A stretch of DNA of 64,000 nt. It comes from Demequina iriomotensis (GTDB lineage Bacteria > Actinomycetota > Actinomycetes > Actinomycetales > Demequinaceae). This document shows positions 1 through 64,000 of this stretch, piece after piece; position 1 is the stretch's first letter; each line of letters opens with the position of its first letter. The notes beneath the pieces are model-generated. The model saw only the letters and a list, made by a program, of their open reading frames with translations, made no database searches and was not told where the DNA came from. Position numbers and translations under genes: made by a program. The DNA is taken from positions 558,001 to 622,000 of the forward strand of contig NZ_BBME01000009.1 in assembly GCF_000971395.1 (NCBI RefSeq). Reading direction: 5' to 3'.

Positions 1-1
1 C

Positions 2-295
2 CCGCACGCCGTGCAGGGTGAGGCCGCCGCGGGCGTCGTGTTCCTGCGTCCCGCGTCGCCGGGTACCGGTGTGATCGCCGGTGGTCCCGTCCGCGCGGTG
101 CTCGAGTGCGCCGGCATCCACGACGTGCTGAGCAAGTCGCTCGGCTCGTCCAACGCGATCAACATCGTGCACGCGACCGTCGACGCCCTCAAGCGCCTCG
201 AGCGCCCCGAGGCCGTCGCGGCCCGCCGTGGCAAGGCCGTGGAGGACGTGGCCCCGGCCGCGATGCTCCGCGCCCAGGCAGCGGGGGTGAAGTAG
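2..295 (+). CDS. rpsE: Ribosomal protein uS5, C-terminal part
   Basis: Small-subunit ribosomal protein S5, which takes part in decoding accuracy. The 5' end lies outside the window, so only about 97 C-terminal residues are seen. They contain the stretch [19 protein letters not shown] followed by [23 protein letters not shown], typical of the S5 C-terminal domain. The frame is open from base 2 to the TAG stop. rpmD starts two bases after the stop, as in the spc operon (S5-L30-L15-SecY). Identification is firm; only the length is unknown. Confidence 0.97.
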
Positions 296-297
296 TC

Positions 298-480
298 ATG
301 GCACGACTCAAGGTCGTTCAGAAGAAGTCGGCGATCGGCACCAAGCCGCAGCACCGCGAGACCCTGCGTTCGCTGGGCCTCAAGCGCATCGGCGACATCG
401 TCGTGAAGGAGGACCGTCCCGAGATCCGCGGGATGGTCAAGGCGGTGGACCACCTGGTCACCGTTGAGGAGGTTGACTGA
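298..480 (+). CDS. rpmD: Ribosomal protein uL30
   Basis: Large-subunit protein L30, 60 residues, the usual bacterial size. It begins [20 protein letters not shown] and carries the motif [25 protein letters not shown], which is diagnostic of L30. The ATG start two bases after the rpsE stop was chosen because it gives the conserved N-terminus; a longer reading in the same frame would run into rpsE. The TGA stop overlaps the rplO ATG by one base (TGATG), implying translational coupling. Confidence 0.97.
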
Positions 481-1163
481 TGGCTGACGCCAAGACGCCG
501 GCCGAGGAGACCGTCGAGGCGGCTCCCGCCAAGAAGGCTCCGGCCAAGAAGGCTCCGGCGAAGGCCGCTGCCGACAAGCCGGCCGCCGAGAAGAAGCCCG
601 CTGCGAAGAAGCCGGCTGCCAAGAAGGCCGACGCCGCTTCGGAGGAGGCCAAGCCGGCCGCCAAGAAGCCCGCCGCCAAGAAGGCTGCCGCCAAGGTCGA
701 GGAGCCCGCGGAGAAGGTGAACACCCTCAAGGTGCACCACCTGCGTCCTGCTCCCGGTTCGCACACCAAGAAGACCCGCGTGGGTCGTGGTGAGGCGTCC
801 AAGGGTAAGACCGCGGGCCGCGGTACCAAGGGCACCGGTGCTCGCTACCAGGTTCCGGAGCGCTTCGAGGGTGGTCAGACGCCCATCCACATGCGCATCC
901 CGAAGCTGCGCGGCTTCAAGAGCCCCTTCAAGGTCTACTACCAGGTCGTCAACGTGGGCCAGCTCTCCGAGCTGTTCCCGAAGGGCGGCGAGGTGACCAA
1001 GGCGGACCTCGTGGCCAAGGGTGCGGTGCGCCGCAACCAGCCCGTCAAGGTCCTCGGTGAGGGCGAGATCTCCGTCAAGGTGACGCTCGTCGACGCCGAC
1101 AAGGTCTCGCAGTCCGCGAAGACCAAGATCGAGGCCGCTGGCGGCTCGGTCAACGAGGGCTAG
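480..1163 (+). CDS. rplO: Ribosomal protein uL15 with long Lys/Ala-rich N-terminal extension
   Basis: Large-subunit protein L15, needed for late 50S assembly. The conserved protein begins near residue 80 ([15 protein letters not shown]...[19 protein letters not shown]) and is about 148 residues, the normal family length. Residues 1-79 are an extra tail of AAKKPAAKK-type repeats resembling histone H1 or eukaryote-like basic tails, giving 227 residues in total. The ATG at 480 overlaps the rpmD stop, so translation through the extension is expected. An internal GTG at 717 would give a standard-length L15, but no well-placed Shine-Dalgarno precedes it. Last ribosomal gene before a strong hairpin. 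Confidence 0.93.
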
Positions 1164-1171
1164 TGATCGCG

Positions 1172-1199
1172 CCGGGCCCGTCCTGAGGGACGGGCCCGG
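1172..1199 (+). terminator. Perfect 12-bp GC hairpin after rplO
   Basis: The arms CCGGGCCCGTCC and GGACGGGCCCGG pair perfectly around a TGAG loop, 9 bases after the rplO stop. No T-run follows. It could terminate or attenuate spc-operon transcription before secY, or protect mRNA 3' ends. Confidence 0.75.
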
Positions 1200-1240
1200 T
1201 CGCGTATCCTCGTGTTCTCACAATCTGCAGGGGAGTATCA

Positions 1241-2538
<1,298 letters not shown>

Positions 2539-2539
<1 letters not shown>

Positions 2540-3102
2540 TGCGTGCCGTCCTCCTTGGTCCTCCCGGTGCCGGCAAGGGCACCCAGGCCGCCCGTCTCAC
2601 CGAGCGCTTCGGCGTCCCGGCCATCTCCACCGGCGACATCTTCCGTGCCAACGTCAAGGGCGGCACGGAGCTGGGCCGCAAGGCCCAGGAGTACATGAAC
2701 GCGGGCCAGCTGGTCCCCGACGAGGTCACGAACGCCATGGTGCGCGCGCGCCTGGCCGAGGACGATGCGGCGCAGGGCTTCCTGCTCGACGGCTACCCGC
2801 GCAACCCGGAGCAGGCGGTCGAGCTCGACTCGATGCTGGCCGACCTCGGGGTGGTGCTCGACGTCGCGATCGAGATCACCGCCGACTTCGACGTGGTGAC
2901 CGAGCGCCTGCTCAAGCGCGCCGAGATCGAGGGGCGCGCCGACGACACCGAGCCCGTCATCCGCAAGCGCCTCGAGGTCTACTCGACCTCGACCGCGCCG
3001 CTCACCGCGTTCTACGCGGGCAAGGGCCTGCTGGTGCAGGTGGACGGCCTGGGCGAGATCGACGAGGTCACCGACCGGCTCGTCGCCGCCGTCGCGCGCT
3101 GA
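2539..3102 (+). CDS. adk: Adenylate kinase
   Basis: Catalyses ATP + AMP = 2 ADP in the cytoplasm. 187 residues. The P-loop GPPGAGKGT lies at residues 8-16, followed by the AMP-binding TGDIFRAN and the DGYPRN motif. The LID domain is the short form, as in other actinobacteria, without the zinc-finger insert. The start ATG overlaps the secY stop. The secY-adk-map order is conserved in Gram-positive bacteria. Confidence 0.97.
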
Positions 3103-3109
3103 GCCACGC

Positions 3110-3916
3110 ATGGCCCGCATCGAGCTGAAGACCCGCGCGCAGATGCGGGTGATGGCGCACGCGGGCGTGATCGTCGAGCGCGCGCTGGCGGCCGCGAAGG
3201 CGGCCGCCGTGCCGGGCGCGACGACGGCCGAGGTCGACGCCGCGGCCGCCCGCGTCATCGCGGAGGCCGGTGCGACGTCGAACTTCCTCGGGTACCACGG
3301 GTTCCCGGCCGTGAGCTGCATCTCCGTCAACGAGGAGGTGGTCCACGGGATCCCCGGCGACCGCGTCATCGTCGAGGGCGACGTCGTGTCGATCGACTGC
3401 GGCGCGATCGTGGACGGCTGGCACGGGGACAGCGCCCTCAGCTTCATCGCGGGCGACCCGCTCTCGAAGGCCGACGTCGCGCTCGTGAAGGAGACCGAGC
3501 GGTCGCTGTGGGCCGGCATCGCCGCGCTCGCCGGCGCGACGCGCGTGTCCGAGGTCGGCGCCGCCGTCGAGGACGTCGCCGATGCGGCGGGACTGCACCC
3601 GCTCGAGGGCTACGTGGGCCACGGCATCGGCACGGCCATGCACATGGAGCCCGACGTCCCCAACTATCGCACCCGCGGGCGCAGCCCTCGGGTCCAGCCC
3701 GGCATGTGCCTCGCGATCGAGCCGATGCTCGTGATCGGCACCTCGGACTCCGCGGTGCTGAACGACGAGTGGACGGTCGTGTCGCTCGACGGTTCGCGCG
3801 CCGCCCACTGGGAGCACTCGGTCGCGGTCCACGAGGACGGCATCTGGGTGCTGACCGCCGCGGACGGCGGCGCCTCCCGCCTCGCACCCCTTGGCGTGGT
3901 CCCCGTCGCCCCCTGA
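3110..3916 (+). CDS. map: Methionine aminopeptidase, type I
   Basis: Removes the N-terminal formyl-depleted methionine from nascent proteins. 268 residues. All five metal ligands are visible: D96 and D107 (SIDCGAIVDGWHGDSA), H171 (GHGIG), E204 (LAIEP) and E235 (HWEHSVAV), plus the conserved H79 (VVHGIP). The ATG lies 8 bases after the adk stop. The last 20 or so residues are Gly/Pro-rich and probably disordered. In many Gram-positives infA follows at once; here three repeat-protein genes intervene. Confidence 0.97.
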   Translation: MARIELKTRAQMRVMAHAGVIVERALAAAKAAAVPGATTAEVDAAAARVIAEAGATSNFLGYHGFPAVSCISVNEEVVHGIPGDRVIVEGDVVSIDCGAIVDGWHGDSALSFIAGDPLSKADVALVKETERSLWAGIAALAGATRVSEVGAAVEDVADAAGLHPLEGYVGHGIGTAMHMEPDVPNYRTRGRSPRVQPGMCLAIEPMLVIGTSDSAVLNDEWTVVSLDGSRAAHWEHSVAVHEDGIWVLTAADGGASRLAPLGVVPVAP

Positions 3917-4009
3917 CGGGCGCATTCGAGCCCTCGCCCGCATCGTCCCTGGTGTGGCGCATCTCTCACCGGTTCACGCGACCGTTACATGAGCGCCACG
4001 CGGGGGCAA

Positions 4010-4053
4010 AGCCGACGGGTTAGCGTCGGCTCAGCCGGCGACTCGGACGCCGG
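4010..4053. promoter_or_regulatory. Two consecutive hairpins between map and the first repeat-protein gene
   Basis: AGCCGACG and CGTCGGCT pair around GGTTAG (4010-4031). CCGGCG and CGCCGG then pair around 7 bases (4035-4053). They lie 20-60 bases before the next ATG. They could terminate the spc transcript or structure the leader of the following gene. TAGCGT at 4021-4026 could be a -10 box but no good -35 is seen. Confidence 0.45.
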
Positions 4054-4071
4054 CGTGCTGAGGAGGGGACC

Positions 4072-4644
4072 ATGGCACGTGGGTTCAACTATGCCCCGGG
4101 TGCGAGCGATGAGGTCGAGGAGGCGGCGGCAGCGGAGCTGTCGAAGGAGCGGATGATGGCGCTCGGGGCGTCGCGCAACCCTGTGGTGCGCGAGGCCATC
4201 GCGGCGCGGCCCGAGTGCCCGTTCGGGCTCATGGTGACGCTCGCTCACGACTCGGCGGCCCCGGTGCGCGCGGCGATGGCCGGCAACCCTCGGGTGCTGC
4301 ACTCGCTGCTCGAGCACCTGTCCCGGGACCGCCAGGAGTCGGTGCTGCTCGCCGTGGCGCGCAACCCGGTCACCACGCCGGACATCCTCGACTCGCTCGC
4401 GGGCCACCGTCGCCCGGAGGTGCGCGACGCCGCGACGGCGGCGCTCGAGGCGGCCGAGGCTCGTCCGGGAGCCGACCGTCACATGCCCGAGCTGCGCGAC
4501 CGGGTGTTCGACCGCTCGCACGAGCGCCGCGACCAGATGCTCGCGCGGGCCGCCGCGATCGAGGAGCCGCCCGCGCCCGCACCTGCGCCCCGGCCCACCC
4601 GCACCGCACCGGTCCGCGGCTTCCTGCCGCCGGTCGACGCCTAG
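4072..4644 (+). CDS. 26-residue-repeat (variant leucine-rich/HEAT-like) protein, paralogue 1
   Basis: Hypothetical cytoplasmic protein of 190 residues. Residues about 40-125 hold three in-phase 26-residue units, the first beginning VVREAIAARPECPFGLMVTL, each with a pattern VR.A.A.....P...L..LA.D. This resembles the bacterial variant leucine-rich repeat/HEAT-type helical solenoid. No signal peptide or membrane segment is present; the C-terminus is Pro/Ala-rich. A strong Shine-Dalgarno (GAGGAGGGG) precedes the ATG. It is the first of three tandem paralogues placed between map and infA. Family function is unknown; protein binding is a reasonable guess for a solenoid, nothing more. Confidence 0.8.
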   Translation: MARGFNYAPGASDEVEEAAAAELSKERMMALGASRNPVVREAIAARPECPFGLMVTLAHDSAAPVRAAMAGNPRVLHSLLEHLSRDRQESVLLAVARNPVTTPDILDSLAGHRRPEVRDAATAALEAAEARPGADRHMPELRDRVFDRSHERRDQMLARAAAIEEPPAPAPAPRPTRTAPVRGFLPPVDA

Positions 4645-4754
4645 CCCGACACCCAGGATTCGCCCGCGCGTCACCGGCGCGACACCCGCCGGACAGCCGA
4701 TGCTCACCGGCGCGCCCTAGCCTCTCGCTACCCGAGGGGCGAGGGAGGTGCGCG

Positions 4755-5384
4755 ATGGGGGACGACGGCTGGTCGCGTGCGTTCATGGCGGCGTCCGGTG
4801 TCCCCGTCGCGAGCGAGCGCGCGGACGACGGGTCGCGAGCCCTGGTGAACGAGGCCCGCGCGGACGGGCTCGACCGTGCGCGGATCCTCGCGCTCGGGGC
4901 GCACCGCGTGCCCGAGGTCCGCGAGGCGATCGCGGCGCGGTCGGACTGCCCGATCGGCATGCAGGCCACGCTCGCGCACGACCGCCGCGCCTCGGTACGC
5001 GTGGCGCTGGCGGCGGGTCGTGGCCTGGCGGCCGGCGTCGCGGCCGAGCTCGCCGAGGATCGCGAGCTCGCCGTGGTCAAGGCGCTCGCCCGCAACGCCC
5101 GCACACCCCGCGCGGTGCTCGAGGTGCTCGCGGCGAATCGGCGCGAGGACGTCGCACGGCTGGCGCGCCGCGCGCTCGACGGCGTCCAGCTCGACGCCCG
5201 CCACCGCGCGGCCGAGGACCCGGCGCTGAGCGTCCGCGGACCGGCGCCGGGCGAGGCGGCCGCCTCGCGGGACGCGCAGGCGGCGTCGCCCGTGGGGGAC
5301 CGGACCGCTCGCGTGCTCGCGCCGCGGCCCCAGGTGGGACGGCGTGACGGCGCGTCGGGCGCCGCTCGGGGCTCGCCGGCGTGA
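4755..5384 (+). CDS. 26-residue-repeat protein, paralogue 2
   Basis: 209-residue paralogue of the preceding gene. Residues about 53-140 carry three 26-residue units (the first starting EVREAIAARSDCPIGMQATL), then a long Ala/Pro/Arg-rich tail with no predicted fold. The ATG was chosen for its Shine-Dalgarno GGGAGG 5-6 bases upstream; a much longer frame upstream is only the shadow of paralogue 1. A candidate -10 (TAGCCT, about 4719-4724) lies in the 110-base gap. Shared CP(F/I/M)G and LAHD residues in unit 1 of all three proteins mark them as recent duplicates. Function unknown. Confidence 0.78.
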   Translation: MGDDGWSRAFMAASGVPVASERADDGSRALVNEARADGLDRARILALGAHRVPEVREAIAARSDCPIGMQATLAHDRRASVRVALAAGRGLAAGVAAELAEDRELAVVKALARNARTPRAVLEVLAANRREDVARLARRALDGVQLDARHRAAEDPALSVRGPAPGEAAASRDAQAASPVGDRTARVLAPRPQVGRRDGASGAARGSPA

Positions 5385-5439
5385 TCCCCGCGCCCGGTGT
5401 GTCGGCTGCATGACGGGATGTCTGATTCGTCACACGGGT

Positions 5440-5469
5440 TTGAGCGACGGTGCCGTGCGGCGGTAGACA
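5440..5469 (+). promoter_or_regulatory. Candidate promoter of repeat paralogue 3
   Basis: TTGAGC (5440-5445), an 18-base spacer, then TAGACA (5464-5469), ending 33 bases before the GTG start. This resembles the TTGAGA-17-TATAGT promoter upstream of infA. Confidence 0.5.
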
Positions 5470-5502
5470 CGTGCCACAACGAGGAGTGCGGGGAGGCGCA
5501 GC

Positions 5503-5808
5503 GTGGTGGTTCCGGCAAGCGGTTCGTCCGAGGATGTCATGCAGGCGCTCGATCCCGAGATCACCGGCTCGGCCCTGCTCCCGCTCGCGGTCCACCGCGA
5601 CGCCGCCGTGCGTGCGGCGGTCGCCGGTCGCAGCGACTGCCCGATGGGCGCGCTCGTCTCGCTGGGGCACGATTCGAGCCTCGAGGTGCTGAGCGCGCTG
5701 CTCGCGAACCCCCGCACGCCGTCCTCCGTGGTGCGACGGCTCGCCGACCACCGCGACCCGCGGGTCGCGGGCGTCGCGGTGCAGCGCCTGCGCAACGCCT
5801 TCCTCTGA
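5503..5808 (+). CDS. 26-residue-repeat protein, paralogue 3 (short)
   Basis: 101-residue protein that is almost entirely repeat: units begin AVRAAVAGRSDCPMGALVSL and EVLSALLANPRTPSSVVRRL, with a partial third. It lacks the N- and C-terminal extensions of its two neighbours, so it looks like the minimal form. The GTG start is chosen because GGGAGG sits 7 bases upstream. It has its own likely promoter and is followed by the infA promoter region. Function unknown. Confidence 0.75.
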   Translation: MVVPASGSSEDVMQALDPEITGSALLPLAVHRDAAVRAAVAGRSDCPMGALVSLGHDSSLEVLSALLANPRTPSSVVRRLADHRDPRVAGVAVQRLRNAFL

Positions 5809-5914
5809 CGGCCGGGCGGAGGGCCGGGCCCTCGACGGAGACCGCCCAGCGGAGTACCCTGGCGGCACGATGCACCGCCTGGGCCGGCTGCCGCGCGATG
5901 GGGCGCGGCCGCGC

Positions 5915-5943
5915 TTGAGAGCTCGCGAAGATTGCCGTATAGT
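5915..5943 (+). promoter_or_regulatory. Strong housekeeping promoter for infA operon
   Basis: TTGAGA (5915-5920), a spacer of exactly 17 bases, then TATAGT (5938-5943). A leader of about 50 bases follows to the infA ATG, containing a GCGTTTTTGCGCGC stretch. Confidence 0.8.
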
Positions 5944-6000
5944 TTTCCGTTGGGCGTTTTTGCGCGCCCGCATCCCTGTCAATCAACGTTAGCGGAGTTC

Positions 6001-6222
6001 ATGGCTAAGAAGGACGGCGTCATCGAGGTCGAGGGCGTGGTGGTCGAAGCACTGCCGAACGCATCGTTCCGTGTGGAGCTGACGAACGGGCACCTCGTGC
6101 TCGCTCACATCTCCGGCAAGATGCGACAGCACTACATCAGGATCCTCCCGGAGGACCGCGTGGTGGTGGAGCTCAGCCCCTATGACCTGTCCCGCGGCCG
6201 CATCGTCTACCGCTACAAGTGA
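6001..6222 (+). CDS. infA: Translation initiation factor IF-1
   Basis: Binds the 30S A site during initiation. 73 residues, the standard length, all S1-like OB fold: [20 protein letters not shown], then [19 protein letters not shown] and [15 protein letters not shown]. The ATG gives the canonical N-terminus with AGCGGAG upstream; the frame is open further upstream but that part is leader. First gene of the alpha operon; rpmJ follows after 48 bases. Confidence 0.98.
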
Positions 6223-6270
6223 GTCGTCGACACGGCGCGTCCGCGTGCCTGATCGACGCAGGAAAGAACC

Positions 6271-6384
6271 ATGAAGGTTAAGCCCAGCGTCAAGCCCATC
6301 TGCGACAAGTGCAAGGTGATCCGACGCAATGGCCGAGTGATGGTCATCTGCGAGAACCTGCGCCACAAGCAGCGTCAGGGCTAG
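6271..6384 (+). CDS. rpmJ: Ribosomal protein bL36
   Basis: 37-residue large-subunit protein L36, the smallest ribosomal protein. It starts [19 protein letters not shown]. The zinc ligands C11, C14, C27 and H32 are all present, so this is the zinc-binding (C+) form. GGAAAG lies 7 bases before the ATG. Sits between infA and rpsM as usual. Confidence 0.97.
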
Positions 6385-6424
6385 ACACACCCGAGAACAT
6401 CCTCGCTCGACATATGCATCAAAC

Positions 6425-6444
6425 CCCCGGCTCGGAGGCCGGGG
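6425..6444 (+). terminator. Hairpin between rpmJ and rpsM
   Basis: CCCCGGC and GCCGGGG pair around a 6-base loop, 40 bases after the rpmJ stop. A weak terminator or attenuator would reduce read-through from infA-rpmJ into rpsM. The remaining gap to rpsM (about 70 bases) shows no clear promoter. Confidence 0.5.
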
Positions 6445-6512
6445 CCCGCACAAGACCTTAAGCGGGGCGTTCGAGCGTCAGACCTCCGACTACTGATGGA
6501 GTAGAACCAGAA

Positions 6513-6881
6513 ATGGCACGCATCGTCGGTGTCGACATCCCGCGCGACAAGCGCATGGTGATCGCACTTACCTACATCTACGGCGTCGGCCGCACCCGCG
6601 CCGAGCAGATCCTCGCAGCGACCGGCATCAGCCCGGACCTGCGCGTCAAGGACGCGAACGACGACCAGCTCGTCGCGATCCGTGACTACATCGAGGCCAA
6701 CTTCACCGTCGAGGGCGACCTGCGCCGCGAGGTGGCCGCCGACATCCGCCGCAAGGTCGAGATCGGCAACTACCAGGGCCTCCGCCACCGCCGCGGCATG
6801 CCCGTCCGTGGTCAGCGCACCAAGACCAACGCCCGCACCCGCAAGGGCCGCAAGAAGACCGTCGCCGGAAAGAAGAAGTAA
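6513..6881 (+). CDS. rpsM: Ribosomal protein uS13
   Basis: Small-subunit head protein that contacts the P-site tRNA and bridge B1. 122 residues. [30 protein letters not shown] is the canonical start; the basic tail [24 protein letters not shown] ends it. rpsK follows 3 bases after the stop. Confidence 0.98.
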
Positions 6882-6884
6882 GAC

Positions 6885-7274
6885 ATGGCCGCTCCTACTC
6901 GCAAGCCGCGCAAGAAGATCAAGAAGACCGTCGCGCACGGTCAGGCGCACATCAAGTCCACCTTCAACAACACGATCATCTCGATCACGGACCCCTCGGG
7001 CGCCGTCGTGTCGTGGTCGTCGTCGGGCCAGGTGGGCTTCAAGGGCTCGCGCAAGTCGACCCCGTACGCCGCGCAGATGGCCGCCGAGGCCGCCGCTCGC
7101 CGCGCCACCGAGGCCGGCATGAGCAAGGTCGACGTGTTCGTCAAGGGCCCGGGCTCGGGCCGCGACACCGCGATCCGCTCGCTCACGGCCGCCGGCCTCG
7201 AGGTGACCTCCATCAAGGACGTCACCCCGCAGGCGCACAACGGCTGCCGCCCGCCGAAGCGCCGCCGCAACTAG
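6885..7274 (+). CDS. rpsK: Ribosomal protein uS11
   Basis: Platform protein of the 30S subunit, 129 residues. Motifs [21 protein letters not shown] and [15 protein letters not shown] are diagnostic, and the C-terminus [15 protein letters not shown] is intact. rpoA follows directly: rpsD, which sits here in many bacteria, is absent and must lie elsewhere, as in several actinobacteria. Confidence 0.98.
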
Positions 7275-7308
7275 CACGCCCGCGCGGGTGAGCCCGCGCT
7301 CTCGGTCG

Positions 7309-7332
7309 CGGGCCGATGCATGCATCGGCCCG
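7309..7332. promoter_or_regulatory. Perfect 24-bp palindrome between rpsK and rpoA
   Basis: CGGGCCGATGCA is followed at once by its exact reverse complement TGCATCGGCCCG. As RNA it would fold into a hairpin; as DNA it is a perfect two-fold site. It is placed 35 bases after the rpsK stop and about 100 before rpoA, so it could attenuate transcription or bind a dimeric regulator. Confidence 0.6.
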
Positions 7333-7428
7333 TGGCCACCCCCATTTCCAGCTTCTGGCCCCTTCCGGACCGATCCCGGCAGGGAACCCTCGAGCATCAG
7401 ATAGCGGATGCTCGGAAAGGAAACAACC

Positions 7429-8415
7429 GTGCTGATCGCACAGCGTCCCACGCTGACCGAGAAGGTCATCTCGGAGAACCGCTCGCAGTTCTCGCTCAAG
7501 CCGCTCGAGCCGGGCTTCGGCTACACGCTCGGCAACTCGCTCCGCCGCACGCTCCTGTCGTCCATCCCGGGCGCGGCCGTGACGTCGGTGCGCTTCGAGG
7601 GCGTCCTCCACGAGTTCACCACCATCGACGGGGTGAAGGAGGACGTGACCGAGATCCTGCTCAACCTCAAGAACCTCGTGGTCTCGTCGGAGAACGACGA
7701 GGCCGTCGTGATGTACCTGCGCAAGTCGGGCGCGGGCGTCGTCACCGGTGCTGACATCCAGCCCCCGGCCGGCGTCGAGATCCACAACCCGGATCTCCAC
7801 ATCGCGACCCTCAACGCGAAGGCGAAGTTCGAGGTCGAGCTCACGGTCGAGCGTGGTCGTGGCTACGTCCCCGCGGCGATGAACAAGAGCTACGACGCGG
7901 AGATCGGTCAGATCCCCGTCGACTCGATCTACTCGCCCGTCCTCAAGGTGACCTACAAGGTCGAGGCCACCCGTGTCGCGCAGCGCACGGACTTCGACGA
8001 GCTGGTCATCGACGTCGAGACCAAGAACTCGATCTCGCCGCGTGACGCCGTCGCGTCGGCGGGTGCGACGCTCGTCGAGCTGTTCTCGCTCGCGCGTGGC
8101 CTCAACGAGGCCGCCGAGGGCATCGAGATCGGCCCGTCCGAGACGGACGAGTCGCTCGAGGAGGACTACAACCAGCCGATCGAGGAGCTCAACCTCACGC
8201 AGCGGTCGTACAACTGCCTCAAGCGTGAGGGCATCCACACCGTGGGCGAGCTCACCGCGCGTTCCGAGGCGGACCTCATGGACATCCGCAACTTCGGCCA
8301 GAAGTCGATCACCGAGGTCAAGGAGAAGCTCGCCGAGCTGGGCTTCTCCCTGAAGGACGGCGCCGTCGAGTACGACAGCAGCTCGTCCGTCTACTTCTCG
8401 GGCAGCGACGAGTAA
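7429..8415 (+). CDS. rpoA: RNA polymerase alpha subunit
   Basis: Scaffold for RNA polymerase assembly and contact point for activators. 328 residues. The N-terminal domain begins [21 protein letters not shown] and includes [22 protein letters not shown]. The C-terminal domain (from about residue 250) shows [23 protein letters not shown] and the [18 protein letters not shown] helix-hairpin-helix. The GTG at 7429 gives the actinobacterial N-terminus and has AAAGGA 7-8 bases upstream; an in-frame ATG 21 bases earlier is less likely. Confidence 0.97.
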
Positions 8416-8433
8416 CAAGGAGAATTCTCAATC

Positions 8434-8967
8434 ATGCCTACCCCCACCAAGGGTGCCCGCCTGGGCGGCGGTCCCGCGCACGAGCGTCAGATGCTCGCGA
8501 ACCTCTCGCAGAGCCTCTTCGAGCACGGCCGCATCACCACCACCGTGACCAAGGCCAAGCGCCTGCGCCCGCACGCCGAGCGTCTCATCACCTTCGCGAA
8601 GCGCGGCGACCTCGCCTCGCGCCGCAAGGTGCTCGGGATCATCTCGGACAAGGGCGTCGTCCACAAGCTCTTCACCGAGATCGGCCCCGGCTTCGCCGAG
8701 CGTGACGGCGGCTACACCCGCATCACCAAGGTCGGCAACCGCAAGGGCGACAACGCCCCCATGGCCGTGATCGAGCTCGTCGAGTTCGGCACGCCCGCCA
8801 AGAAGGCCGTCGCCAAGGAGGCCGAGAAGGCCACCAAGAAGGCTGCGCCCAAGAAGGCCGAGAAGGTCGAGGAGGCCGCTGCCGTCGAGGAGACCGCGGC
8901 CGAGGAGACCGTCGAGGCAGTCGAGACCGAGGCCGTCGAGGCCGAGGCCGCCGACGACGCCAAGTAA
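8434..8967 (+). CDS. rplQ: Ribosomal protein bL17 with acidic/Lys-Ala C-terminal tail
   Basis: Large-subunit protein L17 at the peptide-exit side. Residues 1-118 are the standard protein ([21 protein letters not shown] ... AVIELVEFG). Residues 119-177 form a low-complexity tail that begins Lys/Ala-rich and becomes strongly acidic ([21 protein letters not shown]). AAGGAG precedes the ATG. The tail mirrors the basic N-terminal extension of L15 in the same window. Confidence 0.96.
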
Positions 8968-8988
8968 CTCCGCCCTCACAGGCAACCC

Positions 8989-9033
8989 GAGGCGGGTCCG
9001 CACATGCTCCCTGAGACTGTGCGGGCCCGCCTC
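8989..9033 (+). terminator. 16-bp hairpin enclosing the truA start codon
   Basis: GAGGCGGGTCCGCACA (8989-9004) pairs with TGTGCGGGCCCGCCTC (9018-9033) with a single G-U pair; the 13-base loop holds the TG of the truA ATG. It lies 21 bases after the rplQ stop, so it can act as the rplQ terminator and also hide the truA initiation region. Confidence 0.65.
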
Positions 9034-9858
9034 GACCTTTCCTACGACGGCACCGACTTCTCCGGCTGGGCCACCCAGCCCGGCCTGAGGACGGTCCAGG
9101 GCGTTCTCGAGGATGCCCTCGCGCGCATCGTCCGCCAGGACGCGTACCCGCGCGTCACCGTCGCCGGCCGCACCGACGCGGGCGTTCACGCCCGCGGCCA
9201 GGTCGCCCACGTCGACCTCGCGGTTGAGGCATGGGCGCGCATGCCGGGCCGCGCGTCGCGCACCCCGGCGGAGGCCCTGCTCAGCCGCCTCAACGGCGTG
9301 CTTCCGGACGATGTGGTGGTCCGGTCCGTCGTCGAGGCACCGGCGGGCTTCGACGCGCGCTTCTCGGCCACGCAGCGTCGCTACGCCTACCGCGTCACCG
9401 ACGCGGTGCCCGACGTCCTGCGGCGACGGCACGTCCTCGCGGTGAGCCGCCCGCTCGACGTCGACGCCCTCGAGGCCGCATCGTCCACCCTCACCGGGCT
9501 GCGCGACTTCGCCGCGTTCTGCCGCGGGCGCGAGGGCGCGACCACCATCCGCGACCTGCTGGAGCTCAGCTGGCGGCGCGAGACCGACGGTCCGGACGCC
9601 GGCCTGGTGGTCGCGACCGTGCGTGCGGACGCGTTCTGCCACTCGATGGTGCGCTCGCTCGTCGGCGCGCTGCTGACGGTGGGCGAGGGCCGCCGCGACC
9701 TCGACTGGCTCGCGCTGGTCGCGGCCTCCGAGGGGCGCTCGCAGGCCATCGCCGTCGCGCCGGCCCACGGACTCACCCTCGAGGAGGTCTCGTATCCGGA
9801 CGATGCGCTCCTCGCCGCGCGCGCGGAGGCTACGCGAGGGCGCCGCACCCTGCCGTGA
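9004..9858 (+). CDS. truA: tRNA pseudouridine(38-40) synthase TruA
   Basis: Isomerises uridines 38-40 in tRNA anticodon stems. 284 residues from the ATG. The catalytic aspartate is D58 in [25 protein letters not shown] near the N-terminus and [14 protein letters not shown] are family motifs, as is [11 protein letters not shown]. An alternative start, GTG at 9019, would give the shorter typical N-terminus ([14 protein letters not shown]) and lies in the 3' arm of the hairpin. No good Shine-Dalgarno precedes either start. Common neighbour of rplQ. Confidence 0.93.
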
Positions 9859-9885
9859 CCGACGCGCGCACCCGGGACCCTCGGA

Positions 9886-9914
9886 TTGAGATTCCGCGCG
9901 GGGCCGCGTATGAT
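9886..9914 (+). promoter_or_regulatory. Promoter of rplM-rpsI
   Basis: TTGAGA (9886-9891), a 17-base spacer, then TATGAT (9909-9914), near-identical in form to the infA promoter. The transcript would have a leader of about 120 bases before rplM, long enough for autoregulation, though no specific structure was recognised. Confidence 0.78.
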
Positions 9915-10040
9915 GGTGCGTCGTTGTGCGTTCCCTCGTGGACGGTGCCTCCCACTCGCCGCCGCAGGACCCGCCGACCGATTGCTTCGCGATGCCACCA
10001 CGGCATCGTCCACCAGAACGAGTAGAAGTAAGGCTTCACA

Positions 10041-10484
10041 GTGCGTACGTATTCTCCCAAGCCGGGTGACGTCACCAAGAACTGGTACGTCATCGACGCT
10101 ACTGACGTGGTCCTCGGTCGTCTGGCCTCCCAGGCCGCTTCGCTGCTTCGCGGCAAGCACAAGGCGACGTTCGCGCCCCACGTCGACGGCGGTGACTTCG
10201 TCATCGTCATCAACGCTGAGAAGGTGGCCCTCTCGGGCAACAAGCTCACCGACAAGATGGTCTACCGCCACTCGGGCTTCCCGGGCGGTCTCTCGGCCGT
10301 CCCGATCGGCGAGCTGCTCGAGAAGAACCCCCGTCGCGTGATCGAGAACGCGGTCAAGGGCATGCTGCCCAAGACCAAGCTCGGCGCCGCCCAGCTCAAG
10401 CACCTCAAGGTCTACGCCGGCGCGGAGCACCCGCACGCCGCGCAGCAGCCCGAGGTCTTCGAGATCTCCCAGGTCGCGCAGTAA
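10041..10484 (+). CDS. rplM: Ribosomal protein uL13
   Basis: Early-assembling 50S protein. 147 residues, the usual length. [30 protein letters not shown] is the actinobacterial N-terminus; [11 protein letters not shown] and [18 protein letters not shown] are diagnostic. The GTG start has AAGTAAGG about 8 bases upstream. Forms the universal L13-S9 operon with the next gene. Confidence 0.97.
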
Positions 10485-10512
10485 GCGCCGCAGAGCTTAA
10501 GGATTGATGAAA

Positions 10513-10992
10513 GTGGCAGATGTGACCACCGAGGTCGAGAACGAGACCCCGTCCGAGTACACCACCGAGACCGTTGCCGAGCGCGGCAAGGGTGTCACCA
10601 ACGTCGCCCCCGGCGCCGGCCTCGGCCGTCGCAAGGAGGCCGTCGCGCGCGTCCGTCTGGTGCCCGGCACCGGCAAGTGGACCATCAACGGTCGCGACAT
10701 CGAGGACTACTTCCCGAACAAGGTCCACCAGCAGCTGGTGAACTCGCCGTTCGCGCTCCTCGACATCGAGGGCAAGTTCGACGTGCACGCCCGCATCCAC
10801 GGCGGTGGCCCCTCGGGTCAGGCCGGTGCGCTTCGCCTCGGCGTCGCCCGCGCGCTGAACGAGATCGACGAGGAGAACAACCGCGCCACCCTCAAGAAGG
10901 CCGGCTTCCTCACCCGTGACGCCCGCGTCGTCGAGCGCAAGAAGGCCGGTCTCAAGAAGGCCCGCCGCGCGCCCCAGTACTCGAAGCGTTAA
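10513..10992 (+). CDS. rpsI: Ribosomal protein uS9
   Basis: 30S head protein whose C-terminal Lys/Arg tail reaches the P-site tRNA; here it ends RRAPQYSKR as required. 159 residues, with an actinobacterial acidic N-terminal extension of about 35 residues before [20 protein letters not shown] at 10513 is preferred over ATG at 10507 because the AAGGA Shine-Dalgarno (10499-10503) is 9 bases from the GTG and only 3 from the ATG. glmM follows 10 bases after the stop. Confidence 0.95.
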
Positions 10993-11002
10993 TCTCTCGC
11001 GC

Positions 11003-12364
11003 ATGGCGCGACTTTTCGGCACGGACGGTGTCCGGGGCCTCGCGAACCGCGACCTCACTGCGGAGCTGGCCGTCGACCTCTCGGTCGCGGCGGCTCACGT
11101 CCTGGGGGAGCGGGGCGAGTTCTCCGGCCACCGTCCTGTCGCAGTGATCGGCCGCGACACCCGCATCTCAGGCGAGTTCCTGGGGGCGGCTGTCGCGGCC
11201 GGTCTTGCTTCCGCGGGGGTCGACGTGCTCGACCTCGGCGTGGTGCCCACCCCCGCGGTGGCGTACCTGACCGCCTCCACGGGGGCGGACCTGGGGGTGG
11301 TGATCTCCGCGTCCCACAACCCCATGCCTGACAACGGCATCAAGTTCTTCGCGCGCGGGGGCCACAAGCTCGACGACTCGGTCGAGGAGGCCATCGAGGC
11401 GCGCGTGGGGGAGGACTGGTCGCGGCCCGTCGGCTCCGACGTCGGACGCATCGTCCCCTCCGCTCATCTCGCGGGCTCCTACGTGGAGCACGTCGTCGCG
11501 GCGGCCCGCGCCTTCGGCGGCTCGGAGCAGCCGCTCGCGGGCGTGCACATCGTGGTCGACGCCGCGCACGGCGCGGCGGCCCAGGTGGGTCCCGCGGCGC
11601 TCGAGGCCTCCGGCGCGCGCGTGACCGCGATCCACGCGACGCCCGACGGCCTCAACATCAACGACGGCGTGGGCTCGACCCACCTGGGCCTGCTGCAGGC
11701 CGCGGTGGTGGAGCACGGCGCCGACCTCGGCGTGGCGTTCGACGGCGACGCGGACCGCTGCCTTGCGGTCGACCACACCGGCGCGATCGTCGACGGCGAC
11801 CAGATCATGGGGCTCCTCGCGATCGCCATGCGCGACGCGGGCACGCTCTACCACTCGACCCTCGTGGCGACGGTGATGAGCAACCTGGGCCTGCACCTGG
11901 CGATGCGCCGCGAGGGGATCGACATGGTCGAGGCCGCCGTGGGCGACCGGTACGTGCTCGAGGCGATGCGCGAGGGCGGCTACACGCTCGGCGGGGAGCA
12001 GTCGGGTCACGTCATCGTGGCGGAGCACGCGACCACGGGCGACGGCGTCCTCACCTCGCTGCTGATCGCGTCGCAGGTGGCCGCCAAGGGCGCCCTGCGC
12101 GACCTCTGCGCAGGCATCGAGTCGCTGCCGCAGGTGCTCGTCAACGTGCGCGGTGCGGACCGCTCGCGCGTCTACACCGACCTCGAGCTCCAGGCGGCCG
12201 TCGCGTCCGCCCGCCGCGCCCTCGGCGACACGGGCCGCGTGCTGCTGCGCCCCTCGGGGACCGAGCCGCTGGTGCGCGTGATGGTCGAGGCGGCGACCGC
12301 GGAGGACGCGCAGCGTCACGCGGACGCCCTCGCTGACGTCGTCCGGACGCGCCTCAGCCTCTGA
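11003..12364 (+). CDS. glmM: Phosphoglucosamine mutase
   Basis: Interconverts glucosamine-6-phosphate and glucosamine-1-phosphate on the way to UDP-GlcNAc and peptidoglycan. 453 residues. The N-terminus [15 protein letters not shown] is typical. The phosphorylated serine is S104 ([12 protein letters not shown]), the metal-binding loop is FDGDADR, and the C-terminal [14 protein letters not shown] closes the active site. Placed 10 bases after rpsI, an arrangement common in actinobacteria. glmS, which makes its substrate, lies 2.2 kb downstream. Confidence 0.97.
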
Positions 12365-12373
12365 CGCCACCCT

Positions 12374-12459
12374 GACACTGGCAACGGAGTCGGTCCCGGT
12401 TCGACGGCGTGTCGAGGCCGGTGACCGCTCCCGGCGCGGCGAGATCCGTTGCTGCTGTC
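12374..12459. repeat. Intergenic palindromic repeat, copy A
   Basis: Outer arms GACACTGGCAACGGA and (reverse-complemented) GACAGCAGCAACGGATCTC face each other across 86 bases, starting 10 bases after the glmM stop. The inner part is less symmetrical than in the other copies. The remaining 100 bases to dedA hold only a possible -10 box. Confidence 0.7.
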
Positions 12460-12558
12460 CGGGAGGTGGCGGGGAGACCGGCGGGTCATCCTCGCGGCGG
12501 CGTCGGATCAGGTGGTCCCCCCATCGCCGCGGTGGCGCGCACCTGGAAGACTGGCCGC

Positions 12559-13308
12559 GTGAACGACCTCTGGCACCTGCTGACCGACTGGTCCCATGAA
12601 CTCGAGATCTGGGTCGAGTCGCTGATGGAGTCGCTGTGGATCTATCCGAGCGTGCTCCTGCTGTCGCTCGTCGACGGGGTCTTCCCCGTGGTGCCGTCGG
12701 AGTCCGTGGTGATCGCCACCGCCACCGCCTGGAAGCAGACGGGCACGCCCTGGGTCTGGCTGATCTGGATCTTCGCCGCGGTGGGCGCGTGGTGCGGCGA
12801 CCAGCTCGCGTACCTGGTGGGTTCCAAGTTCGACGTCCGCAAGCACCCGTTCTTCGCGCGCTCCGGCGTGCGCAAGACGCTCGACTGGGCCGAGTCCACC
12901 CTTGAGCGCCGCGGCACCACGTTCATCATCGCGGCGCGCTTCATCCCCATGGGACGCGTCGCGGTCAACCTCACGGCGGGCGCCCTCGGGTACCCGCGCC
13001 AGTGGTTCATGATCGTCGACGCCGTCGCGGTCGCGATCTGGGCGACGTACGGCACCGCGCTGGGGATCTGGGCGGGGTCGATCTTCGAGAACCTGCTCGT
13101 GTCGATCGCGGTCGGCGTGGTCGGCGGCATCGTCCTCGGCATCCTCATCGACAAGATCCTCCAGCGGCTCGGCTTCGCGGAGCCGGAGATGCCCGACCTG
13201 TCCGCGCAGATCGAGGAACGGCTGGTGACCGGGGAGCTTCAGGTGCGCCCGCCGCGGCGCGAGCGCCGGCAGGGCCAGGCGGGTGCGGGGCCCGGCGACG
13301 GGGACTGA
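12559..13308 (+). CDS. DedA family membrane protein
   Basis: Polytopic membrane protein of the DedA/VTT family, proposed to move undecaprenyl phosphate or other lipids across the membrane. 249 residues. The motif FPVVPSE (re-entrant loop) and RFIPMGRVAVNLTAGALGYP are family hallmarks; four to five hydrophobic segments are visible. The last 40 residues are charged and cytoplasmic. GTG at 12559 was chosen because AAGACT lies 6 bases before it, a near-consensus leaderless -10; the open frame upstream runs through the palindromic repeat and is unlikely to be coding. Confidence 0.88.
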   Translation: MNDLWHLLTDWSHELEIWVESLMESLWIYPSVLLLSLVDGVFPVVPSESVVIATATAWKQTGTPWVWLIWIFAAVGAWCGDQLAYLVGSKFDVRKHPFFARSGVRKTLDWAESTLERRGTTFIIAARFIPMGRVAVNLTAGALGYPRQWFMIVDAVAVAIWATYGTALGIWAGSIFENLLVSIAVGVVGGIVLGILIDKILQRLGFAEPEMPDLSAQIEERLVTGELQVRPPRRERRQGQAGAGPGDGD

Positions 13309-13344
13309 GCCAGGCGGGGAGGCGGCCCGCCCCCTCCCCTCCCT

Positions 13345-13439
13345 GACAGTGGCAACGGAATCGATCCCGACTCGCGGGCGAGAAGGCCGCGCCGGGGCCT
13401 CGTTCCCGGCGTGTCGCGCCGAGATCCGTTGCTACTGTC
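13345..13439. repeat. Intergenic palindromic repeat, copy B
   Basis: GACAGTGGCAACGGAATC at the left faces GAGATCCGTTGCTACTGTC at the right; inner segments around CTCGCGGGCGAGAAGGCC are also roughly symmetrical, so nearly the whole 95 bases can fold. It lies between the convergent dedA and coaA genes, 37 bases after the dedA stop. Confidence 0.8.
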
Positions 13440-13540
13440 CGGCGGGCTCCGGTGACAGCGTCCGGCGGGCTCCGGTGACAGCGTCCGGCGGGCTCCGATG
13501 ACAGCGTCCGGCGGGCTCCGGTGACGGTGTCCGGCGGGCG
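13437..13540. repeat. 23-bp tandem repeat, about 4.5 copies
   Basis: Unit GTCCGGCGGGCTCCGGTGAC plus AGC, starting at 13437, 13460, 13483, 13506 and (partial) 13529, with one or two substitutions. It begins inside the last bases of palindromic copy B and ends just before the coaA stop. 23 is not a multiple of 3 and no gene crosses it. Confidence 0.9.
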
Positions 13541-13547
13541 GGGAGGG

Positions 13548-14522
13548 TCAGAGCTTGCGCAGGCGCACCGACTCGACGCGGTGGTCCGGGCCCTTGTTGA
13601 GGATGATCGTCGCGCGTGAGCGCGTGGGCGCGATGTTGCGCGCGAGGTTGGGCGCGTTGACCGTGTCCCAGATCTGGCCCGCCACGTCGGTCGCCTGGGC
13701 GTCGGTGAGCGTCGAGTACGAGCGGAAGTACGAGTCGGGCCTCGCGAAGGCGGACTCGCGCAGCGCGAGGAAGCGCTCGATGTACCACCGGCGGATGTCC
13801 TCGGGGTGCGCGTCGACGTAGATGGACACGTCGAAGAAGTCGCTCACCGCGAGCTGCGAGGCGCCGGGCTCGCGCGTCTGCGAGGTCTGCAGCACGTTCA
13901 GCCCCTCGACGATGAGGATGTCGGGCTGGCGGACCACGACCTCCTGGTCGGGGACGATGTCGTACACCTGGTGCGAGTACACCGGCGCACGGACCTCGGG
14001 CGCACCGGACTTCACCTTGAGGATGAAGTCGCGCAGCGCGCGCCTGTCATAGGACTCCGGGAAGCCCTTGCGCGCCATGAGGTCCCGCTCCGCGAGCACG
14101 GCGTTCGGGTAGAGGAACCCGTCCGTGGTGAGCAGCGCGACGTGCGGCGAGGACGGCCAGCGCGCCATGAGCTCGCGCAGCAGGCGGGCCGTGGTCGACT
14201 TGCCGACCGCGACGGACCCCGCGACGCCGATGACGAACGGGGTGCGGGACGCGCGCTCGCCCAGGAACCGGCTGGTCGCGCTGTGCAGCAGGCCCGTCGC
14301 GCCCGAGTAGAGGTCGAGCAGGCGCGACAGCGGTCGGTAGATGCGGTCGACCTCGGCGATGTCGATGGGATCGCCCAGGCCCCGGACCGCCGCGATGTCG
14401 GCCTCGGTCAGCGGGAGCGGCGTCGCATCGGCGAGCGCCGCCCACTCGTCGCGCGCCAGGGTGACGTACGGGGTGCCCGCGTCGGACCGTCGCGCCTCGT
14501 TCACCCGCCCATTGTGGCGCAT
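13548..14522 (-). CDS. coaA: Pantothenate kinase, type I
   Basis: ATP-dependent phosphorylation of pantothenate, first step of CoA synthesis. 324 residues from the ATG. The P-loop is [23 protein letters not shown] and [16 protein letters not shown] are typical of bacterial CoaA, as is the C-terminal [16 protein letters not shown]. The ATG falls inside a copy of the GGACGATGC word; a GTG at 14504 (18 bases in) is an equally possible start, and neither has a clear Shine-Dalgarno. Divergent from glmS. Confidence 0.95.
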
Positions 14523-14543
14523 CGTCCCGGCCGGACGATGCGC
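14517..14543. repeat. Inverted pair of the GCATCGTCC word (coaA/glmS divergent region)
   Basis: GCGCATCGTCC, CGGCC, GGACGATGCGC: an 11-bp perfect inverted repeat with a 5-base centre. It covers the coaA start codon, so it could act as an operator or hairpin in the coaA leader rather than as a terminator. Confidence 0.85.
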
Positions 14544-14587
14544 GGGGCGCGCTCGCGCCCGCGGAGGGCGCGCGCACGGGCGGCATC

Positions 14588-14593
14588 TAGACT
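14588..14593 (+). promoter_or_regulatory. -10 box of a leaderless glmS transcript
   Basis: TAGACT ends 7 bases before the glmS ATG and no Shine-Dalgarno is present, so transcription should start at or next to the A of the ATG. Confidence 0.7.
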
Positions 14594-14600
14594 CGGGGGC

Positions 14601-16466
14601 ATGTGTGGAATCGTCGGCTATGTGGGCTCGGGCGCGCCCGATGCGCGTCCCCAGGGCGTGGTGATGTCGGGTCTCGCGAGGCTCGAGTACCGGGGCTACG
14701 ACTCCGCCGGGGTCGCCGTGGTGACCGCGGACCCCGAGCACGTCGGCATGCGCAAGAAGTCGGGCAAGCTGGTCAACCTCGAGAAGGAGCTCGCGCAGCG
14801 TCCCGTCGCGGACGGCACCGCGGCGATCGGCCACACGCGCTGGGCGACCCACGGCGCGCCCACGGACGCGAACGCGCACCCGCACCTGGCCGCCGGGGGG
14901 CGCATCGCGATCATCCACAACGGGATCATCGAGAACTTCTCCGCGCTCCGCGCCGAGCTCGCGGCCGAGGGCGTCGAGTTCCTGTCCGAGACGGACACCG
15001 AGGTCGCGGGCCACCTCCTGGCGCGCGAGGTGCTCGCGGGTCGCTCGCTCGCCGACGCGATGCGCACGATCACGCGCCGCCTCGAGGGCGCGTTCACGCT
15101 GCTCGCGGTCGACTCGCACGAGCCCCGCACGGTGGTGGGCGCGCGTCGCAACAGCCCGCTCGTGATCGGCCTGGGCGACGGCGAGAACTTCCTCGGCTCC
15201 GACGTGGTCGCGTTCATCGAGCACACGCGGACGGCTCTCGAGCTGCATCAGGACGAGGTGGTGGAGATCACGCCCGACCGCGTCACCATCACCGACACCG
15301 CGGGCCTCGTGGTCGAGCGCGAGCCGTACCACGTCGACTGGGACGCCTCGGCGGCTCAGAAGGGCGGGTTCCCGACCTTCATGGAGAAGGAGATCCACGA
15401 CCAGCCGACGGCGGTCGCGGACACCCTGCGCGGTCGGATCGACGAGAAGGGCCGGCTCCAGCTCGACGGCGGCATGATCGACGAGTACGTGCTCAAGTCC
15501 ATCGACAAGATCATCATCGTGGCGTGCGGCACGGCGTCGTACGCCGGGCTCACGGCGCGCTACGCCATCGAGCACTGGACGCGGATCCCCGTCGAGGTCG
15601 AGCTCGCGCACGAGTTCCGCTATCGCGACCCCATCGTGTCGATCAAGACGCTCGTGGTCGCCATCAGCCAGTCCGGCGAGACCATGGACACCATCATGGC
15701 CGTGCGCCACGCGCAGCAGCAGGGCGCGACGGTTATCGGCATCGTCAACGCGCAGGGCTCGACCATCGCGCGCGAGGCCGATGCGGTGCTCTACACGCGC
15801 GCCGGGCCCGAGATCGCAGTGGCGTCCACCAAGGCGTTCCTGGCCCAGATCACGGCGGGCTACCTGCTGGGCATCTACCTCGCGGAGCTGCGGGGCAACA
15901 AGTTCCCCGACGAGATCCAGGCGCTGCTCGAGCAGCTTGACGCGATCCCCGCGAAGATCCAGCGCGTGCTCGACGCGTCGGAGCCCATCCGCGAGGTCGC
16001 GCGCACGCTCGCGTCCGAGCAGACGGTGCTGTTCCTGGGCCGCCACGTGGGCTTCCCCGTCGCGCTCGAGGGCGCGCTCAAGCTCAAGGAGCTCGCGTAC
16101 ATCCACGCCGAGGGCTTCGCGGCCGGCGAGCTCAAGCACGGCCCCATCGCGCTGGTCGAGGAAGGGCTGCCGGTGTTCGTGGTGCTGCCCAGCCCGCGCG
16201 GATACGAGGCCCTCCACTCCAAGGTGATCTCCAACGTGCAGGAGGTCCGCGCGCGCGGCGCGCGCACGTTCGTCATCGCGGAGGAGGGCGACACCGAGGC
16301 GGCAAACTACGCGGAGCAAGTGTTCTACGTGCCCGCCGCGCCGGTGCTCATGCGCCCGCTGCTGTCGGTGGTGCCGCTGCAGCTGTTCGCGCTCGAGCTG
16401 GCCTCGGCCAAGGGCTACGACGTCGACCAGCCGCGCAACCTCGCCAAGTCCGTCACGGTGGAGTAG
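14601..16466 (+). CDS. glmS: Glutamine-fructose-6-phosphate aminotransferase
   Basis: Makes glucosamine-6-phosphate from fructose-6-phosphate and glutamine. 621 residues. C2 (after Met removal, the N-terminal nucleophile) starts the class II amidotransferase domain [18 protein letters not shown] and the NGIIEN loop follow. Two SIS isomerase domains come next ([18 protein letters not shown], then [16 protein letters not shown]). Ends [15 protein letters not shown], the family's C-tail that shields the active site. No glmS ribozyme-like leader is possible given the leaderless start. Likely cotranscribed with acpS-alr-tsaE. Confidence 0.97.
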
Positions 16467-16468
16467 CC

Positions 16469-16822
16469 GTGGCCATCCTGGGCCTCGGCATCGACGTGGT
16501 CGAGATCTCCCGGTTCGAGGACGCGCTCGAGCGTTCCCCCGGATTCCTCGACCGGGTCTTCACGCCCGCCGAGCGTCACCTCGGGCACGCGAGCCTCGCC
16601 GCGAACTGGGCGGCCAAGGAGGCGCTCGCGAAGGCGCTCGGGGCTCCCAGCGGGTTGAGCTGGCAGGACTGCGAGGTGCTGCGCGGCGCGGGAGGAGCTC
16701 CCGTGCTCGAGGTGTCGGGAACGGTCGCCGCGCGTGTCGCGGCGCTCGGGATGACCTCGCTTCATGTGTCGCTGTCGCACGATGCGGGGATCGCCTCCGC
16801 CGTGGTGATCGGGGAGGGCTGA
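16469..16822 (+). CDS. acpS: Holo-[acyl-carrier-protein] synthase
   Basis: Transfers 4'-phosphopantetheine from CoA to acyl carrier protein. 117 residues. Metal-binding D9 ([13 protein letters not shown]) and E51 ([12 protein letters not shown]) are present, as is FTPAER. The GTG start comes 2 bases after the glmS stop; the TGA stop overlaps the alr ATG, so expression is coupled. Confidence 0.95.
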
Positions 16823-17928
16823 TGTCGCGTCTCGAGGTGTCGGTGGACTACGCCGCGATCGCGCGCAACGTGTCCCGGCTGGCCGGGATGGCGCCCGGCG
16901 CCGCCGTCATGGCGGTGGTGAAGGCCGATGCGTACGGCCACGGCCTCGTGGACGCCGCCGCCGCGGCGCGCGAGGGCGGCGCGACCTGGCTCGGCGTCGC
17001 CCAGCCGGACGAGGCGCTCGCCCTGCGAGCCGCCGGCGACACCGGCCGCGTGCTGTGCTGGCTCTACGGGCCCGAGCTCCCCGCGCGCGGGCTCATCCGC
17101 GCGGGGGTGGACCTCAGCGCATCGTCGCTGCCGGTGCTCGACACCATCGTCGCCGCCGCGCGCATGTCGGGCGAGCGCGCGCGCGTGCACATCGCGATCG
17201 ACACGGGGCTGTCGCGCGAGGGCGTGCGGCCGGAGGCGCTGCCCGCGCTGCTGGACGCCGCGCTCGCGGCGGACGATGCGGTCGAGGTCGTGGGCGCGTG
17301 GTCGCACCTCGCGTGGGCGGACCGTCCGGGCGACCCGACCATCGACCGCCAGGCCGCCGTGTTCCGGGAGGCGCTCGTGGTGATCGAGGAGCGCGGGATC
17401 GCGCTCGAGGTGCGCCACCTCGCGAACTCCGCCGCGACGCTCACCTGCCCCGACCTGCACTTCGACCTGGTCCGTCCCGGCATCGCGGTCTACGGCCTGC
17501 CGCCCGTGCCCGACGGGGGCGGCGGCGACTGGGGCCTCGAGCCCGCGATGCGGGTCACGGCCTCGCTCGCCCTGGTGAAGGACGTGCCGGCGGGCGAGGG
17601 CGTGAGCTACGGCCACGAGTACACGACCCCCCGCGACACCCGGCTCGGTCTGGTGACGGCCGGCTACTCGGACGGAATCTTCCGTTCCGCCGGGAACGGG
17701 CGCGGCCCGGTCGCCGTCGGCGGGCGCGCGCTGCGCATCGTGGGCCGCGTCTGCATGGACCAGGTGGTGCTCGACCTGGGGCCCGACGCGACGGAGCGTG
17801 CGGGCGACCAGGTGGTGCTCATCGGCGCCGACGGGCCCTCGGCGCGCGACTGGGCCGAGGCGGCGGGCACCATCGACTACGAGATCGTCTGCCGCTTCGG
17901 CGGCCTGAAGGAGAAGCAGCGCCCATGA
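16822..17928 (+). CDS. alr: Alanine racemase
   Basis: PLP enzyme producing D-alanine for peptidoglycan. 368 residues. The PLP lysine is K34 (VVKADAYGHG); the second catalytic base is the tyrosine in GVSYGHEYTT, and AGYSDGIFR and RVCMDQVVLD complete the site. Four-base ATGA overlap with tsaE downstream. The acpS-alr-tsaE-tsaB-rimI order is common in actinobacteria. Confidence 0.97.
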   Translation: MSRLEVSVDYAAIARNVSRLAGMAPGAAVMAVVKADAYGHGLVDAAAAAREGGATWLGVAQPDEALALRAAGDTGRVLCWLYGPELPARGLIRAGVDLSASSLPVLDTIVAAARMSGERARVHIAIDTGLSREGVRPEALPALLDAALAADDAVEVVGAWSHLAWADRPGDPTIDRQAAVFREALVVIEERGIALEVRHLANSAATLTCPDLHFDLVRPGIAVYGLPPVPDGGGGDWGLEPAMRVTASLALVKDVPAGEGVSYGHEYTTPRDTRLGLVTAGYSDGIFRSAGNGRGPVAVGGRALRIVGRVCMDQVVLDLGPDATERAGDQVVLIGADGPSARDWAEAAGTIDYEIVCRFGGLKEKQRP

Positions 17929-18422
17929 CCGCATCGTCCACCTTCACCGTCGCCGACGGCGACGCCATGCGCGCCCTGGCGCGCGACGTGCTCGCGCCGG
18001 CGCTCCGGCCCGGCGACGTGGTGATCCTGTCGGGCGACCTGGGCGCGGGGAAGACCACCTTCACGCAGGGCCTCGGCGCGGCGCTCGGCGTGCGCGGCCC
18101 CGTCGCGAGCCCCACGTTCATCATCGCGCGGACGCATCCGTCCGAGGTGGGCGGGCCCGCGCTCATCCACGTCGATGCGTACCGCCTCAACTCGCTCGCC
18201 GAGCTCGACGACCTGGACCTCGACGCCACCGTCGAGTCGTCCGTGACCGTGGTCGAGTGGGGCGAGGACAAGGCCGAGCAGCTGTCGCAGGACCGCGTGC
18301 ACGTGATGATCGACCGCGAGCACGGCGGGGAGGTCGACATGGAGCGTCCCGACGAGGGCCTGCGCACCGTCACCTTCACCACCCACGGCGACCGCTGGGC
18401 CGGCGTCGCGCTCGTAGGCTAG
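17925..18422 (+). CDS. tsaE: tRNA t6A-modification ATPase TsaE
   Basis: ATPase that recycles the TsaB-TsaD complex during N6-threonylcarbamoyladenosine synthesis. 165 residues. Walker A is SGDLGAGKTTFTQGL, followed by SPTFIIARTH and the Walker B-like IHVDAYRL; VVEWGE is a further family motif. An insertion near residues 130-150 (REHGGEVDMERPDEG) is longer than in short TsaE proteins. The stop region also contains the -10 box for tsaB. Confidence 0.95.
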   Translation: MTASSTFTVADGDAMRALARDVLAPALRPGDVVILSGDLGAGKTTFTQGLGAALGVRGPVASPTFIIARTHPSEVGGPALIHVDAYRLNSLAELDDLDLDATVESSVTVVEWGEDKAEQLSQDRVHVMIDREHGGEVDMERPDEGLRTVTFTTHGDRWAGVALVG

Positions 18423-18426
18423 TGCC

Positions 18427-19035
18427 GTGATCCTCGCGCTCGACACCTCGTCCGCCATCGCCGTCGCCCTCGTCTCGCCGTCCGGGGAGGTGCTCGCGCG
18501 CCGCTCCGAGTTCAACCCGCGGGGGCACGCCGAGCTGCTGTCCGGGCTGATCGAGTCCGTGCTGGGGGAGGCGGGTGTGTCGGGTGCGGAGGTGACGCGC
18601 ATCGTCGTCGGCACCGGTCCCGCTCCGTTCACCGGCCTCCGCGTGGGGCTGATGACCGCGCGCACGCTCGGTCACGTCTGGGGCGTCCCGGTCGAGGGGG
18701 TGTGCTCGCTCGATGCGCTGGGCTCCGCGGCGCCCGGCGAGGTCACCGCGGTGGCCGATGCGCGTCGCAAGGAGGTCTACTGGGCGACCTACCGTGACGG
18801 GGTCCGGGTGTCCGGCCCGGAGGTGTCGGCGCCCGGCGACGTGCCCGTCGCGGGCGCCGTGCTCGGCCGCGGCGCGCTCCTGTACCCGGATGCGTTCCCG
18901 AACGCGGTCGAGGGCGACCCGGATCCTGCACTCCTCGTGGGCGTCGCGGATCGCCTGCGCGCGGAGGGCGCCGACCTGTCGACGGAGCCGCTCTACCTGC
19001 GCCGGCCCGACGTGCACGGGGTGCCCGGGGCGTGA
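18427..19035 (+). CDS. tsaB: tRNA t6A-modification protein TsaB
   Basis: Inactive ASKHA-fold partner that dimerises with TsaD. 202 residues, beginning VILALDTSSAIAVAL, with IVVGTGPAPFTGLRVGL as the family motif. The GTG start has TAGGCT exactly 6 bases upstream (18415-18420), inside the tsaE end, so a leaderless transcript can begin here in addition to operon read-through. Overlaps rimI by four bases. Confidence 0.94.
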   Translation: MILALDTSSAIAVALVSPSGEVLARRSEFNPRGHAELLSGLIESVLGEAGVSGAEVTRIVVGTGPAPFTGLRVGLMTARTLGHVWGVPVEGVCSLDALGSAAPGEVTAVADARRKEVYWATYRDGVRVSGPEVSAPGDVPVAGAVLGRGALLYPDAFPNAVEGDPDPALLVGVADRLRAEGADLSTEPLYLRRPDVHGVPGA

Positions 19036-19511
19036 TCGCGATCCGCGATCTCACGGAGGCGGACCTGCCGTGGATGGCGGACGTCGAGCGCGAGCTCTTC
19101 GGCGCGTCCGCGTGGTCGCGCGAGCTCATCACGCATGACTACCTCTACGGCTTCGCGCGCTACCGCGGCCTGGAGCTCGATGGCGCGCTGGTCGGCTACG
19201 CGGTCTACGGCTACGACGGCGACGCGTTCCACCTCATGAACCTCGCCGTCGTGCCCGCCGTGCGCGGACGCGGGCTCGGGCGCGCGCTGCTCGAGGACTT
19301 CCTCGGGGAGGCGCGCTCCGAGGGCGTGGCCGACGCCTGGCTCGAGGTCGCGGTCGACAACGAGCCGGCGCTCGGGCTCTATCGCGCGCACGGGTTCGAG
19401 GACGTGCGGGTGCGTCGGAAGTACTACCAGCCCGAGGGTGTGGACGCGCTGGTCATGCGGGTGCAGCTGCGCGGGTACGAACCCGGGGCCGGCGTCGACT
19501 CGGAGAGCTGA
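19032..19511 (+). CDS. rimI: GNAT acetyltransferase RimI (ribosomal S18 N-acetyltransferase)
   Basis: Predicted N-terminal alanine acetyltransferase. 159 residues with a GNAT fold. The acetyl-CoA loop [19 protein letters not shown] is clear, followed by WLEVAVDNEPALGLYRAHGFEDVRVRRKYY, the RimI-specific C-terminal motif. GTGA overlap with tsaB. Substrate specificity is inferred from family and neighbourhood only. Confidence 0.92.
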   Translation: MIAIRDLTEADLPWMADVERELFGASAWSRELITHDYLYGFARYRGLELDGALVGYAVYGYDGDAFHLMNLAVVPAVRGRGLGRALLEDFLGEARSEGVADAWLEVAVDNEPALGLYRAHGFEDVRVRRKYYQPEGVDALVMRVQLRGYEPGAGVDSES

Positions 19512-19543
19512 GGGTCCCGGCGCGTCCGGGGGTGGGCCGGGCG

Positions 19544-20173
19544 TCAGAGCTCGCGGACGCCCAGCTCCGCCGGGATCCGGCCGCGGCGGTCGCCCGACCG
19601 GTCGTCGCCGGTGGTGGGCCAGCCCACGCCGAGGAGGACCTCGGAGCGCCAGCCCTCGGGAAGCAGCGCGTCATCGAGGGCGCCCTTGTCGAATCCGCCG
19701 TACGGGCGCAGCGCGAGGCCCTCGGCGCGCAGCGCGACGATGAGGTAGCCCAGCTGGAGCATCGCGCCCGAGTGGGCGAGGGCGCCGCGCATCTCGGGGT
19801 TCGCCTCGAAGCGGTCCGCGAGCTCGGGCATGCCGGGCGCCCAGATCTCGTGCTGGGAGTGGAAGCGGTCGTCGTGGGCGGCGACCAGGAGCAACGGCGC
19901 CTGCTCGAGCTTGGGCCGGTTGAACGGCATCGCGGCGTCGAGGACGGCTGCGCGGGCGGCCTCCGAGCGAGCGACCACCAGGCGCAGCGGCTGAGTGTTG
20001 TTGCTGGTCGGGCCGAACTTCGCGAGATCCCAGGCCCGGGTCACCGTGGACGCGTCGACCGGGCGGTCCTCGAAGGCGATCGCGGAGCGGGCCGCGGTGA
20101 ACAGCGCGGCGCGCGCCTGAGCGTCCAGGGCGAAGGGAGCGAGGGTGGACTCGGGAAGGTTCGCGGTTGTCAT
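19544..20173 (-). CDS. Nitroreductase-family oxidoreductase (RutE-like)
   Basis: FMN- and NAD(P)H-dependent reductase family. 209 residues. AFEDRPVD near residue 34 and the motif KFGPTSNNTQPLRLVVARS resemble RutE/HadB-type malonic semialdehyde reductases more than classic NfsA/B. The ATG is preceded by an unusually AT-rich stretch (CAACAATTGTG) shared with the divergent toxin-antitoxin region. Convergent with rimI. The true substrate is not deducible; no rut cluster is present. Confidence 0.85.
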   Translation of the reverse strand: MTTANLPESTLAPFALDAQARAALFTAARSAIAFEDRPVDASTVTRAWDLAKFGPTSNNTQPLRLVVARSEAARAAVLDAAMPFNRPKLEQAPLLLVAAHDDRFHSQHEIWAPGMPELADRFEANPEMRGALAHSGAMLQLGYLIVALRAEGLALRPYGGFDKGALDDALLPEGWRSEVLLGVGWPTTGDDRSGDRRGRIPAELGVREL

Positions 20174-20257
20174 ATCAACAATTGTGCGCCCGCAAGGGCC
20201 GTGCTCGCGACGGCCGGAGGTCCTGGGAGGAAGCTGTCCCCGTCCCGTGGACGTCGC

Positions 20258-20276
20258 GGTGATACCGGGTGATACT
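20258..20276 (+). promoter_or_regulatory. Direct-repeat operator and -10 of mazE-like gene
   Basis: GGTGATAC occurs twice with a 10-base period (20258-20265, 20268-20275), one helical turn as expected for a ribbon-helix-helix repressor. The second copy contains GATACT, 6 bases before the ATG, acting as a leaderless -10. Binding of the antitoxin here would block transcription. Confidence 0.6.
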
Positions 20277-20282
20277 CGAGCC

Positions 20283-20528
20283 ATGAAGACCGCGATCTCC
20301 CTGCCCGACCCGGTGTTCGAAGCCGTCACCGCGCGGGCGGCCGCGCTCGGCGTGAGCCGTTCCGAGTTCCTCTCGATCGCCGCGCAGCGGTATCTGCACG
20401 ACCTCGATGCGAGCTCGGTGACCGCACGCATCGACAGCGTCCTCGAAAGGGTCGCTCTCGCCGAGGACGAGTCGAGCCGATTCGCACGCGACGCGGGCCG
20501 CCGTCTGCTCGAGGACGAAGGATGGTGA
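20283..20528 (+). CDS. MazE-like ribbon-helix-helix antitoxin
   Basis: 81-residue DNA-binding antitoxin. The N-terminus MKTAISLPDPVFEAVTARAAALGVSRSEFLSIA is a ribbon-helix-helix domain; the acidic C-terminal part (LAEDESSRFARDAGRRLLEDE) is the usual toxin-neutralising region. Its stop overlaps the toxin start by seven bases, ensuring antitoxin is made first. Confidence 0.88.
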   Translation: MKTAISLPDPVFEAVTARAAALGVSRSEFLSIAAQRYLHDLDASSVTARIDSVLERVALAEDESSRFARDAGRRLLEDEGW

Positions 20529-20881
20529 CCGGACCGCATGAGATCGCTCGCGGTGACGTGAGGTGGGCGGACCTTGGTCCGCCGCGCGGAAGCGCGCCCG
20601 CGCACCGGCGGCCCGTGCTCGTGGTTCAGGCGGACGGGTACAACCGTTCGAGGCTCGGCACGGTCGCGGTGCTGGCGATCACGAGCAACACCGCGCTCGC
20701 GGAGCTGCCGGGCAACGTCTTCCTCCCGGCGGACGCGACGGGCCTGCCGAGGGACTCGTGCGTCAACGTCACCGCGCTCGCCACCGTCGATCGTGAGGCG
20801 CTCGGAGCCGGCGCCGGGCGATTGCCCTCCCACCTCATGGAGGAGGTCGATCGGGGTCTGCGGGCGTTCCTGGCGCTCTGA
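20522..20881 (+). CDS. MazF/PemK-type endoribonuclease toxin
   Basis: 119-residue PemK/CcdB-fold mRNA interferase. IARGDVRWADLGPPRGSAPAHRRPVLVVQAD is the active-site N-terminus with its conserved RGDV and RRPVLV; LAITSNTAL and DSCVNVTALATVDREAL follow the MazF pattern. Normal length with no lesion, so presumably active. Not on a mobile element: it sits between a nitroreductase and tsaD. Confidence 0.9.
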   Translation: MVTGPHEIARGDVRWADLGPPRGSAPAHRRPVLVVQADGYNRSRLGTVAVLAITSNTALAELPGNVFLPADATGLPRDSCVNVTALATVDREALGAGAGRLPSHLMEEVDRGLRAFLAL

Positions 20882-20915
20882 CGTCGCCGCCCGCGCCCGC
20901 GACTACAGTTGACCC

Positions 20916-21953
20916 GTGGCTTTGGTACTGGGACTCGAGAGCACCTGCGATGAGACGGGCGTCGCGCTCGTCGAGGACGGCGAGCTGCTCGCCGACGTCG
21001 TCGCCTCCTCCATGGACGAGCACGCACGCTTCGGCGGCATCGTCCCCGAGGTCGCCTCGCGCGCCCACCTCGAAGCCGTGCTGCCCACGCTCGACGAGGC
21101 GCTGAGCCGCGCCGGCCGCACGCTGTCGCAGGTCGATGCGGTCGCCGTCGCCGCGGGCCCCGGGCTCGTCGGCTCGCTCACGGTCGGGAACTCGGCGGCC
21201 AAGGCGCTCGCGCTCGGCCTCGGCCGGCCGCTCTACGGCGTCAACCACGTCATCGGCCATGCCGCCGTCGACCAGCTGGTCCACGGCCGCTTCCCCGACC
21301 GGACCATGGCGCTGGTCGTGTCGGGAGGGCACACCTCGCTGCTCATGGTCGACGACATCGCGACGCGGGTGACCGAGCTCGGCCACACGCTGGACGATGC
21401 GGCGGGCGAGGCCTTCGACAAGGTGGGGCGTCTGCTGGGCCTGCCGTATCCGGGAGGCCCCCATGTCGACCGGCTCGCGCGCGAGGGCGACCCCGAGGCG
21501 ATTCCCTTCCCTCGCGGCCTGTCCAAGCCCAAGGACATGGCCAAGCACGCCTACGACTTCTCCTTCTCGGGGCTCAAGACCGCGGTCGCGCGCTGGGTCG
21601 AGGCCCGTCGCGACTCGGGCCAGGAGGTCCCGATCGAGGACGTGTGCGCGAGCTTCGCGGCGGCGGTCGCCGATGTGCTCGTGACGAAGACCCTCAACGC
21701 GTGCCGCGAGCACGACGTCGAGACCCTGGTGATCGGCGGGGGCTTCTCGGCCAACAGCCAGCTGCGCGAGCTCGCGCAGGCGCGCGGCGAGGCGGCGGGC
21801 ATCGACGTCCGCATCCCGCCGCTGCGCTACTGCACCGACAACGGCGCCATGATCGCGGCGCTCGGCTCGGCCGTGGTCGAGGCGGGCGTGGCGCCCAGCC
21901 GCCTCGACATCGGGGTGGACTCGTCCATGCCGCTGTCGACCATCACGGTCTGA
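20916..21953 (+). CDS. tsaD: tRNA N6-adenosine threonylcarbamoyltransferase TsaD
   Basis: Catalytic subunit of t6A synthesis. 345 residues. Begins [21 protein letters not shown]; metal-binding H111 and H115 are in [40 protein letters not shown] and CTDNGAMIA follow. TACAGT lies 6 bases before the GTG with no Shine-Dalgarno, indicating a leaderless transcript. The stop overlaps the next ATG. Confidence 0.97.
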
Positions 21954-23587
21954 TGCGCGGGGCCGCGGCGGGGGTGCTCGCCGCGCTTCTCCTCGCCGCC
22001 TGCACGGCGGCCGACGGCGACGGCGCGGGGACGCCTTCGCCCACGCCTCCCGCTCCGGTGGACGCTCCCGTGCCGGCGGTCACCGCATCGTCCCTCCCCG
22101 CCCCGGTCGCGACCGTCGACGTCGAGACGCTCGCGTGGGGGCCCAGCGTCGCGGCGTGGGAGGACGCGCTCGCGACCGCGCGGGCGCTGCCGCTCGCGCA
22201 CGCCGCCGGCCAGGTCGTCGTCACCGACCTCTACACGCCCGACGTCGACGTCGCGGTCGATCGCGTGACCCGCCACCACCTCGGCGGCGTGATCCTCATG
22301 GACGGAGCGGCGCCGTCCGACGATGCGGTCGCCGCGCTCGCCGACGCCCTCGACGGCGCTGACGGCCGCGACTGGCCGGTGTGGATCTCCGCCGACGAGG
22401 AGGGCGGCGTGGTCTCGCGGCTCTCCTCCGCCGTGCCGAGCCTGCCCGCCTTCATGGCGGCCGGCGCCGCCACCGATCCGGACGCGGTGACCGAGGCGTA
22501 CCGCTCGTCCGCGGCCGACATGCGCGCGCTCGGCGTCAACGTGGACTACGCGCCGGTGGCCGACGTCACCATCGGCACCGCCGACCCGATCATCCGCACG
22601 CGCAGCGCGGGGGACGACCCGTCGGAGGTGGCCGCGACCGTCACCGTCGCGGTCGACGGCTATCTCGACGGCGGCGTGGTGCCCGTCATCAAGCACTTCC
22701 CGGGTCACGGCTCCGTCACCGTCGACTCGCACGTCGGGCTGCCGGTCCAGGACCGGTCCGTCACGCGCCTTGCGAAGAACGACCTGGTGCCGTTCGCGCG
22801 GGCGATCGACGCGGGGGCGCCGGTGGTGATGATGGGGCACATCGTGGTGCCCGAGTGGGGTGACGAGGCGGCGACCTTCGCGCCCGCGGCCTACGCTCAC
22901 CTGCGCGAGGAACTGGGCTTCACCGGGGTGATCGTCACGGATGCGCTCAACATGGGTGCCGTGACGGCGACGCGGGACTCCGGCGAGGCCGCCGTCGACG
23001 CGTTGGCCGCCGGCGCCGACGTGCTCCTCATGCCGCGCAACGCTGGCGCCGCGGCCGAGGCGATCGTGCGTGCCGTGAAGGACGGCTCGCTCGACCGCGC
23101 GCGGCTCGACGAGGCCGCAGCGCGCTCGATCCTGCTGATGCGATGGTCCGAGGGCCTGGGCGGCGACCCGGCCTCGGCGGCCTACGCGAGGACGTTCGCC
23201 GCGGCCGGCATCACGGTCGCGACGGGGGACTGCACGACGCCCCTGGTGGGGCGGCGCGCACGCATCGTGGCGGGTACGGACGATGCGCGGCGCACCCTCG
23301 CCGCGCACCTCGAGGCGGCGGGGGTCGAGGTGGGCGAGCGCGGCACCTCGATCGCGCTCGTCGGCTCGGGGAGCGTGCGCGCGGAGGCCGACGTGGTGGT
23401 GTCGCTGGGCGACCCGTGGGGCCTCTTCGGGTCTCGGGCCGACGCGTACGTCGCGACCTACGGTGCGTCGCGCGCCGCGCTCGCGGGCCTCGCGGATGTG
23501 CTGGTGGGCGACGCCGCGCCGGGCGGTGCATGGCCGGTCGCCATGGGGGCGGAGCCGTTCCCGGCGTGCGCCGTCAGCGAGGGTTGA
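21953..23587 (+). CDS. Lipoprotein glycoside hydrolase family 3 (NagZ-like beta-N-acetylhexosaminidase)
   Basis: 544 residues. A signal peptide ends in the lipobox LAAC with C17, then a Pro/Thr-rich linker to about residue 50. The GH3 domain shows ISADEEGGVVSRL, VIKHFPGHGSVTVDSH (catalytic His loop) and VTDALNMGAV (nucleophile Asp). Expected to be anchored outside the membrane and cleave GlcNAc-containing muropeptides or chitooligosaccharides. The C-terminal ~170 residues are less conserved and lack a recognised fold. ATG overlaps the tsaD stop; the 3' end overlaps lysG by 14 bases on the other strand. Confidence 0.9.
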   Translation: MRGAAAGVLAALLLAACTAADGDGAGTPSPTPPAPVDAPVPAVTASSLPAPVATVDVETLAWGPSVAAWEDALATARALPLAHAAGQVVVTDLYTPDVDVAVDRVTRHHLGGVILMDGAAPSDDAVAALADALDGADGRDWPVWISADEEGGVVSRLSSAVPSLPAFMAAGAATDPDAVTEAYRSSAADMRALGVNVDYAPVADVTIGTADPIIRTRSAGDDPSEVAATVTVAVDGYLDGGVVPVIKHFPGHGSVTVDSHVGLPVQDRSVTRLAKNDLVPFARAIDAGAPVVMMGHIVVPEWGDEAATFAPAAYAHLREELGFTGVIVTDALNMGAVTATRDSGEAAVDALAAGADVLLMPRNAGAAAEAIVRAVKDGSLDRARLDEAAARSILLMRWSEGLGGDPASAAYARTFAAAGITVATGDCTTPLVGRRARIVAGTDDARRTLAAHLEAAGVEVGERGTSIALVGSGSVRAEADVVVSLGDPWGLFGSRADAYVATYGASRAALAGLADVLVGDAAPGGAWPVAMGAEPFPACAVSEG

Positions 23588-24455
23588 GCGGCTCGAGCGC
23601 CCCGCGCGCCGCCGCCGCGATCGCCTCGGCCACGGCGTCGAGGTCGGAGGAGTGCACCCGCCACTGCTGCCAGTAGAGCGCGACGGCGAGGGTCGGCTCG
23701 CCGAGCTCGACGAGGTCGAGCCCCGTGCGCTGCGCCGAAGGCAGGAGGCCCCACCCGAGCCCGAGGGCGATCGCCTGCGCGAACTCGGTGGAGGACGGCA
23801 CCTGGAAGCGCGGGGGAGCCGCGGACGGGGCGTGCACGGCGAGCCAGCGGCTCTGGAGATCGTCGCGGCGGTCGAAGTCGATCACGGGCGCGTGCGCGAG
23901 CGCATCGGCCCTGGCGCCGTCGGGGAACCAGCGCGCGGCGAAGGCGGGCGACGCGACCGCGCGGTAGGTCATCCGCCCGAGCGGGGTCACCGTGCAGCCG
24001 GGCACGGCCGCCGCTCGGGTGGTCACCGCCGCGACTACCGAGCCGCGCGCGAGCAGCTCCGCGGTGAAGGACTCGTCCTCGCGGTGCAGCTGGACCGTCG
24101 TGCCGAGCGACGCGCCGAGCGCCGCGATCGGCGCGAGCAGCCACGTCGCGAGCGAGTCCGCGTTCACGGCGATCGGCAGGGGCGCGGACCGCTCGCCGGC
24201 GAGGCCGAGCGCGAGCGACGCGTCCGCCTCGAGCAGCGCCGCCTGGCGGCCGTACCTCACCACAGCCTCACCGGGCTCCGTCGCGCGGACGGGCCGCGAG
24301 CGGATGAGGAGCACCTGACCGGCGAGCCGCTCGAGGGTCGCGAGGCGCTGGCTCACCGCCGACTGCGTGATGTGCAGCTCGCCGGCGGCCGCCTCGAGGG
24401 ACCCCGCGTCGACCACGACCGCGAGCGTATGCGCGAGGTCGGCGGGGATCTTCAT
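23574..24455 (-). CDS. lysG: LysR-type regulator LysG/ArgP
   Basis: Senses lysine/arginine and activates the divergent exporter gene. 293 residues. N-terminal winged helix: HTLAVVVDAGSLEAAAGELHITQSAVSQRLATLE. The C-terminal effector domain has the ArgP-family features AVNADSLATWL and GLGWGLLPSAQ. Divergent from lysE with 70 bases between, containing a perfect palindrome. Substrate assignment rests on this pairing and family resemblance. Confidence 0.92.
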   Translation of the reverse strand: MKIPADLAHTLAVVVDAGSLEAAAGELHITQSAVSQRLATLERLAGQVLLIRSRPVRATEPGEAVVRYGRQAALLEADASLALGLAGERSAPLPIAVNADSLATWLLAPIAALGASLGTTVQLHREDESFTAELLARGSVVAAVTTRAAAVPGCTVTPLGRMTYRAVASPAFAARWFPDGARADALAHAPVIDFDRRDDLQSRWLAVHAPSAAPPRFQVPSSTEFAQAIALGLGWGLLPSAQRTGLDLVELGEPTLAVALYWQQWRVHSSDLDAVAEAIAAAARGALEPLNPR

Positions 24456-24474
24456 ATAAGCAACGCTAATGCAG

Positions 24475-24492
24475 TACTCACAATTGTGAGTA
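24475..24492. promoter_or_regulatory. 18-bp perfect palindrome, probable LysG operator
   Basis: TACTCACAATTGTGAGTA lies between lysG and lysE, 20 bases from the lysG start and 22 bases upstream of the lysE -10 box (TAGCGT, 24514-24519). It stands out as AT-rich in GC-rich DNA. LysR proteins normally use T-N11-A sites; this longer palindrome contains such a spacing. Confidence 0.7.
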
Positions 24493-24525
24493 GCGCTGTG
24501 GAAAACCGGTGGATAGCGTGTCGCC

Positions 24526-25134
24526 GTGACCTACCTCTCCGGACTCGGCCTCGGGCTGTCCCTCATCGTCGCGATCGGCGCGCAGAACGTGTTCGTGCTG
24601 CGGCAAGGGCTGCGGCGCGAGCACGTCGGGCTGGTCGTGCTCATCTGTGCGCTCTCGGACGCGGTGCTCATCGCGGCCGGAGTCGCGGGGGTGGGTGCGG
24701 CGATCGCGTCGGTGCCCTGGCTCATCACGGCGGCGCGATGGGCGGGCGCGGCGTTCCTCGCCGTGTACGCGGTGCTCGCGGCGCGACGGGCGCTGAGCCC
24801 TCAGGGCGAGACGCTCGAGGCGGGCGAGGCGCCCGTCCCGACCGCCGCATCGGCGCGCGCCGTCGCCGCGACCTGCCTCGCGCTGACGTGGCTCAACCCG
24901 CACGTCTACCTCGACACCGTGGTGCTCCTCGGGACGGTCTCGTCGACCCACGACCCCCGCTGGATGTTCGCCGCCGGCGCCATCACGGGCAGCATCCTCT
25001 GGTTCGCGGGCCTGGGCTACGGCGCACGCCTGCTGTCGGGCGTGCTCGCGCGGCCCGGGGCATGGCGCGTGCTCGACGGAGCGATCGCGATCGTCATGGC
25101 GGTGCTCGCCGTGTCGCTCGCGGCCGGCGCGTGA
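24526..25134 (+). CDS. lysE: LysE-family amino-acid exporter
   Basis: Exports excess L-lysine and L-arginine. 202 residues, six hydrophobic segments. SGLGLGLSLIVAIGAQNVFVLRQGLRREHVG is the LysE signature including the conserved GAQNVFVLRQG; TCLALTWLNPHVYLDTVVLLG is the second half signature. The GTG start is 6 bases after TAGCGT (leaderless). No lysine riboswitch is possible with so short a leader, so control should run through LysG. Confidence 0.94.
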   Translation: MTYLSGLGLGLSLIVAIGAQNVFVLRQGLRREHVGLVVLICALSDAVLIAAGVAGVGAAIASVPWLITAARWAGAAFLAVYAVLAARRALSPQGETLEAGEAPVPTAASARAVAATCLALTWLNPHVYLDTVVLLGTVSSTHDPRWMFAAGAITGSILWFAGLGYGARLLSGVLARPGAWRVLDGAIAIVMAVLAVSLAAGA

Positions 25135-25151
25135 GTCTCTAGGCTGACGCC

Positions 25152-25442
25152 ATGGCACGGATCACCGAGGAGCAGGTCGCCGAGGTGCGCCGTCGCGTCG
25201 AGTCCGGCGAGAGGCGCCTCGACGTGGCGGAGGCGCTCGGGATCTCGAAGGCGAGCGTCGACTCGATCATGAGCGGGCGTCGCGGAGGCCCGTCCCGGCG
25301 CGCCGGGACGCTCACAGGCGAGGACAAGGCGCGCATCGTGACGCTCGCGGCGGCCGGCATGTCGCAGACCGCGATCGCGCGCGAGGTGGGCACCAGCCAG
25401 CAGATGGTGTCGAAGCTGCTCAAGGAGCGGCAGGCGGGCTAG
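25152..25442 (+). CDS. Small protein with two helix-turn-helix motifs
   Basis: 96 residues of unknown function. Residues about 8-42 (VAEVRRRVESGERRLDVAEALGISKASVDSIM) and 58-93 (RIVTLAAAGMSQTAIAREVGTSQQMVSKLL) are two resolvase/homeodomain-like HTH units in tandem, joined by a Gly/Arg-rich linker. TAGGCT is 6 bases before the ATG (leaderless). The stop overlaps that of the convergent anSME gene. Could be a transcription factor or a transposase-type DNA-binding remnant, but it is intact and has no transposase domain beside it. Confidence 0.75.
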   Translation: MARITEEQVAEVRRRVESGERRLDVAEALGISKASVDSIMSGRRGGPSRRAGTLTGEDKARIVTLAAAGMSQTAIAREVGTSQQMVSKLLKERQAG

Positions 25443-26713
25443 CCGAGCGTCGGCCCGACGACCTCGGCCATCCTCCGGATTGTCGGCTCGGCGTGCGAGA
25501 AGAACCGGAGGTAGCCCGCGCACAGGTGGTTGAGCCCGGGCTCGCCGTCCGCGGTCCGGTCGAAGCGGTCCTTCGGGCAGCCTCCGTGGCATGCCCACCG
25601 CACCGGGCACTCCCGGCACTGCTGCGGCAGGGTGGAGCGCTTCGCCTCGCCGAACGCGCGCTGCGCGGGCGACTGGAGCATCGACTGCAGCGACCGCTCC
25701 GCGACGTTGCCGAGCAGGTACCCGGGCTCGACGTAGTGGTCGCACGCGTAGACGTCGCCCGTGTGCTCCACGGCGAGCGCGCCGCCGCACTCGGGGGCGT
25801 GGACGCACATCGAGTACTGGCCGAGCGCGTTGCCGAGCATGATGTCGAAGTGCTGCACGTACACGGTGCCGACGTCGTGGGCGGCCCACTCGTCGAAGAT
25901 CGCGGTGAGGAACGCGCCCCACGCAGCCGGATCCACGCTCCGCGATGTGACCGCGTCGCCCTCCTGGCGGTAGAGGATGCGGGTGCCGTTGCCGTCCTTC
26001 CACCCCTGCTCCGCGATCGGGAGCTGCTCCCGGGTGACGCGCTCCACGATCGGGATGAACTGCACGTGGCGCGCGCCGAGGGTGTCGCGGAAGTAGCGGT
26101 ACACCTCGAGGCCGTGGCCCTGGTTGGCCGCGTGCACGGTGCAGAGGATGTTGAAGTCGACGCCGTGACGTTGCAGGACCGAGAGCCCGCGCATCACCTG
26201 CGCGTGCGTGGCCCTTCCCGCCTTGTTGACGCGGTAGGCGTCGTGCAGGTGCGCCGGACCGTCGACGCTGAGGCCGATGAGGAAGCCGTGCTGCGCGAGG
26301 AACTCGCCCCACGCATCGTCCAGCAGGGTGCCGTTGGTCTGCAGCGTGTGCCGGACGGTCTGGGCCGGGCGCCGGAGCTGCTCCGCGAGCGCGACCGCGC
26401 GCCGGAAGAAGGGGAGCCCGCGCATGGTCGGCTCGCCGCCCTGCCACGCGATCTCGACCTCGCCGTCGGGCTGCGAGCGCAGGAGGTTGGCGAGGTACGC
26501 CTCGAGGCCCGCCTCGGTCATGCGCTGGCCGTCGCCGTCGTAGAGCAGCTCCTTGGAGAGGAAGAAGCAGTACGTGCAATCGAGGTTGCAGGCGGCGCCG
26601 GTCGGCTTCGCGAGGACCGTGAAGGGGAGCCGCCGTCGTCCACCGGCCGTGAGCGGGTCGAGGCCCGGGACGGTGACGACGACGGGGTGATCGGGTGTGG
26701 GCGAATCGGACAT
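25439..26713 (-). CDS. Anaerobic sulfatase-maturating radical SAM enzyme
   Basis: Converts the active-site Cys (or Ser) of sulfatases to formylglycine without oxygen. 424 residues. The radical SAM cluster is C42-x3-C46-x2-C49 (CNLDCTYCF); GGEPTMRG and LSVDGPAHLHD are anSME motifs. A SPASM domain with further Cys residues follows (SMCVHAPECGG, CRECPVRWACHGGCPKDRF). TAGAAT is 9 bases before the ATG. The natural client is the Cys-type sulfatase encoded 95 bases upstream on the same strand; the same-strand order suggests joint expression. Confidence 0.94.
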   Translation of the reverse strand: MSDSPTPDHPVVVTVPGLDPLTAGGRRRLPFTVLAKPTGAACNLDCTYCFFLSKELLYDGDGQRMTEAGLEAYLANLLRSQPDGEVEIAWQGGEPTMRGLPFFRRAVALAEQLRRPAQTVRHTLQTNGTLLDDAWGEFLAQHGFLIGLSVDGPAHLHDAYRVNKAGRATHAQVMRGLSVLQRHGVDFNILCTVHAANQGHGLEVYRYFRDTLGARHVQFIPIVERVTREQLPIAEQGWKDGNGTRILYRQEGDAVTSRSVDPAAWGAFLTAIFDEWAAHDVGTVYVQHFDIMLGNALGQYSMCVHAPECGGALAVEHTGDVYACDHYVEPGYLLGNVAERSLQSMLQSPAQRAFGEAKRSTLPQQCRECPVRWACHGGCPKDRFDRTADGEPGLNHLCAGYLRFFSHAEPTIRRMAEVVGPTLG

Positions 26714-26808
26714 GTGGTGACAATTCTATCGGGGCGGAGGCGGAGGTGTGGCGAGAGGGGATGCGGCCGCCCACGTCGCCGTGGACGGCCGCATCGATGT
26801 TGCTCGGA

Positions 26809-28428
26809 TCAGGAGACCCAGCCCCGGGGGTTCTCCGCCATCTCGGCGTTGCGGCGCTCGAGCTCGGCCTTGAGCCGCTCGGCGATCTCGGGGTGCTTCG
26901 CGCTCACGTCGTAGGACTCGCTCGGGTCCGCCTCGAGGTCGAAGAGCCACGGGCCCTTCGGCTGCGCGACGGTGAAGGTGAGGTCGCTGGTGCCGTAGAG
27001 GTACGGGTGCTTCGCGTAGTACTTGTACCGGCCGTCGCTCACCGCGATGAGCTTCTTGCCCGCGTAGTAGTAGTAATGCTCGCCCACCTGCTCGCTCGTG
27101 CCGGCGAGCAGCGGCGCCATCGAGGTACCGTCGAGCACGCGGTCGGTGGGCGCGTCGATGTCCAGCCAGTCGAGGAGGGTCGGCAGGATGTCCGTGCCCA
27201 TCGTCATGGTGTCGAGCGTGCGGCCGCCCTCGAGCCCGGCGGGCCAGTGGACCATGAACGGGACCAGCATGCCGCCCTCGTTGATCAGACCCTTGCGACC
27301 GCGGTGGTCGCCCGCGTCGCCCTGATACCAAGGACCGTTGTCGCTGGTGATCATGATGATCGTGTTGTCCAGCTGCCCGGTCGCCTCGAGCTCGTCGACG
27401 ATGCGGCCGATGCCGTCGTCGAGACCCTCGACGATGTCGCCGTAGAGGCCGGCGTCCGAGCGACCCTCGTTCTCCTCGGCGGCGAACAGCGGCTCGTGCG
27501 GGAAGTTGTGGGCGAAGTAGAGGAAGAACGGGTCGTCGCTGTCCGCGGCGTCGGCCACGAAGTCGACGGCCGCGTCGGTGTAGAGCGCGTCGAGCTCGGT
27601 CTGGTCGACGGTCTCGAGGAGGACCTCGTCGTCCTGGTAGATCTTGAAAGGCGTCATGTCGTTCGAGTAGCGCGAGCCGAGGAAGCTGTCGAAGCCGAAG
27701 TCGTTCGGCAGCGAGCCCTCGGTGTCGCCGATGTGCCACTTGCCGATCATCCCGGTCTGGTACCCGGAGGACTGCAGCACGTCGGGGATGGTGATCTCCG
27801 CCTGGGTCAGGCCGAACGAGCCGCTCATCCTGTTCATCACGCTGATCGGGCTGTCGGTGGGGAACAGGACGTCCGGGACCGCCGCGCGGGGCGCGAGGCG
27901 GCCCGTGAGCATCGCCGCGCGCGAGGGCGTGCACACGGCCGACGGCGAGTGGTAGTTCGTCAGCACCACGCCGTTCTCGGCCAGGCGGTCGATGTTCGGC
28001 GTCTTGATGGGCGTCTCTCCCATGAAGCCGAGGTCCCCGTAGCCGAGGTCGTCGTAGTAGACCAGCAGCACATTGGGCGCCTCGCCCGACGAGGTGGTGC
28101 CCGCGAGCGCGTCGAGGTACTCGTCCTTCGACGCCTCGTGCTCGGGAGAGTTGTCCGGGCTGGCGGTGAGCGACTTGACCGCGACGTAGCCGCTGCCGGC
28201 CACCACGGCGGCGCCGGGCAGCGCGAGCGTCAGGCCGGTCGCCTTGAGGATGCGCTTCGCGCGGCCCGGCTTGGGGGCCGTGCCGACGGCGGTCTCCTCG
28301 ACGGCGGTCTCCTCGACGGCGGTCTCCTCGTGCGCGGGAGCGTCGGCGGCATCCGCGCTCACGGGCGTCCCGTCCGTCTCGTGCTCCTCAGCTCCGGGCG
28401 TCCCTTCCGGGGGCAGCTGTGATGACAT
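26809..28428 (-). CDS. Membrane-anchored arylsulfatase, Cys-type
   Basis: 539 residues. Residues 1-55 are acidic and contain three EETAV repeats (15-bp DNA repeat); residues about 60-87 form one membrane helix, so the enzyme domain is outside. Alkaline-phosphatase-fold sulfatase: metal-binding YYDDLGYGDLGF (D126, D127), and C166 in the C-T-P-S-R signature (AVCTPSRAAMLTGR) is the residue converted to formylglycine; MIGKWHIG and ITSDNGPW complete the site. GAGGAGG precedes the ATG. Substrate (sulfated polysaccharide or aryl sulfate) is not deducible. Lacks a cleavable signal peptide. Confidence 0.93.
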   Translation of the reverse strand: MSSQLPPEGTPGAEEHETDGTPVSADAADAPAHEETAVEETAVEETAVGTAPKPGRAKRILKATGLTLALPGAAVVAGSGYVAVKSLTASPDNSPEHEASKDEYLDALAGTTSSGEAPNVLLVYYDDLGYGDLGFMGETPIKTPNIDRLAENGVVLTNYHSPSAVCTPSRAAMLTGRLAPRAAVPDVLFPTDSPISVMNRMSGSFGLTQAEITIPDVLQSSGYQTGMIGKWHIGDTEGSLPNDFGFDSFLGSRYSNDMTPFKIYQDDEVLLETVDQTELDALYTDAAVDFVADAADSDDPFFLYFAHNFPHEPLFAAEENEGRSDAGLYGDIVEGLDDGIGRIVDELEATGQLDNTIIMITSDNGPWYQGDAGDHRGRKGLINEGGMLVPFMVHWPAGLEGGRTLDTMTMGTDILPTLLDWLDIDAPTDRVLDGTSMAPLLAGTSEQVGEHYYYYAGKKLIAVSDGRYKYYAKHPYLYGTSDLTFTVAQPKGPWLFDLEADPSESYDVSAKHPEIAERLKAELERRNAEMAENPRGWVS

Positions 28429-28526
28429 CGTCGTCCTCCTCGCGTCGTTGCGGCGTGCATGCGCGCGCCGGATCGCCGGGGCTCGGCTTCTCCCGCGGGG
28501 GAGCCCGTCGCGCGTCGTGAGGCACG

Positions 28527-28558
28527 ATGCTAGCCCAATCTCCACCGAGTGGTGGACA
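28527..28558 (-). promoter_or_regulatory. Promoter and operator of the sulfatase gene
   Basis: On the minus strand TAGCAT (28532-28527) is a -10 box. The -35 region is covered by the inverted repeat TCTCCACC-GAGT-GGTGGACA (28539-28558), 7 of 8 positions symmetrical. A repressor binding there would block the promoter. The rest of the gap has only an 80-base leader. Confidence 0.55.
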
Positions 28559-28589
28559 TTGGGCGACTGGCGGCCGCCGGCCGCGGCGG

Positions 28590-29759
28590 TCAGGCGGGCT
28601 CGACCAGCAGTGCCGCGTGCCGGCCCTCGAGCCGGGTGAGCACCAGGGTCGCCCGCCGCGAGCCCTTGAGCTTGAGGCGCGGGCGCAGCTGCTCGGGGGT
28701 GAGGTCGACCCCGCGCTTCTTGATGTCGACCGTGCCGATGTCCCGGGCGCGCAGCTCCTTGGCCAGCGCCTTGACGTCGAGCGGCAGGCGCTCGAGCACG
28801 CGGTACGCGCGGGCGAACGGCGTGCTCACGGCGGCGTCGGAGGTGAGGTAGGCGATGCTCGGGTCGACCAGGTGCGCGCCCAGCTCCTCGGCGAGCACCC
28901 CGACCAGCCCCGCGCGGATGACGGCGCCGTCCGGCTCGAGGATCCACTCGCCCAGGGGCCCGGAGGAGGCGCGGTCCGTGGGGCCCGCGATCTCGTGAGC
29001 GTCCTCGCCGCGCACCACGAGAGCCGCATGGCCGGTGCCGTGCGCGGCGTCGCCGGCCCACAGCCCCACCTCGACCACGTCGCCGTCGACGCTGACCCAC
29101 TGCGCCTCCATGTCCGCGGGGATGGCCTCGTGCGGGAGCGACGGTCCCGCCTTGACGCCCAGCGCGCGGACGGTGCGGCGCAGGTCCAGCACCGCGTCGA
29201 GCCGAGGCGAGTAGTCGCCCGGGTCGTGCCGGCGGCCGCGTGCGTTACGGCGCGCGGGATCGGCGAACACCCCGTCCACGCGCACGTCGGAGAGCCCGTC
29301 GAGCGAGTCGCCGTGGATCACTCGCGCGAGCGGCCACGGTGCGAGGTTGTGCGCGGCGAGGATCGCGGTCGCCTCGTCCGCCTCGAACGCGACCACGCCG
29401 AGCCCGCGGCGCGCGATCGCCATCGCATCGGTCCCGAGGCCCGCGGTGAGGTCCGCGACCTTGCGGCAGTGCGCCTCCGCGAAGCGCGCGGCGTGCAGCC
29501 GCGCGACCGTCGCGCGCGACGCCTGCTCGAGCCCTGCCCGGTGGAAGACCATGGAGTCGACCGCGTCGCCCAGGCGCGCGCGAGCCTCGCCGCGGAGCTC
29601 CGCGAGGCTCATCGCGGCCGCCACGAGCGCGGGCGAGTGGCCGTCGCGACGCAGCCGGTCCGACACCGCCAGCGCGTCGCGAGGCGCCACCTCGCCGAGC
29701 GACGACGCGAGCGCGAGGCAGGCGTCGCTCACGGTGAGTCGCGCGGTGACGGGGTCCAT
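28590..29759 (-). CDS. SAM-dependent methyltransferase with THUMP-like domain
   Basis: 389 residues. A Rossmann methyltransferase core spans about residues 95-260: VADLTAGLGTDAMAIARRG is motif I, VDGVFADPARR is the catalytic DPA(R) motif. The C-terminal 80 residues (ELRARDIGTVDIKKRGVDLTPEQLRPRLKLKG) match the THUMP-like domain found fused to such enzymes in actinobacteria, pointing to an RNA substrate. An N-terminal helical region precedes. Substrate unknown. Common neighbour of groES in related genomes as far as I know. Confidence 0.87.
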   Translation of the reverse strand: MDPVTARLTVSDACLALASSLGEVAPRDALAVSDRLRRDGHSPALVAAAMSLAELRGEARARLGDAVDSMVFHRAGLEQASRATVARLHAARFAEAHCRKVADLTAGLGTDAMAIARRGLGVVAFEADEATAILAAHNLAPWPLARVIHGDSLDGLSDVRVDGVFADPARRNARGRRHDPGDYSPRLDAVLDLRRTVRALGVKAGPSLPHEAIPADMEAQWVSVDGDVVEVGLWAGDAAHGTGHAALVVRGEDAHEIAGPTDRASSGPLGEWILEPDGAVIRAGLVGVLAEELGAHLVDPSIAYLTSDAAVSTPFARAYRVLERLPLDVKALAKELRARDIGTVDIKKRGVDLTPEQLRPRLKLKGSRRATLVLTRLEGRHAALLVEPA

Positions 29760-29799
29760 CCCCGGATCATTTCACGCGCCGCGAACACGCTCGCGCGCA

Positions 29800-29826
29800 T
29801 TAGCACTCCCCTGGGGTGAGTGCTAG
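29800..29826 (+). promoter_or_regulatory. CIRCE element (HrcA operator) of groES
   Basis: TTAGCACTC, 9 bases, GAGTGCTAG: one mismatch from the CIRCE consensus TTAGCACTC-N9-GAGTGCTAA. TAGATT (29824-29829) can serve as -10 with TAGCAC as -35, so HrcA binding would cover the promoter. About 100 bases of leader follow. Confidence 0.92.
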
Positions 29827-29929
29827 ATTGAGGGTGCTCTCACGAGCGCGGATGCAGGATCGACCCCCGCGACGGCGGTCCTGAGGATCCGCACCACACA
29901 TACTTCGAGCACGGAAGGTGAGGTCCGCA

Positions 29930-30223
29930 GTGTCGGTCTCCATCAAGCCCCTGGAGGACAAGGTTGTTGTCAAGGCCGCTGCGGCCGAGACCACGACGGC
30001 GTCCGGCCTCGTGATCCCTGACACCGCCAAGGAGAAGCCCCAGGAGGGCGAGGTCGTGGCGGTCGGCCCGGGTCGCATCGACGACAACGGCAACCGTATC
30101 CCCGTCGACGTCAACGTCGGCGACAAGGTGATCTACAGCAAGTACGGCGGCACCGAGGTCAAGTACGCCGGCGAGGAGTACCTGATCCTCTCCGCGCGCG
30201 ACCTGCTCGCCATCGTCGGCTAA
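29930..30223 (+). CDS. groES: Co-chaperonin GroES
   Basis: Heptameric lid of the GroEL chaperonin. 97 residues. [45 protein letters not shown] includes the mobile loop (about residues 17-32); the C-terminus [14 protein letters not shown] is typical. GTG at 29930 is chosen for the AGGTGAGG Shine-Dalgarno 6 bases upstream and the conserved start. groEL does not follow: two terminators and whiB on the other strand come next, so groEL must be elsewhere. Confidence 0.96.
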
Positions 30224-30238
30224 GCACCGCACGCAGCG

Positions 30239-30270
30239 ACGGGCCCCGGGGCGTCAGCCCCGGGGCCCGT
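30239..30270 (+). terminator. groES terminator
   Basis: ACGGGCCCCGGGGC and GCCCCGGGGCCCGT form a perfect 14-bp stem with a GTCA loop, 15 bases after the groES stop. Confidence 0.85.
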
Positions 30271-30307
30271 TCGCGTCTCCGGGTGCGACCACGTCCGGGG
30301 GCCGCCC

Positions 30308-30336
30308 GCCGCATCGTCCCTCACGGACGATGCGGC
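30308..30336. terminator. Hairpin made of an inverted GCATCGTCC pair (groES/whiB)
   Basis: GCCGCATCGTCC and GGACGATGCGGC form a perfect 12-bp stem around CTCAC, 14 bases past the whiB stop. Between two convergent genes it can terminate in both directions. Built from the window's over-represented 9-mer. Confidence 0.8.
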
Positions 30337-30349
30337 GCCTCCCCGGCGT

Positions 30350-30640
30350 CTAGCTCGCCTGCTTGAGGCGACCGGCGAGGATGGCGTGGCGCTCGTCCTC
30401 GCTCAGCCCTCCCCAGACGCCGAAGGGCTCGCGTGCCTGAAGCGAACGCTCACGGCATGTGTCGAGCACGGGGCAGCCGGCGCAGTACTCCTTCGCGGCC
30501 TCGGCTCGGCGCCGACGCGCCGCGCCTCGTTCGCCCTCCGGGTGGAAGAACAAGTCCGGGTCCGCGTCCCGGCACGAACCCTCGTATTGCCACTCCCACT
30601 GATCCTGAGTGGGTGCGGGCAGTTTCGCCACGGCCTCCAT
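30350..30640 (-). CDS. WhiB-family iron-sulfur transcription factor
   Basis: 96 residues. Four cluster cysteines C23, C53, C56 and C62 (GSCRDADPDLFF, CAGCPVLDTC) and the GVWGGLSEDER turn typical of Wbl proteins are present; the Arg/Lys-rich C-terminus binds DNA. ATG at 30640 is preferred to the adjacent GTG because AGGGGG is better spaced. An inverted repeat GGGCGGC-N6-GCCGCCC (30677-30696) lies upstream. Which Wbl subclass (WhiB1-7) cannot be stated firmly. Divergent from guaB. Confidence 0.93.
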   Translation of the reverse strand: MEAVAKLPAPTQDQWEWQYEGSCRDADPDLFFHPEGERGAARRRRAEAAKEYCAGCPVLDTCRERSLQAREPFGVWGGLSEDERHAILAGRLKQAS

Positions 30641-30845
30641 CACGCCCCCTTAAGGGTTGTCGCCGGCCCTCCCCAAGGGCGGCGCCATTGCCGCCCAGAG
30701 CCGATCATGGTCGTCCTCTGCAAATGGCCGGCATGCTGCTTGTGGCTGCTGCCGACCAACCCCCTCACCGCCATTCATAACACCGTGATCAGACCTTGGG
30801 AAGTCCTGATTTGCCTGGTTCTGAGTCCTACCGGCGGAGGCCTAG

Positions 30846-32366
<1,521 letters not shown>

Positions 32367-32381
32367 CGCCTCGCGCGACGC

Positions 32382-33131
32382 GTGGACCTCGCCTGGCAGA
32401 CGCTCGCGATCCTCGCGGTCGTCGCGCTGGTCGCGGGGTTCCTCGACACGCTGGCGGGAGGGGGCGGGCTGCTGACGCTGCCCGCCCTGCTCCTCGCCGG
32501 CGTGCCGCCGCTGCAGGCGCTCGGCACCAACAAGCTGCAGGGGTCCTTCGGGACCGGGATGGCGACGTGGCAGGTGATCCGGCGGCGCCGCGTGCGGTGG
32601 GACGATGCGCGGTGGCCGATGCTGTGGGCCTTCCTCGGGTCCGCGGCGGGCTCCGTCGCGATCCAGTTCGCCTCCCCCGAGCCGCTGCGCGTGGTGATCC
32701 CCGTGGTGCTCGCCGTCATCGCGGCGTACTTCGCATTCGTGCCCAAGGCCCATGAGCCGCCGGCGCACGAGCGCCTCAGCGCCGCGCCGTACGAGGCGAC
32801 GGTGGTGCCCGCGATCGGGGCGTACGACGGTGCGTTCGGGCCCGGCACGGGCTCGCTGTTCGCGCTGGCGGGCGTGACGCTGCGCGCCTACGAGCTGCCG
32901 CGCTCCACGGCGGTCGCCAAGACGCTCAACTTCGCGACCAACGTCGCGTCGCTCCTGGTGTTCGCGTGCGCGGGTCAGCTGGTGTGGACGGTGGGCGCGG
33001 CGATGATCGGCGGCCAGCTCCTGGGTGCGTACGCCGCCTCGCATGTGCTGTTCCGCGTGAAGCCGGTGGTGCTGCGCGTGCTCATCGTGGTGATGAGCGT
33101 GGCGATGCTCGTGAGGTATCTGATCGGGTGA
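32382..33131 (+). CDS. TauE/SafE-family membrane transporter
   Basis: Probable anion or sulfite/organosulfonate exporter. 249 residues, seven to eight hydrophobic segments. The paired motifs GFLDTLAGGGGLLTLPALLLAGVPPLQALGTNKLQG and GAYDGAFGPGTGSLFALAGV ... TAVAKTLNFATNVASL show the internal duplication of the family. The GTG start lies 15 bases after guaB. Substrate unknown; the neighbouring sulfatase makes sulfur chemistry possible but is 4 kb away. Confidence 0.85.
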   Translation: MDLAWQTLAILAVVALVAGFLDTLAGGGGLLTLPALLLAGVPPLQALGTNKLQGSFGTGMATWQVIRRRRVRWDDARWPMLWAFLGSAAGSVAIQFASPEPLRVVIPVVLAVIAAYFAFVPKAHEPPAHERLSAAPYEATVVPAIGAYDGAFGPGTGSLFALAGVTLRAYELPRSTAVAKTLNFATNVASLLVFACAGQLVWTVGAAMIGGQLLGAYAASHVLFRVKPVVLRVLIVVMSVAMLVRYLIG

Positions 33132-33157
33132 GCGGTGTCCCGGCGCCCGCCCGGCGG

Positions 33158-33240
33158 CCGCAAGTCACGGATCCGGGGCCTCTCGATCCGTCCCGCAGCG
33201 GGGAATCGAGGTCGAGGGTCCGCAGATCCGTGACCTGCGG
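33158..33240. repeat. Intergenic palindromic repeat, copy D
   Basis: CCGCAAGTCACGGATC at the left faces GCAGATCCGTGACCTGCGG at the right, and inner CTCTCGAT faces ATCGAGG, so most of the 83 bases can fold. Between convergent tauE-like and gdhA genes. Shares the CACGGATCT core with copies A-C but differs in the outermost bases, so it is a second subtype. Confidence 0.7.
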
Positions 33241-33302
33241 GGCGGCGGCGGCGGCGCGGGGCGGCGGCGGCGCGGGGCGGGGCGGCGGCGGCGCGGGGCG
33301 GG
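33239..33302. repeat. GGCGGC/GCGGGGC low-complexity tract
   Basis: About 64 bases consisting only of G and C in GGCGGCGGCGGC and GCGGGGC units, tandemly repeated about three times, directly before the gdhA stop. Purine-rich on the plus strand and capable of G-quadruplex formation (several GGGG runs). Confidence 0.8.
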
Positions 33303-33317
33303 CCGCTCAGGCGGTGA

Positions 33318-34592
33318 TCACGGGTACAGCCCCCGGAGCCGGTGCGCCTCGGTCACCCGCTGCACCGCCAGCGCCGTGGCGGCCTCGCGGTAGGTGAGGG
33401 AGTGGGCGCCCGCGTAATCGACCACGTCGTGCCACGCCTTGGTCATGCGCTCCTCGAGGCGCTCGTTCACGTCGCGCTCGCTCCACTGGTACGCCTGGTT
33501 GGCCTGCACCCACTCGAAGTACGAGACCACCACGCCGCCGGCGTTCGCGAGGATGTCGGGCACCACCAGGACGTCGCGGTCGGTGAGGATCGCGTCAGCG
33601 TCCTTGGTGGTGGGGCCGTTCGCCCCCTCGACCACGATCGACGCCTGGACCCGGCCCGCGTTCTCCGCGGTCAGCACGCCCTCGACCGCCGCGGGGACCA
33701 CCATGTCGACGTCGAGCAGCAGCACCGAGGCCGGGTCGATCGCCTCCGTGCCCTCGAAGCCGGCCACCGACCCGGTCCTGTCCGCGTAGGCCGCGAGGCG
33801 GCCGATGTCGAGCCCGCGCGCGTCGTACACCGCGCCGTCGATGTCGCTCACCGCGAGCACCTTGACGCCCGCGGCCGACAGGAACCGCGCGGCGTCGCGG
33901 CCGACCTTGCCGAACCCCTGCACGCTCGCCGTGGTCCGCGCCGGGTCCATGCCGCGCGACGCGAGCGCCATGAGCGCGACATGCGCGACGCCCCGCGACG
34001 TCGCGGACGCGCGTCCGTACGAGCCTCCCAGGCTCACCGGCTTGCCCGTGACGACGCCGGGGACCGTGTGCCCCATCGCCGCGGAGTAGGTGTCCATGAT
34101 CCACGCCATCGTCCGCTCGTCCGTGCCGATGTCGGGCGCGGGGATGTCCTTGGTGGGGCCGATGATCGGCAGGATCTCCGACGTGTAGCGGCGCGTCACG
34201 CGCTCGAGCTCGGCCTGCGAGTGCGTGCGCGGGTCGATCGCGATACCGCCCTTCGCGCCGCCGTACGGCACGTCGACGAGGGCGCACTTCCAGGTCATCC
34301 ACATGGCGAGCGCCCTGACCTCGTCGAGGTCGACCGAGGGCGCGTACCGCAGGCCGCCCTTCGCGGGGCCGCGCGAGAAGTTGTGCTGCACGCGGTAGCC
34401 CGAGTAGACGGCGATCGAGCCGTCGTCGCGGCGCAGCGGGACGCTCACCATGAGCTCGCGTCGCGGGGTGGTGAGCATCTTCTTGATGCCGCCGTTGATG
34501 CCGAGGTGTGCCAGCGCGGAGTCGAGCTGGGAGAGCGCATCGTCGAGAGGTCCAGCCCCTGTGGGGGCGGCCTCCGTGGTGGACCACGTCAT
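33318..34592 (-). CDS. gdhA: Glutamate dehydrogenase (Glu/Leu/Phe/Val dehydrogenase family)
   Basis: Reversible oxidative deamination of glutamate. 424 residues, the hexameric short type. YSGYRVQHNFSRGPAKGGLRYAP and VPYGGAKGGIAIDPR contain the catalytic lysines; the Rossmann loop is SVQGFGKVGRDAARFL. GGAGGT is 5-6 bases upstream of the ATG. Cofactor preference is not certain. Followed by the GC-only tract and convergent with the TauE-like gene. Confidence 0.93.
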   Translation of the reverse strand: MTWSTTEAAPTGAGPLDDALSQLDSALAHLGINGGIKKMLTTPRRELMVSVPLRRDDGSIAVYSGYRVQHNFSRGPAKGGLRYAPSVDLDEVRALAMWMTWKCALVDVPYGGAKGGIAIDPRTHSQAELERVTRRYTSEILPIIGPTKDIPAPDIGTDERTMAWIMDTYSAAMGHTVPGVVTGKPVSLGGSYGRASATSRGVAHVALMALASRGMDPARTTASVQGFGKVGRDAARFLSAAGVKVLAVSDIDGAVYDARGLDIGRLAAYADRTGSVAGFEGTEAIDPASVLLLDVDMVVPAAVEGVLTAENAGRVQASIVVEGANGPTTKDADAILTDRDVLVVPDILANAGGVVVSYFEWVQANQAYQWSERDVNERLEERMTKAWHDVVDYAGAHSLTYREAATALAVQRVTEAHRLRGLYP

Positions 34593-34718
34593 TGTGACCT
34601 CCGTAGGTGTGTCCCCCGACGGTAAGCCTCGCGAGGGACGGGCGCCGGTGGCCCTAGGGGTGAATCCGTGCGTCCCGAGTGGCCATCGCGGCGATTGCGG
34701 TGCGCGGCGCGCGAGCTG

Positions 34719-35504
34719 TCAGAAGAGGGCGTCCTGCTCACCCGCACGGAAGGGCGCCGGCGTCGCGGGAGCGGACGATGCGGGGGGCGCCGCCGCGAGC
34801 GGCGCGACGGGCCACTCGGGGCGCGGGAGGTCGTCGGTGACGCCCTTCGACTTGAGGAACGCGGCGAAGCCGACGGCCCACTCGCGGTACGCGGAGATCT
34901 GAAGGTCGTGGAGCGAGTCGAGCGAGGTGTCCCGCATGGTCGGGTAGGCCGAGGCGAGCGCGTGGACGAGCTCGAGCGTCGCGAGGACGTCCGCATCGGC
35001 CGAGTGGAGGTCGTCCGCGTCGACGGTGACCGCGTACACGGCGCACAGGTCGATGAGCTTGCGCTTGCCCTTGCGGAAGCGGTCGAGCTTGCGGTCGAGC
35101 ACGTACGGGTCGACGATCGGCCGTACCTCGCGCGCCGTGAGCCGCGACGCGAGCGAGGCCCGGCCATGGCGGATGAGCTCGTTCTCGAGGAGCGTGAGGT
35201 CGAACTGCGCGTTGTAGGCGACCACCGGGTGGCCCGCGTTCAGGGCCTCGGCGAGAGCCGCTGCGATCTCCTCGAGCGCCTCGGCCGGTCGCGCGCCCTC
35301 GGCGCGCGCCCGCTCCGTCGAGATCCCGTGGACGGCGCTCGCGGCGGCGGGGATCTCGATGCCCGGGTCGATCAGCCACGTGCGCGTGGTGACCGCGGTC
35401 CCGCGGCGCGTGATGACGGCGGCGGTCACGATGCGGTCGCGTTCCGTGGACACGCCCGTGGTCTCGGTGTCGAAGCCCACCATGGTCTCGTCGATCCAGC
35501 TCAT
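34719..35504 (-). CDS. DnaQ-like 3'-5' exonuclease with C-terminal clamp-binding motif
   Basis: 261 residues. DEDDh exonuclease: D12 and E14 in VGFDTETTG (motif ExoI), VVAYNAQFDLTLLENEL (ExoII), and HSADADVLATLEL (ExoIII His). Annotated in relatives as DNA polymerase III epsilon-like. The C-terminal 40 residues are Pro/Ala-rich and end GEQDALF, matching the QxxLF beta-clamp-binding pattern. CAGGCT is 6 bases before the ATG, a near-consensus leaderless -10. Stand-alone editing or repair exonuclease; actinobacterial replication proofreading is mainly in the DnaE1 PHP domain. Confidence 0.88.
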   Translation of the reverse strand: MSWIDETMVGFDTETTGVSTERDRIVTAAVITRRGTAVTTRTWLIDPGIEIPAAASAVHGISTERARAEGARPAEALEEIAAALAEALNAGHPVVAYNAQFDLTLLENELIRHGRASLASRLTAREVRPIVDPYVLDRKLDRFRKGKRKLIDLCAVYAVTVDADDLHSADADVLATLELVHALASAYPTMRDTSLDSLHDLQISAYREWAVGFAAFLKSKGVTDDLPRPEWPVAPLAAAPPASSAPATPAPFRAGEQDALF

Positions 35505-35611
35505 GGTCCTAGCCTGGCACGCCGCTCCGACAGCGGGCGCACGGTTGTCCCCAGGCCCGTCCGTGCATCGTCCTGCGGCGCTGTCGCAGGTGAACGCTAG
35601 GCTGGTGACCC

Positions 35612-36736
35612 GTGAGCAACGAGATCGAGATCGGCCGCGGCAAGCGCGGGCGCCGCGCCTATTCCTTCGACGACATCGCCGTGGTGCCCTCGCGCCGCAC
35701 GCGCGACCCGAAGGTGGTGACGCTCGGCTGGCAGATCGACGCCTTCCAGTTCGAGATCCCCGTGATCGGCGCGCCGATGGACTCGGTCATGAGCCCGGCG
35801 ACGGCGATCGCTCTCGGCAACGCGGGCGGCCTCGGCGTGCTCGACCTCGAGGGCCTGTGGACGCGCTACGAGGACCCGACGGCGCAGCTCGAGGAGATCG
35901 CGAGCCTGGACGCCGAGGGCGCGACGGCGCGCATGCAGGAGATCTACGCGGAGCCCATCAAGGACGAGCTCATCACGGCGCGCCTGCAGGAGATCCGCGC
36001 GGCCGGCGTGGTCGTGGCGGGGGCGCTCAGCCCGCAGCGCACGCAGGAGCACTACGCGACGGTGCTCAAGGCGGGAGTCGACCTGTTCGTGATCCGCGGC
36101 ACCACGGTGTCCGCCGAGCACGTCTCCGACGGCGCCGAGCCGCTCAACCTCAAGAAGTTCATCTACGACCTCGACGTCCCCGTGATCGTCGGGGGCGCCT
36201 CGACCTACCAGGCCGCGCTGCACCTCATGCGCACGGGCGCTGCGGGCGTGCTCGTGGGCTTCGGCGGCGGCGCCGCGCAGACCACGCGCACCACGCTCGG
36301 GATCCACGCGCCCATGGCGACCGCGGTCTCCGATGTCGCGGCCGCGCGTCGCGACTACCTCGACGAGTCGGGCGGCCGCTACGTGCACGTCATCGCTGAC
36401 GGCGGGCTGGGGCGCTCGGGCGACCTGGTCAAGGCGTTCGCGTGCGGCGCCGACGCGATCATGCTGGGCGCCGCGCTCGCGCGCGCCGAGGAGGCGCCGG
36501 GCGCGGGCTACCACTGGGGGCCGGAGGCTCACCACCCCGAGCTGCCGCGCGGCGAGCGCGTCCACGTGGGCACCACGGGCCCGCTCGACGAGATCCTCTT
36601 CGGCCCCGGCACCCACGCCGACGGCACGTCGAACCTCATGGGCGCCCTGCGCCGCTCGATGGCCACGACGGGCTACTCGGACCTCAAGGAGTTCCAGCGC
36701 GTCGACATCGTCGTGAGCCCGTACCAGGCGCAGTAG
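35612..36736 (+). CDS. guaB3: GuaB3 family IMP dehydrogenase-related protein
   Basis: 374 residues, homologous to IMPDH/GMP reductase barrels but without CBS domains. AYSFDDIAVVPSRRTRDP is the GuaB3 start. Where IMPDH has GSICTT, the sequence reads GFGGGAAQTTRTT, so the catalytic cysteine is missing, as in the family. Typical of actinobacteria; biochemical role debated. TAGGCT is 8 bases before the GTG, so the mRNA is leaderless or nearly so. The next gene follows 5 bases after the stop. Confidence 0.93.
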   Translation: MSNEIEIGRGKRGRRAYSFDDIAVVPSRRTRDPKVVTLGWQIDAFQFEIPVIGAPMDSVMSPATAIALGNAGGLGVLDLEGLWTRYEDPTAQLEEIASLDAEGATARMQEIYAEPIKDELITARLQEIRAAGVVVAGALSPQRTQEHYATVLKAGVDLFVIRGTTVSAEHVSDGAEPLNLKKFIYDLDVPVIVGGASTYQAALHLMRTGAAGVLVGFGGGAAQTTRTTLGIHAPMATAVSDVAAARRDYLDESGGRYVHVIADGGLGRSGDLVKAFACGADAIMLGAALARAEEAPGAGYHWGPEAHHPELPRGERVHVGTTGPLDEILFGPGTHADGTSNLMGALRRSMATTGYSDLKEFQRVDIVVSPYQAQ

Positions 36737-36741
36737 GCACG

Positions 36742-37308
36742 ATGCCCGAGGCCGCCCCGGAGCTGTGCGTCGCCGACGCGCCGGCGTGGAGGGGGTGGCT
36801 CGACGCGCACGAGCATGAGCCCGACGGGGTCTGGCTCGTGCTCGCGAAGAAGGGCGTGACGGAGCCGACCTCGCTCACCTATGCCGAGGCGCTCGACGAG
36901 GCCCTGTGCTCCGGGTGGATCGACGGCCAGAAGAAGGGCCGCGACGCTGCGACGTTCCTCCAGCGGTTCACGCCCCGTCGCCCCCGCTCGCTCTGGTCGC
37001 TGCGCAACACGGAGCACATCGCCCGCCTCGAGTCGGAGGGTCGTCTCCGGGCCGCCGGGCGCGCGGAGGTCGAGCGGGCGCGCGCCGACGGACGATGGGA
37101 CCGCGCGTACGCGGGATCGGCGACGGCGGAGGTCCCGGCGGACCTGGCCGCGGCGCTGGACTCGGAGCCGGGGCTGCGCGCCCGCTTCGACGCGCTGTCG
37201 AGCGCCGAGCGGTTCTCGATCCTGCATCCGCTCATGACCGCGGCCAGCGAGCGCACCCGGGCGGCGCGGTTGGAGCGGGCAATCGGGCGCCTGAGCGGCA
37301 GGTCCTAG
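36742..37308 (+). CDS. YdeI/OmpD-associated family protein
   Basis: 188 residues, cytoplasmic. WLDAHEHEPDGVWLVLAKKG, LTYAEALDEALCSGWIDGQKKG and FTPRRPRSLWSLRNTEHIARL are hallmarks of the YdeI/bacteriocin-protection family; the C-terminal helical part resembles the YdeI C-domain. Molecular function unknown. Likely cotranscribed with guaB3. Confidence 0.85.
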   Translation: MPEAAPELCVADAPAWRGWLDAHEHEPDGVWLVLAKKGVTEPTSLTYAEALDEALCSGWIDGQKKGRDAATFLQRFTPRRPRSLWSLRNTEHIARLESEGRLRAAGRAEVERARADGRWDRAYAGSATAEVPADLAAALDSEPGLRARFDALSSAERFSILHPLMTAASERTRAARLERAIGRLSGRS

Positions 37309-37327
37309 CGGCCGGGCCGGGTGGACG

Positions 37328-37403
37328 ATTCACGTCCGGAAGGGCGGCAAGCCCGCCCATAAGTGAATGGCGCTTCACATCTGGTGCGGACCTGTGCGAT
37401 GCT
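37328..37403 (+). promoter_or_regulatory. Inverted repeats and promoter upstream of the alcohol dehydrogenase
   Basis: Three TTCAC/GTGAA half-sites: ATTCAC (37328-37333), GTGAA (37363-37367) and TTCAC (37374-37378). The last two form GTGAA-N6-TTCAC. TTCACA (37374-37379), 18 bases, GATGCT (37398-37403) can be the promoter, so the site overlaps the -35. A GGGCGG/CCCGCC hairpin lies between the half-sites. About 70 bases of leader precede the gene. Confidence 0.5.
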
Positions 37404-37472
37404 CGTTCCGACGCGGCGAGCAACGGCGCCCGCTCCGCGTCGACCTCCGCGAGGCGCCGGACTGGAGTCCCC

Positions 37473-38567
37473 ATGAAGGCCGTCCGATTCGACGCGTGGA
37501 AGACGCGTCCCACCCTGGTCGACATCGAGCGGCCGGTGCCCGGCCCGGGCGAGGTGCTGCTCAAGGTGGCGGGCTCCGGCGCGTGCCACTCGGACGTCGC
37601 GCTCTACGCCGTCTTCGACCAGGACATCGCGATGCCGCAGCTGCGCCCGTCGTACATCCTCGGCCACGAGGTGACGGGGTGGATCGAGGAGACCGGGCCC
37701 GGCGTCGTCGGCCTCGAGATCGGCTCCGCGCACATGGTCTACGCGGCGCGCGGCTGCGGCCATTGCGCCTCGTGCGCGCGTGGTGAGGACACGCTGTGCG
37801 ACAACGTCGCCTCGATGACGTCGCTGGGCAGCGGGCTCGGGCTGGACGGCGGCATGGCCGAGTACATGACGGTGCCGGTACGGAACCTGGTGCCGCTGGG
37901 CGACGCCGACCCCATCGCGGCGGCGCCGCTCGTCGACGCGGGTCTGACGGCGTACCACGCGGTCAAGCTCGCGCTCCCTCGCCTGGCCTCGGGCGGGCGG
38001 ACCGCCCTGGTCATCGGGCTGGGAGGGGTCGGGCAGTTCGCGGTGCAGCTGCTCGGCGCCATGTCCTCGGCGACCGTGCTGGGGGTCGACCTCAAGGACG
38101 ACGCGTGCGCGCTCGCGGCCGGCCGCGGTGCGGTCATCGTAGGCGGCGACGCCCAGACGGCGCGCATCCGCGAGGTCACGGGAGGGCGCGGCGTCGACGC
38201 GGTCTTCGACATGGTGGGCACCGCAGAGACCATCGCCCTCGCGCAGTCCGTGGTCGCCGTGCGCGGGCGCATCACCGTCGTCGGCCTCGCCGGCGGTCGC
38301 GTCGACTGGGGCTTCTACACGACCCCGTTCGAGGCCGAGCTCACGGGCACCTACATGGGCACGCTCGGGGAGCTTCACGAGCTCGGCGCGCTCTACCGCC
38401 AGGGTCGCCTCGAGGTGGACGCGGTGCCCTTCGCGCTCGAGGACGCGTTGGACGCATACGCCCGGCTCGAGCAGGGGACGATGCTCGGGCGCGCCGTCAT
38501 CGTGCCTCACGGGCAGGCTGCGGTGGCGGATGCGGCCGAGGAGCTGGCGACCGTGAGCGCCCCGTAG
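37473..38567 (+). CDS. Zinc-dependent alcohol dehydrogenase (MDR family)
   Basis: 364 residues. Catalytic zinc ligands: Cys in GSGACHSDVAL, His-Glu in LGHEVTGWI. The structural zinc site has four Cys in CGHCASCARGEDTLC. The NAD(P) fold shows VIGLGGVGQFAVQLLG and the acidic VLGVDLKDD, favouring NAD. Substrate not deducible; resembles NDMA-dependent or aryl/alkyl alcohol dehydrogenases of actinobacteria. ATG chosen for the GGAGT 5 bases upstream and standard start MKAVRF. Confidence 0.9.
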   Translation: MKAVRFDAWKTRPTLVDIERPVPGPGEVLLKVAGSGACHSDVALYAVFDQDIAMPQLRPSYILGHEVTGWIEETGPGVVGLEIGSAHMVYAARGCGHCASCARGEDTLCDNVASMTSLGSGLGLDGGMAEYMTVPVRNLVPLGDADPIAAAPLVDAGLTAYHAVKLALPRLASGGRTALVIGLGGVGQFAVQLLGAMSSATVLGVDLKDDACALAAGRGAVIVGGDAQTARIREVTGGRGVDAVFDMVGTAETIALAQSVVAVRGRITVVGLAGGRVDWGFYTTPFEAELTGTYMGTLGELHELGALYRQGRLEVDAVPFALEDALDAYARLEQGTMLGRAVIVPHGQAAVADAAEELATVSAP

Positions 38568-38572
38568 GGCGC
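38557..38572 (+). terminator. Hairpin over the alcohol dehydrogenase stop codon
   Basis: GCGCCC, CGTA, GGGCGC: a 6-bp stem containing the TAG stop. TGAGCGCCCC is repeated about 40 bases downstream with a second weak hairpin (GCGCCCCATGGCGC). The gap to the convergent ACT gene is otherwise GC-only low complexity. Confidence 0.5.
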
Positions 38573-38658
38573 ACGGCTGCGCGAGAAGCGACGCTGAGCG
38601 CCCCATGGCGCGTGTGGCGGGGGCGGGGGGCGGCGGCCGTGGCTGCGCCCGCGGTAGC

Positions 38659-39108
38659 TCAGCGCGGCGGGAGGACCGTGAACGCTTCGACCGTGGCGTC
38701 GCCGGCACGGAGCGACGCGACGGTCGAGGCCACCGCGGTCAGCGGACCCGTGAGCAGCACCGTGCCCTCGAGCCCGTCGCGGTGGACGCTCACGCCCGCA
38801 GGCGCGCCGATCTCCTCCCCGACGGCGGCGAGGACGGCGACCGCCCTGACCCGCGCATCGTCCGCGTGCACCAGGTCGACCGACCGGACCACCGCGAGCC
38901 GTTCGAGCGTGCGCACCAGCACGTGAGCGAGGCGCTCGGACGCCCCGAACTCGACGCACATGGTGCCCACGCCTCCGTGCACGTCGAGCGTCGAGATCGA
39001 GCCGAAGCTCACCCCGCGCTCGGAGAAGACGCCGGCGATCGCGGCCGAGGCGCCCGAGCGGTCCTCGACCTGGACGAACGCGAACCATCGCTGGGTCAGG
39101 GTGCTCAT
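38659..39108 (-). CDS. ACT-domain protein
   Basis: 149 residues, the length of two ACT-like units. FAFVQVEDRSGASAAIAGVFSERGVSFGSISTLDVHGG is a clear N-terminal ACT fold (small-ligand sensing, as in AHAS regulatory subunits and homoserine dehydrogenase tails); the second half (VLLTGPLTAVASTVASLRAG) resembles the C-terminal part of the homoserine dehydrogenase ACT region. Starts by ATGA overlap with the dehydrogenase upstream. May regulate that enzyme; ligand unknown. Confidence 0.75.
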   Translation of the reverse strand: MSTLTQRWFAFVQVEDRSGASAAIAGVFSERGVSFGSISTLDVHGGVGTMCVEFGASERLAHVLVRTLERLAVVRSVDLVHADDARVRAVAVLAAVGEEIGAPAGVSVHRDGLEGTVLLTGPLTAVASTVASLRAGDATVEAFTVLPPR

Positions 39109-40175
39109 CGGGCGCCGCCTCCCCACGCGATCACGGACTCGTTGATCGACTGGGCGACCTCCCACAGCGCGCGGGACTCGTCGGCCGCCGGATCGTCGAG
39201 CATGACCCGCGTCCAGCCGTCGGGCCCGACGGCGACGGGCACGCCCAGCACCCCGGCCCACGGCGCGCCGCCGAGCTCGATCTCGCCGTCCAGCAGCACC
39301 TGACCCGCGACCACGATGTCGCGGCCGTCGAGGACCGTGCGGACCAGGTCGACGGTCGCGTTCGCCGTGCCATGGGCCGTCTTCGCGCCGCTCTGGTGCG
39401 TGAGGTAGGGCCGGATCACGGCCTGGACGTCGGGCGGGTAGGCGTCGATCGCGGCGAACGCCTGCGCGACGTCGGGCGTCGACGCGGTCCGCTGCTTCGC
39501 CGCGGCGACCTCGGAGCGGAAGGACGTGAGCGTGCGGTCGCCGCGCAGGCGATCGACGATCTCGGCGCGCTCGTCCGGGTCGAGCCCGCGCAGGCGCACG
39601 CTCGACCACAGCGGCACCATCATGTCGCCGTGCTGACCGGCGACGAAGCCGCTGACGCGGTGCCGTCGGATCCCCAGGGTCGCGGCGATCTCGCGTCGGA
39701 ACCGCAACGTGTCGAGCCAGGCCCCCATGCCGATGACGCGATGGCGTCCCAGGCGGCGCGCGAAGACCTCGACGGCGAGCTCCACCGGGTTGGACACCAC
39801 GATGACGACCTCGTGGCCCGAGCCGTGCTCCGCGAGCGCGTCGGCGTGCTCCTCGAAGACGCGACGGTTGTCGGCCGCGAGCCTGTCGCGGTCGATCACC
39901 TGACCCGTCCCGGTGGGCACGGTAAGGCCGGCGGTCATCACCACGACGTCCGCGACCACGTCCTCCGGGCGTGTGGCGACGTCGATGTGGGGAGCGCGCT
40001 CGTCGTACGCGTCGATGAGGTCGACCCGGAGCCCGTGCACCGCGGCGCCCGAGGCGCCGCCGGCGCGGCCCACCAGCTGGAGACGCGACGACGCCCCGAG
40101 CTCGCCGCGCTCGATGAGCGAGCCGCAGATCGCCCGGCCCACGTCCCCGGTGGCACCGATGATCGCGACGTCCAT
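39105..40175 (-). CDS. Lactate/malate dehydrogenase family protein
   Basis: 356 residues. NAD-binding IIGATGDVGRAICG, MTAGLTVPTGTGQVIDRDRL with NPVELAVEVFARR, and the catalytic His in VAGQHGDMMVPLWS fit the LDH/MDH superfamily, though GATGD replaces the usual GxGxxG spacing and the sequence is longer than typical (about 320). TACCGT lies 7 bases before the ATG (leaderless). The four-base overlap with an ACT gene is unusual for this family. Physiological substrate is unclear. Confidence 0.8.
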   Translation of the reverse strand: MDVAIIGATGDVGRAICGSLIERGELGASSRLQLVGRAGGASGAAVHGLRVDLIDAYDERAPHIDVATRPEDVVADVVVMTAGLTVPTGTGQVIDRDRLAADNRRVFEEHADALAEHGSGHEVVIVVSNPVELAVEVFARRLGRHRVIGMGAWLDTLRFRREIAATLGIRRHRVSGFVAGQHGDMMVPLWSSVRLRGLDPDERAEIVDRLRGDRTLTSFRSEVAAAKQRTASTPDVAQAFAAIDAYPPDVQAVIRPYLTHQSGAKTAHGTANATVDLVRTVLDGRDIVVAGQVLLDGEIELGGAPWAGVLGVPVAVGPDGWTRVMLDDPAADESRALWEVAQSINESVIAWGGGAR

Positions 40176-40228
40176 GGGCTCGACGGTACCGGGGGAGTGT
40201 GACGCGCGTGTTGCCGCCGGTGGGGGGC

Positions 40229-41581
40229 TCAGGCCTCGGGCCGCTCGATCACCACGAACTCCCCGGTGTACATGCCCATCGCGCACGAGTACCGGTACGT
40301 CCCGGTCTCGGTCGGGGTGAACTCGACGGTCTCGGTGTCGAGCAGCACCATGATGCGGCCGAGCCCGAGCGTCGAGGCGTCGACGGCGCTCTGGCAGCCC
40401 TTGTACACGGGGGTGAGGGTCCATGCGACGGGCTCGTCGACGTAGACCACGGTGGTCGCGGGCGAGTAGCCCTCGCCGACCACGTCGGTGCTGACGCGCT
40501 GGACGCCGCCGGCATCGACCACGTTCGCGGTGCGTTCCGTCGCGGTGATCGCGCCCGCGCCGAGACCGGGAGCCAGCCGGGTGATCGCGCCGGACGCGGT
40601 CACCAGTGCGAAGGCGAGCACCGCGACGCCCACCCCGCGCAGGATCCGTCCCGCGGCGGGACGCCGGGACGATGCGGCGGCACCGGCCGCGGCACCGGCC
40701 GCGAGCAGCCCGGGCGTGGTGCCGAGCGCGAACAGCCCCATGACGAGCGCGCCCTCCCGCGGGCTGCCCGTCGACAGCGCGTACACCTGCACGGCCTGGG
40801 TGAAGCCGCACGGCAGGAAGAAGGTGGCGGCGCCGAGGCCGAGCGCGCGCATCGTGCCGCCGCGCTCGCCATCCGAGGCGCCGCCCACCCAGGCGCCCCA
40901 GCGGCCCGGGAGCGCCAGCTGCCATGCGGCGACGCGAGGGGACGCCTCGGTGAGCCTGACGCCCACGATCGCCATGACGCCGGCTGCGATCAGCACGACG
41001 GCGGCGAGCAGCACGCCCGAGGGGGCGAGCGAGCGGCCCACGAGGCCCACCACCGCGCCCAGGGCGGCGAAGCCGACGATGCGTCCCGCATTGAAGGCGA
41101 GGTGCGGGCGCAGGCGCGCGAGCCCGCTCGCGCGCGTGGGCACCGACGCGGCGAGCGAGACGACGAGCCCGCCCACGAGCGCCATGCAGGTCGACACGCT
41201 CGCGGCCACGCCGAGCCCGAGGACCACCACGGCCGAGCCCGCGGACGCCCCCGAGGTGAGGTCCTGGACGCGCGACTCGAGCCCGAGCGCCCACGCGGCC
41301 GCGCCGACGAGGCCCACCACGGCGATCGCGACCACGAGGTCGCGCCACACGAACGGATCGTGGCTCAGCCACGGACGCGTGCCGACGGAGTACGGGGTGT
41401 CAGAGAGCGCCCCGTCCACGTCCCCGTCGGAGGGCAGGCGCCGTCCCTCGAGGGTGAGCCTCCCCGAGCGGCGGTCGGCGCTCGCGGACTCCACGCCGGG
41501 CAGCGCGAGCGCGGCGGCGGTCACGGTGCGCTCGCACGCCGCGCAGGTCATGCCGGCGATGGGGACGATGCGTTCGCTCAC
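40229..41581 (-). CDS. HMA - TauE-like membrane - cupredoxin-like fusion protein
   Basis: 450 residues. Residues about 5-65: heavy-metal-associated domain with GMTCAAC copper motif. Residues about 85-345: six or more membrane helices of the sulfite-exporter/urease-accessory type (STCMALVGGLVVSLA; FFLPCGFTQAVQVYALSTGS). Residues about 360-450: extracytoplasmic cupredoxin-like domain ending YRYSCAMGMYTGEFVVIERPEA, with Cys and Met ligands. GTG at 41581 has GGAGGG 5 bases upstream; an ATG 33 bases earlier is possible. Likely copper handling, for example cytochrome oxidase supply. SURF1, an oxidase assembly factor, is encoded 14 kb away. Confidence 0.85.
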   Translation of the reverse strand: MSERIVPIAGMTCAACERTVTAAALALPGVESASADRRSGRLTLEGRRLPSDGDVDGALSDTPYSVGTRPWLSHDPFVWRDLVVAIAVVGLVGAAAWALGLESRVQDLTSGASAGSAVVVLGLGVAASVSTCMALVGGLVVSLAASVPTRASGLARLRPHLAFNAGRIVGFAALGAVVGLVGRSLAPSGVLLAAVVLIAAGVMAIVGVRLTEASPRVAAWQLALPGRWGAWVGGASDGERGGTMRALGLGAATFFLPCGFTQAVQVYALSTGSPREGALVMGLFALGTTPGLLAAGAAAGAAASSRRPAAGRILRGVGVAVLAFALVTASGAITRLAPGLGAGAITATERTANVVDAGGVQRVSTDVVGEGYSPATTVVYVDEPVAWTLTPVYKGCQSAVDASTLGLGRIMVLLDTETVEFTPTETGTYRYSCAMGMYTGEFVVIERPEA

Positions 41582-41693
41582 GGGTCCCTCCTTCGGGGTG
41601 ACTCCATTAAGCACCCGGGTCCGGCGCCTCGCACGGGACCGAGGTCGCGACCCTGCCCGTGGGGGAGGGTTGACCCCCGCGCCCGCCGGCGGG

Positions 41694-43541
<1,848 letters not shown>

Positions 43542-43593
43542 CCGACAAGGGTAGTCGCGGCCGGTCCCGGCGACGGGCGCGGTCGCTGCGCGG

Positions 43594-44022
43594 TCAGGCG
43601 CGCTCGAGGACCACCACGGGGATCTCGCGATCGGTCCGCGCCTGATACGCGTAGTAGTCGGGCCACGCCTCGACCATCGCCGCCCACATCGCGGGCTTCT
43701 CCTCGGGCGTCGCGACCCGGGCGGTCGCGGCGAACCTCTCGGCGCGGATCTGCACCCCGACCTCGGGATGCGCGGTGAGGTTGACGAACCACGCGGGCGG
43801 GGCGTCGGCGCCGCCCTTGGACGCGACGACGATGAAGGCGTCGCCCCACTCGCGATAGATGAGCGCGCTGACGCGCTCGGCGCCCGTGCGCCGCCCCGTC
43901 GTGGTGAGCAGCAGCACGGTGGTGCCGCGGCGCCAGTCGTGGCCCTCGGCGCCGTCGGTCTCGAGGTAGCGCGCCACGTGCGCGGGGCCGTGCAGATCGA
44001 TCGCGGAGGTCATGCGACCCAT
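43594..44022 (-). CDS. Deazaflavin (F420)-dependent nitroreductase family protein
   Basis: About 142 residues of the Ddn/DUF385 split-barrel family. WRRGTTVLLLTTTGRRTGAERVSALIYREWGDAFIVVASKGGADAPPAWFVNLTAHPEV is the family signature. Start uncertain between ATG 44022 and ATG 44013; GGAAGG lies about 12 bases before the former. F420 use is inferred from the family. Confidence 0.85.
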   Translation of the reverse strand: MGRMTSAIDLHGPAHVARYLETDGAEGHDWRRGTTVLLLTTTGRRTGAERVSALIYREWGDAFIVVASKGGADAPPAWFVNLTAHPEVGVQIRAERFAATARVATPEEKPAMWAAMVEAWPDYYAYQARTDREIPVVVLERA

Positions 44023-44186
44023 GGTGTGCCCATGCCTTCCGTGTGCGCAATCCGACGGCAGGCGGGGAGCGCGAGGTCGCGCCTTCATCGCCGGGATCGC
44101 TTGCCATGACAAGTCTGGCGATTGTCATGGCAGACGATCTCGACGGAAGGGGGCTCATGCCGCGCCGCGCGCCCGCCCGGCCCCGA

Positions 44187-44192
44187 TACGCT
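44187..44192 (+). promoter_or_regulatory. -10 box of the leaderless amidotransferase gene
   Basis: TACGCT ends 7 bases before the ATG at 44200; no Shine-Dalgarno. The 177-base gap between the divergent genes also holds repeats of TCATGGCA/TGCCATGACA (around 44101-44132), two inverted copies of CATGACAA-like sequence. Confidence 0.5.
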
Positions 44193-44199
44193 CCCAGCC

Positions 44200-44892
44200 A
44201 TGAGATGCGTCGCCATCCGCCACGTCGCCTTCGAGGACCTCGGCATCTGGGAGGACGAGATCGCCGCCCACGGCTACGAGGTGGTCTACCTCGACGCGGG
44301 CGTCGACGACCTCGCGCCGTTCGTCTCCGCGGACCTGGGCATCGTGCTCGGCGGCCCCGTCGGCGTCGCGGATCTCGAGGACTACCCCGTGCTCGCCGAG
44401 GAGGCCGGGCTGCTCGCGAGCCGCGTGCGATCCGGCCTTCCGACCCTCGCGGTGTGCCTCGGCGCGCAGCTCCTCGCCCACGCCCTCGGGGGGACCGTGG
44501 AGCCGGGCGCGCCCGAGGTCGGCTGGGGCGGAGTCGACCTGCTCCCTGCCGCATCGTCCACCGCGCTGCGCCACCTCGACGGCGCCCCGGTCCTGCACTG
44601 GCACGGCGACCGCATCGTGCCCCCCGCCGGCGCCACCGTGCTCGCCTCCACCGAGGCCACGCCGTGCCAGGCCTACATGCACGGATCCGCGCTCGCGCTC
44701 CAGTTCCACCCCGAGGTCGACGCCGAGCGGATCGAGCGCTGGCTCCTCGGGCACACCGGCGAGCTGCGCTCGCTCGGCGTGTCGGTCACGGGGCTGCGCG
44801 CCCGTGCACGGGAGGTGGGGGACGATGCGGCGGTGGCCGGGATCCTGGTGATCCGCGAGTGGCTGCGCGGGCTCGGGACGGAGGGATCATGA
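44200..44892 (+). CDS. Class I glutamine amidotransferase
   Basis: 230 residues. Catalytic triad: C86 (LAVCLGAQLLAHALGG), H170 and E172 (QFHPEVD). MRCVAIRHVAFEDLGIWEDEIAAHGYEV is the start of the GuaA-like GATase subfamily that stands alone and lacks a synthetase domain. Acceptor unknown; not a replacement for the complete GuaA further downstream. Overlaps the next gene by four bases. Confidence 0.88.
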   Translation: MRCVAIRHVAFEDLGIWEDEIAAHGYEVVYLDAGVDDLAPFVSADLGIVLGGPVGVADLEDYPVLAEEAGLLASRVRSGLPTLAVCLGAQLLAHALGGTVEPGAPEVGWGGVDLLPAASSTALRHLDGAPVLHWHGDRIVPPAGATVLASTEATPCQAYMHGSALALQFHPEVDAERIERWLLGHTGELRSLGVSVTGLRARAREVGDDAAVAGILVIREWLRGLGTEGS

Positions 44893-45275
44893 ACCTCAGG
44901 CAGGCCGCCCTCGGGGCGGCGGCGCTCGACGCGGGCGCGATCGTGGTGTTCTCGGCGATCGGCCGGGCGAGCCACGAGGAGGGCATCCTCGGGCCCGGCG
45001 GGTCGGGGCTCGCGACCACGGCGTGGCCCTTCGCGGCCGGCGCGGCGCTCGGGTGGGTGATCGCGCGGGGCTGGAGGCGCCCGTGCGACTGGCGCCGCAC
45101 CGGCGCGATCGTCTGGGCCTCGACCCTCGTGGGCGGCATGGTCCTGCGGGTCGCGAGCGGGCAGGGCGTGCAGGTCTCGTTCGTCGTCGTCGCGGGTGTG
45201 TTCCTCGCGACGGCCCTGGTGGGGTGGCGCGTGGTCTCCGGCTGGATCGCGGCCCGGCGCGGGCTCAAGGCCTAG
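44889..45275 (+). CDS. DUF3054 family membrane protein
   Basis: 128 residues, four hydrophobic segments. ALDAGAIVVFSAIGRASHEEG is the DUF3054 signature; WPFAAGAALGWVIARGW and WASTLVGGMVLR follow. Function unknown; widespread in actinobacteria. ATGA overlap with the amidotransferase gene implies coupling. Confidence 0.85.
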   Translation: MNLRQAALGAAALDAGAIVVFSAIGRASHEEGILGPGGSGLATTAWPFAAGAALGWVIARGWRRPCDWRRTGAIVWASTLVGGMVLRVASGQGVQVSFVVVAGVFLATALVGWRVVSGWIAARRGLKA

Positions 45276-45337
45276 CGAGGCGCCGCGCCCACCCGAGGTC
45301 GGGACTCCGGCCGCGGCACGACCGGAGCCCCGGGCCG

Positions 45338-47452
45338 TCAGGCGAGGACGAACTTGTCGACGCCGGTCGCCAGGCCGGTCGCGATGTCGGACAGCCCGGT
45401 CACCACGCCGCCGACCTCGTCGGCGCCCGCGCGCGCGTGCTGCGCGCTGTCGGAGAGCTCGTGCGCGGCGGTCGAGATGGTGCTCGCGCCGTCGGCCGCG
45501 ATCATGAGGTTGCGCTCGATCTCGGTGGTGGTCGCGCTCTGCTGCTCGATGGCGGCGGAGATCGACGACTGATGCTCGTCGACGCGGGCGATCGAGCCGG
45601 TGACTCGGTCCACCGCGGCCTGGACCTCGGCCGCGTCGGTCGCGACGTGCTCGAGCACGGGGCGGATCGTCTCGATCGCGGCGGCCGTCTGCTGGGCGAG
45701 GTCCTTGACCTCGCTCGCGACCACCGCGAAGCCCTTGCCCGCCTCGCCGGCGCGCGCGGCCTCGATGGTCGCGTTCAGGGCGAGCAGGTTGGTCTGCGCG
45801 GCGATCGCGGTGATGGTGGTGAGCACCTGGGCGATCTGCGACGAGGAGTCCTCGAGCCGCGTCGAGAGCGACGACGCCTCCTCCGCGGTGGCGACCGCGG
45901 CCCGGGTCTCGCCTGTCGCCGCGTGGACGTCGCGCGAGACCGAGTCGATGGTGACCCGCATCTCCACCATGGCGGCGGTCACGGACTGCACCTCGAGGCT
46001 CATCGCGGTCGCGGTCTCGGCCGTGCTGCCCGCGCTGGTCGCCGTCTGAGCGGCGACGCCCTGGAGGCCGAGGCTCGCCCCGTTGAGCTGGTCGGCGGTC
46101 ACCTGGAGCGACTCGGCGCCCGTGCGGAGGGAGCCCACGGCGGACCTCATCGCGACGATGGTCTCGCCCAGCGCGTCGCCCATACGGCCGATCTCGTCGC
46201 TGCCCTCGCCCGTGTAGTCGTGCGACAGGTCGTGGTCGGCGACGCGCCGGAGGGCGTCGGTGATGCGGCTCACGCGCCGCACGATGCGACCGGACACCAC
46301 GACGATGAGCCCGACGGCGAGGACCGCGACCACCAGGCCGACGATCAGCAGCGTCGCGGTGAGCTCCGCGATCCCGGCGTCGAGGTGCTGCGGCACCAGC
46401 GTGAGGTCCTGGTCGAGGCCCCACGAGGCGAGGGTCCAGCGCCACGGGGCGTAGCGGGCGACGGAGACCTCGGCGCCGTCGTCGGCGAGGTCGACGCGGA
46501 CGATGTCCGCCGCGGTGCCCTCGGCCGTCGCGTCTTCCGCCGCGGCGTCGTCCACGAGCGCGAGACCCGTGTCGACGAGCGTCTGCGCGTAGGCGGAGTC
46601 CGCCGGATCGCCCGCGTTCGCGCCGGGCGGCGGCACCACCCAGGTGCCGTCGTCGGCGAGGACCGTGACGTAGCCGTGCTGCCCGACGGTCATCGCCGCG
46701 AGCGCCTCCCGGAGCGGGGCGTCGACCTCGCTCTGCGGGGTGCCCACGAACACGGCGCCCACCACCTCGCCGTCGACGGTGAGCGGGCCGTACGCCGTGA
46801 CGTACTGCTGGCCCACCACGGTCGCCGTGCCGTAGTACGCCTCGCCGCCGAGCAGCGCGGAGACGACGGCGTTCGCCGAGCCGTCCGCGTTCGTGGCGGC
46901 GATGTACGTGCCGATCGCGCGCTGACCGTCGGCGGCCGGCACGTTGGTGGCGATGCGGAGCATGTCGCCGTCGTCGTTCATGCGCTGGAACACCGTGACG
47001 GCGGTGCCGAGCAGCCCGGCGGCCGTGTCGACCACCGGCACCGCCACGTCGGGATCGCTGACCGGTCGCACGGCCTGGCCGCCCACCGACAGCAGCGGGA
47101 GCTCGACGGAGGTGACGTCACCGGTGGTCTGATCGACGGCGTCCCATGCCTGGAGCCGGCCGAAGGCGAGCGGGCCCGAGGAGGCGACCACCGCTTGGGC
47201 GACCTCGAGCTCGGCGGCCATCCGGGTGGTGACGGTGTCGACCTGCGTCGCGACCAGCTGGTGCGCCGCCTGCGTGCTTTGGCGGAGCGCATCGGTGTTG
47301 AGCTGGTCGACGTCGGTGCGCGCCTGGTCGGCGAGGCGATGGGCCTGCACGGTGCCCACGGCGGTCAAGGCGACCGAGGTGCCGAGCACGGCGACGGCGC
47401 CGAGCGCGACGAGCTGGAGGCGCAGGCTGGAGCGGAGCGAGGGGAGGGGCAT
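45338..47452 (-). CDS. Methyl-accepting chemotaxis protein, Cache-type sensor
   Basis: 704 residues. Membrane helix at about 11-33, extracellular Cache-like region about 40-360 ([34 protein letters not shown]), second helix 366-387, HAMP ([17 protein letters not shown]), then the cytoplasmic signalling domain with the hairpin tip [43 protein letters not shown] is 5 bases upstream of the ATG; an in-frame ATG at 47503 has a poorer site. No che or flagellar genes are nearby. The promoter region 47530-47560 is strikingly AT-rich. Confidence 0.94.
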
Positions 47453-47610
47453 GGAGGCCTTCCGTGCCGGGACGGCGTGGGGAGCGGGGGACGCCTCTCC
47501 CATCGACCGTGCCGCTCCTCGGTGAGGACTCGAAACGTATTGTTTACAAACGTCAAATAAGGCATCCGGTGCCGTAGCGCTGCGGCTCGCCTGCTGCCCG
47601 GCCCTGCCAT

Positions 47611-47669
47611 GCCCGGCCGCGCCGCGCCGAGCGGCGCCGAGCCACGCCCGGCCGCGCCGAGCGGCGCCG
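47611..47669. repeat. Imperfect tandem duplication, GC-rich hairpin-forming
   Basis: GCCCGGCCGCGCC plus GAGCGGCGCCG occurs twice (47611-47640 with a small insertion, 47646-47669). Each copy folds on its own GCGCCGAGCGGCGC. It ends at the stop of the following minus-strand oxidoreductase, so it probably serves as its terminator. Confidence 0.6.
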
Positions 47670-48629
47670 TCAGACCGCGACGACCACCTTGCCCACCTGC
47701 TCGCCCGCGACCACCCGTGCCACCGCATCGTGCGCGCGCGAGAGCGGGTGGACGCCGTCGATCGTGGGCCGCAGCCCGGTGCGCACCAGGAACGCCATGA
47801 GCGCCGCGAGGTCCGCGCGCGTGCCCATGGTGACGCCCTGGATGCGGAGCTCGTGGAAGAAGACGCGGGTGAGCAGCGCGGGATCCGGGTCCCCCGTGGT
47901 GTGGCCCGCGATCGTGATGGTGCCGCCGTTGCGCACGCTCGCGATCGAGTGCTTCCAGGTCGCCTTGCCCACGGTCTCGACGACCGCGTCGACGCGTCGC
48001 GGCAGGCGGGTTCCCGGCTCGACGGCGGCGACGGCGCCCATGCCGAGCGCGGCCTCGCGCTTCGCCTCCGAGCGCGACGTGGCGTAGACCTCGAGCCCGG
48101 CCGCGGCGCCCAGCGCGATCGCGGCGCTCGCGACACCGCCGCCGACGCCCTGCACCAGCACCGACTGCCCGGGCGTGAGGCCCGCGCCGTGGAACAGCAT
48201 GCGGTAGGCGGTGAGCCACGCGGTGGGGAGGCACGCGGCCTCCTCGAAGCTGAGCTCGGCGGGCTTGGCGACCAGGTTGGCGGTCGGCACCGCGACGCGC
48301 TCCGCGAGCGTGCCCGGGTAGCGCTCCGACAGGATGCTGCGCGGCTCGCGCGGGCCCACCCCGTGGCCGTCCGCGCCGATGACGCCGTGCACCACCACCT
48401 CGGAGCCGTCGGGCGCGACGCCGGCGGCGTCGCAGCCGAGGATCATCGGCAGCTGCGCCCCGGCCAGGCCCACGCCTCGCAGCGACCACACGTCGTGGTG
48501 GTTGATGCTCGCGGCACGCACATCGACGGTGGTCCAGTGCTCGCGCGCCTCCGGCTCGGGCCTGTCGCCCACCTCGAGGGCGCTCACGGGATCATCGGGG
48601 CTGACACGGGCGGCGTAGGCGGCGAGCAT
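47670..48629 (-). CDS. Quinone oxidoreductase-like MDR protein (zinc-independent)
   Basis: 319 residues. MDR fold: [22 protein letters not shown], and the NADPH loop [20 protein letters not shown] with basic SRSEAKR after it, suggesting NADPH. No structural zinc lobe. TAGGGT (48642-48637 on the minus strand) lies 7 bases before the ATG, and GAGGAG overlaps the same stretch, so leaderless or very short leader. Substrate unknown. Same strand as phosphoketolase, separated by a strong terminator. Confidence 0.85.
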
Positions 48630-48710
48630 GCTCCTCACCCTAGGACGATGCCGGGGCGCGGGGCGGGACGGAGGTCATCGTCGCTCCGCACGCGAGGGCC
48701 TGGCATGCGA

Positions 48711-48753
48711 CAGGGGGACGATGCGCGGGCCGGGCCTGCGCATCGTCCCCCTG
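48711..48753 (-). terminator. Phosphoketolase terminator built from an inverted GCATCGTCC pair
   Basis: CAGGGGGACGATGCGC and GCGCATCGTCCCCCTG pair over 16 perfect bases with an 11-base loop, 21 bases after the xfp stop. A third copy of the word lies at 48643-48651. Confidence 0.85.
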
Positions 48754-48773
48754 GAGAGCCGGGAGAGGAGTCC

Positions 48774-51230
48774 CTACTCGTTGTCGCCGTCGGTCGCGAG
48801 CGCGCCCGACAGCTTCGCCTGCACCTCGGTGCCGGCGCCGGACCAGACCCACTCGGCGACCTCGGGGAGGTCCGCGCCGGTCTCGTAGGCGTAGCGCTGG
48901 GCCTCGAAGCGCTTGTCCTGGAGCTTCTGGCGAAGCGACGCGGCCCGCGAGCCGAGCGACGGGACACGGTCGATGACGTCCATGACCAGGTGGTACCGGT
49001 CGATGTCGTTGACCATCGCCATGTCGAAGGGCGACGTGGTGGTGCCCTCCTCCTTGAAGCCGCGCACGTGCAGGTTCGCGTGCCCGGTCCGGCGGTAGGT
49101 GAGGCGGTGGATGAGCCAGGGGTAGCCGTGGTAGTTCATGATGATCGGCTTGTCGGCGGTGAAGAGCTGGTCGAACTCGCGGTCGGACATGCCGTGCGGG
49201 TGCTCTTTCTCCGGCTGGAGGCGCATGAGGTCGACCACGTTGACCATGCGCACCTTGAGGTCGGGAAGCTCCTCGCGGATGATGTCGATCGCGGCGAGCA
49301 CCTCCATGGTCGGCACGTCGCCGATGCCGCACATCACCACGTCCGGCTCCTCGCCCAGCGGCACGTTGGAGGCGAACTCCCAGATGCCGGCGCCGCGCGC
49401 GAAGTGGTTCTCCGCCTCCTCGATGGTGAGCCACTGGGCCTGCGGCTGCTTGCCGGCGACCACGACGTTGACGCGGTCGCGGCTGCGCAGGCAGTGGTCG
49501 TAGGTCGCGAGCAGGGTGTTCGCGTCCGCCGGGAGGTACACGCGCACCACCTCGGCCTTCTTGTTCACCACGTGGTCGATGAAGCCCGGGTCCTGGTGCG
49601 AGAAGCCGTTGTGGTCCTGGCGCCAGACGTGGCTCGAGAGCAGGTAGTTGAGCGACGGGATCGGCCGGCGCCACGGCAGCTCGTGGGCCACCTTGAGCCA
49701 CTTGGCGTGCTGGTTGAACATCGAGTCGACGATGTGGATGAAGGCCTCGTAGCTCGTGAAGAGCCCGTGGCGCCCGGTGAGGTTGTAGGCCTCGAGCCAG
49801 CCCTGGCACTGGTGCTCCGAGAGCATCTCGACCACGCGGCCGTCGTGGCCCATGGGGCCGTCGTCCGGGTCGATGCCCGCGTTCCACACCTTCTGCGTGA
49901 CGTCGAGGACCGCCTGGATGCGGTTCGACGCGAGCTCGTCCGGGGCGAAGATGCGGAAGTTGTCGGGGTTGTTCTCCATGACGCCCTTGAGGAACGAGCC
50001 CAGCGTGCGGGTCGCCTCGCCGATCTCGGCTCCCGGGGCGGGCACGTCCACCGCGTAGTCGCGGTAGTCGGGCATGACCAGGTCCTTCATCAGCAGGCCG
50101 CCGTTGGCCTCGGGGCGGGCCGACATGCGCAGCTCGCCCTGCGGGACCACGGCGAGCACCTCGGGCCGCACCACGCCGTCCTCGTCGAACAGGTCGTCCG
50201 GGCCGTAGGACTGCAGCCACGCCTCGAGGGTGTGGAGGTGGTCGTCGGTGTCGCGCGCGTTGGACAGCGGCACCTGGTGCGCGCGCCACGAGCCCTCGGT
50301 CCGCTTGCCGTCGATGCTGGGCGGGCAGGTCCAGCCCTTGGGGGTGCGGAGCACGATCATGGGCCAGCGCGGGCGGTCCATCGTGGGGTTGACCTTGGCC
50401 TCGGCCTTGATCGCGGCGATCTCGTCCATCACCTCGTCCATCACGGCGGCGAAGCGACGGTGGAAGTCGGCGGGCGACTCCTCGTCGAAGCCGGCCGTGA
50501 AGAAGTGCGGCTTGTGGCCGTAGCCGACCATGAGCGCCTCGAGCTCGTCGTCGCCGATGCGCGCGAGGACGGTCGGGTTGGCGATCTTGTAGCCGTTGAG
50601 GTGGAGGATCGGCAGCACCACGCCGTCGGTGGCGGGGTTGATGAACTTGTTCGAGTGCCAGCTGGTGGCGAGCGGGCCCGTCTCGGCCTCGCCGTCGCCC
50701 ACCACGGCCGCGACCAGCAGGTCGGGGTTGTCGAACGCGGCACCGTACGCGTGGGAGAGGGCGTAGCCGAGCTCGCCGCCCTCGTGGATCGATCCCGGGG
50801 TCTCCGGCGCGACGTGCGACGGGATGCCGCCCGGGAAGGAGAACTGCTTGAAGAGGCGCTGCAGTCCGCGCTCGTCCTCGGAGATCTCGGGGTAGGTCTC
50901 GTTGTAGGTGCCCTCGAGGTAGCTCGCCGCGACCAGGCCGGGGCCGCCGTGGCCTGGGCCGATGATGTACATCGTCGGCTGCTGACGCGACGTGATCATG
51001 CGGTTGAGGTGCGTGTAGATGAAGTTCAGGCCGGGCGTGGTGCCCCAGTGCCCCACGAGGCGCTTCTTCACGTGGTCGCGGTGCAGGGGGGCGCGCAGCA
51101 GCGGGTTGTCGAGCAGGTAGATCTGCCCCACCGACATGTAGTTCGCGGTGCGCCACCACAGGTCGATGGCCTCGACCTCGGCGTCGCTGACGGAGTCCGC
51201 AGTGCGGGGGGACCAGGGCTTCGGGGCCAT
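48774..51230 (-). CDS. xfp: Xylulose-5-phosphate/fructose-6-phosphate phosphoketolase
   Basis: TPP enzyme splitting xylulose-5-P or fructose-6-P into acetyl phosphate plus glyceraldehyde-3-P or erythrose-4-P. 818 residues, normal for Xfp. [44 protein letters not shown] and [24 protein letters not shown] contain substrate and TPP sites; [13 protein letters not shown]-like residues ([16 protein letters not shown]) are near the C-terminal third. GGAGGTAGAG precedes the ATG. Feeds acetyl phosphate directly to AckA and Pta encoded upstream on the same strand. Confidence 0.97.
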
Positions 51231-51323
51231 CTCTACCTCCAGATCGGGTACGCGCCCAGCATTTCATGGTGAACGTTCACATGGCGCGGCGAAGGTCCTG
51301 GACCGCGAGCAAATTCCGGGTGA

Positions 51324-51354
51324 ACGATGCGGCACCCGGTGACGCCTGCATCGT
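51324..51354. repeat. Inverted GCATCGT pair between ackA and xfp
   Basis: ACGATGC and GCATCGT, 17 bases apart; the right copy is the full 9-mer GCATCGTCC, the left copy has AACGATGC. Immediately beside palindromic repeat copy C. Confidence 0.6.
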
Positions 51355-51361
51355 CCCCCGT

Positions 51362-51456
51362 GACACTGGCAACGGAAACGAAAGCGACACGCGGGTGAGA
51401 GGCCCGGTTGCGGGGCCTCCCACCCGCGTGTCGCGGTGAGATCCGTGGTGACTGTC
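51362..51456. repeat. Intergenic palindromic repeat, copy C
   Basis: The two 44-base arms match at most positions: inner GCGACACGCGGGTG faces CACCCGCGTGTCGC, outer GACACTGGCAACGGA faces ATCCGTGGTGACTGTC. The loop is GGTTGCGG. It ends 18 bases from the ackA stop, so in the ackA mRNA it lies just downstream and can form a very long hairpin. Confidence 0.82.
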
Positions 51457-51473
51457 AGGCGGCGGGGAGGGGG

Positions 51474-52610
51474 TCAGGAGACCGCGGCGACCGACTGCAG
51501 AGCGATCTCGCGCTCCTCGTTGGTCGGGACCACCCAGATCTGCACCGGCGAGGCGTCGGTGGAGACCAGCGTCGCCTGCTTCTTGCGGCCGTCGTTGCGC
51601 TCGAGGTCGAGCTCGATGCCGAGGCCGGCGAGGCCCGTGGTGGCGAGCTCGCGTACGCCGTGGTCGTTCTCGCCCACGCCCGCGGTGAAGACGATCGCGT
51701 CGACGCCGCCCATCTCGGCGAGGTACTTGCCGATGTAGCCCTTGATGCGGCGGCCGTAGACCTCGAGGCCCAGCTGCGCGGCGTGGTCGCCCTCGTCGGC
51801 GGCCTTCCACACGTCGCGCATGTCCGAGTAGCCCGTGAGGCCGAGCATGCCCGACTGGCGGTTGAGCAGGGCGTCGACCTCGTCGACGTCCATGCCCGCG
51901 GTGCGGCCCAGGTGCATCACCACGGCGGGATCGATGTCGCCCGAGCGGGTGCCCATCACGAGGCCCTCGAGCGGGGTGAGGCCCATCGACGTGTCGACCG
52001 AGACGCCGCCCTGGACCGCGCACGCGGAGGCGCCGTTGCCCAGGTGGAGCACGATGATGTTGACGTCGCGCGGGTCCTTGCCCATGAGCCGTGCGGTCTC
52101 GCGCGACACGTAGGCGTGCGACGTGCCGTGGAAGCCGTAGCGACGGACCCCGTGCTCCTCCGCCACCCGACGGTCGATCGCGTACGTGTACGCGGCCTCG
52201 GGCAGCGTCGCGTGGAACGCGGTGTCGAACACGACCACGTGCGGGATGTCGGGGAACGCGGCGCGGGCCGCGGTGATGCCCGCGAGGTTCGCCGGGTTGT
52301 GCAGCGGCGCGAGGGTCGAGAGCTTGGCGATGTGGTCCTCGACCTCATCCGTCACCACGGTGGGAGCGGTGAACTCGGAGCCGCCCTGGACCACGCGGTG
52401 GCCGACGACGGTCAGGGTCGACAGGTCCACGCCCGAGTCGGGCTCGGAGAGGTCGGCGATGATCTGGCGCACGCCCTCGTTGTGGTCGGTCACGCGCTCG
52501 ACGAGCCCCGACGCGAGGGGCGCGTCGACGGTGGTGTCGACCACCTGGTACTTGATCGAGCTGGAGCCGCAGTTGAGGACGAGGGCGATGCCGTTGTAGT
52601 TGACGCTCAC
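51474..52610 (-). CDS. ackA: Acetate kinase
   Basis: Acetyl phosphate + ADP = acetate + ATP. 378 residues, slightly shorter than the usual 400. ALVLNCGSSSIKYQVVD, FDTAFHATLPEAAYTYA, RRYGFHGTSHAYVS, HLGNGASACAV and VFTAGVGENDHGVR are all diagnostic. Starts GTG in a four-base overlap with the pta stop, so the two are coupled. Confidence 0.97.
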   Translation of the reverse strand: MSVNYNGIALVLNCGSSSIKYQVVDTTVDAPLASGLVERVTDHNEGVRQIIADLSEPDSGVDLSTLTVVGHRVVQGGSEFTAPTVVTDEVEDHIAKLSTLAPLHNPANLAGITAARAAFPDIPHVVVFDTAFHATLPEAAYTYAIDRRVAEEHGVRRYGFHGTSHAYVSRETARLMGKDPRDVNIIVLHLGNGASACAVQGGVSVDTSMGLTPLEGLVMGTRSGDIDPAVVMHLGRTAGMDVDEVDALLNRQSGMLGLTGYSDMRDVWKAADEGDHAAQLGLEVYGRRIKGYIGKYLAEMGGVDAIVFTAGVGENDHGVRELATTGLAGLGIELDLERNDGRKKQATLVSTDASPVQIWVVPTNEEREIALQSVAAVS

Positions 52611-54685
52611 GCGTTGCCTTCCGGGGAGTCGAGGTTCTGGGCCTGGATCGCGGTGATCGCGACCGTGTTGACGATGTCCTGCACGAGCGCTCCGCGCGAG
52701 AGGTCGTTGACCGGCTTGCGCAGGCCCTGCAGGACGGGGCCGACGGCGACCGCGTTGGCGGAGCGCTGGACGGCCTTGTAGGTGTTGTTTCCGGTGTTGA
52801 GGTCGGGGAAGACCAGCACCGTCGCCTGGCCCGCCACCGGCGAGTCGGGAGCCTTGGACGAGGCGACGGAGGGCTCCACCGCGGCGTCGTACTGGAGCGG
52901 ACCGTCGACCAGCAGGTCGGGGCGGCGCTCCTTCACCAGCCGGGTCGCCTCGCGCACCTTGTCGACGTCGGAACCGGTGCCCGACTCGCCCGTCGAGTAG
53001 GACAGCATCGCGACCTTCGGCTCGACGCCGAACTGCGCGGCCGTGTCGGCCGAGGAGATCGCGATGTCCGCGAGCTGCTCCGCGGTCGGGTCCGGGTTGA
53101 CGGCGCAGTCGCCGTAGACGAGCACGCGGTCCGCGAGGCACATGAGGAACACCGACGAGACCACGGACACGCCGGGCACCGTCTTGATGATCTGGAAGGA
53201 CGGCAGGATGGTGTGCGCCGTCGTGTGCGCCGCTCCGGAGACCATGCCGTCCGCGAGGCCCAGCTCGACCATCATCGTGCCGAAGTAGCTGACGTCCTGC
53301 ACGCGGTCGCGCGCGGCCTCGAGGGTCGCGCCCTTGTGCTTGCGCATCTCGTAGTACTCGTGCGCGAAGCGCTCGACGTACTCGGGGTCGCTCGGGCTGA
53401 TGATCGTCGCCGCGTCGAGCTCGAGGCCGAGCTCCGCGCCGCGGGCCCGGATCGACTGCTCGTTGCCGAGGATGATGAGCTCGACCACATCGCGGGTGAG
53501 CAGGGACGAGGCGGCGCGCAGGATGCGGTCGTCCATCCCCTCCGGCAGGACGATGCGCTGCTTGGGCGAGCGCGCACGGTCGAGCAGGCCGTACTCGAAC
53601 ATGAGCGGCGTGATGACGTCGGTGCGGGCGACGTCGAGCACCTCGCGCAGCTTGTCGGCGTCGACCCGCTGCTCGAACATCGCGAGCGCGGTGTCCACCT
53701 TGAGCTGGCTCTCGCGCGACAGCCGGCCGCGGGTGGTCGAGCAGCGACGGGCGGTCTCGAACGTGTCGAGCTCGGTGCGGATGACCGGCAGGGGCGAGCC
53801 GAGCCCCTCGAGCAGGCGGCGCACCGCGGAGCGCGGCTCGAGGCCGCCGGTGAGGATGACGCCGGACAGCGCGGGGAAGCCCTCCGCGCCGTGCGCGGCG
53901 AGCAGCGCGAGGACGGTGTCCGAGCGGTCGCCGGGGACGATGACGACGGAGCCGTCCTCGAGGCGGTCCAGGAGGTTCGACGTGGTCATCGCGCCGACCA
54001 TGATCCCGTGCGACTCGCGCGACAGCAGCGACGGGTCGCCCGTCACGAGCGTGCCCTCGATCGCGTCGACCAGCTGGTTCATCGACGGCGCGATGAGCAG
54101 CGGGTCCTCGGGAAGCACGCCCAGGCGCAGGTCCTCGGGGAGCAGCGCGGCGATCGCGTCCACGTCGGCGGCGTTGCAGCGGTTGACGAAGATGCCGGAG
54201 ATGTGGGCGTGCGACCCGATCAGCTCGAGGCGGGCCTGGTCGATGACCTGCGCGACCTCGCCGGGGGTGCGCTCGTTGCCGTGCACCACGAGCACGACGG
54301 GCGCGCCCAGGTTGGCGGCGACGCGACCGTTGAACTCGAGCTCGGCGGCCGCGGACACGTCGGTGTAGTCGGTGCCGACGATCACGACGGCATCGCACTT
54401 GCGCTCGACCTCGTGGTACCGCGACACGATGGTCGCGAGGGCCTTCTCGGGGTCGGCGTGGACGTCCTCGTAGGTGACGCCGATCGCCTCCTCGTACGAC
54501 AGGTCGATGCTGTCGTGTCCGAGCAGGAGCTGGAGGACGTAGTCGGAGCCGTCGGCGACGCGGGCCACGGGTCGGAAGATCCCGACCCGTCCGACCTGCT
54601 TCGCGAGGAGGTTGGTGATGCCGAGCGCGATGGTCGATTTTCCGGTGTCGCCTTCGGCCGATGCGATGTAGATGCTTCGTGCCAC
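52607..54685 (-). CDS. pta: Phosphate acetyltransferase, long form
   Basis: Acetyl phosphate + CoA = acetyl-CoA + Pi. 692 residues. The N-terminal P-loop-like domain starts VARSIYIASAEGDTGKSTIALG, a central DRTGG region follows, and the catalytic PTA domain runs from about residue 365 (RIVLPEGMDDRILRAASSLL ... ADGMVSGAAHTTAHTILPSFQIIKT ... VFPDLNTGNNTYKAVQRSA). GTG at 54685 gives the family N-terminus; the open frame upstream is not similar to Pta. Operon pta-ackA, followed by xfp. Confidence 0.96.
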   Translation of the reverse strand: MARSIYIASAEGDTGKSTIALGITNLLAKQVGRVGIFRPVARVADGSDYVLQLLLGHDSIDLSYEEAIGVTYEDVHADPEKALATIVSRYHEVERKCDAVVIVGTDYTDVSAAAELEFNGRVAANLGAPVVLVVHGNERTPGEVAQVIDQARLELIGSHAHISGIFVNRCNAADVDAIAALLPEDLRLGVLPEDPLLIAPSMNQLVDAIEGTLVTGDPSLLSRESHGIMVGAMTTSNLLDRLEDGSVVIVPGDRSDTVLALLAAHGAEGFPALSGVILTGGLEPRSAVRRLLEGLGSPLPVIRTELDTFETARRCSTTRGRLSRESQLKVDTALAMFEQRVDADKLREVLDVARTDVITPLMFEYGLLDRARSPKQRIVLPEGMDDRILRAASSLLTRDVVELIILGNEQSIRARGAELGLELDAATIISPSDPEYVERFAHEYYEMRKHKGATLEAARDRVQDVSYFGTMMVELGLADGMVSGAAHTTAHTILPSFQIIKTVPGVSVVSSVFLMCLADRVLVYGDCAVNPDPTAEQLADIAISSADTAAQFGVEPKVAMLSYSTGESGTGSDVDKVREATRLVKERRPDLLVDGPLQYDAAVEPSVASSKAPDSPVAGQATVLVFPDLNTGNNTYKAVQRSANAVAVGPVLQGLRKPVNDLSRGALVQDIVNTVAITAIQAQNLDSPEGNA

Positions 54686-54795
54686 GCCCCTATGGTTCCA
54701 CGAATGCCCGGGACCTTCGCGGTCGAAGGTCCCGCAGCCGCCGTGGCACCCTGCCCGGCGCACTCCCTGCGGGGGCGCATCGGCACGCGCATGCG

Positions 54796-54801
54796 TAGGC
54801 T
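54796..54801 (+). promoter_or_regulatory. Candidate -10 box for the diguanylate cyclase operon
   Basis: TAGGCT, the same hexamer used before tsaB, guaB3 and the HTH gene, here 78 bases before the ATG at 54880. The remaining part of the gap to divergent pta shows no other clear signal. Confidence 0.4.
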
Positions 54802-54879
54802 GGACGCAGCGGTCCCGCTGAGGGTTCGGACCGCAGGCGGGGTCGCCGTGCGGGCGGCCCGGCTGGAGACGGAGGCGCG

Positions 54880-56049
54880 ATGGGACCGGGGGATCCCGAG
54901 GCACGCTCGTCGCGCGTGCCCGCGCTGCTGTCGACCTTCTTCGAGCGCAGCGCCGGTGGCCTGAGCGGGGCCGAGGGCTCCGCGGCGGGCACCGTCCGCA
55001 CGTTCGCGCTCGTGTCGATCGCCTCCACCACGCTCTTCACCGCGCGCTACCTCGCCGACCCGGCGGTCGCGGCGGGGCCGCTGCCGTGGCTCAACGCGAT
55101 CTCGATCGCGGTGTTCGTGGCGGTGCTCGTGCTGGTCGCGCGCGGCCGTCAGCTGCTCGCGGCGATCGTGTACCTCGCCACGGCGACCGCGGGGATGCTC
55201 TACATGGCCGTGCTCATGGGCTGGGCGTCGGGGCATCACTTCTACCTCATCACCGCCGCGCAGCTGGTGTTCCTCATGTTCACCGAGCGCCAACGACTGT
55301 GGCGGTGGACCTTCGCGCTGCTGTCGGCCGGCGCTTTCGTGTACGCGCAGCTCGGCACCGAGGGGATCGGGCCCTACGCGGATCGCGAGCACATCGCCGA
55401 CACGTTCGCGATCAACGCCGTCGGCACCGCGACCCTCATGTTCGTGCTGTCCGTGGTCGCGCACCACCGGGCGCGCGTCGCGCGTGCGGAGGCGGAGCGG
55501 CTCGCCGCGCACGCCGAGTACCTGGCGAACACCGATCCCCTCACGGGCCTCGCCAACCGGCGGCCCGTGAGCGCGCGCCTCGAGGAGCTCGCGGCCGCGG
55601 AGGGTCGCACGTACTGCGTCGCGATCGCGGACCTCGACCGCTTCAAGGACCTCAACGACGTCTACGGCCACGCATGCGGCGACCGCGTGCTCGCCGAGCT
55701 GGGCGACCGGCTGCGCGGCCAGGTGCGCGTCAGCGACGCGCTCGGCCGCTGGGGCGGCGAGGAGTTCATCGTCGTCCTCGCGGATTCCTCGCTGGCGGAC
55801 GCAGCCGTCATGATGGAGCGCATGAGAAGGATCGTGGGCGAGCGGCCCATCGCATGCACGGGTCACGACCACCGCGTGACCGTCTCCGTGGGGGTCGCCG
55901 ACGGCGAGGCCGACCGCATGAGCCACCGCGTGGTCAAGCGCGCGGACGACGCGCTGTACGACGCGAAGCTCGCGGGGCGCGACTGCGTGCGCATGCGCCC
56001 GCTCGGCGAGGCCGGCACCTCACGCTCGACCGCGCGGCCCGCCAGGTGA
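54880..56049 (+). CDS. Membrane-bound diguanylate cyclase (GGDEF)
   Basis: Makes c-di-GMP. 389 residues. Residues about 40-205 hold six hydrophobic segments of a MASE-like sensor; AHHRARVARAEAERLAAHAEYLANTDPLTGLANRRP is the linker and GGDEF start. The active site reads GGEEF and is intact. The inhibitory I-site R-V-S-D lies exactly five residues before it, so product feedback inhibition is expected. GGAGGCG precedes the ATG. GTGA overlap with the SURF1 gene. Confidence 0.93.
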   Translation: MGPGDPEARSSRVPALLSTFFERSAGGLSGAEGSAAGTVRTFALVSIASTTLFTARYLADPAVAAGPLPWLNAISIAVFVAVLVLVARGRQLLAAIVYLATATAGMLYMAVLMGWASGHHFYLITAAQLVFLMFTERQRLWRWTFALLSAGAFVYAQLGTEGIGPYADREHIADTFAINAVGTATLMFVLSVVAHHRARVARAEAERLAAHAEYLANTDPLTGLANRRPVSARLEELAAAEGRTYCVAIADLDRFKDLNDVYGHACGDRVLAELGDRLRGQVRVSDALGRWGGEEFIVVLADSSLADAAVMMERMRRIVGERPIACTGHDHRVTVSVGVADGEADRMSHRVVKRADDALYDAKLAGRDCVRMRPLGEAGTSRSTARPAR

Positions 56050-56807
56050 CGGTGGAGGTCCGGCGCGGCTCCCTCCTCTGGGGCCGCGTGATCGCCGCCG
56101 TGCTCATCGCGGCGCTCGCGGTCGGGGTGTGCGGGGCGCTCGGCTGGTGGCAGTGGACGCGCGCGTCGACCACCGGCCGCGCGGTCCAGCCCGACCCGGC
56201 GGTCCCGATCGCCGACGTCCTCCAGCCGGCGCAGGGATCGGGCGTCGCCGTGGGCCGGCAGGTCACCGTGACCGGCACGTGGGCCGACGTGGACGCCGCC
56301 GTCGTGACGGGCCGCGAGGTCGACGGCGTCGCCGCGGAGATGCTCGTGCGCGCGCTCACCGTCCCGGCGGACCAGACCGGGACGGGCGCGGAGGCGACCC
56401 TCGCCGTGGTGGTCGGCTGGCGCGCCGAGGGCGACGCGGTGGGACCGGACGATGCGCCGGGCACCGAGGTCTCCCTCGACGGCTACCTCCGGGCGCCCGA
56501 GGCGTCCGCCGCATCGTCCACCCCCGCGGTCGCGCCGGCGGACGGCACGTTCTGGGCCTCGGCCATGGCGACGTCGGAGCTCGCGCAGGTGTGGCCGGCG
56601 CCGCTCTACGGCGCGCTGCTGGTCGCCTACGACGGCACCGCGAGCTGGACCGCGCTGGAGCCGCTCCCGCCCACGCAGGAGATCAACTTCCGGTCGGGGG
56701 CCTACGCACTCGAGTGGTGGCTGTTCGGCGCGTTCGCGCTGTTCATCACGGTGCGCTGGATACGGGACAATGGGCGGGTTCCCCCGACCCGAGAGGAGCT
56801 CGCGTGA
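56046..56807 (+). CDS. SURF1-family cytochrome oxidase assembly protein
   Basis: 253 residues. Two membrane helices, about 10-33 ([23 protein letters not shown]) and 218-238 ([19 protein letters not shown]), flank an extracytoplasmic domain. GWWQW.R and the GR.V.V.G.W pattern ([13 protein letters not shown]), plus [16 protein letters not shown], are SURF1 features. Helps heme insertion into aa3 oxidase. Starts in overlap with the cyclase gene; an alternative GTG is at 56052. Overlaps DUF3817 by four bases. Confidence 0.9.
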
Positions 56808-57147
56808 GCGACGCCTCCAGCAAGATCCCGGGCGCCCTCGCCCGCTACCGCGTGATGGCCTTCATCACCGGCACGCTGCTCATCGTCGTCTTCCTCGGCA
56901 TGCTGCGGTACCTGCCCGGTCTCGACGACCTCGAGGCCACGCTGGACCCGGTGATGTTCGCGGTCGCGCAGATCCACGGCTTCGTCTACATGGTCTACCT
57001 GGTGACCGTGCTGCAGCTGTGGCTGCTCATGCGCTGGGACATCCCGCGCGTCATCTACATGGCCGCGGGCGGCATCGTGCCCCTGCTGTCGTTCTTCGCC
57101 GAGCGCCGCGTGCACGCGGAGGTCTCGGCTCAACTGGAGGAGGCCAA

Positions 57148-57151
<4 letters not shown>
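56804..57151 (+). CDS. DUF3817 membrane protein
   Basis: 115 residues, three hydrophobic segments. [24 protein letters not shown] and [22 protein letters not shown] followed by [15 protein letters not shown] are the DUF3817 signature. Usually found beside SURF1 and guaA in actinobacteria. Function unknown. GTGA overlaps on both sides place it in a tightly coupled operon. Confidence 0.9.
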
Positions 57152-58721
<1,570 letters not shown>

Positions 58722-58727
58722 TGAACA

Positions 58728-58758
58728 GGAAGGGCCCCGCCGTCGGCGGGGCCCTTCC
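58728..58758 (+). terminator. guaA terminator
   Basis: GGAAGGGCCCCGCC and GGCGGGGCCCTTCC form a perfect 14-bp stem with a 3-base loop, 8 bases after the guaA stop. Confidence 0.88.
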
Positions 58759-58789
58759 CGTTGTCCCGGTCGTCGGCCGCGCCCCGGAA

Positions 58790-58832
58790 GGTGCCTGGTG
58801 CCCAGAATCGGCCGATCCGGGCACTCAGCACC
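58790..58832. repeat. Second palindrome between guaA and the PspC operon
   Basis: GGTGCCTGGTGCCC and GGGCACTCAGCACC pair with three mismatches around a 15-base centre (AGAATCGGCCGATCC, itself partly palindromic). Located 23 bases before the end of the convergent minus-strand gene; may be its terminator. Confidence 0.6.
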
Positions 58833-58855
58833 TCCGCAGGGGCGGGGGCGGCGGG

Positions 58856-59179
58856 TCAGGGGTCCTTGCGGTCCTCGGGTTCGGGATCGGGCGCGGGCTC
58901 CTGCTCGGATGTGGGCTCGGGGGCCGGCTCCGGGGCCGGCGTCTCGGTCGCGACGGCGGCGCGCTCGCGACGGTTCTGGCGGCTCGCCGAGGCGAGCGCC
59001 GAGAACAGCAGCCATGCGCCGAGCGCGACGAGCGCGATGATGGCGAACAGCTCCAGGTCGATGCGGAAGCCGGACAGCGCGGCGATCAGCAGCCCGCCGG
59101 TGGCGGCGACGATCGCCCCCCAGATCGCGCCCGTGACCCGCTCGGCGGTCCCGCGGCGCGGACGAAGCTCGGCGTTCAT
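58856..59179 (-). CDS. Small two-helix membrane protein of the PspC operon
   Basis: 107 residues, unknown function. Two hydrophobic segments at about 17-35 (AIWGAIVAATGGLLIAALSG) and 43-64 (LFAIIALVALGAWLLFSALAS), then an Arg-rich stretch and a 30-residue Pro/Glu/Asp tail. ATGA overlap with the PspC gene makes cotranslation likely. Resembles the small membrane partner often found after PspC in actinobacteria. Confidence 0.8.
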   Translation of the reverse strand: MNAELRPRRGTAERVTGAIWGAIVAATGGLLIAALSGFRIDLELFAIIALVALGAWLLFSALASASRQNRRERAAVATETPAPEPAPEPTSEQEPAPDPEPEDRKDP

Positions 59180-60756
59180 GACGCCACCTCCTCGATGACG
59201 ATGGTGGAGTAGCCCTCGGCCACGTGCGTGGCGTCGAGCGTGAGGACGGGGTCGCCAGGGTTGGCCAGCGACACCGAGGCGCCCGACCAGACCTCGCACG
59301 TGATCCCGCGGTCGGGCCAGTACACGGAGGCCGAGGCCGACTCGCCGGTGGTCACCTCGAGCGAGGTCCCGGCGGCGACGCGGACCGTGGTGTAGCCGGC
59401 GGTCACGTCGGCGGTCGTGGTCGAGTCCAGCGCGGTCTCGGAGATGAGCCCGCGGGACTGCCCCTCGGAGCCCGGGACCTCGTCGAGCGCGTAGCAGCCC
59501 GACGGCAGCGAGATCAGCGCATAGTCGCCGTCGAACGCCGCGAGCGCGTCGTAGGAGGGCTCGGGCGCGGCGCTCGCGACGGACTCCTCAGGCGCCGGCT
59601 CGCCGAGCACGAAGCCGCCGTCGCCGATCTCGATCCGGGTGATCTCGTCGCCGTCGCGCTCGATCCGGATCTCCGGCAGGTGGCGGTCGGCCCACCCGTC
59701 GCGCACGTCCTCCGCCTCGGCCGTGAGGGCGAGCGCCGGCACCATCATGAGCGCCGACGCGAAGGCGAGGAAGCCGAGGCGGCGCCCCGACAGCGCGACC
59801 AGCACGAGGATCACGCCCACGCCCGTGAGGAAGACCGCGAACCACGCGAGCATCGGATGCACCGCGAGCCGGTCCTGCCATGCGGCGGCCGCGACGCCCG
59901 CGCCCGAGAGCACGAGCCACGCGAGCGTCAGCAAGTAGAAGGGCGCGCCGGGACCGGGCACACGGGGCGCGCGGGGCGGCACGGGCGGCACGGGCGGCGC
60001 GGCGTAGGCGGGTGCGCCGTACGGCTGCGCGTACCCCGTCGCCGCGGCCGCCGCGCTCTGCGCCTGGGAGGCCGCCGCATCGGCCGCCGCGGACGCGGAG
60101 GCGACCGCGTCCTCGGCGACGCCAGCGCGGTAGGTCGCGCGCTCGTCGCGGCGGGCCTGACGGTCCGCACGGGCCTGCTGGCGCGCGGCGGCCCATGCCG
60201 GCGGCGCGGCGTACACGGGCGGTGCGCCGTCGGGGCCGGGCTGGGGAGGCGTCGCGCCGCCCGTGCCGCCGCGGCGCGCCAGGTGGACGACGAGGAAGAC
60301 GATGCCGCCGATCACCGCCAGGGGGATGGTGATCCCGAGGATCAGCGCGGCCATGCGGAACACGCCGCCGCCCACGCCGTCGTCCCAGACGTAGCTGTGG
60401 TTCCAGGACCACGGGCCGCCCTCGCCGATGGTCGCGAGGCCCACGAGCCCGACCACGGCGATCGCGACGAGCGCTCCCACGTTGGGGACGCCGCGGCCGA
60501 AGTCCTGCGCGATGATGCGCCCGCGACGGTCGGGCAGGAGCGCCCAGGCCGCGGCGTACGCGAGCAGCACGATGCCGTTGAGCACGATGGCGAGGCCCAC
60601 GAGCCCCACGCGGGTCCACGCCCGCGACCATCCGAGGCGCTCGGCGATGCCGGCGCCCACCCCGCTGAAGACGCGCGCATCCGAGCGAGTGAGCTCCCAC
60701 CCGCGGATGGTCGTGAAGAACCCTGCCTCCGTGGGCGGGGTCTGCTGGTCAGTCAT
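59176..60756 (-). CDS. PspC-domain envelope-stress membrane protein
   Basis: 526 residues. The PspC domain is residues about 15-80 (RSDARVFSGVGAGIAERLGWSRAWTRVGLVGLAIVLNGIVLLAYAAAWALLPD). More membrane helices follow, an Ala/Gln/Pro-rich segment about 165-265 (ARQQARADRQARRDERA), three helices, and a C-terminal extracytoplasmic beta-rich domain of about 190 residues. Divergent from a two-component system: the PspC-LiaS-LiaR layout of actinobacterial envelope-stress modules, where PspC-type proteins act as sensors or inhibitors. Confidence 0.88.
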   Translation of the reverse strand: MTDQQTPPTEAGFFTTIRGWELTRSDARVFSGVGAGIAERLGWSRAWTRVGLVGLAIVLNGIVLLAYAAAWALLPDRRGRIIAQDFGRGVPNVGALVAIAVVGLVGLATIGEGGPWSWNHSYVWDDGVGGGVFRMAALILGITIPLAVIGGIVFLVVHLARRGGTGGATPPQPGPDGAPPVYAAPPAWAAARQQARADRQARRDERATYRAGVAEDAVASASAAADAAASQAQSAAAAATGYAQPYGAPAYAAPPVPPVPPRAPRVPGPGAPFYLLTLAWLVLSGAGVAAAAWQDRLAVHPMLAWFAVFLTGVGVILVLVALSGRRLGFLAFASALMMVPALALTAEAEDVRDGWADRHLPEIRIERDGDEITRIEIGDGGFVLGEPAPEESVASAAPEPSYDALAAFDGDYALISLPSGCYALDEVPGSEGQSRGLISETALDSTTTADVTAGYTTVRVAAGTSLEVTTGESASASVYWPDRGITCEVWSGASVSLANPGDPVLTLDATHVAEGYSTIVIEEVAS

Positions 60757-60823
60757 GTCGAATCCTCCGATCTCCCTCGAGTGTCGCGCGGGGCCGCGCG
60801 CCCCCGCTATGAGGGAGGCCCCT

Positions 60824-60848
60824 GATTCGCACCCTGAATCCTGGGTGC
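60824..60848. promoter_or_regulatory. Overlapping inverted repeats in the pspC/two-component divergent region
   Basis: GATTC-N7-GAATC (60824-60840) overlaps GCACCC-N8-GGGTGC (60829-60848). A copy of GCATCGTCC follows at 60854-60862. Candidate site for the response regulator controlling both directions. Confidence 0.5.
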
Positions 60849-60907
60849 CCCGCGCATCGTCCCGACGGCCGAGGAGCGGGGGTGTCGCGCTGTGCGAAGG
60901 TGGTGCC

Positions 60908-61927
60908 ATGACGGCCACCACCGCGCGGATCGCGCATCCGCTCGAGCGGCGCTCGCCCGCCGTGCAGTGGTGGCGCGCGTCGCTCGGTGCGGCGCTGCTC
61001 GCGTTCGCCGGCGTCATGCTCGCGCATCGGTACGAGTGGGCCCACCTGGCGTGGTGGCTGCTGCCGCTGCTGCTGTTCGTGGTCGCGATCGTCCTGGTGT
61101 GGAGCCCGCTCGAGAACGCCGTGCAGCTCGACGCGCGCCGGCCCGACGTCGGCGGGCTGTTCTCGCGCGACGCGTGGCTGCGCATGAGCGCGGGGCTCGC
61201 GTTGGCGGTCGTGGCGCTGTGGTGGTTCGCGAGCGCGTTCCCGGGCCGCGAGCCCGTGCTGCGCGCCATCATCGTGCCCGTGATCGTCGTCGTCGCGCTG
61301 GCGCTGCTGCTCGCGCCGTGGTGGCTGCGGCTCCTCCGCCAGGTCGGGGTCGAGCGCGAGCGTCGCGTGCGCGAGTTCGAGCGGGCCGAGATCGCGGCCC
61401 ATCTGCACGACTCGGTGCTGCAGACGCTCACGCTCATCCGCGCCAAGGCGGACGATCCGGACGCCGTCGCGCGGCTCGCGCGGGCGCAGGAGCGCGACCT
61501 GCGTGCCTACCTCTACCAGGAGCGGCGGTCCACGCAGGAATCGGTCGCGACGGCGCTCGGCGCGGCCGTCGCGGAGGTCGAGGACGCGCACGGGGTCGAG
61601 GTCGAGGTCGTCACCGTCGGCGACGCGCCCACGACGGCCGGGCTCGCGGCGGCCGTCAAGGCGGTGCGCGAGGCGGTGCTCAACGCCGCGCGCCACGCCG
61701 ACGCTCCGTACTCGGTCTACGCCGAGGTCACCGCGCGCGGCCTCGAGGTCTTCGTGCGTGACGGCGGTCCGGGATTCGACCCGGCGGCGGTCCCGGCCGG
61801 GCGGCTCGGGATCCGCGAATCCATCATCAACCGCGTGGAGCGCCACGGCGGCACGGCGGAGGTCTCCTCCGCTCCGGGCGGCCGCACCGAGGTGACCCTC
61901 AGCATGCCCCTGGAGGAGCAGTCATGA
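60908..61927 (+). CDS. Sensor histidine kinase (HisKA_3, LiaS/DesK-like)
   Basis: 339 residues. Four hydrophobic segments at about 25-140, then a dimerisation helix with the phosphorylated His in AEIAAHLHDSVLQTLTLIRA, and an ATPase domain with VREAVLNAARHADAP (N box) and FVRDGGPGFDP (G1 box). GAAGGTGG precedes the ATG. ATGA overlap with the response regulator. Confidence 0.92.
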   Translation: MTATTARIAHPLERRSPAVQWWRASLGAALLAFAGVMLAHRYEWAHLAWWLLPLLLFVVAIVLVWSPLENAVQLDARRPDVGGLFSRDAWLRMSAGLALAVVALWWFASAFPGREPVLRAIIVPVIVVVALALLLAPWWLRLLRQVGVERERRVREFERAEIAAHLHDSVLQTLTLIRAKADDPDAVARLARAQERDLRAYLYQERRSTQESVATALGAAVAEVEDAHGVEVEVVTVGDAPTTAGLAAAVKAVREAVLNAARHADAPYSVYAEVTARGLEVFVRDGGPGFDPAAVPAGRLGIRESIINRVERHGGTAEVSSAPGGRTEVTLSMPLEEQS

Positions 61928-62574
61928 CAGTGTCCGTGGTGATCGTGGACGACCACGACGTCATCCGCGTCGGCGTGCGCGAGAGCCTCGCGGACGACAT
62001 CGAGGTGGTCGGGGAGGCGCGCGACGTCGAGTCGGCGATCGCGGAGATCGTCGCGAGGGCCCCGCAGGTGGTGATCCTCGACGTGCACCTGCCCGGGGGC
62101 ACCGGGGGAGGCGCGCTCGACGTGCTCGCCGAGGTCCTGCATCGTCCCGGCGCGCCGCGCGTGCTCGCGCTGTCGGTGTCCGACGCGGCCGAGGACGTGG
62201 TGGCGACCGTCCGCGCCGGCGCGCGCGGGTACGTGACCAAGTCGATCTCGGGGCCGGAGCTGTCCGATGCGGTGCGCCGCGTCGCCGGGGGCGATGCGGT
62301 GTTCTCGCCGCGCCTCGCGGGGTTCGTGCTCGACGCGTTCGGGGCGGCCGGGGGCGAGGTCGCAGCCGCGGACGAGGACCTCGACAAGCTCACCGAGCGC
62401 GAGCAGGAGGTCATGAGGCTGATCGCGCGCGGCTACACGTACCGCGAGGTGGCCGAGAAGCTGTTCATCTCGATCAAGACGGTGGAGACCCACGTGGGGA
62501 AGGTGCTGCACAAGCTGCAGCTGTCCAACCGTCACGAGCTCGCGCACTGGGCGGCGCAGCGGAGGATCGTCTAG
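61924..62574 (+). CDS. NarL/LuxR-family response regulator
   Basis: 216 residues. Receiver domain with acidic pair D9-D10, phosphoacceptor D53 (VVILDVHLPGG) and lysine in VTKSISG. The C-terminal LuxR HTH is LTEREQEVMRLIARGYTYREVAEKLFISIKTVETHVGKVLHKL. Pairs with the kinase just upstream. Its stop shares the CTAG tetranucleotide with the stop of the convergent DUF1345 gene. Confidence 0.94.
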   Translation: MTVSVVIVDDHDVIRVGVRESLADDIEVVGEARDVESAIAEIVARAPQVVILDVHLPGGTGGGALDVLAEVLHRPGAPRVLALSVSDAAEDVVATVRAGARGYVTKSISGPELSDAVRRVAGGDAVFSPRLAGFVLDAFGAAGGEVAAADEDLDKLTEREQEVMRLIARGYTYREVAEKLFISIKTVETHVGKVLHKLQLSNRHELAHWAAQRRIV

Positions 62575-63260
62575 CTGAAGAGCGCCACCGCGCGCGCGAT
62601 GACGAGCGCGAGCACCACGAATCCCGAGAACGCTTGCAGGCCCATGAGCGCCTTCGCGCGTCCGGACAGCGGGATCGAGTCGGAGGCGGAGAACGCCATC
62701 GAGTTCGACAGCGACGTGTAGAGGTAGTCGCCGAAGCGCGGGCGCCAGTCGGCGTGGCGGGACGATGCCGCGGCCACCTCGTCGATCGCGTCGTGGTCCT
62801 CGTCCTGCGCGAACCGCAGGTCCGCGGGCGGGAGCTCGGCGCGGGCGAGCGCGCGCCGCACCACGGGCCCGCCGCGGTCGAGCTCCCACAGCACCAGCGC
62901 GAACGCGATGACGTTGGTGAGCCAGACCTGGGCCGCCGACAGCAGGATGCGCGAGCCCGAGCCGGTCGACGGCGCGGTGAGCGACACGATCAGCGCGACG
63001 AGCATCACCTGGTTGGAGGCCGCGAGCAGGAGCGCCTGCGCGACCGACAGCCCTCGCGTCCACGCGGTCTGACGATGCAGCCGCACGGGGTTCGCGACGA
63101 GCAGCGGGACGAGCAGCACCAGGCCGATGCCGACGATCGCGTACCGGAAGGCGGGCAGGAACGTCGACGGCAGGGCCACGTACATGGCGAGCGCGATCAG
63201 CAGAGCGCCCACCGCGGGCCAGCGATGCTCGCCGCGGCCGCCTTCCGGAATCGCCGTCAT
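62571..63260 (-). CDS. DUF1345 membrane protein
   Basis: 229 residues, about six hydrophobic segments. QVWLTNVIAFALVLWELDRGGP and WRPRFGDYLYTSLSNSMAFSASDSIPLS are DUF1345 motifs; the latter resembles a small ion-channel-like pore segment. Function unknown. ATG at 63260 chosen for the conserved start; little Shine-Dalgarno is seen. Confidence 0.85.
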   Translation of the reverse strand: MTAIPEGGRGEHRWPAVGALLIALAMYVALPSTFLPAFRYAIVGIGLVLLVPLLVANPVRLHRQTAWTRGLSVAQALLLAASNQVMLVALIVSLTAPSTGSGSRILLSAAQVWLTNVIAFALVLWELDRGGPVVRRALARAELPPADLRFAQDEDHDAIDEVAAASSRHADWRPRFGDYLYTSLSNSMAFSASDSIPLSGRAKALMGLQAFSGFVVLALVIARAVALFS

Positions 63261-63498
63261 GACAGGGATTCTGCTCTCCCTGGTACCCTGGGTGGTACTT
63301 GCAGGACCATCCCCGGTCCTCCTGCGTCGCAGATTGCTTCCACTTCTCGCCGGCGCCCGACCATCCAGGCGGCGCGGCTCGTAGAAATTCTCTTCGGCGA
63401 ACGAGCGCGGACACCTCCGCGATTCGCCACCATCGCCGGTGCTGCACGAGCCCGCCCGGGCTCCGCGCGCATCGGCCGCTGCCACGAAAGGCACCCAC

Positions 63499-64000
63499 GT
63501 GACCTCCACCACCTTCGCCGAGCTCGGCGTGCCCACCCCCCTGACCGACGTCCTCGAGGGAGAGGGCAAGCGCCACGCCTTCCCCATCCAGGTCGAGACG
63601 CTGCCCGACTCGCTCGCCGGCCGCGACGTCCTCGGTCGCGGCAAGACTGGTTCCGGCAAGACCCTCGCGTTCTCCATCCCCATGGTCGCGCGCCTGGCCA
63701 AGGCCGGCGGCCGTCCCAAGCCGGGGCGCCCGCGCGCGCTGGTGCTCGCCCCGACGCGCGAGCTCGCGACCCAGATCGACGCGACGCTCGCGCCGCTCGC
63801 GGCCGCGTACGGCATGCGTACCACCACCATCTTCGGCGGCGTGAGCCAGCGCCGTCAGGAGCAGGCGCTCCAGCGCGGCGTCGACATCGTGGTCGCGTGC
63901 CCGGGCCGCCTCGAGGACCTCATGGGTCAGCGCCACGTCTCGCTCGACTCGGTCGAGATCACCGTGCTCGACGAGGCCGACCACATGGCGGACCTGGGCT
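63499..64000 (+). CDS. DEAD-box RNA helicase, N-terminal part
   Basis: First 167 residues, running off the window end. FAELGVPTPLTDVLEGEGKRHAFPIQVETLPDSLAGRDV is the Q-motif region, GRGKTGSGKT is motif I, APTREL motif Ia, and VLDEADHMADLG is motif II. This is the actinobacterial cold-shock/RNA-remodelling type by resemblance. GTG start with GAAAGG 8 bases upstream. The 238-base gap before it contains GGTAC-CCTGGGT-GGTAC and a hairpin (GCAGGACC/GGTCCTCCTGC, 63301-63327), consistent with a long structured leader. Confidence 0.92.
   Translation, partial: MTSTTFAELGVPTPLTDVLEGEGKRHAFPIQVETLPDSLAGRDVLGRGKTGSGKTLAFSIPMVARLAKAGGRPKPGRPRALVLAPTRELATQIDATLAPLAAAYGMRTTTIFGGVSQRRQEQALQRGVDIVVACPGRLEDLMGQRHVSLDSVEITVLDEADHMADLG

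What the first reader, a model, noticed from the sequence alone, without database searches (positions are those of the whole stretch)
4072..5808. Three tandem 26-residue-repeat paralogues inside the map-infA interval
One of the most conserved gene junctions in bacteria is interrupted by three genes of one family, of decreasing complexity: 190 residues with tails, 209 with tails, 101 almost pure repeat. Each unit 1 keeps D/E-C-P-x-G and L-x-H-D. Placement among ribosomal genes, own Shine-Dalgarnos and at least one own promoter suggest growth-linked expression. This could be an undescribed helical-repeat system, for example ribosome- or nascent-chain-associated, though nothing shows that directly.
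Basis: partly seen in the sequence, partly recalled or inferred. Interest (0 to 1): 0.65.

Follow-up and report, generated by a model that had tools for sequence, protein, structure and literature searches.

The report
Demequina LRV repeat-protein trio beside infA
Three small neighbouring genes in an actinobacterium (Demequina) encode members of a known helical-repeat protein family; they are real, ancient in the genus and under selection, and their conserved flexible tails suggest they act together as binding scaffolds, but nothing ties them to the ribosome.

Summary
In detail: three paralogous ORFs (190, 209, 101 aa; 26-residue repeats) lie between map and infA. The "undescribed helical-repeat" part does not: these are leucine-rich-repeat-variant (LRV) proteins (Pfam PF25591/PF01816), and the only solved relative is 1LRV, top hit by sequence profile and by fold. 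The host is Demequina. All 36 other Demequina genomes tested keep at least one of the genes in this interval, 24 of 37 keep all three orthologues, and a sister genus has the third gene at secY-adk-LRV3-infA. So this is no recent insertion. LRV3 is constrained like Map (dN/dS 0.10-0.19); LRV1/2 less (0.28-0.47). In the closest relatives each gene has its own conserved promoter region. Against a ribosome role: low codon adaptation, individual gene losses, another LRV gene fixed at xseA/xseB, and a map-infA junction that often opens in this order. New detail: LRV1 ends in a conserved motif (RTAPVRGF) on a disordered tail; in one clade LRV1 lacks it and LRV3 instead begins with PFRGF on a long disordered tail. 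I favour a small LRV scaffold set joined by linear motifs; the mechanism is inferred.

The parts
4072..4644 (+). LRV1: 190-aa LRV solenoid (four 26-residue units, residues about 23-126) with N-terminal motif MARGFNYAPGAS, Pro/Ala-rich C-terminal tail and C-terminal motif RTAPVRGF
   Evidence: (PF25591 36.5 bits, cut-off 27)
4600..4623 (+). codons of the LRV1 C-terminal linear motif RTAPVRGF, in a predicted disordered tail
   Evidence: conserved across most of the genus despite linkers of very different length; pLDDT 55-58; APVRGF-coding pattern occurs once in the genome
4755..5384 (+). LRV2: 209-aa basic LRV protein (four units, residues about 39-142), N-terminal W-S-R-A-x-M-A-x-S-G motif, C-terminal tail with APRP-x-V motif
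5503..5808 (+). LRV3: 101-aa near-pure LRV protein (three units plus N-cap and QRLRN C-cap), the most constrained of the three; GTG start
   Evidence: (PF01816 30.5 bits, cut-off 21.6)
3972..3988 (+). conserved element GTTCACGCGACCGTTAC about 100 bp upstream of LRV1 (regulatory site, inferred)
   Evidence: same place in the closest Demequina relatives
4020..4027 (+). TTAGCGTC, -10-like element of LRV1
   Evidence: conserved in most of the alignment; consensus-based inference
4060..4068 (+). Shine-Dalgarno of LRV1 (GAGGAGGGG)
4718..4724 (+). TAGCCTC, -10-like element of LRV2
   Evidence: identical in 10 of 10 aligned sequences
4743..4748 (+). Shine-Dalgarno of LRV2 (GGGAGG)
5419..5434 (+). conserved element TGTCTGATTCGTCACA upstream of LRV3 (operator-like, inferred); unique in the genome even with one mismatch
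5440..5469 (+). sigma-70-like promoter of LRV3: TTGAGC, 18-bp spacer, TAGACA
5490..5496 (+). Shine-Dalgarno of LRV3 (GGGGAGG)
3110..3916 (+). map (methionine aminopeptidase), upstream neighbour
   Evidence: PF00557 E=2.5e-40
5915..5943 (+). separate conserved promoter of infA (TTGAGA, 17 bp, TATAGT), so infA need not depend on read-through from the LRV genes
   Evidence: near-identical in 10 sequences
6001..6222 (+). infA, downstream neighbour

Best explanation
The three genes encode small cytoplasmic LRV (leucine-rich-repeat-variant) solenoids of the genus Demequina, the products of old duplications that were fixed at the adk/map-infA boundary. Shown: membership of the LRV family, orthology across the genus, purifying selection, separate transcription signals in the close relatives, and conserved motifs on predicted disordered tails. 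Inferred: they work as one adaptor or scaffold set, in which a solenoid groove binds short linear motifs such as the LRV1 tail (RTAPVRGF) and the LRV2 tail (APRPxV), and so joins the paralogues to each other or to a shared client protein. The place next to ribosomal genes is historical, not functional.
For: Family: PF25591 and PF01816 above their gathering scores; 27 of 30 LRV3, 22-25 of 33 LRV1 and 14-18 of 27 LRV2 orthologues match an LRV family; 1LRV is the only PDB sequence hit of the LRV3 profile (E=8e-4) and the top Foldseek hit for both models. Distribution: 36 of 36 other Demequina, sister genus G173 as secY-adk-LRV3-infA; LRV1, LRV2 and LRV3 lineages separate on the tree, though deep forks are weak. 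Selection: dN/dS 0.28-0.45, 0.31-0.47, 0.10-0.19 against 0.15-0.25 for Map. Joint action: RTAPVRGF is kept in most LRV1 although the linker before it varies freely; in one clade (L019, L021, L029, L045, L076) LRV1 lacks the motif and LRV3 has instead a long, disordered-looking N-terminal extension opening with PFRGF in four and PFTGF in one; evolutionary distances of the three proteins remain correlated after removing Map and SecY (r 0.26-0.44, Mantel p 0.0005-0.01).
Against: The motif change between LRV1 and LRV3 is one event in one clade. L039 keeps the LRV1 motif but has no LRV3; L075 has LRV3 but no motif on LRV1; members of the set are lost one at a time, so no strict stoichiometric complex. 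Correlated rates can come from linkage. The upstream DNA elements are conserved only in the window's close subclade.
Confidence: 0.4

Rival explanations
1. Independent adaptors: the paralogues diverged after duplication and each now serves its own client; they form no joint complex and stay clustered only because they arose by tandem duplication at a permissive spot.
For: Own promoter region per gene; genomes that lack LRV1, LRV2 or LRV3 singly; different charges (LRV1 acidic, LRV2 strongly basic); the interval also hosts unrelated insertions.
Against: Residual rate correlation among the three and the appearance of a similar motif on LRV3 where LRV1 lacks it.
Confidence: 0.35
2. Ribosome- or nascent-chain-associated factors with growth-linked expression.
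For: Position between adk/map and infA-rpmJ-rpsM in all Demequina and in the sister genus.
Against: Own promoter regions and a separate infA promoter; codon adaptation at the 13th-29th percentile of window genes while rpsM, secY and map are at the 95th, 76th and 68th, although infA itself is only at the 37th; dispensable one by one; another LRV gene fixed at xseA/xseB; junction often open in the order.
Confidence: 0.08
3. Nucleic-acid-binding solenoids (HEAT-like, as AlkC/AlkD), perhaps linked to DNA repair.
For: LRV2 is basic (median pI 10.7); a related LRV gene lies between xseA and xseB; AlkC appears far down the fold list for LRV3.
Against: LRV1 is acidic and LRV3 near neutral; many of the conserved Arg are the generic LRV V-R positions; the hit to AlkC is weak (E 1.7).
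Confidence: 0.1
4. Iron-sulphur LRV proteins like the Azotobacter founder.
For: Same repeat family and fold.
Against: Each window protein has a single cysteine, in the repeat; no LRV FeS4-cluster domain was found; the Cys is not conserved in LRV1 orthologues.
Confidence: 0.02

Closest known systems
Leucine-rich repeat variant protein of Azotobacter vinelandii (PDB 1LRV; Pfam PF01816)
   Same: Same kind of repeat with V-R, P and L-A-x-D signature; only PDB sequence relative and top fold match
   Different: Founder has an N-terminal 4Fe-4S cluster domain (established knowledge); here one Cys per protein and no such domain. Here: three short paralogues with disordered tails and conserved end motifs
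Pfam LRV_2 (PF25591), Leucine Rich Repeat Variant domain
   Same: LRV1 passes its gathering score and 25 of 33 orthologues match at E<=0.01
   Different: No function is attached to the family; the tails and the clustered set are not part of the model
Large multi-repeat LRV proteins of other Actinobacteria (for example L120, L114, L115)
   Same: Same 26-residue units
   Different: One long protein of about 350-1140 residues against a set of short paralogues; no sign of this triplet outside Demequinaceae
HEAT/ARM/alphaRep peptide-binding solenoids
   Same: Weak fold similarity below 1LRV; peptide binding in a groove is the model used for the proposed mechanism
   Different: No significant sequence homology found; Foldseek E-values above 0.03

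Membership tests
LRV (PF01816/PF25591) | Curated profile score above the gathering cut-off | tested here: met
   LRV1 36.5 against 27 bits and LRV3 30.5 against 21.6. LRV2 alone falls short (11.9), but 18 of 27 orthologues match PF01816 at E<=0.01 and LRV2 is homologous to LRV1
LRV (PF01816/PF25591) | Tandem 24-26-residue units with V-R, P and L-A-x-D positions | tested here: met
   Exact 26-residue phase in all three; invariant V-R and D columns in the orthologue alignments
LRV (PF01816/PF25591) | LRV right-handed superhelix of two short helices per unit | tested here: inconclusive
   AlphaFold gives paired short helices with high confidence and 1LRV ranks first, but Foldseek E is only 0.013 and 0.25
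Azotobacter-type LRV FeS protein | N-terminal cysteine cluster binding 4Fe-4S | tested here: not met
   One cysteine per protein; no FeS4 domain match
Ribosome-associated factor | Association with ribosomes or ribosomal-protein-like expression | not testable with these tools
   Only indirect evidence: low codon adaptation, separate promoter regions

The most novel reading that the evidence does not exclude
A genus-specific three-component LRV scaffold in which paralogous solenoids are joined by a P-x-R-G-F linear motif that can move from one subunit's tail (LRV1 C-terminus) to another's (LRV3 N-terminus) during evolution: the first functional module assigned to short bacterial LRV proteins.
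Probability: 0.2. Interest if true: 0.55.

Novelty: new member of a known kind. Interest (0 to 1): 0.33.

Why it matters
The LRV fold has been known since the 1990s, and I found no functional study of short LRV proteins in the open library searched. A fixed, constrained set in a culturable genus, with motif-bearing tails, natural losses and a sister-genus single-gene state, gives a concrete way to test what short LRV proteins bind. As a claim about ribosome biology it should be dropped.

Tried and rejected
Recent insertion: rejected (36 of 36 other Demequina; sister genus). Neutral decay: rejected (dN/dS). FeS protein: rejected (single Cys). Catalytic or metal role for the D-C-P-x-G Cys: rejected, since it is the family consensus position and is replaced in LRV1 orthologues. 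A second RTAPVRGF-like protein in the genome: the APVRGF-coding pattern occurs once only. Strict LRV1-motif/LRV3 co-loss: suggestive (L025, L027 and L036 lack both) but broken by L039 and L075. Regulon of the LRV3 upstream element: no second site in the genome. Literature searches on LRV, PF01816 and Demequina gave no functional paper. NCBIfam gave no family. In some searches my infA query was one base out of frame; positions were hardly affected (one spurious infA position, for L046), and infA was searched again in frame. The dN/dS script stopped with an error after Map, so no values were obtained for SecY, InfA or RpsM.

Full report
What is there. Between map and infA the window holds three ORFs on the + strand, 4072-4644, 4755-5384 and 5503-5808. 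Their products have 190, 209 and 101 residues and share exact 26-residue units: four in the first two, three in the last. They are homologous to each other (E 1.5e-17 and 1.7e-11 for LRV1 against LRV2 and LRV3).

Family. LRV1 scores above the gathering cut-off of Pfam LRV_2, and LRV3 above that of LRV. LRV2 falls short alone, but many of its orthologues match. Across orthologues LRV or LRV_2 is the commonest match in all three sets. A profile of LRV3 finds one PDB entry, 1LRV, the leucine-rich repeat variant protein of Azotobacter (E 8e-4). AlphaFold models of LRV1 (pLDDT 84.6) and LRV3 (90.2) show paired short helices, and 1LRV is the top Foldseek match for both, with modest E-values. The D-C-P-x-G and L-x-H-D pattern is the ordinary LRV consensus. 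The founder's FeS domain is absent: each window protein has one cysteine. So the repeat is known, not undescribed.

Host and distribution. The named relatives are all Demequina, Demequinaceae or MAGs of that group. All 36 other Demequina genomes have at least one LRV gene between map and infA (in G029 the interval is broken by contig ends). All three orthologues occur in 24 of 37, the window included, and some have a fourth paralogue lineage between LRV1 and LRV2. In G173, another genus of the same family, the order is secY-adk-LRV3-infA, so LRV3 at this spot predates the genus. In other families of the order, matches are few and lie mostly in longer multi-repeat frames; with the LRV3 profile 6 of 395 genomes of the phylum other than the window's own match.

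The junction. In the order this junction is not inviolate: 12 of 19 informative genomes of other families have map and infA 138-376 bp apart, while 7 have about 1-9 kb between them. Within Demequina the interval also holds unrelated cargo, for example a signal-peptidase-like gene and TasA/camelysin-like exported proteins in L049 (named from the sequence by eye, not searched).

Selection and expression. Between the window and nine relatives dN/dS is 0.28-0.45 for LRV1, 0.31-0.47 for LRV2 and 0.10-0.19 for LRV3, against 0.15-0.25 for Map (simple Nei-Gojobori). Upstream of each gene the close relatives keep blocks at fixed distances: GTTCAC-N6-(G/T)TTAC about 100 bp before LRV1, TAGCCTC at about -33 before LRV2 (-38 in the window), and TGTCTGnTTCnTCACA at about -85 before LRV3, followed by a TTGA(C/G)-18-TAGACA-like promoter. 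These blocks are mostly not found in the more distant Demequina. infA has its own strong conserved promoter. Codon adaptation to ribosomal genes is low for all three (13th-29th percentile of window genes), unlike rpsM, secY and map; infA itself is only at the 37th percentile, so this is weak evidence. Together this suggests separate, probably modest expression rather than coupling to ribosomal genes.

Tails. LRV1 starts with a nearly invariant MARGFnYAPGAS and ends with R-T-A-P-V-R-G-F in most of the genus, though the linker before it varies freely. Both ends are modelled with low confidence, as expected of disordered tails. LRV2 ends in a similar tail with APRPxV. In a clade of five genomes LRV1 lacks the C-terminal motif, and there LRV3 is a protein of roughly 300 residues or more beginning (R/Q)xPFRGFxR (PFTGF in one), then a long Ala/Pro/Ser-rich stretch, then the LRV domain. 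This is one event, so it is suggestive only. Three genomes that lack LRV3 (L025, L027, L036) also lack the LRV1 motif, but L039 keeps the motif without LRV3 and L075 has LRV3 without it. After regressing out Map and SecY distances the three proteins still show correlated divergence (r 0.26-0.44), which linkage alone could also produce.

Second site. Another LRV gene lies, in the opposite direction, between xseA and xseB in the window's genome, in four other Demequina genomes examined and in the sister genus. LRV genes in this family are therefore not tied to the ribosomal cluster.

Conclusion. Ordinary family, unusual and well-conserved setting. Best reading: a small set of LRV adaptors, probably joined by tail motifs. 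The adaptor step and the joint action are inferred; no binding was tested.

Noticed in passing
L055:6845-7453 (-) in the window's genome (contig C14); also L057, L109, L111, L112, L113: A further LRV gene lies convergently between xseA and xseB in all genomes examined, including the sister genus; L113 has an additional LRV gene between fumC and pfkB.
   Followed up: partly
L110:4413-5246 (-) in the window's genome (contig C15): A 277-aa protein has an N-terminal CPTCASGRVC motif, a helical-looking middle and an LRV-like C-terminus.
   Followed up: no
L049 oriented 3943-8383; L047 oriented 4697-5317: Genes resembling TasA/camelysin exported proteins and (in L049) a signal peptidase sit in the map-infA interval next to the LRV genes, which marks it as an insertion spot.
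   Followed up: partly
L019, L021, L029, L045, L076: In one Demequina clade LRV3 carries a long disordered-looking N-terminal extension beginning with PFRGF (PFTGF in L029), while LRV1 lacks its C-terminal RTAPVRGF.
   Followed up: yes
window 5419-5434: TGTCTGATTCGTCACA upstream of LRV3 half-resembles a Crp/GlxR site (TGTGA-N6-TCACA) and is unique in the genome with up to one mismatch.
   Followed up: partly
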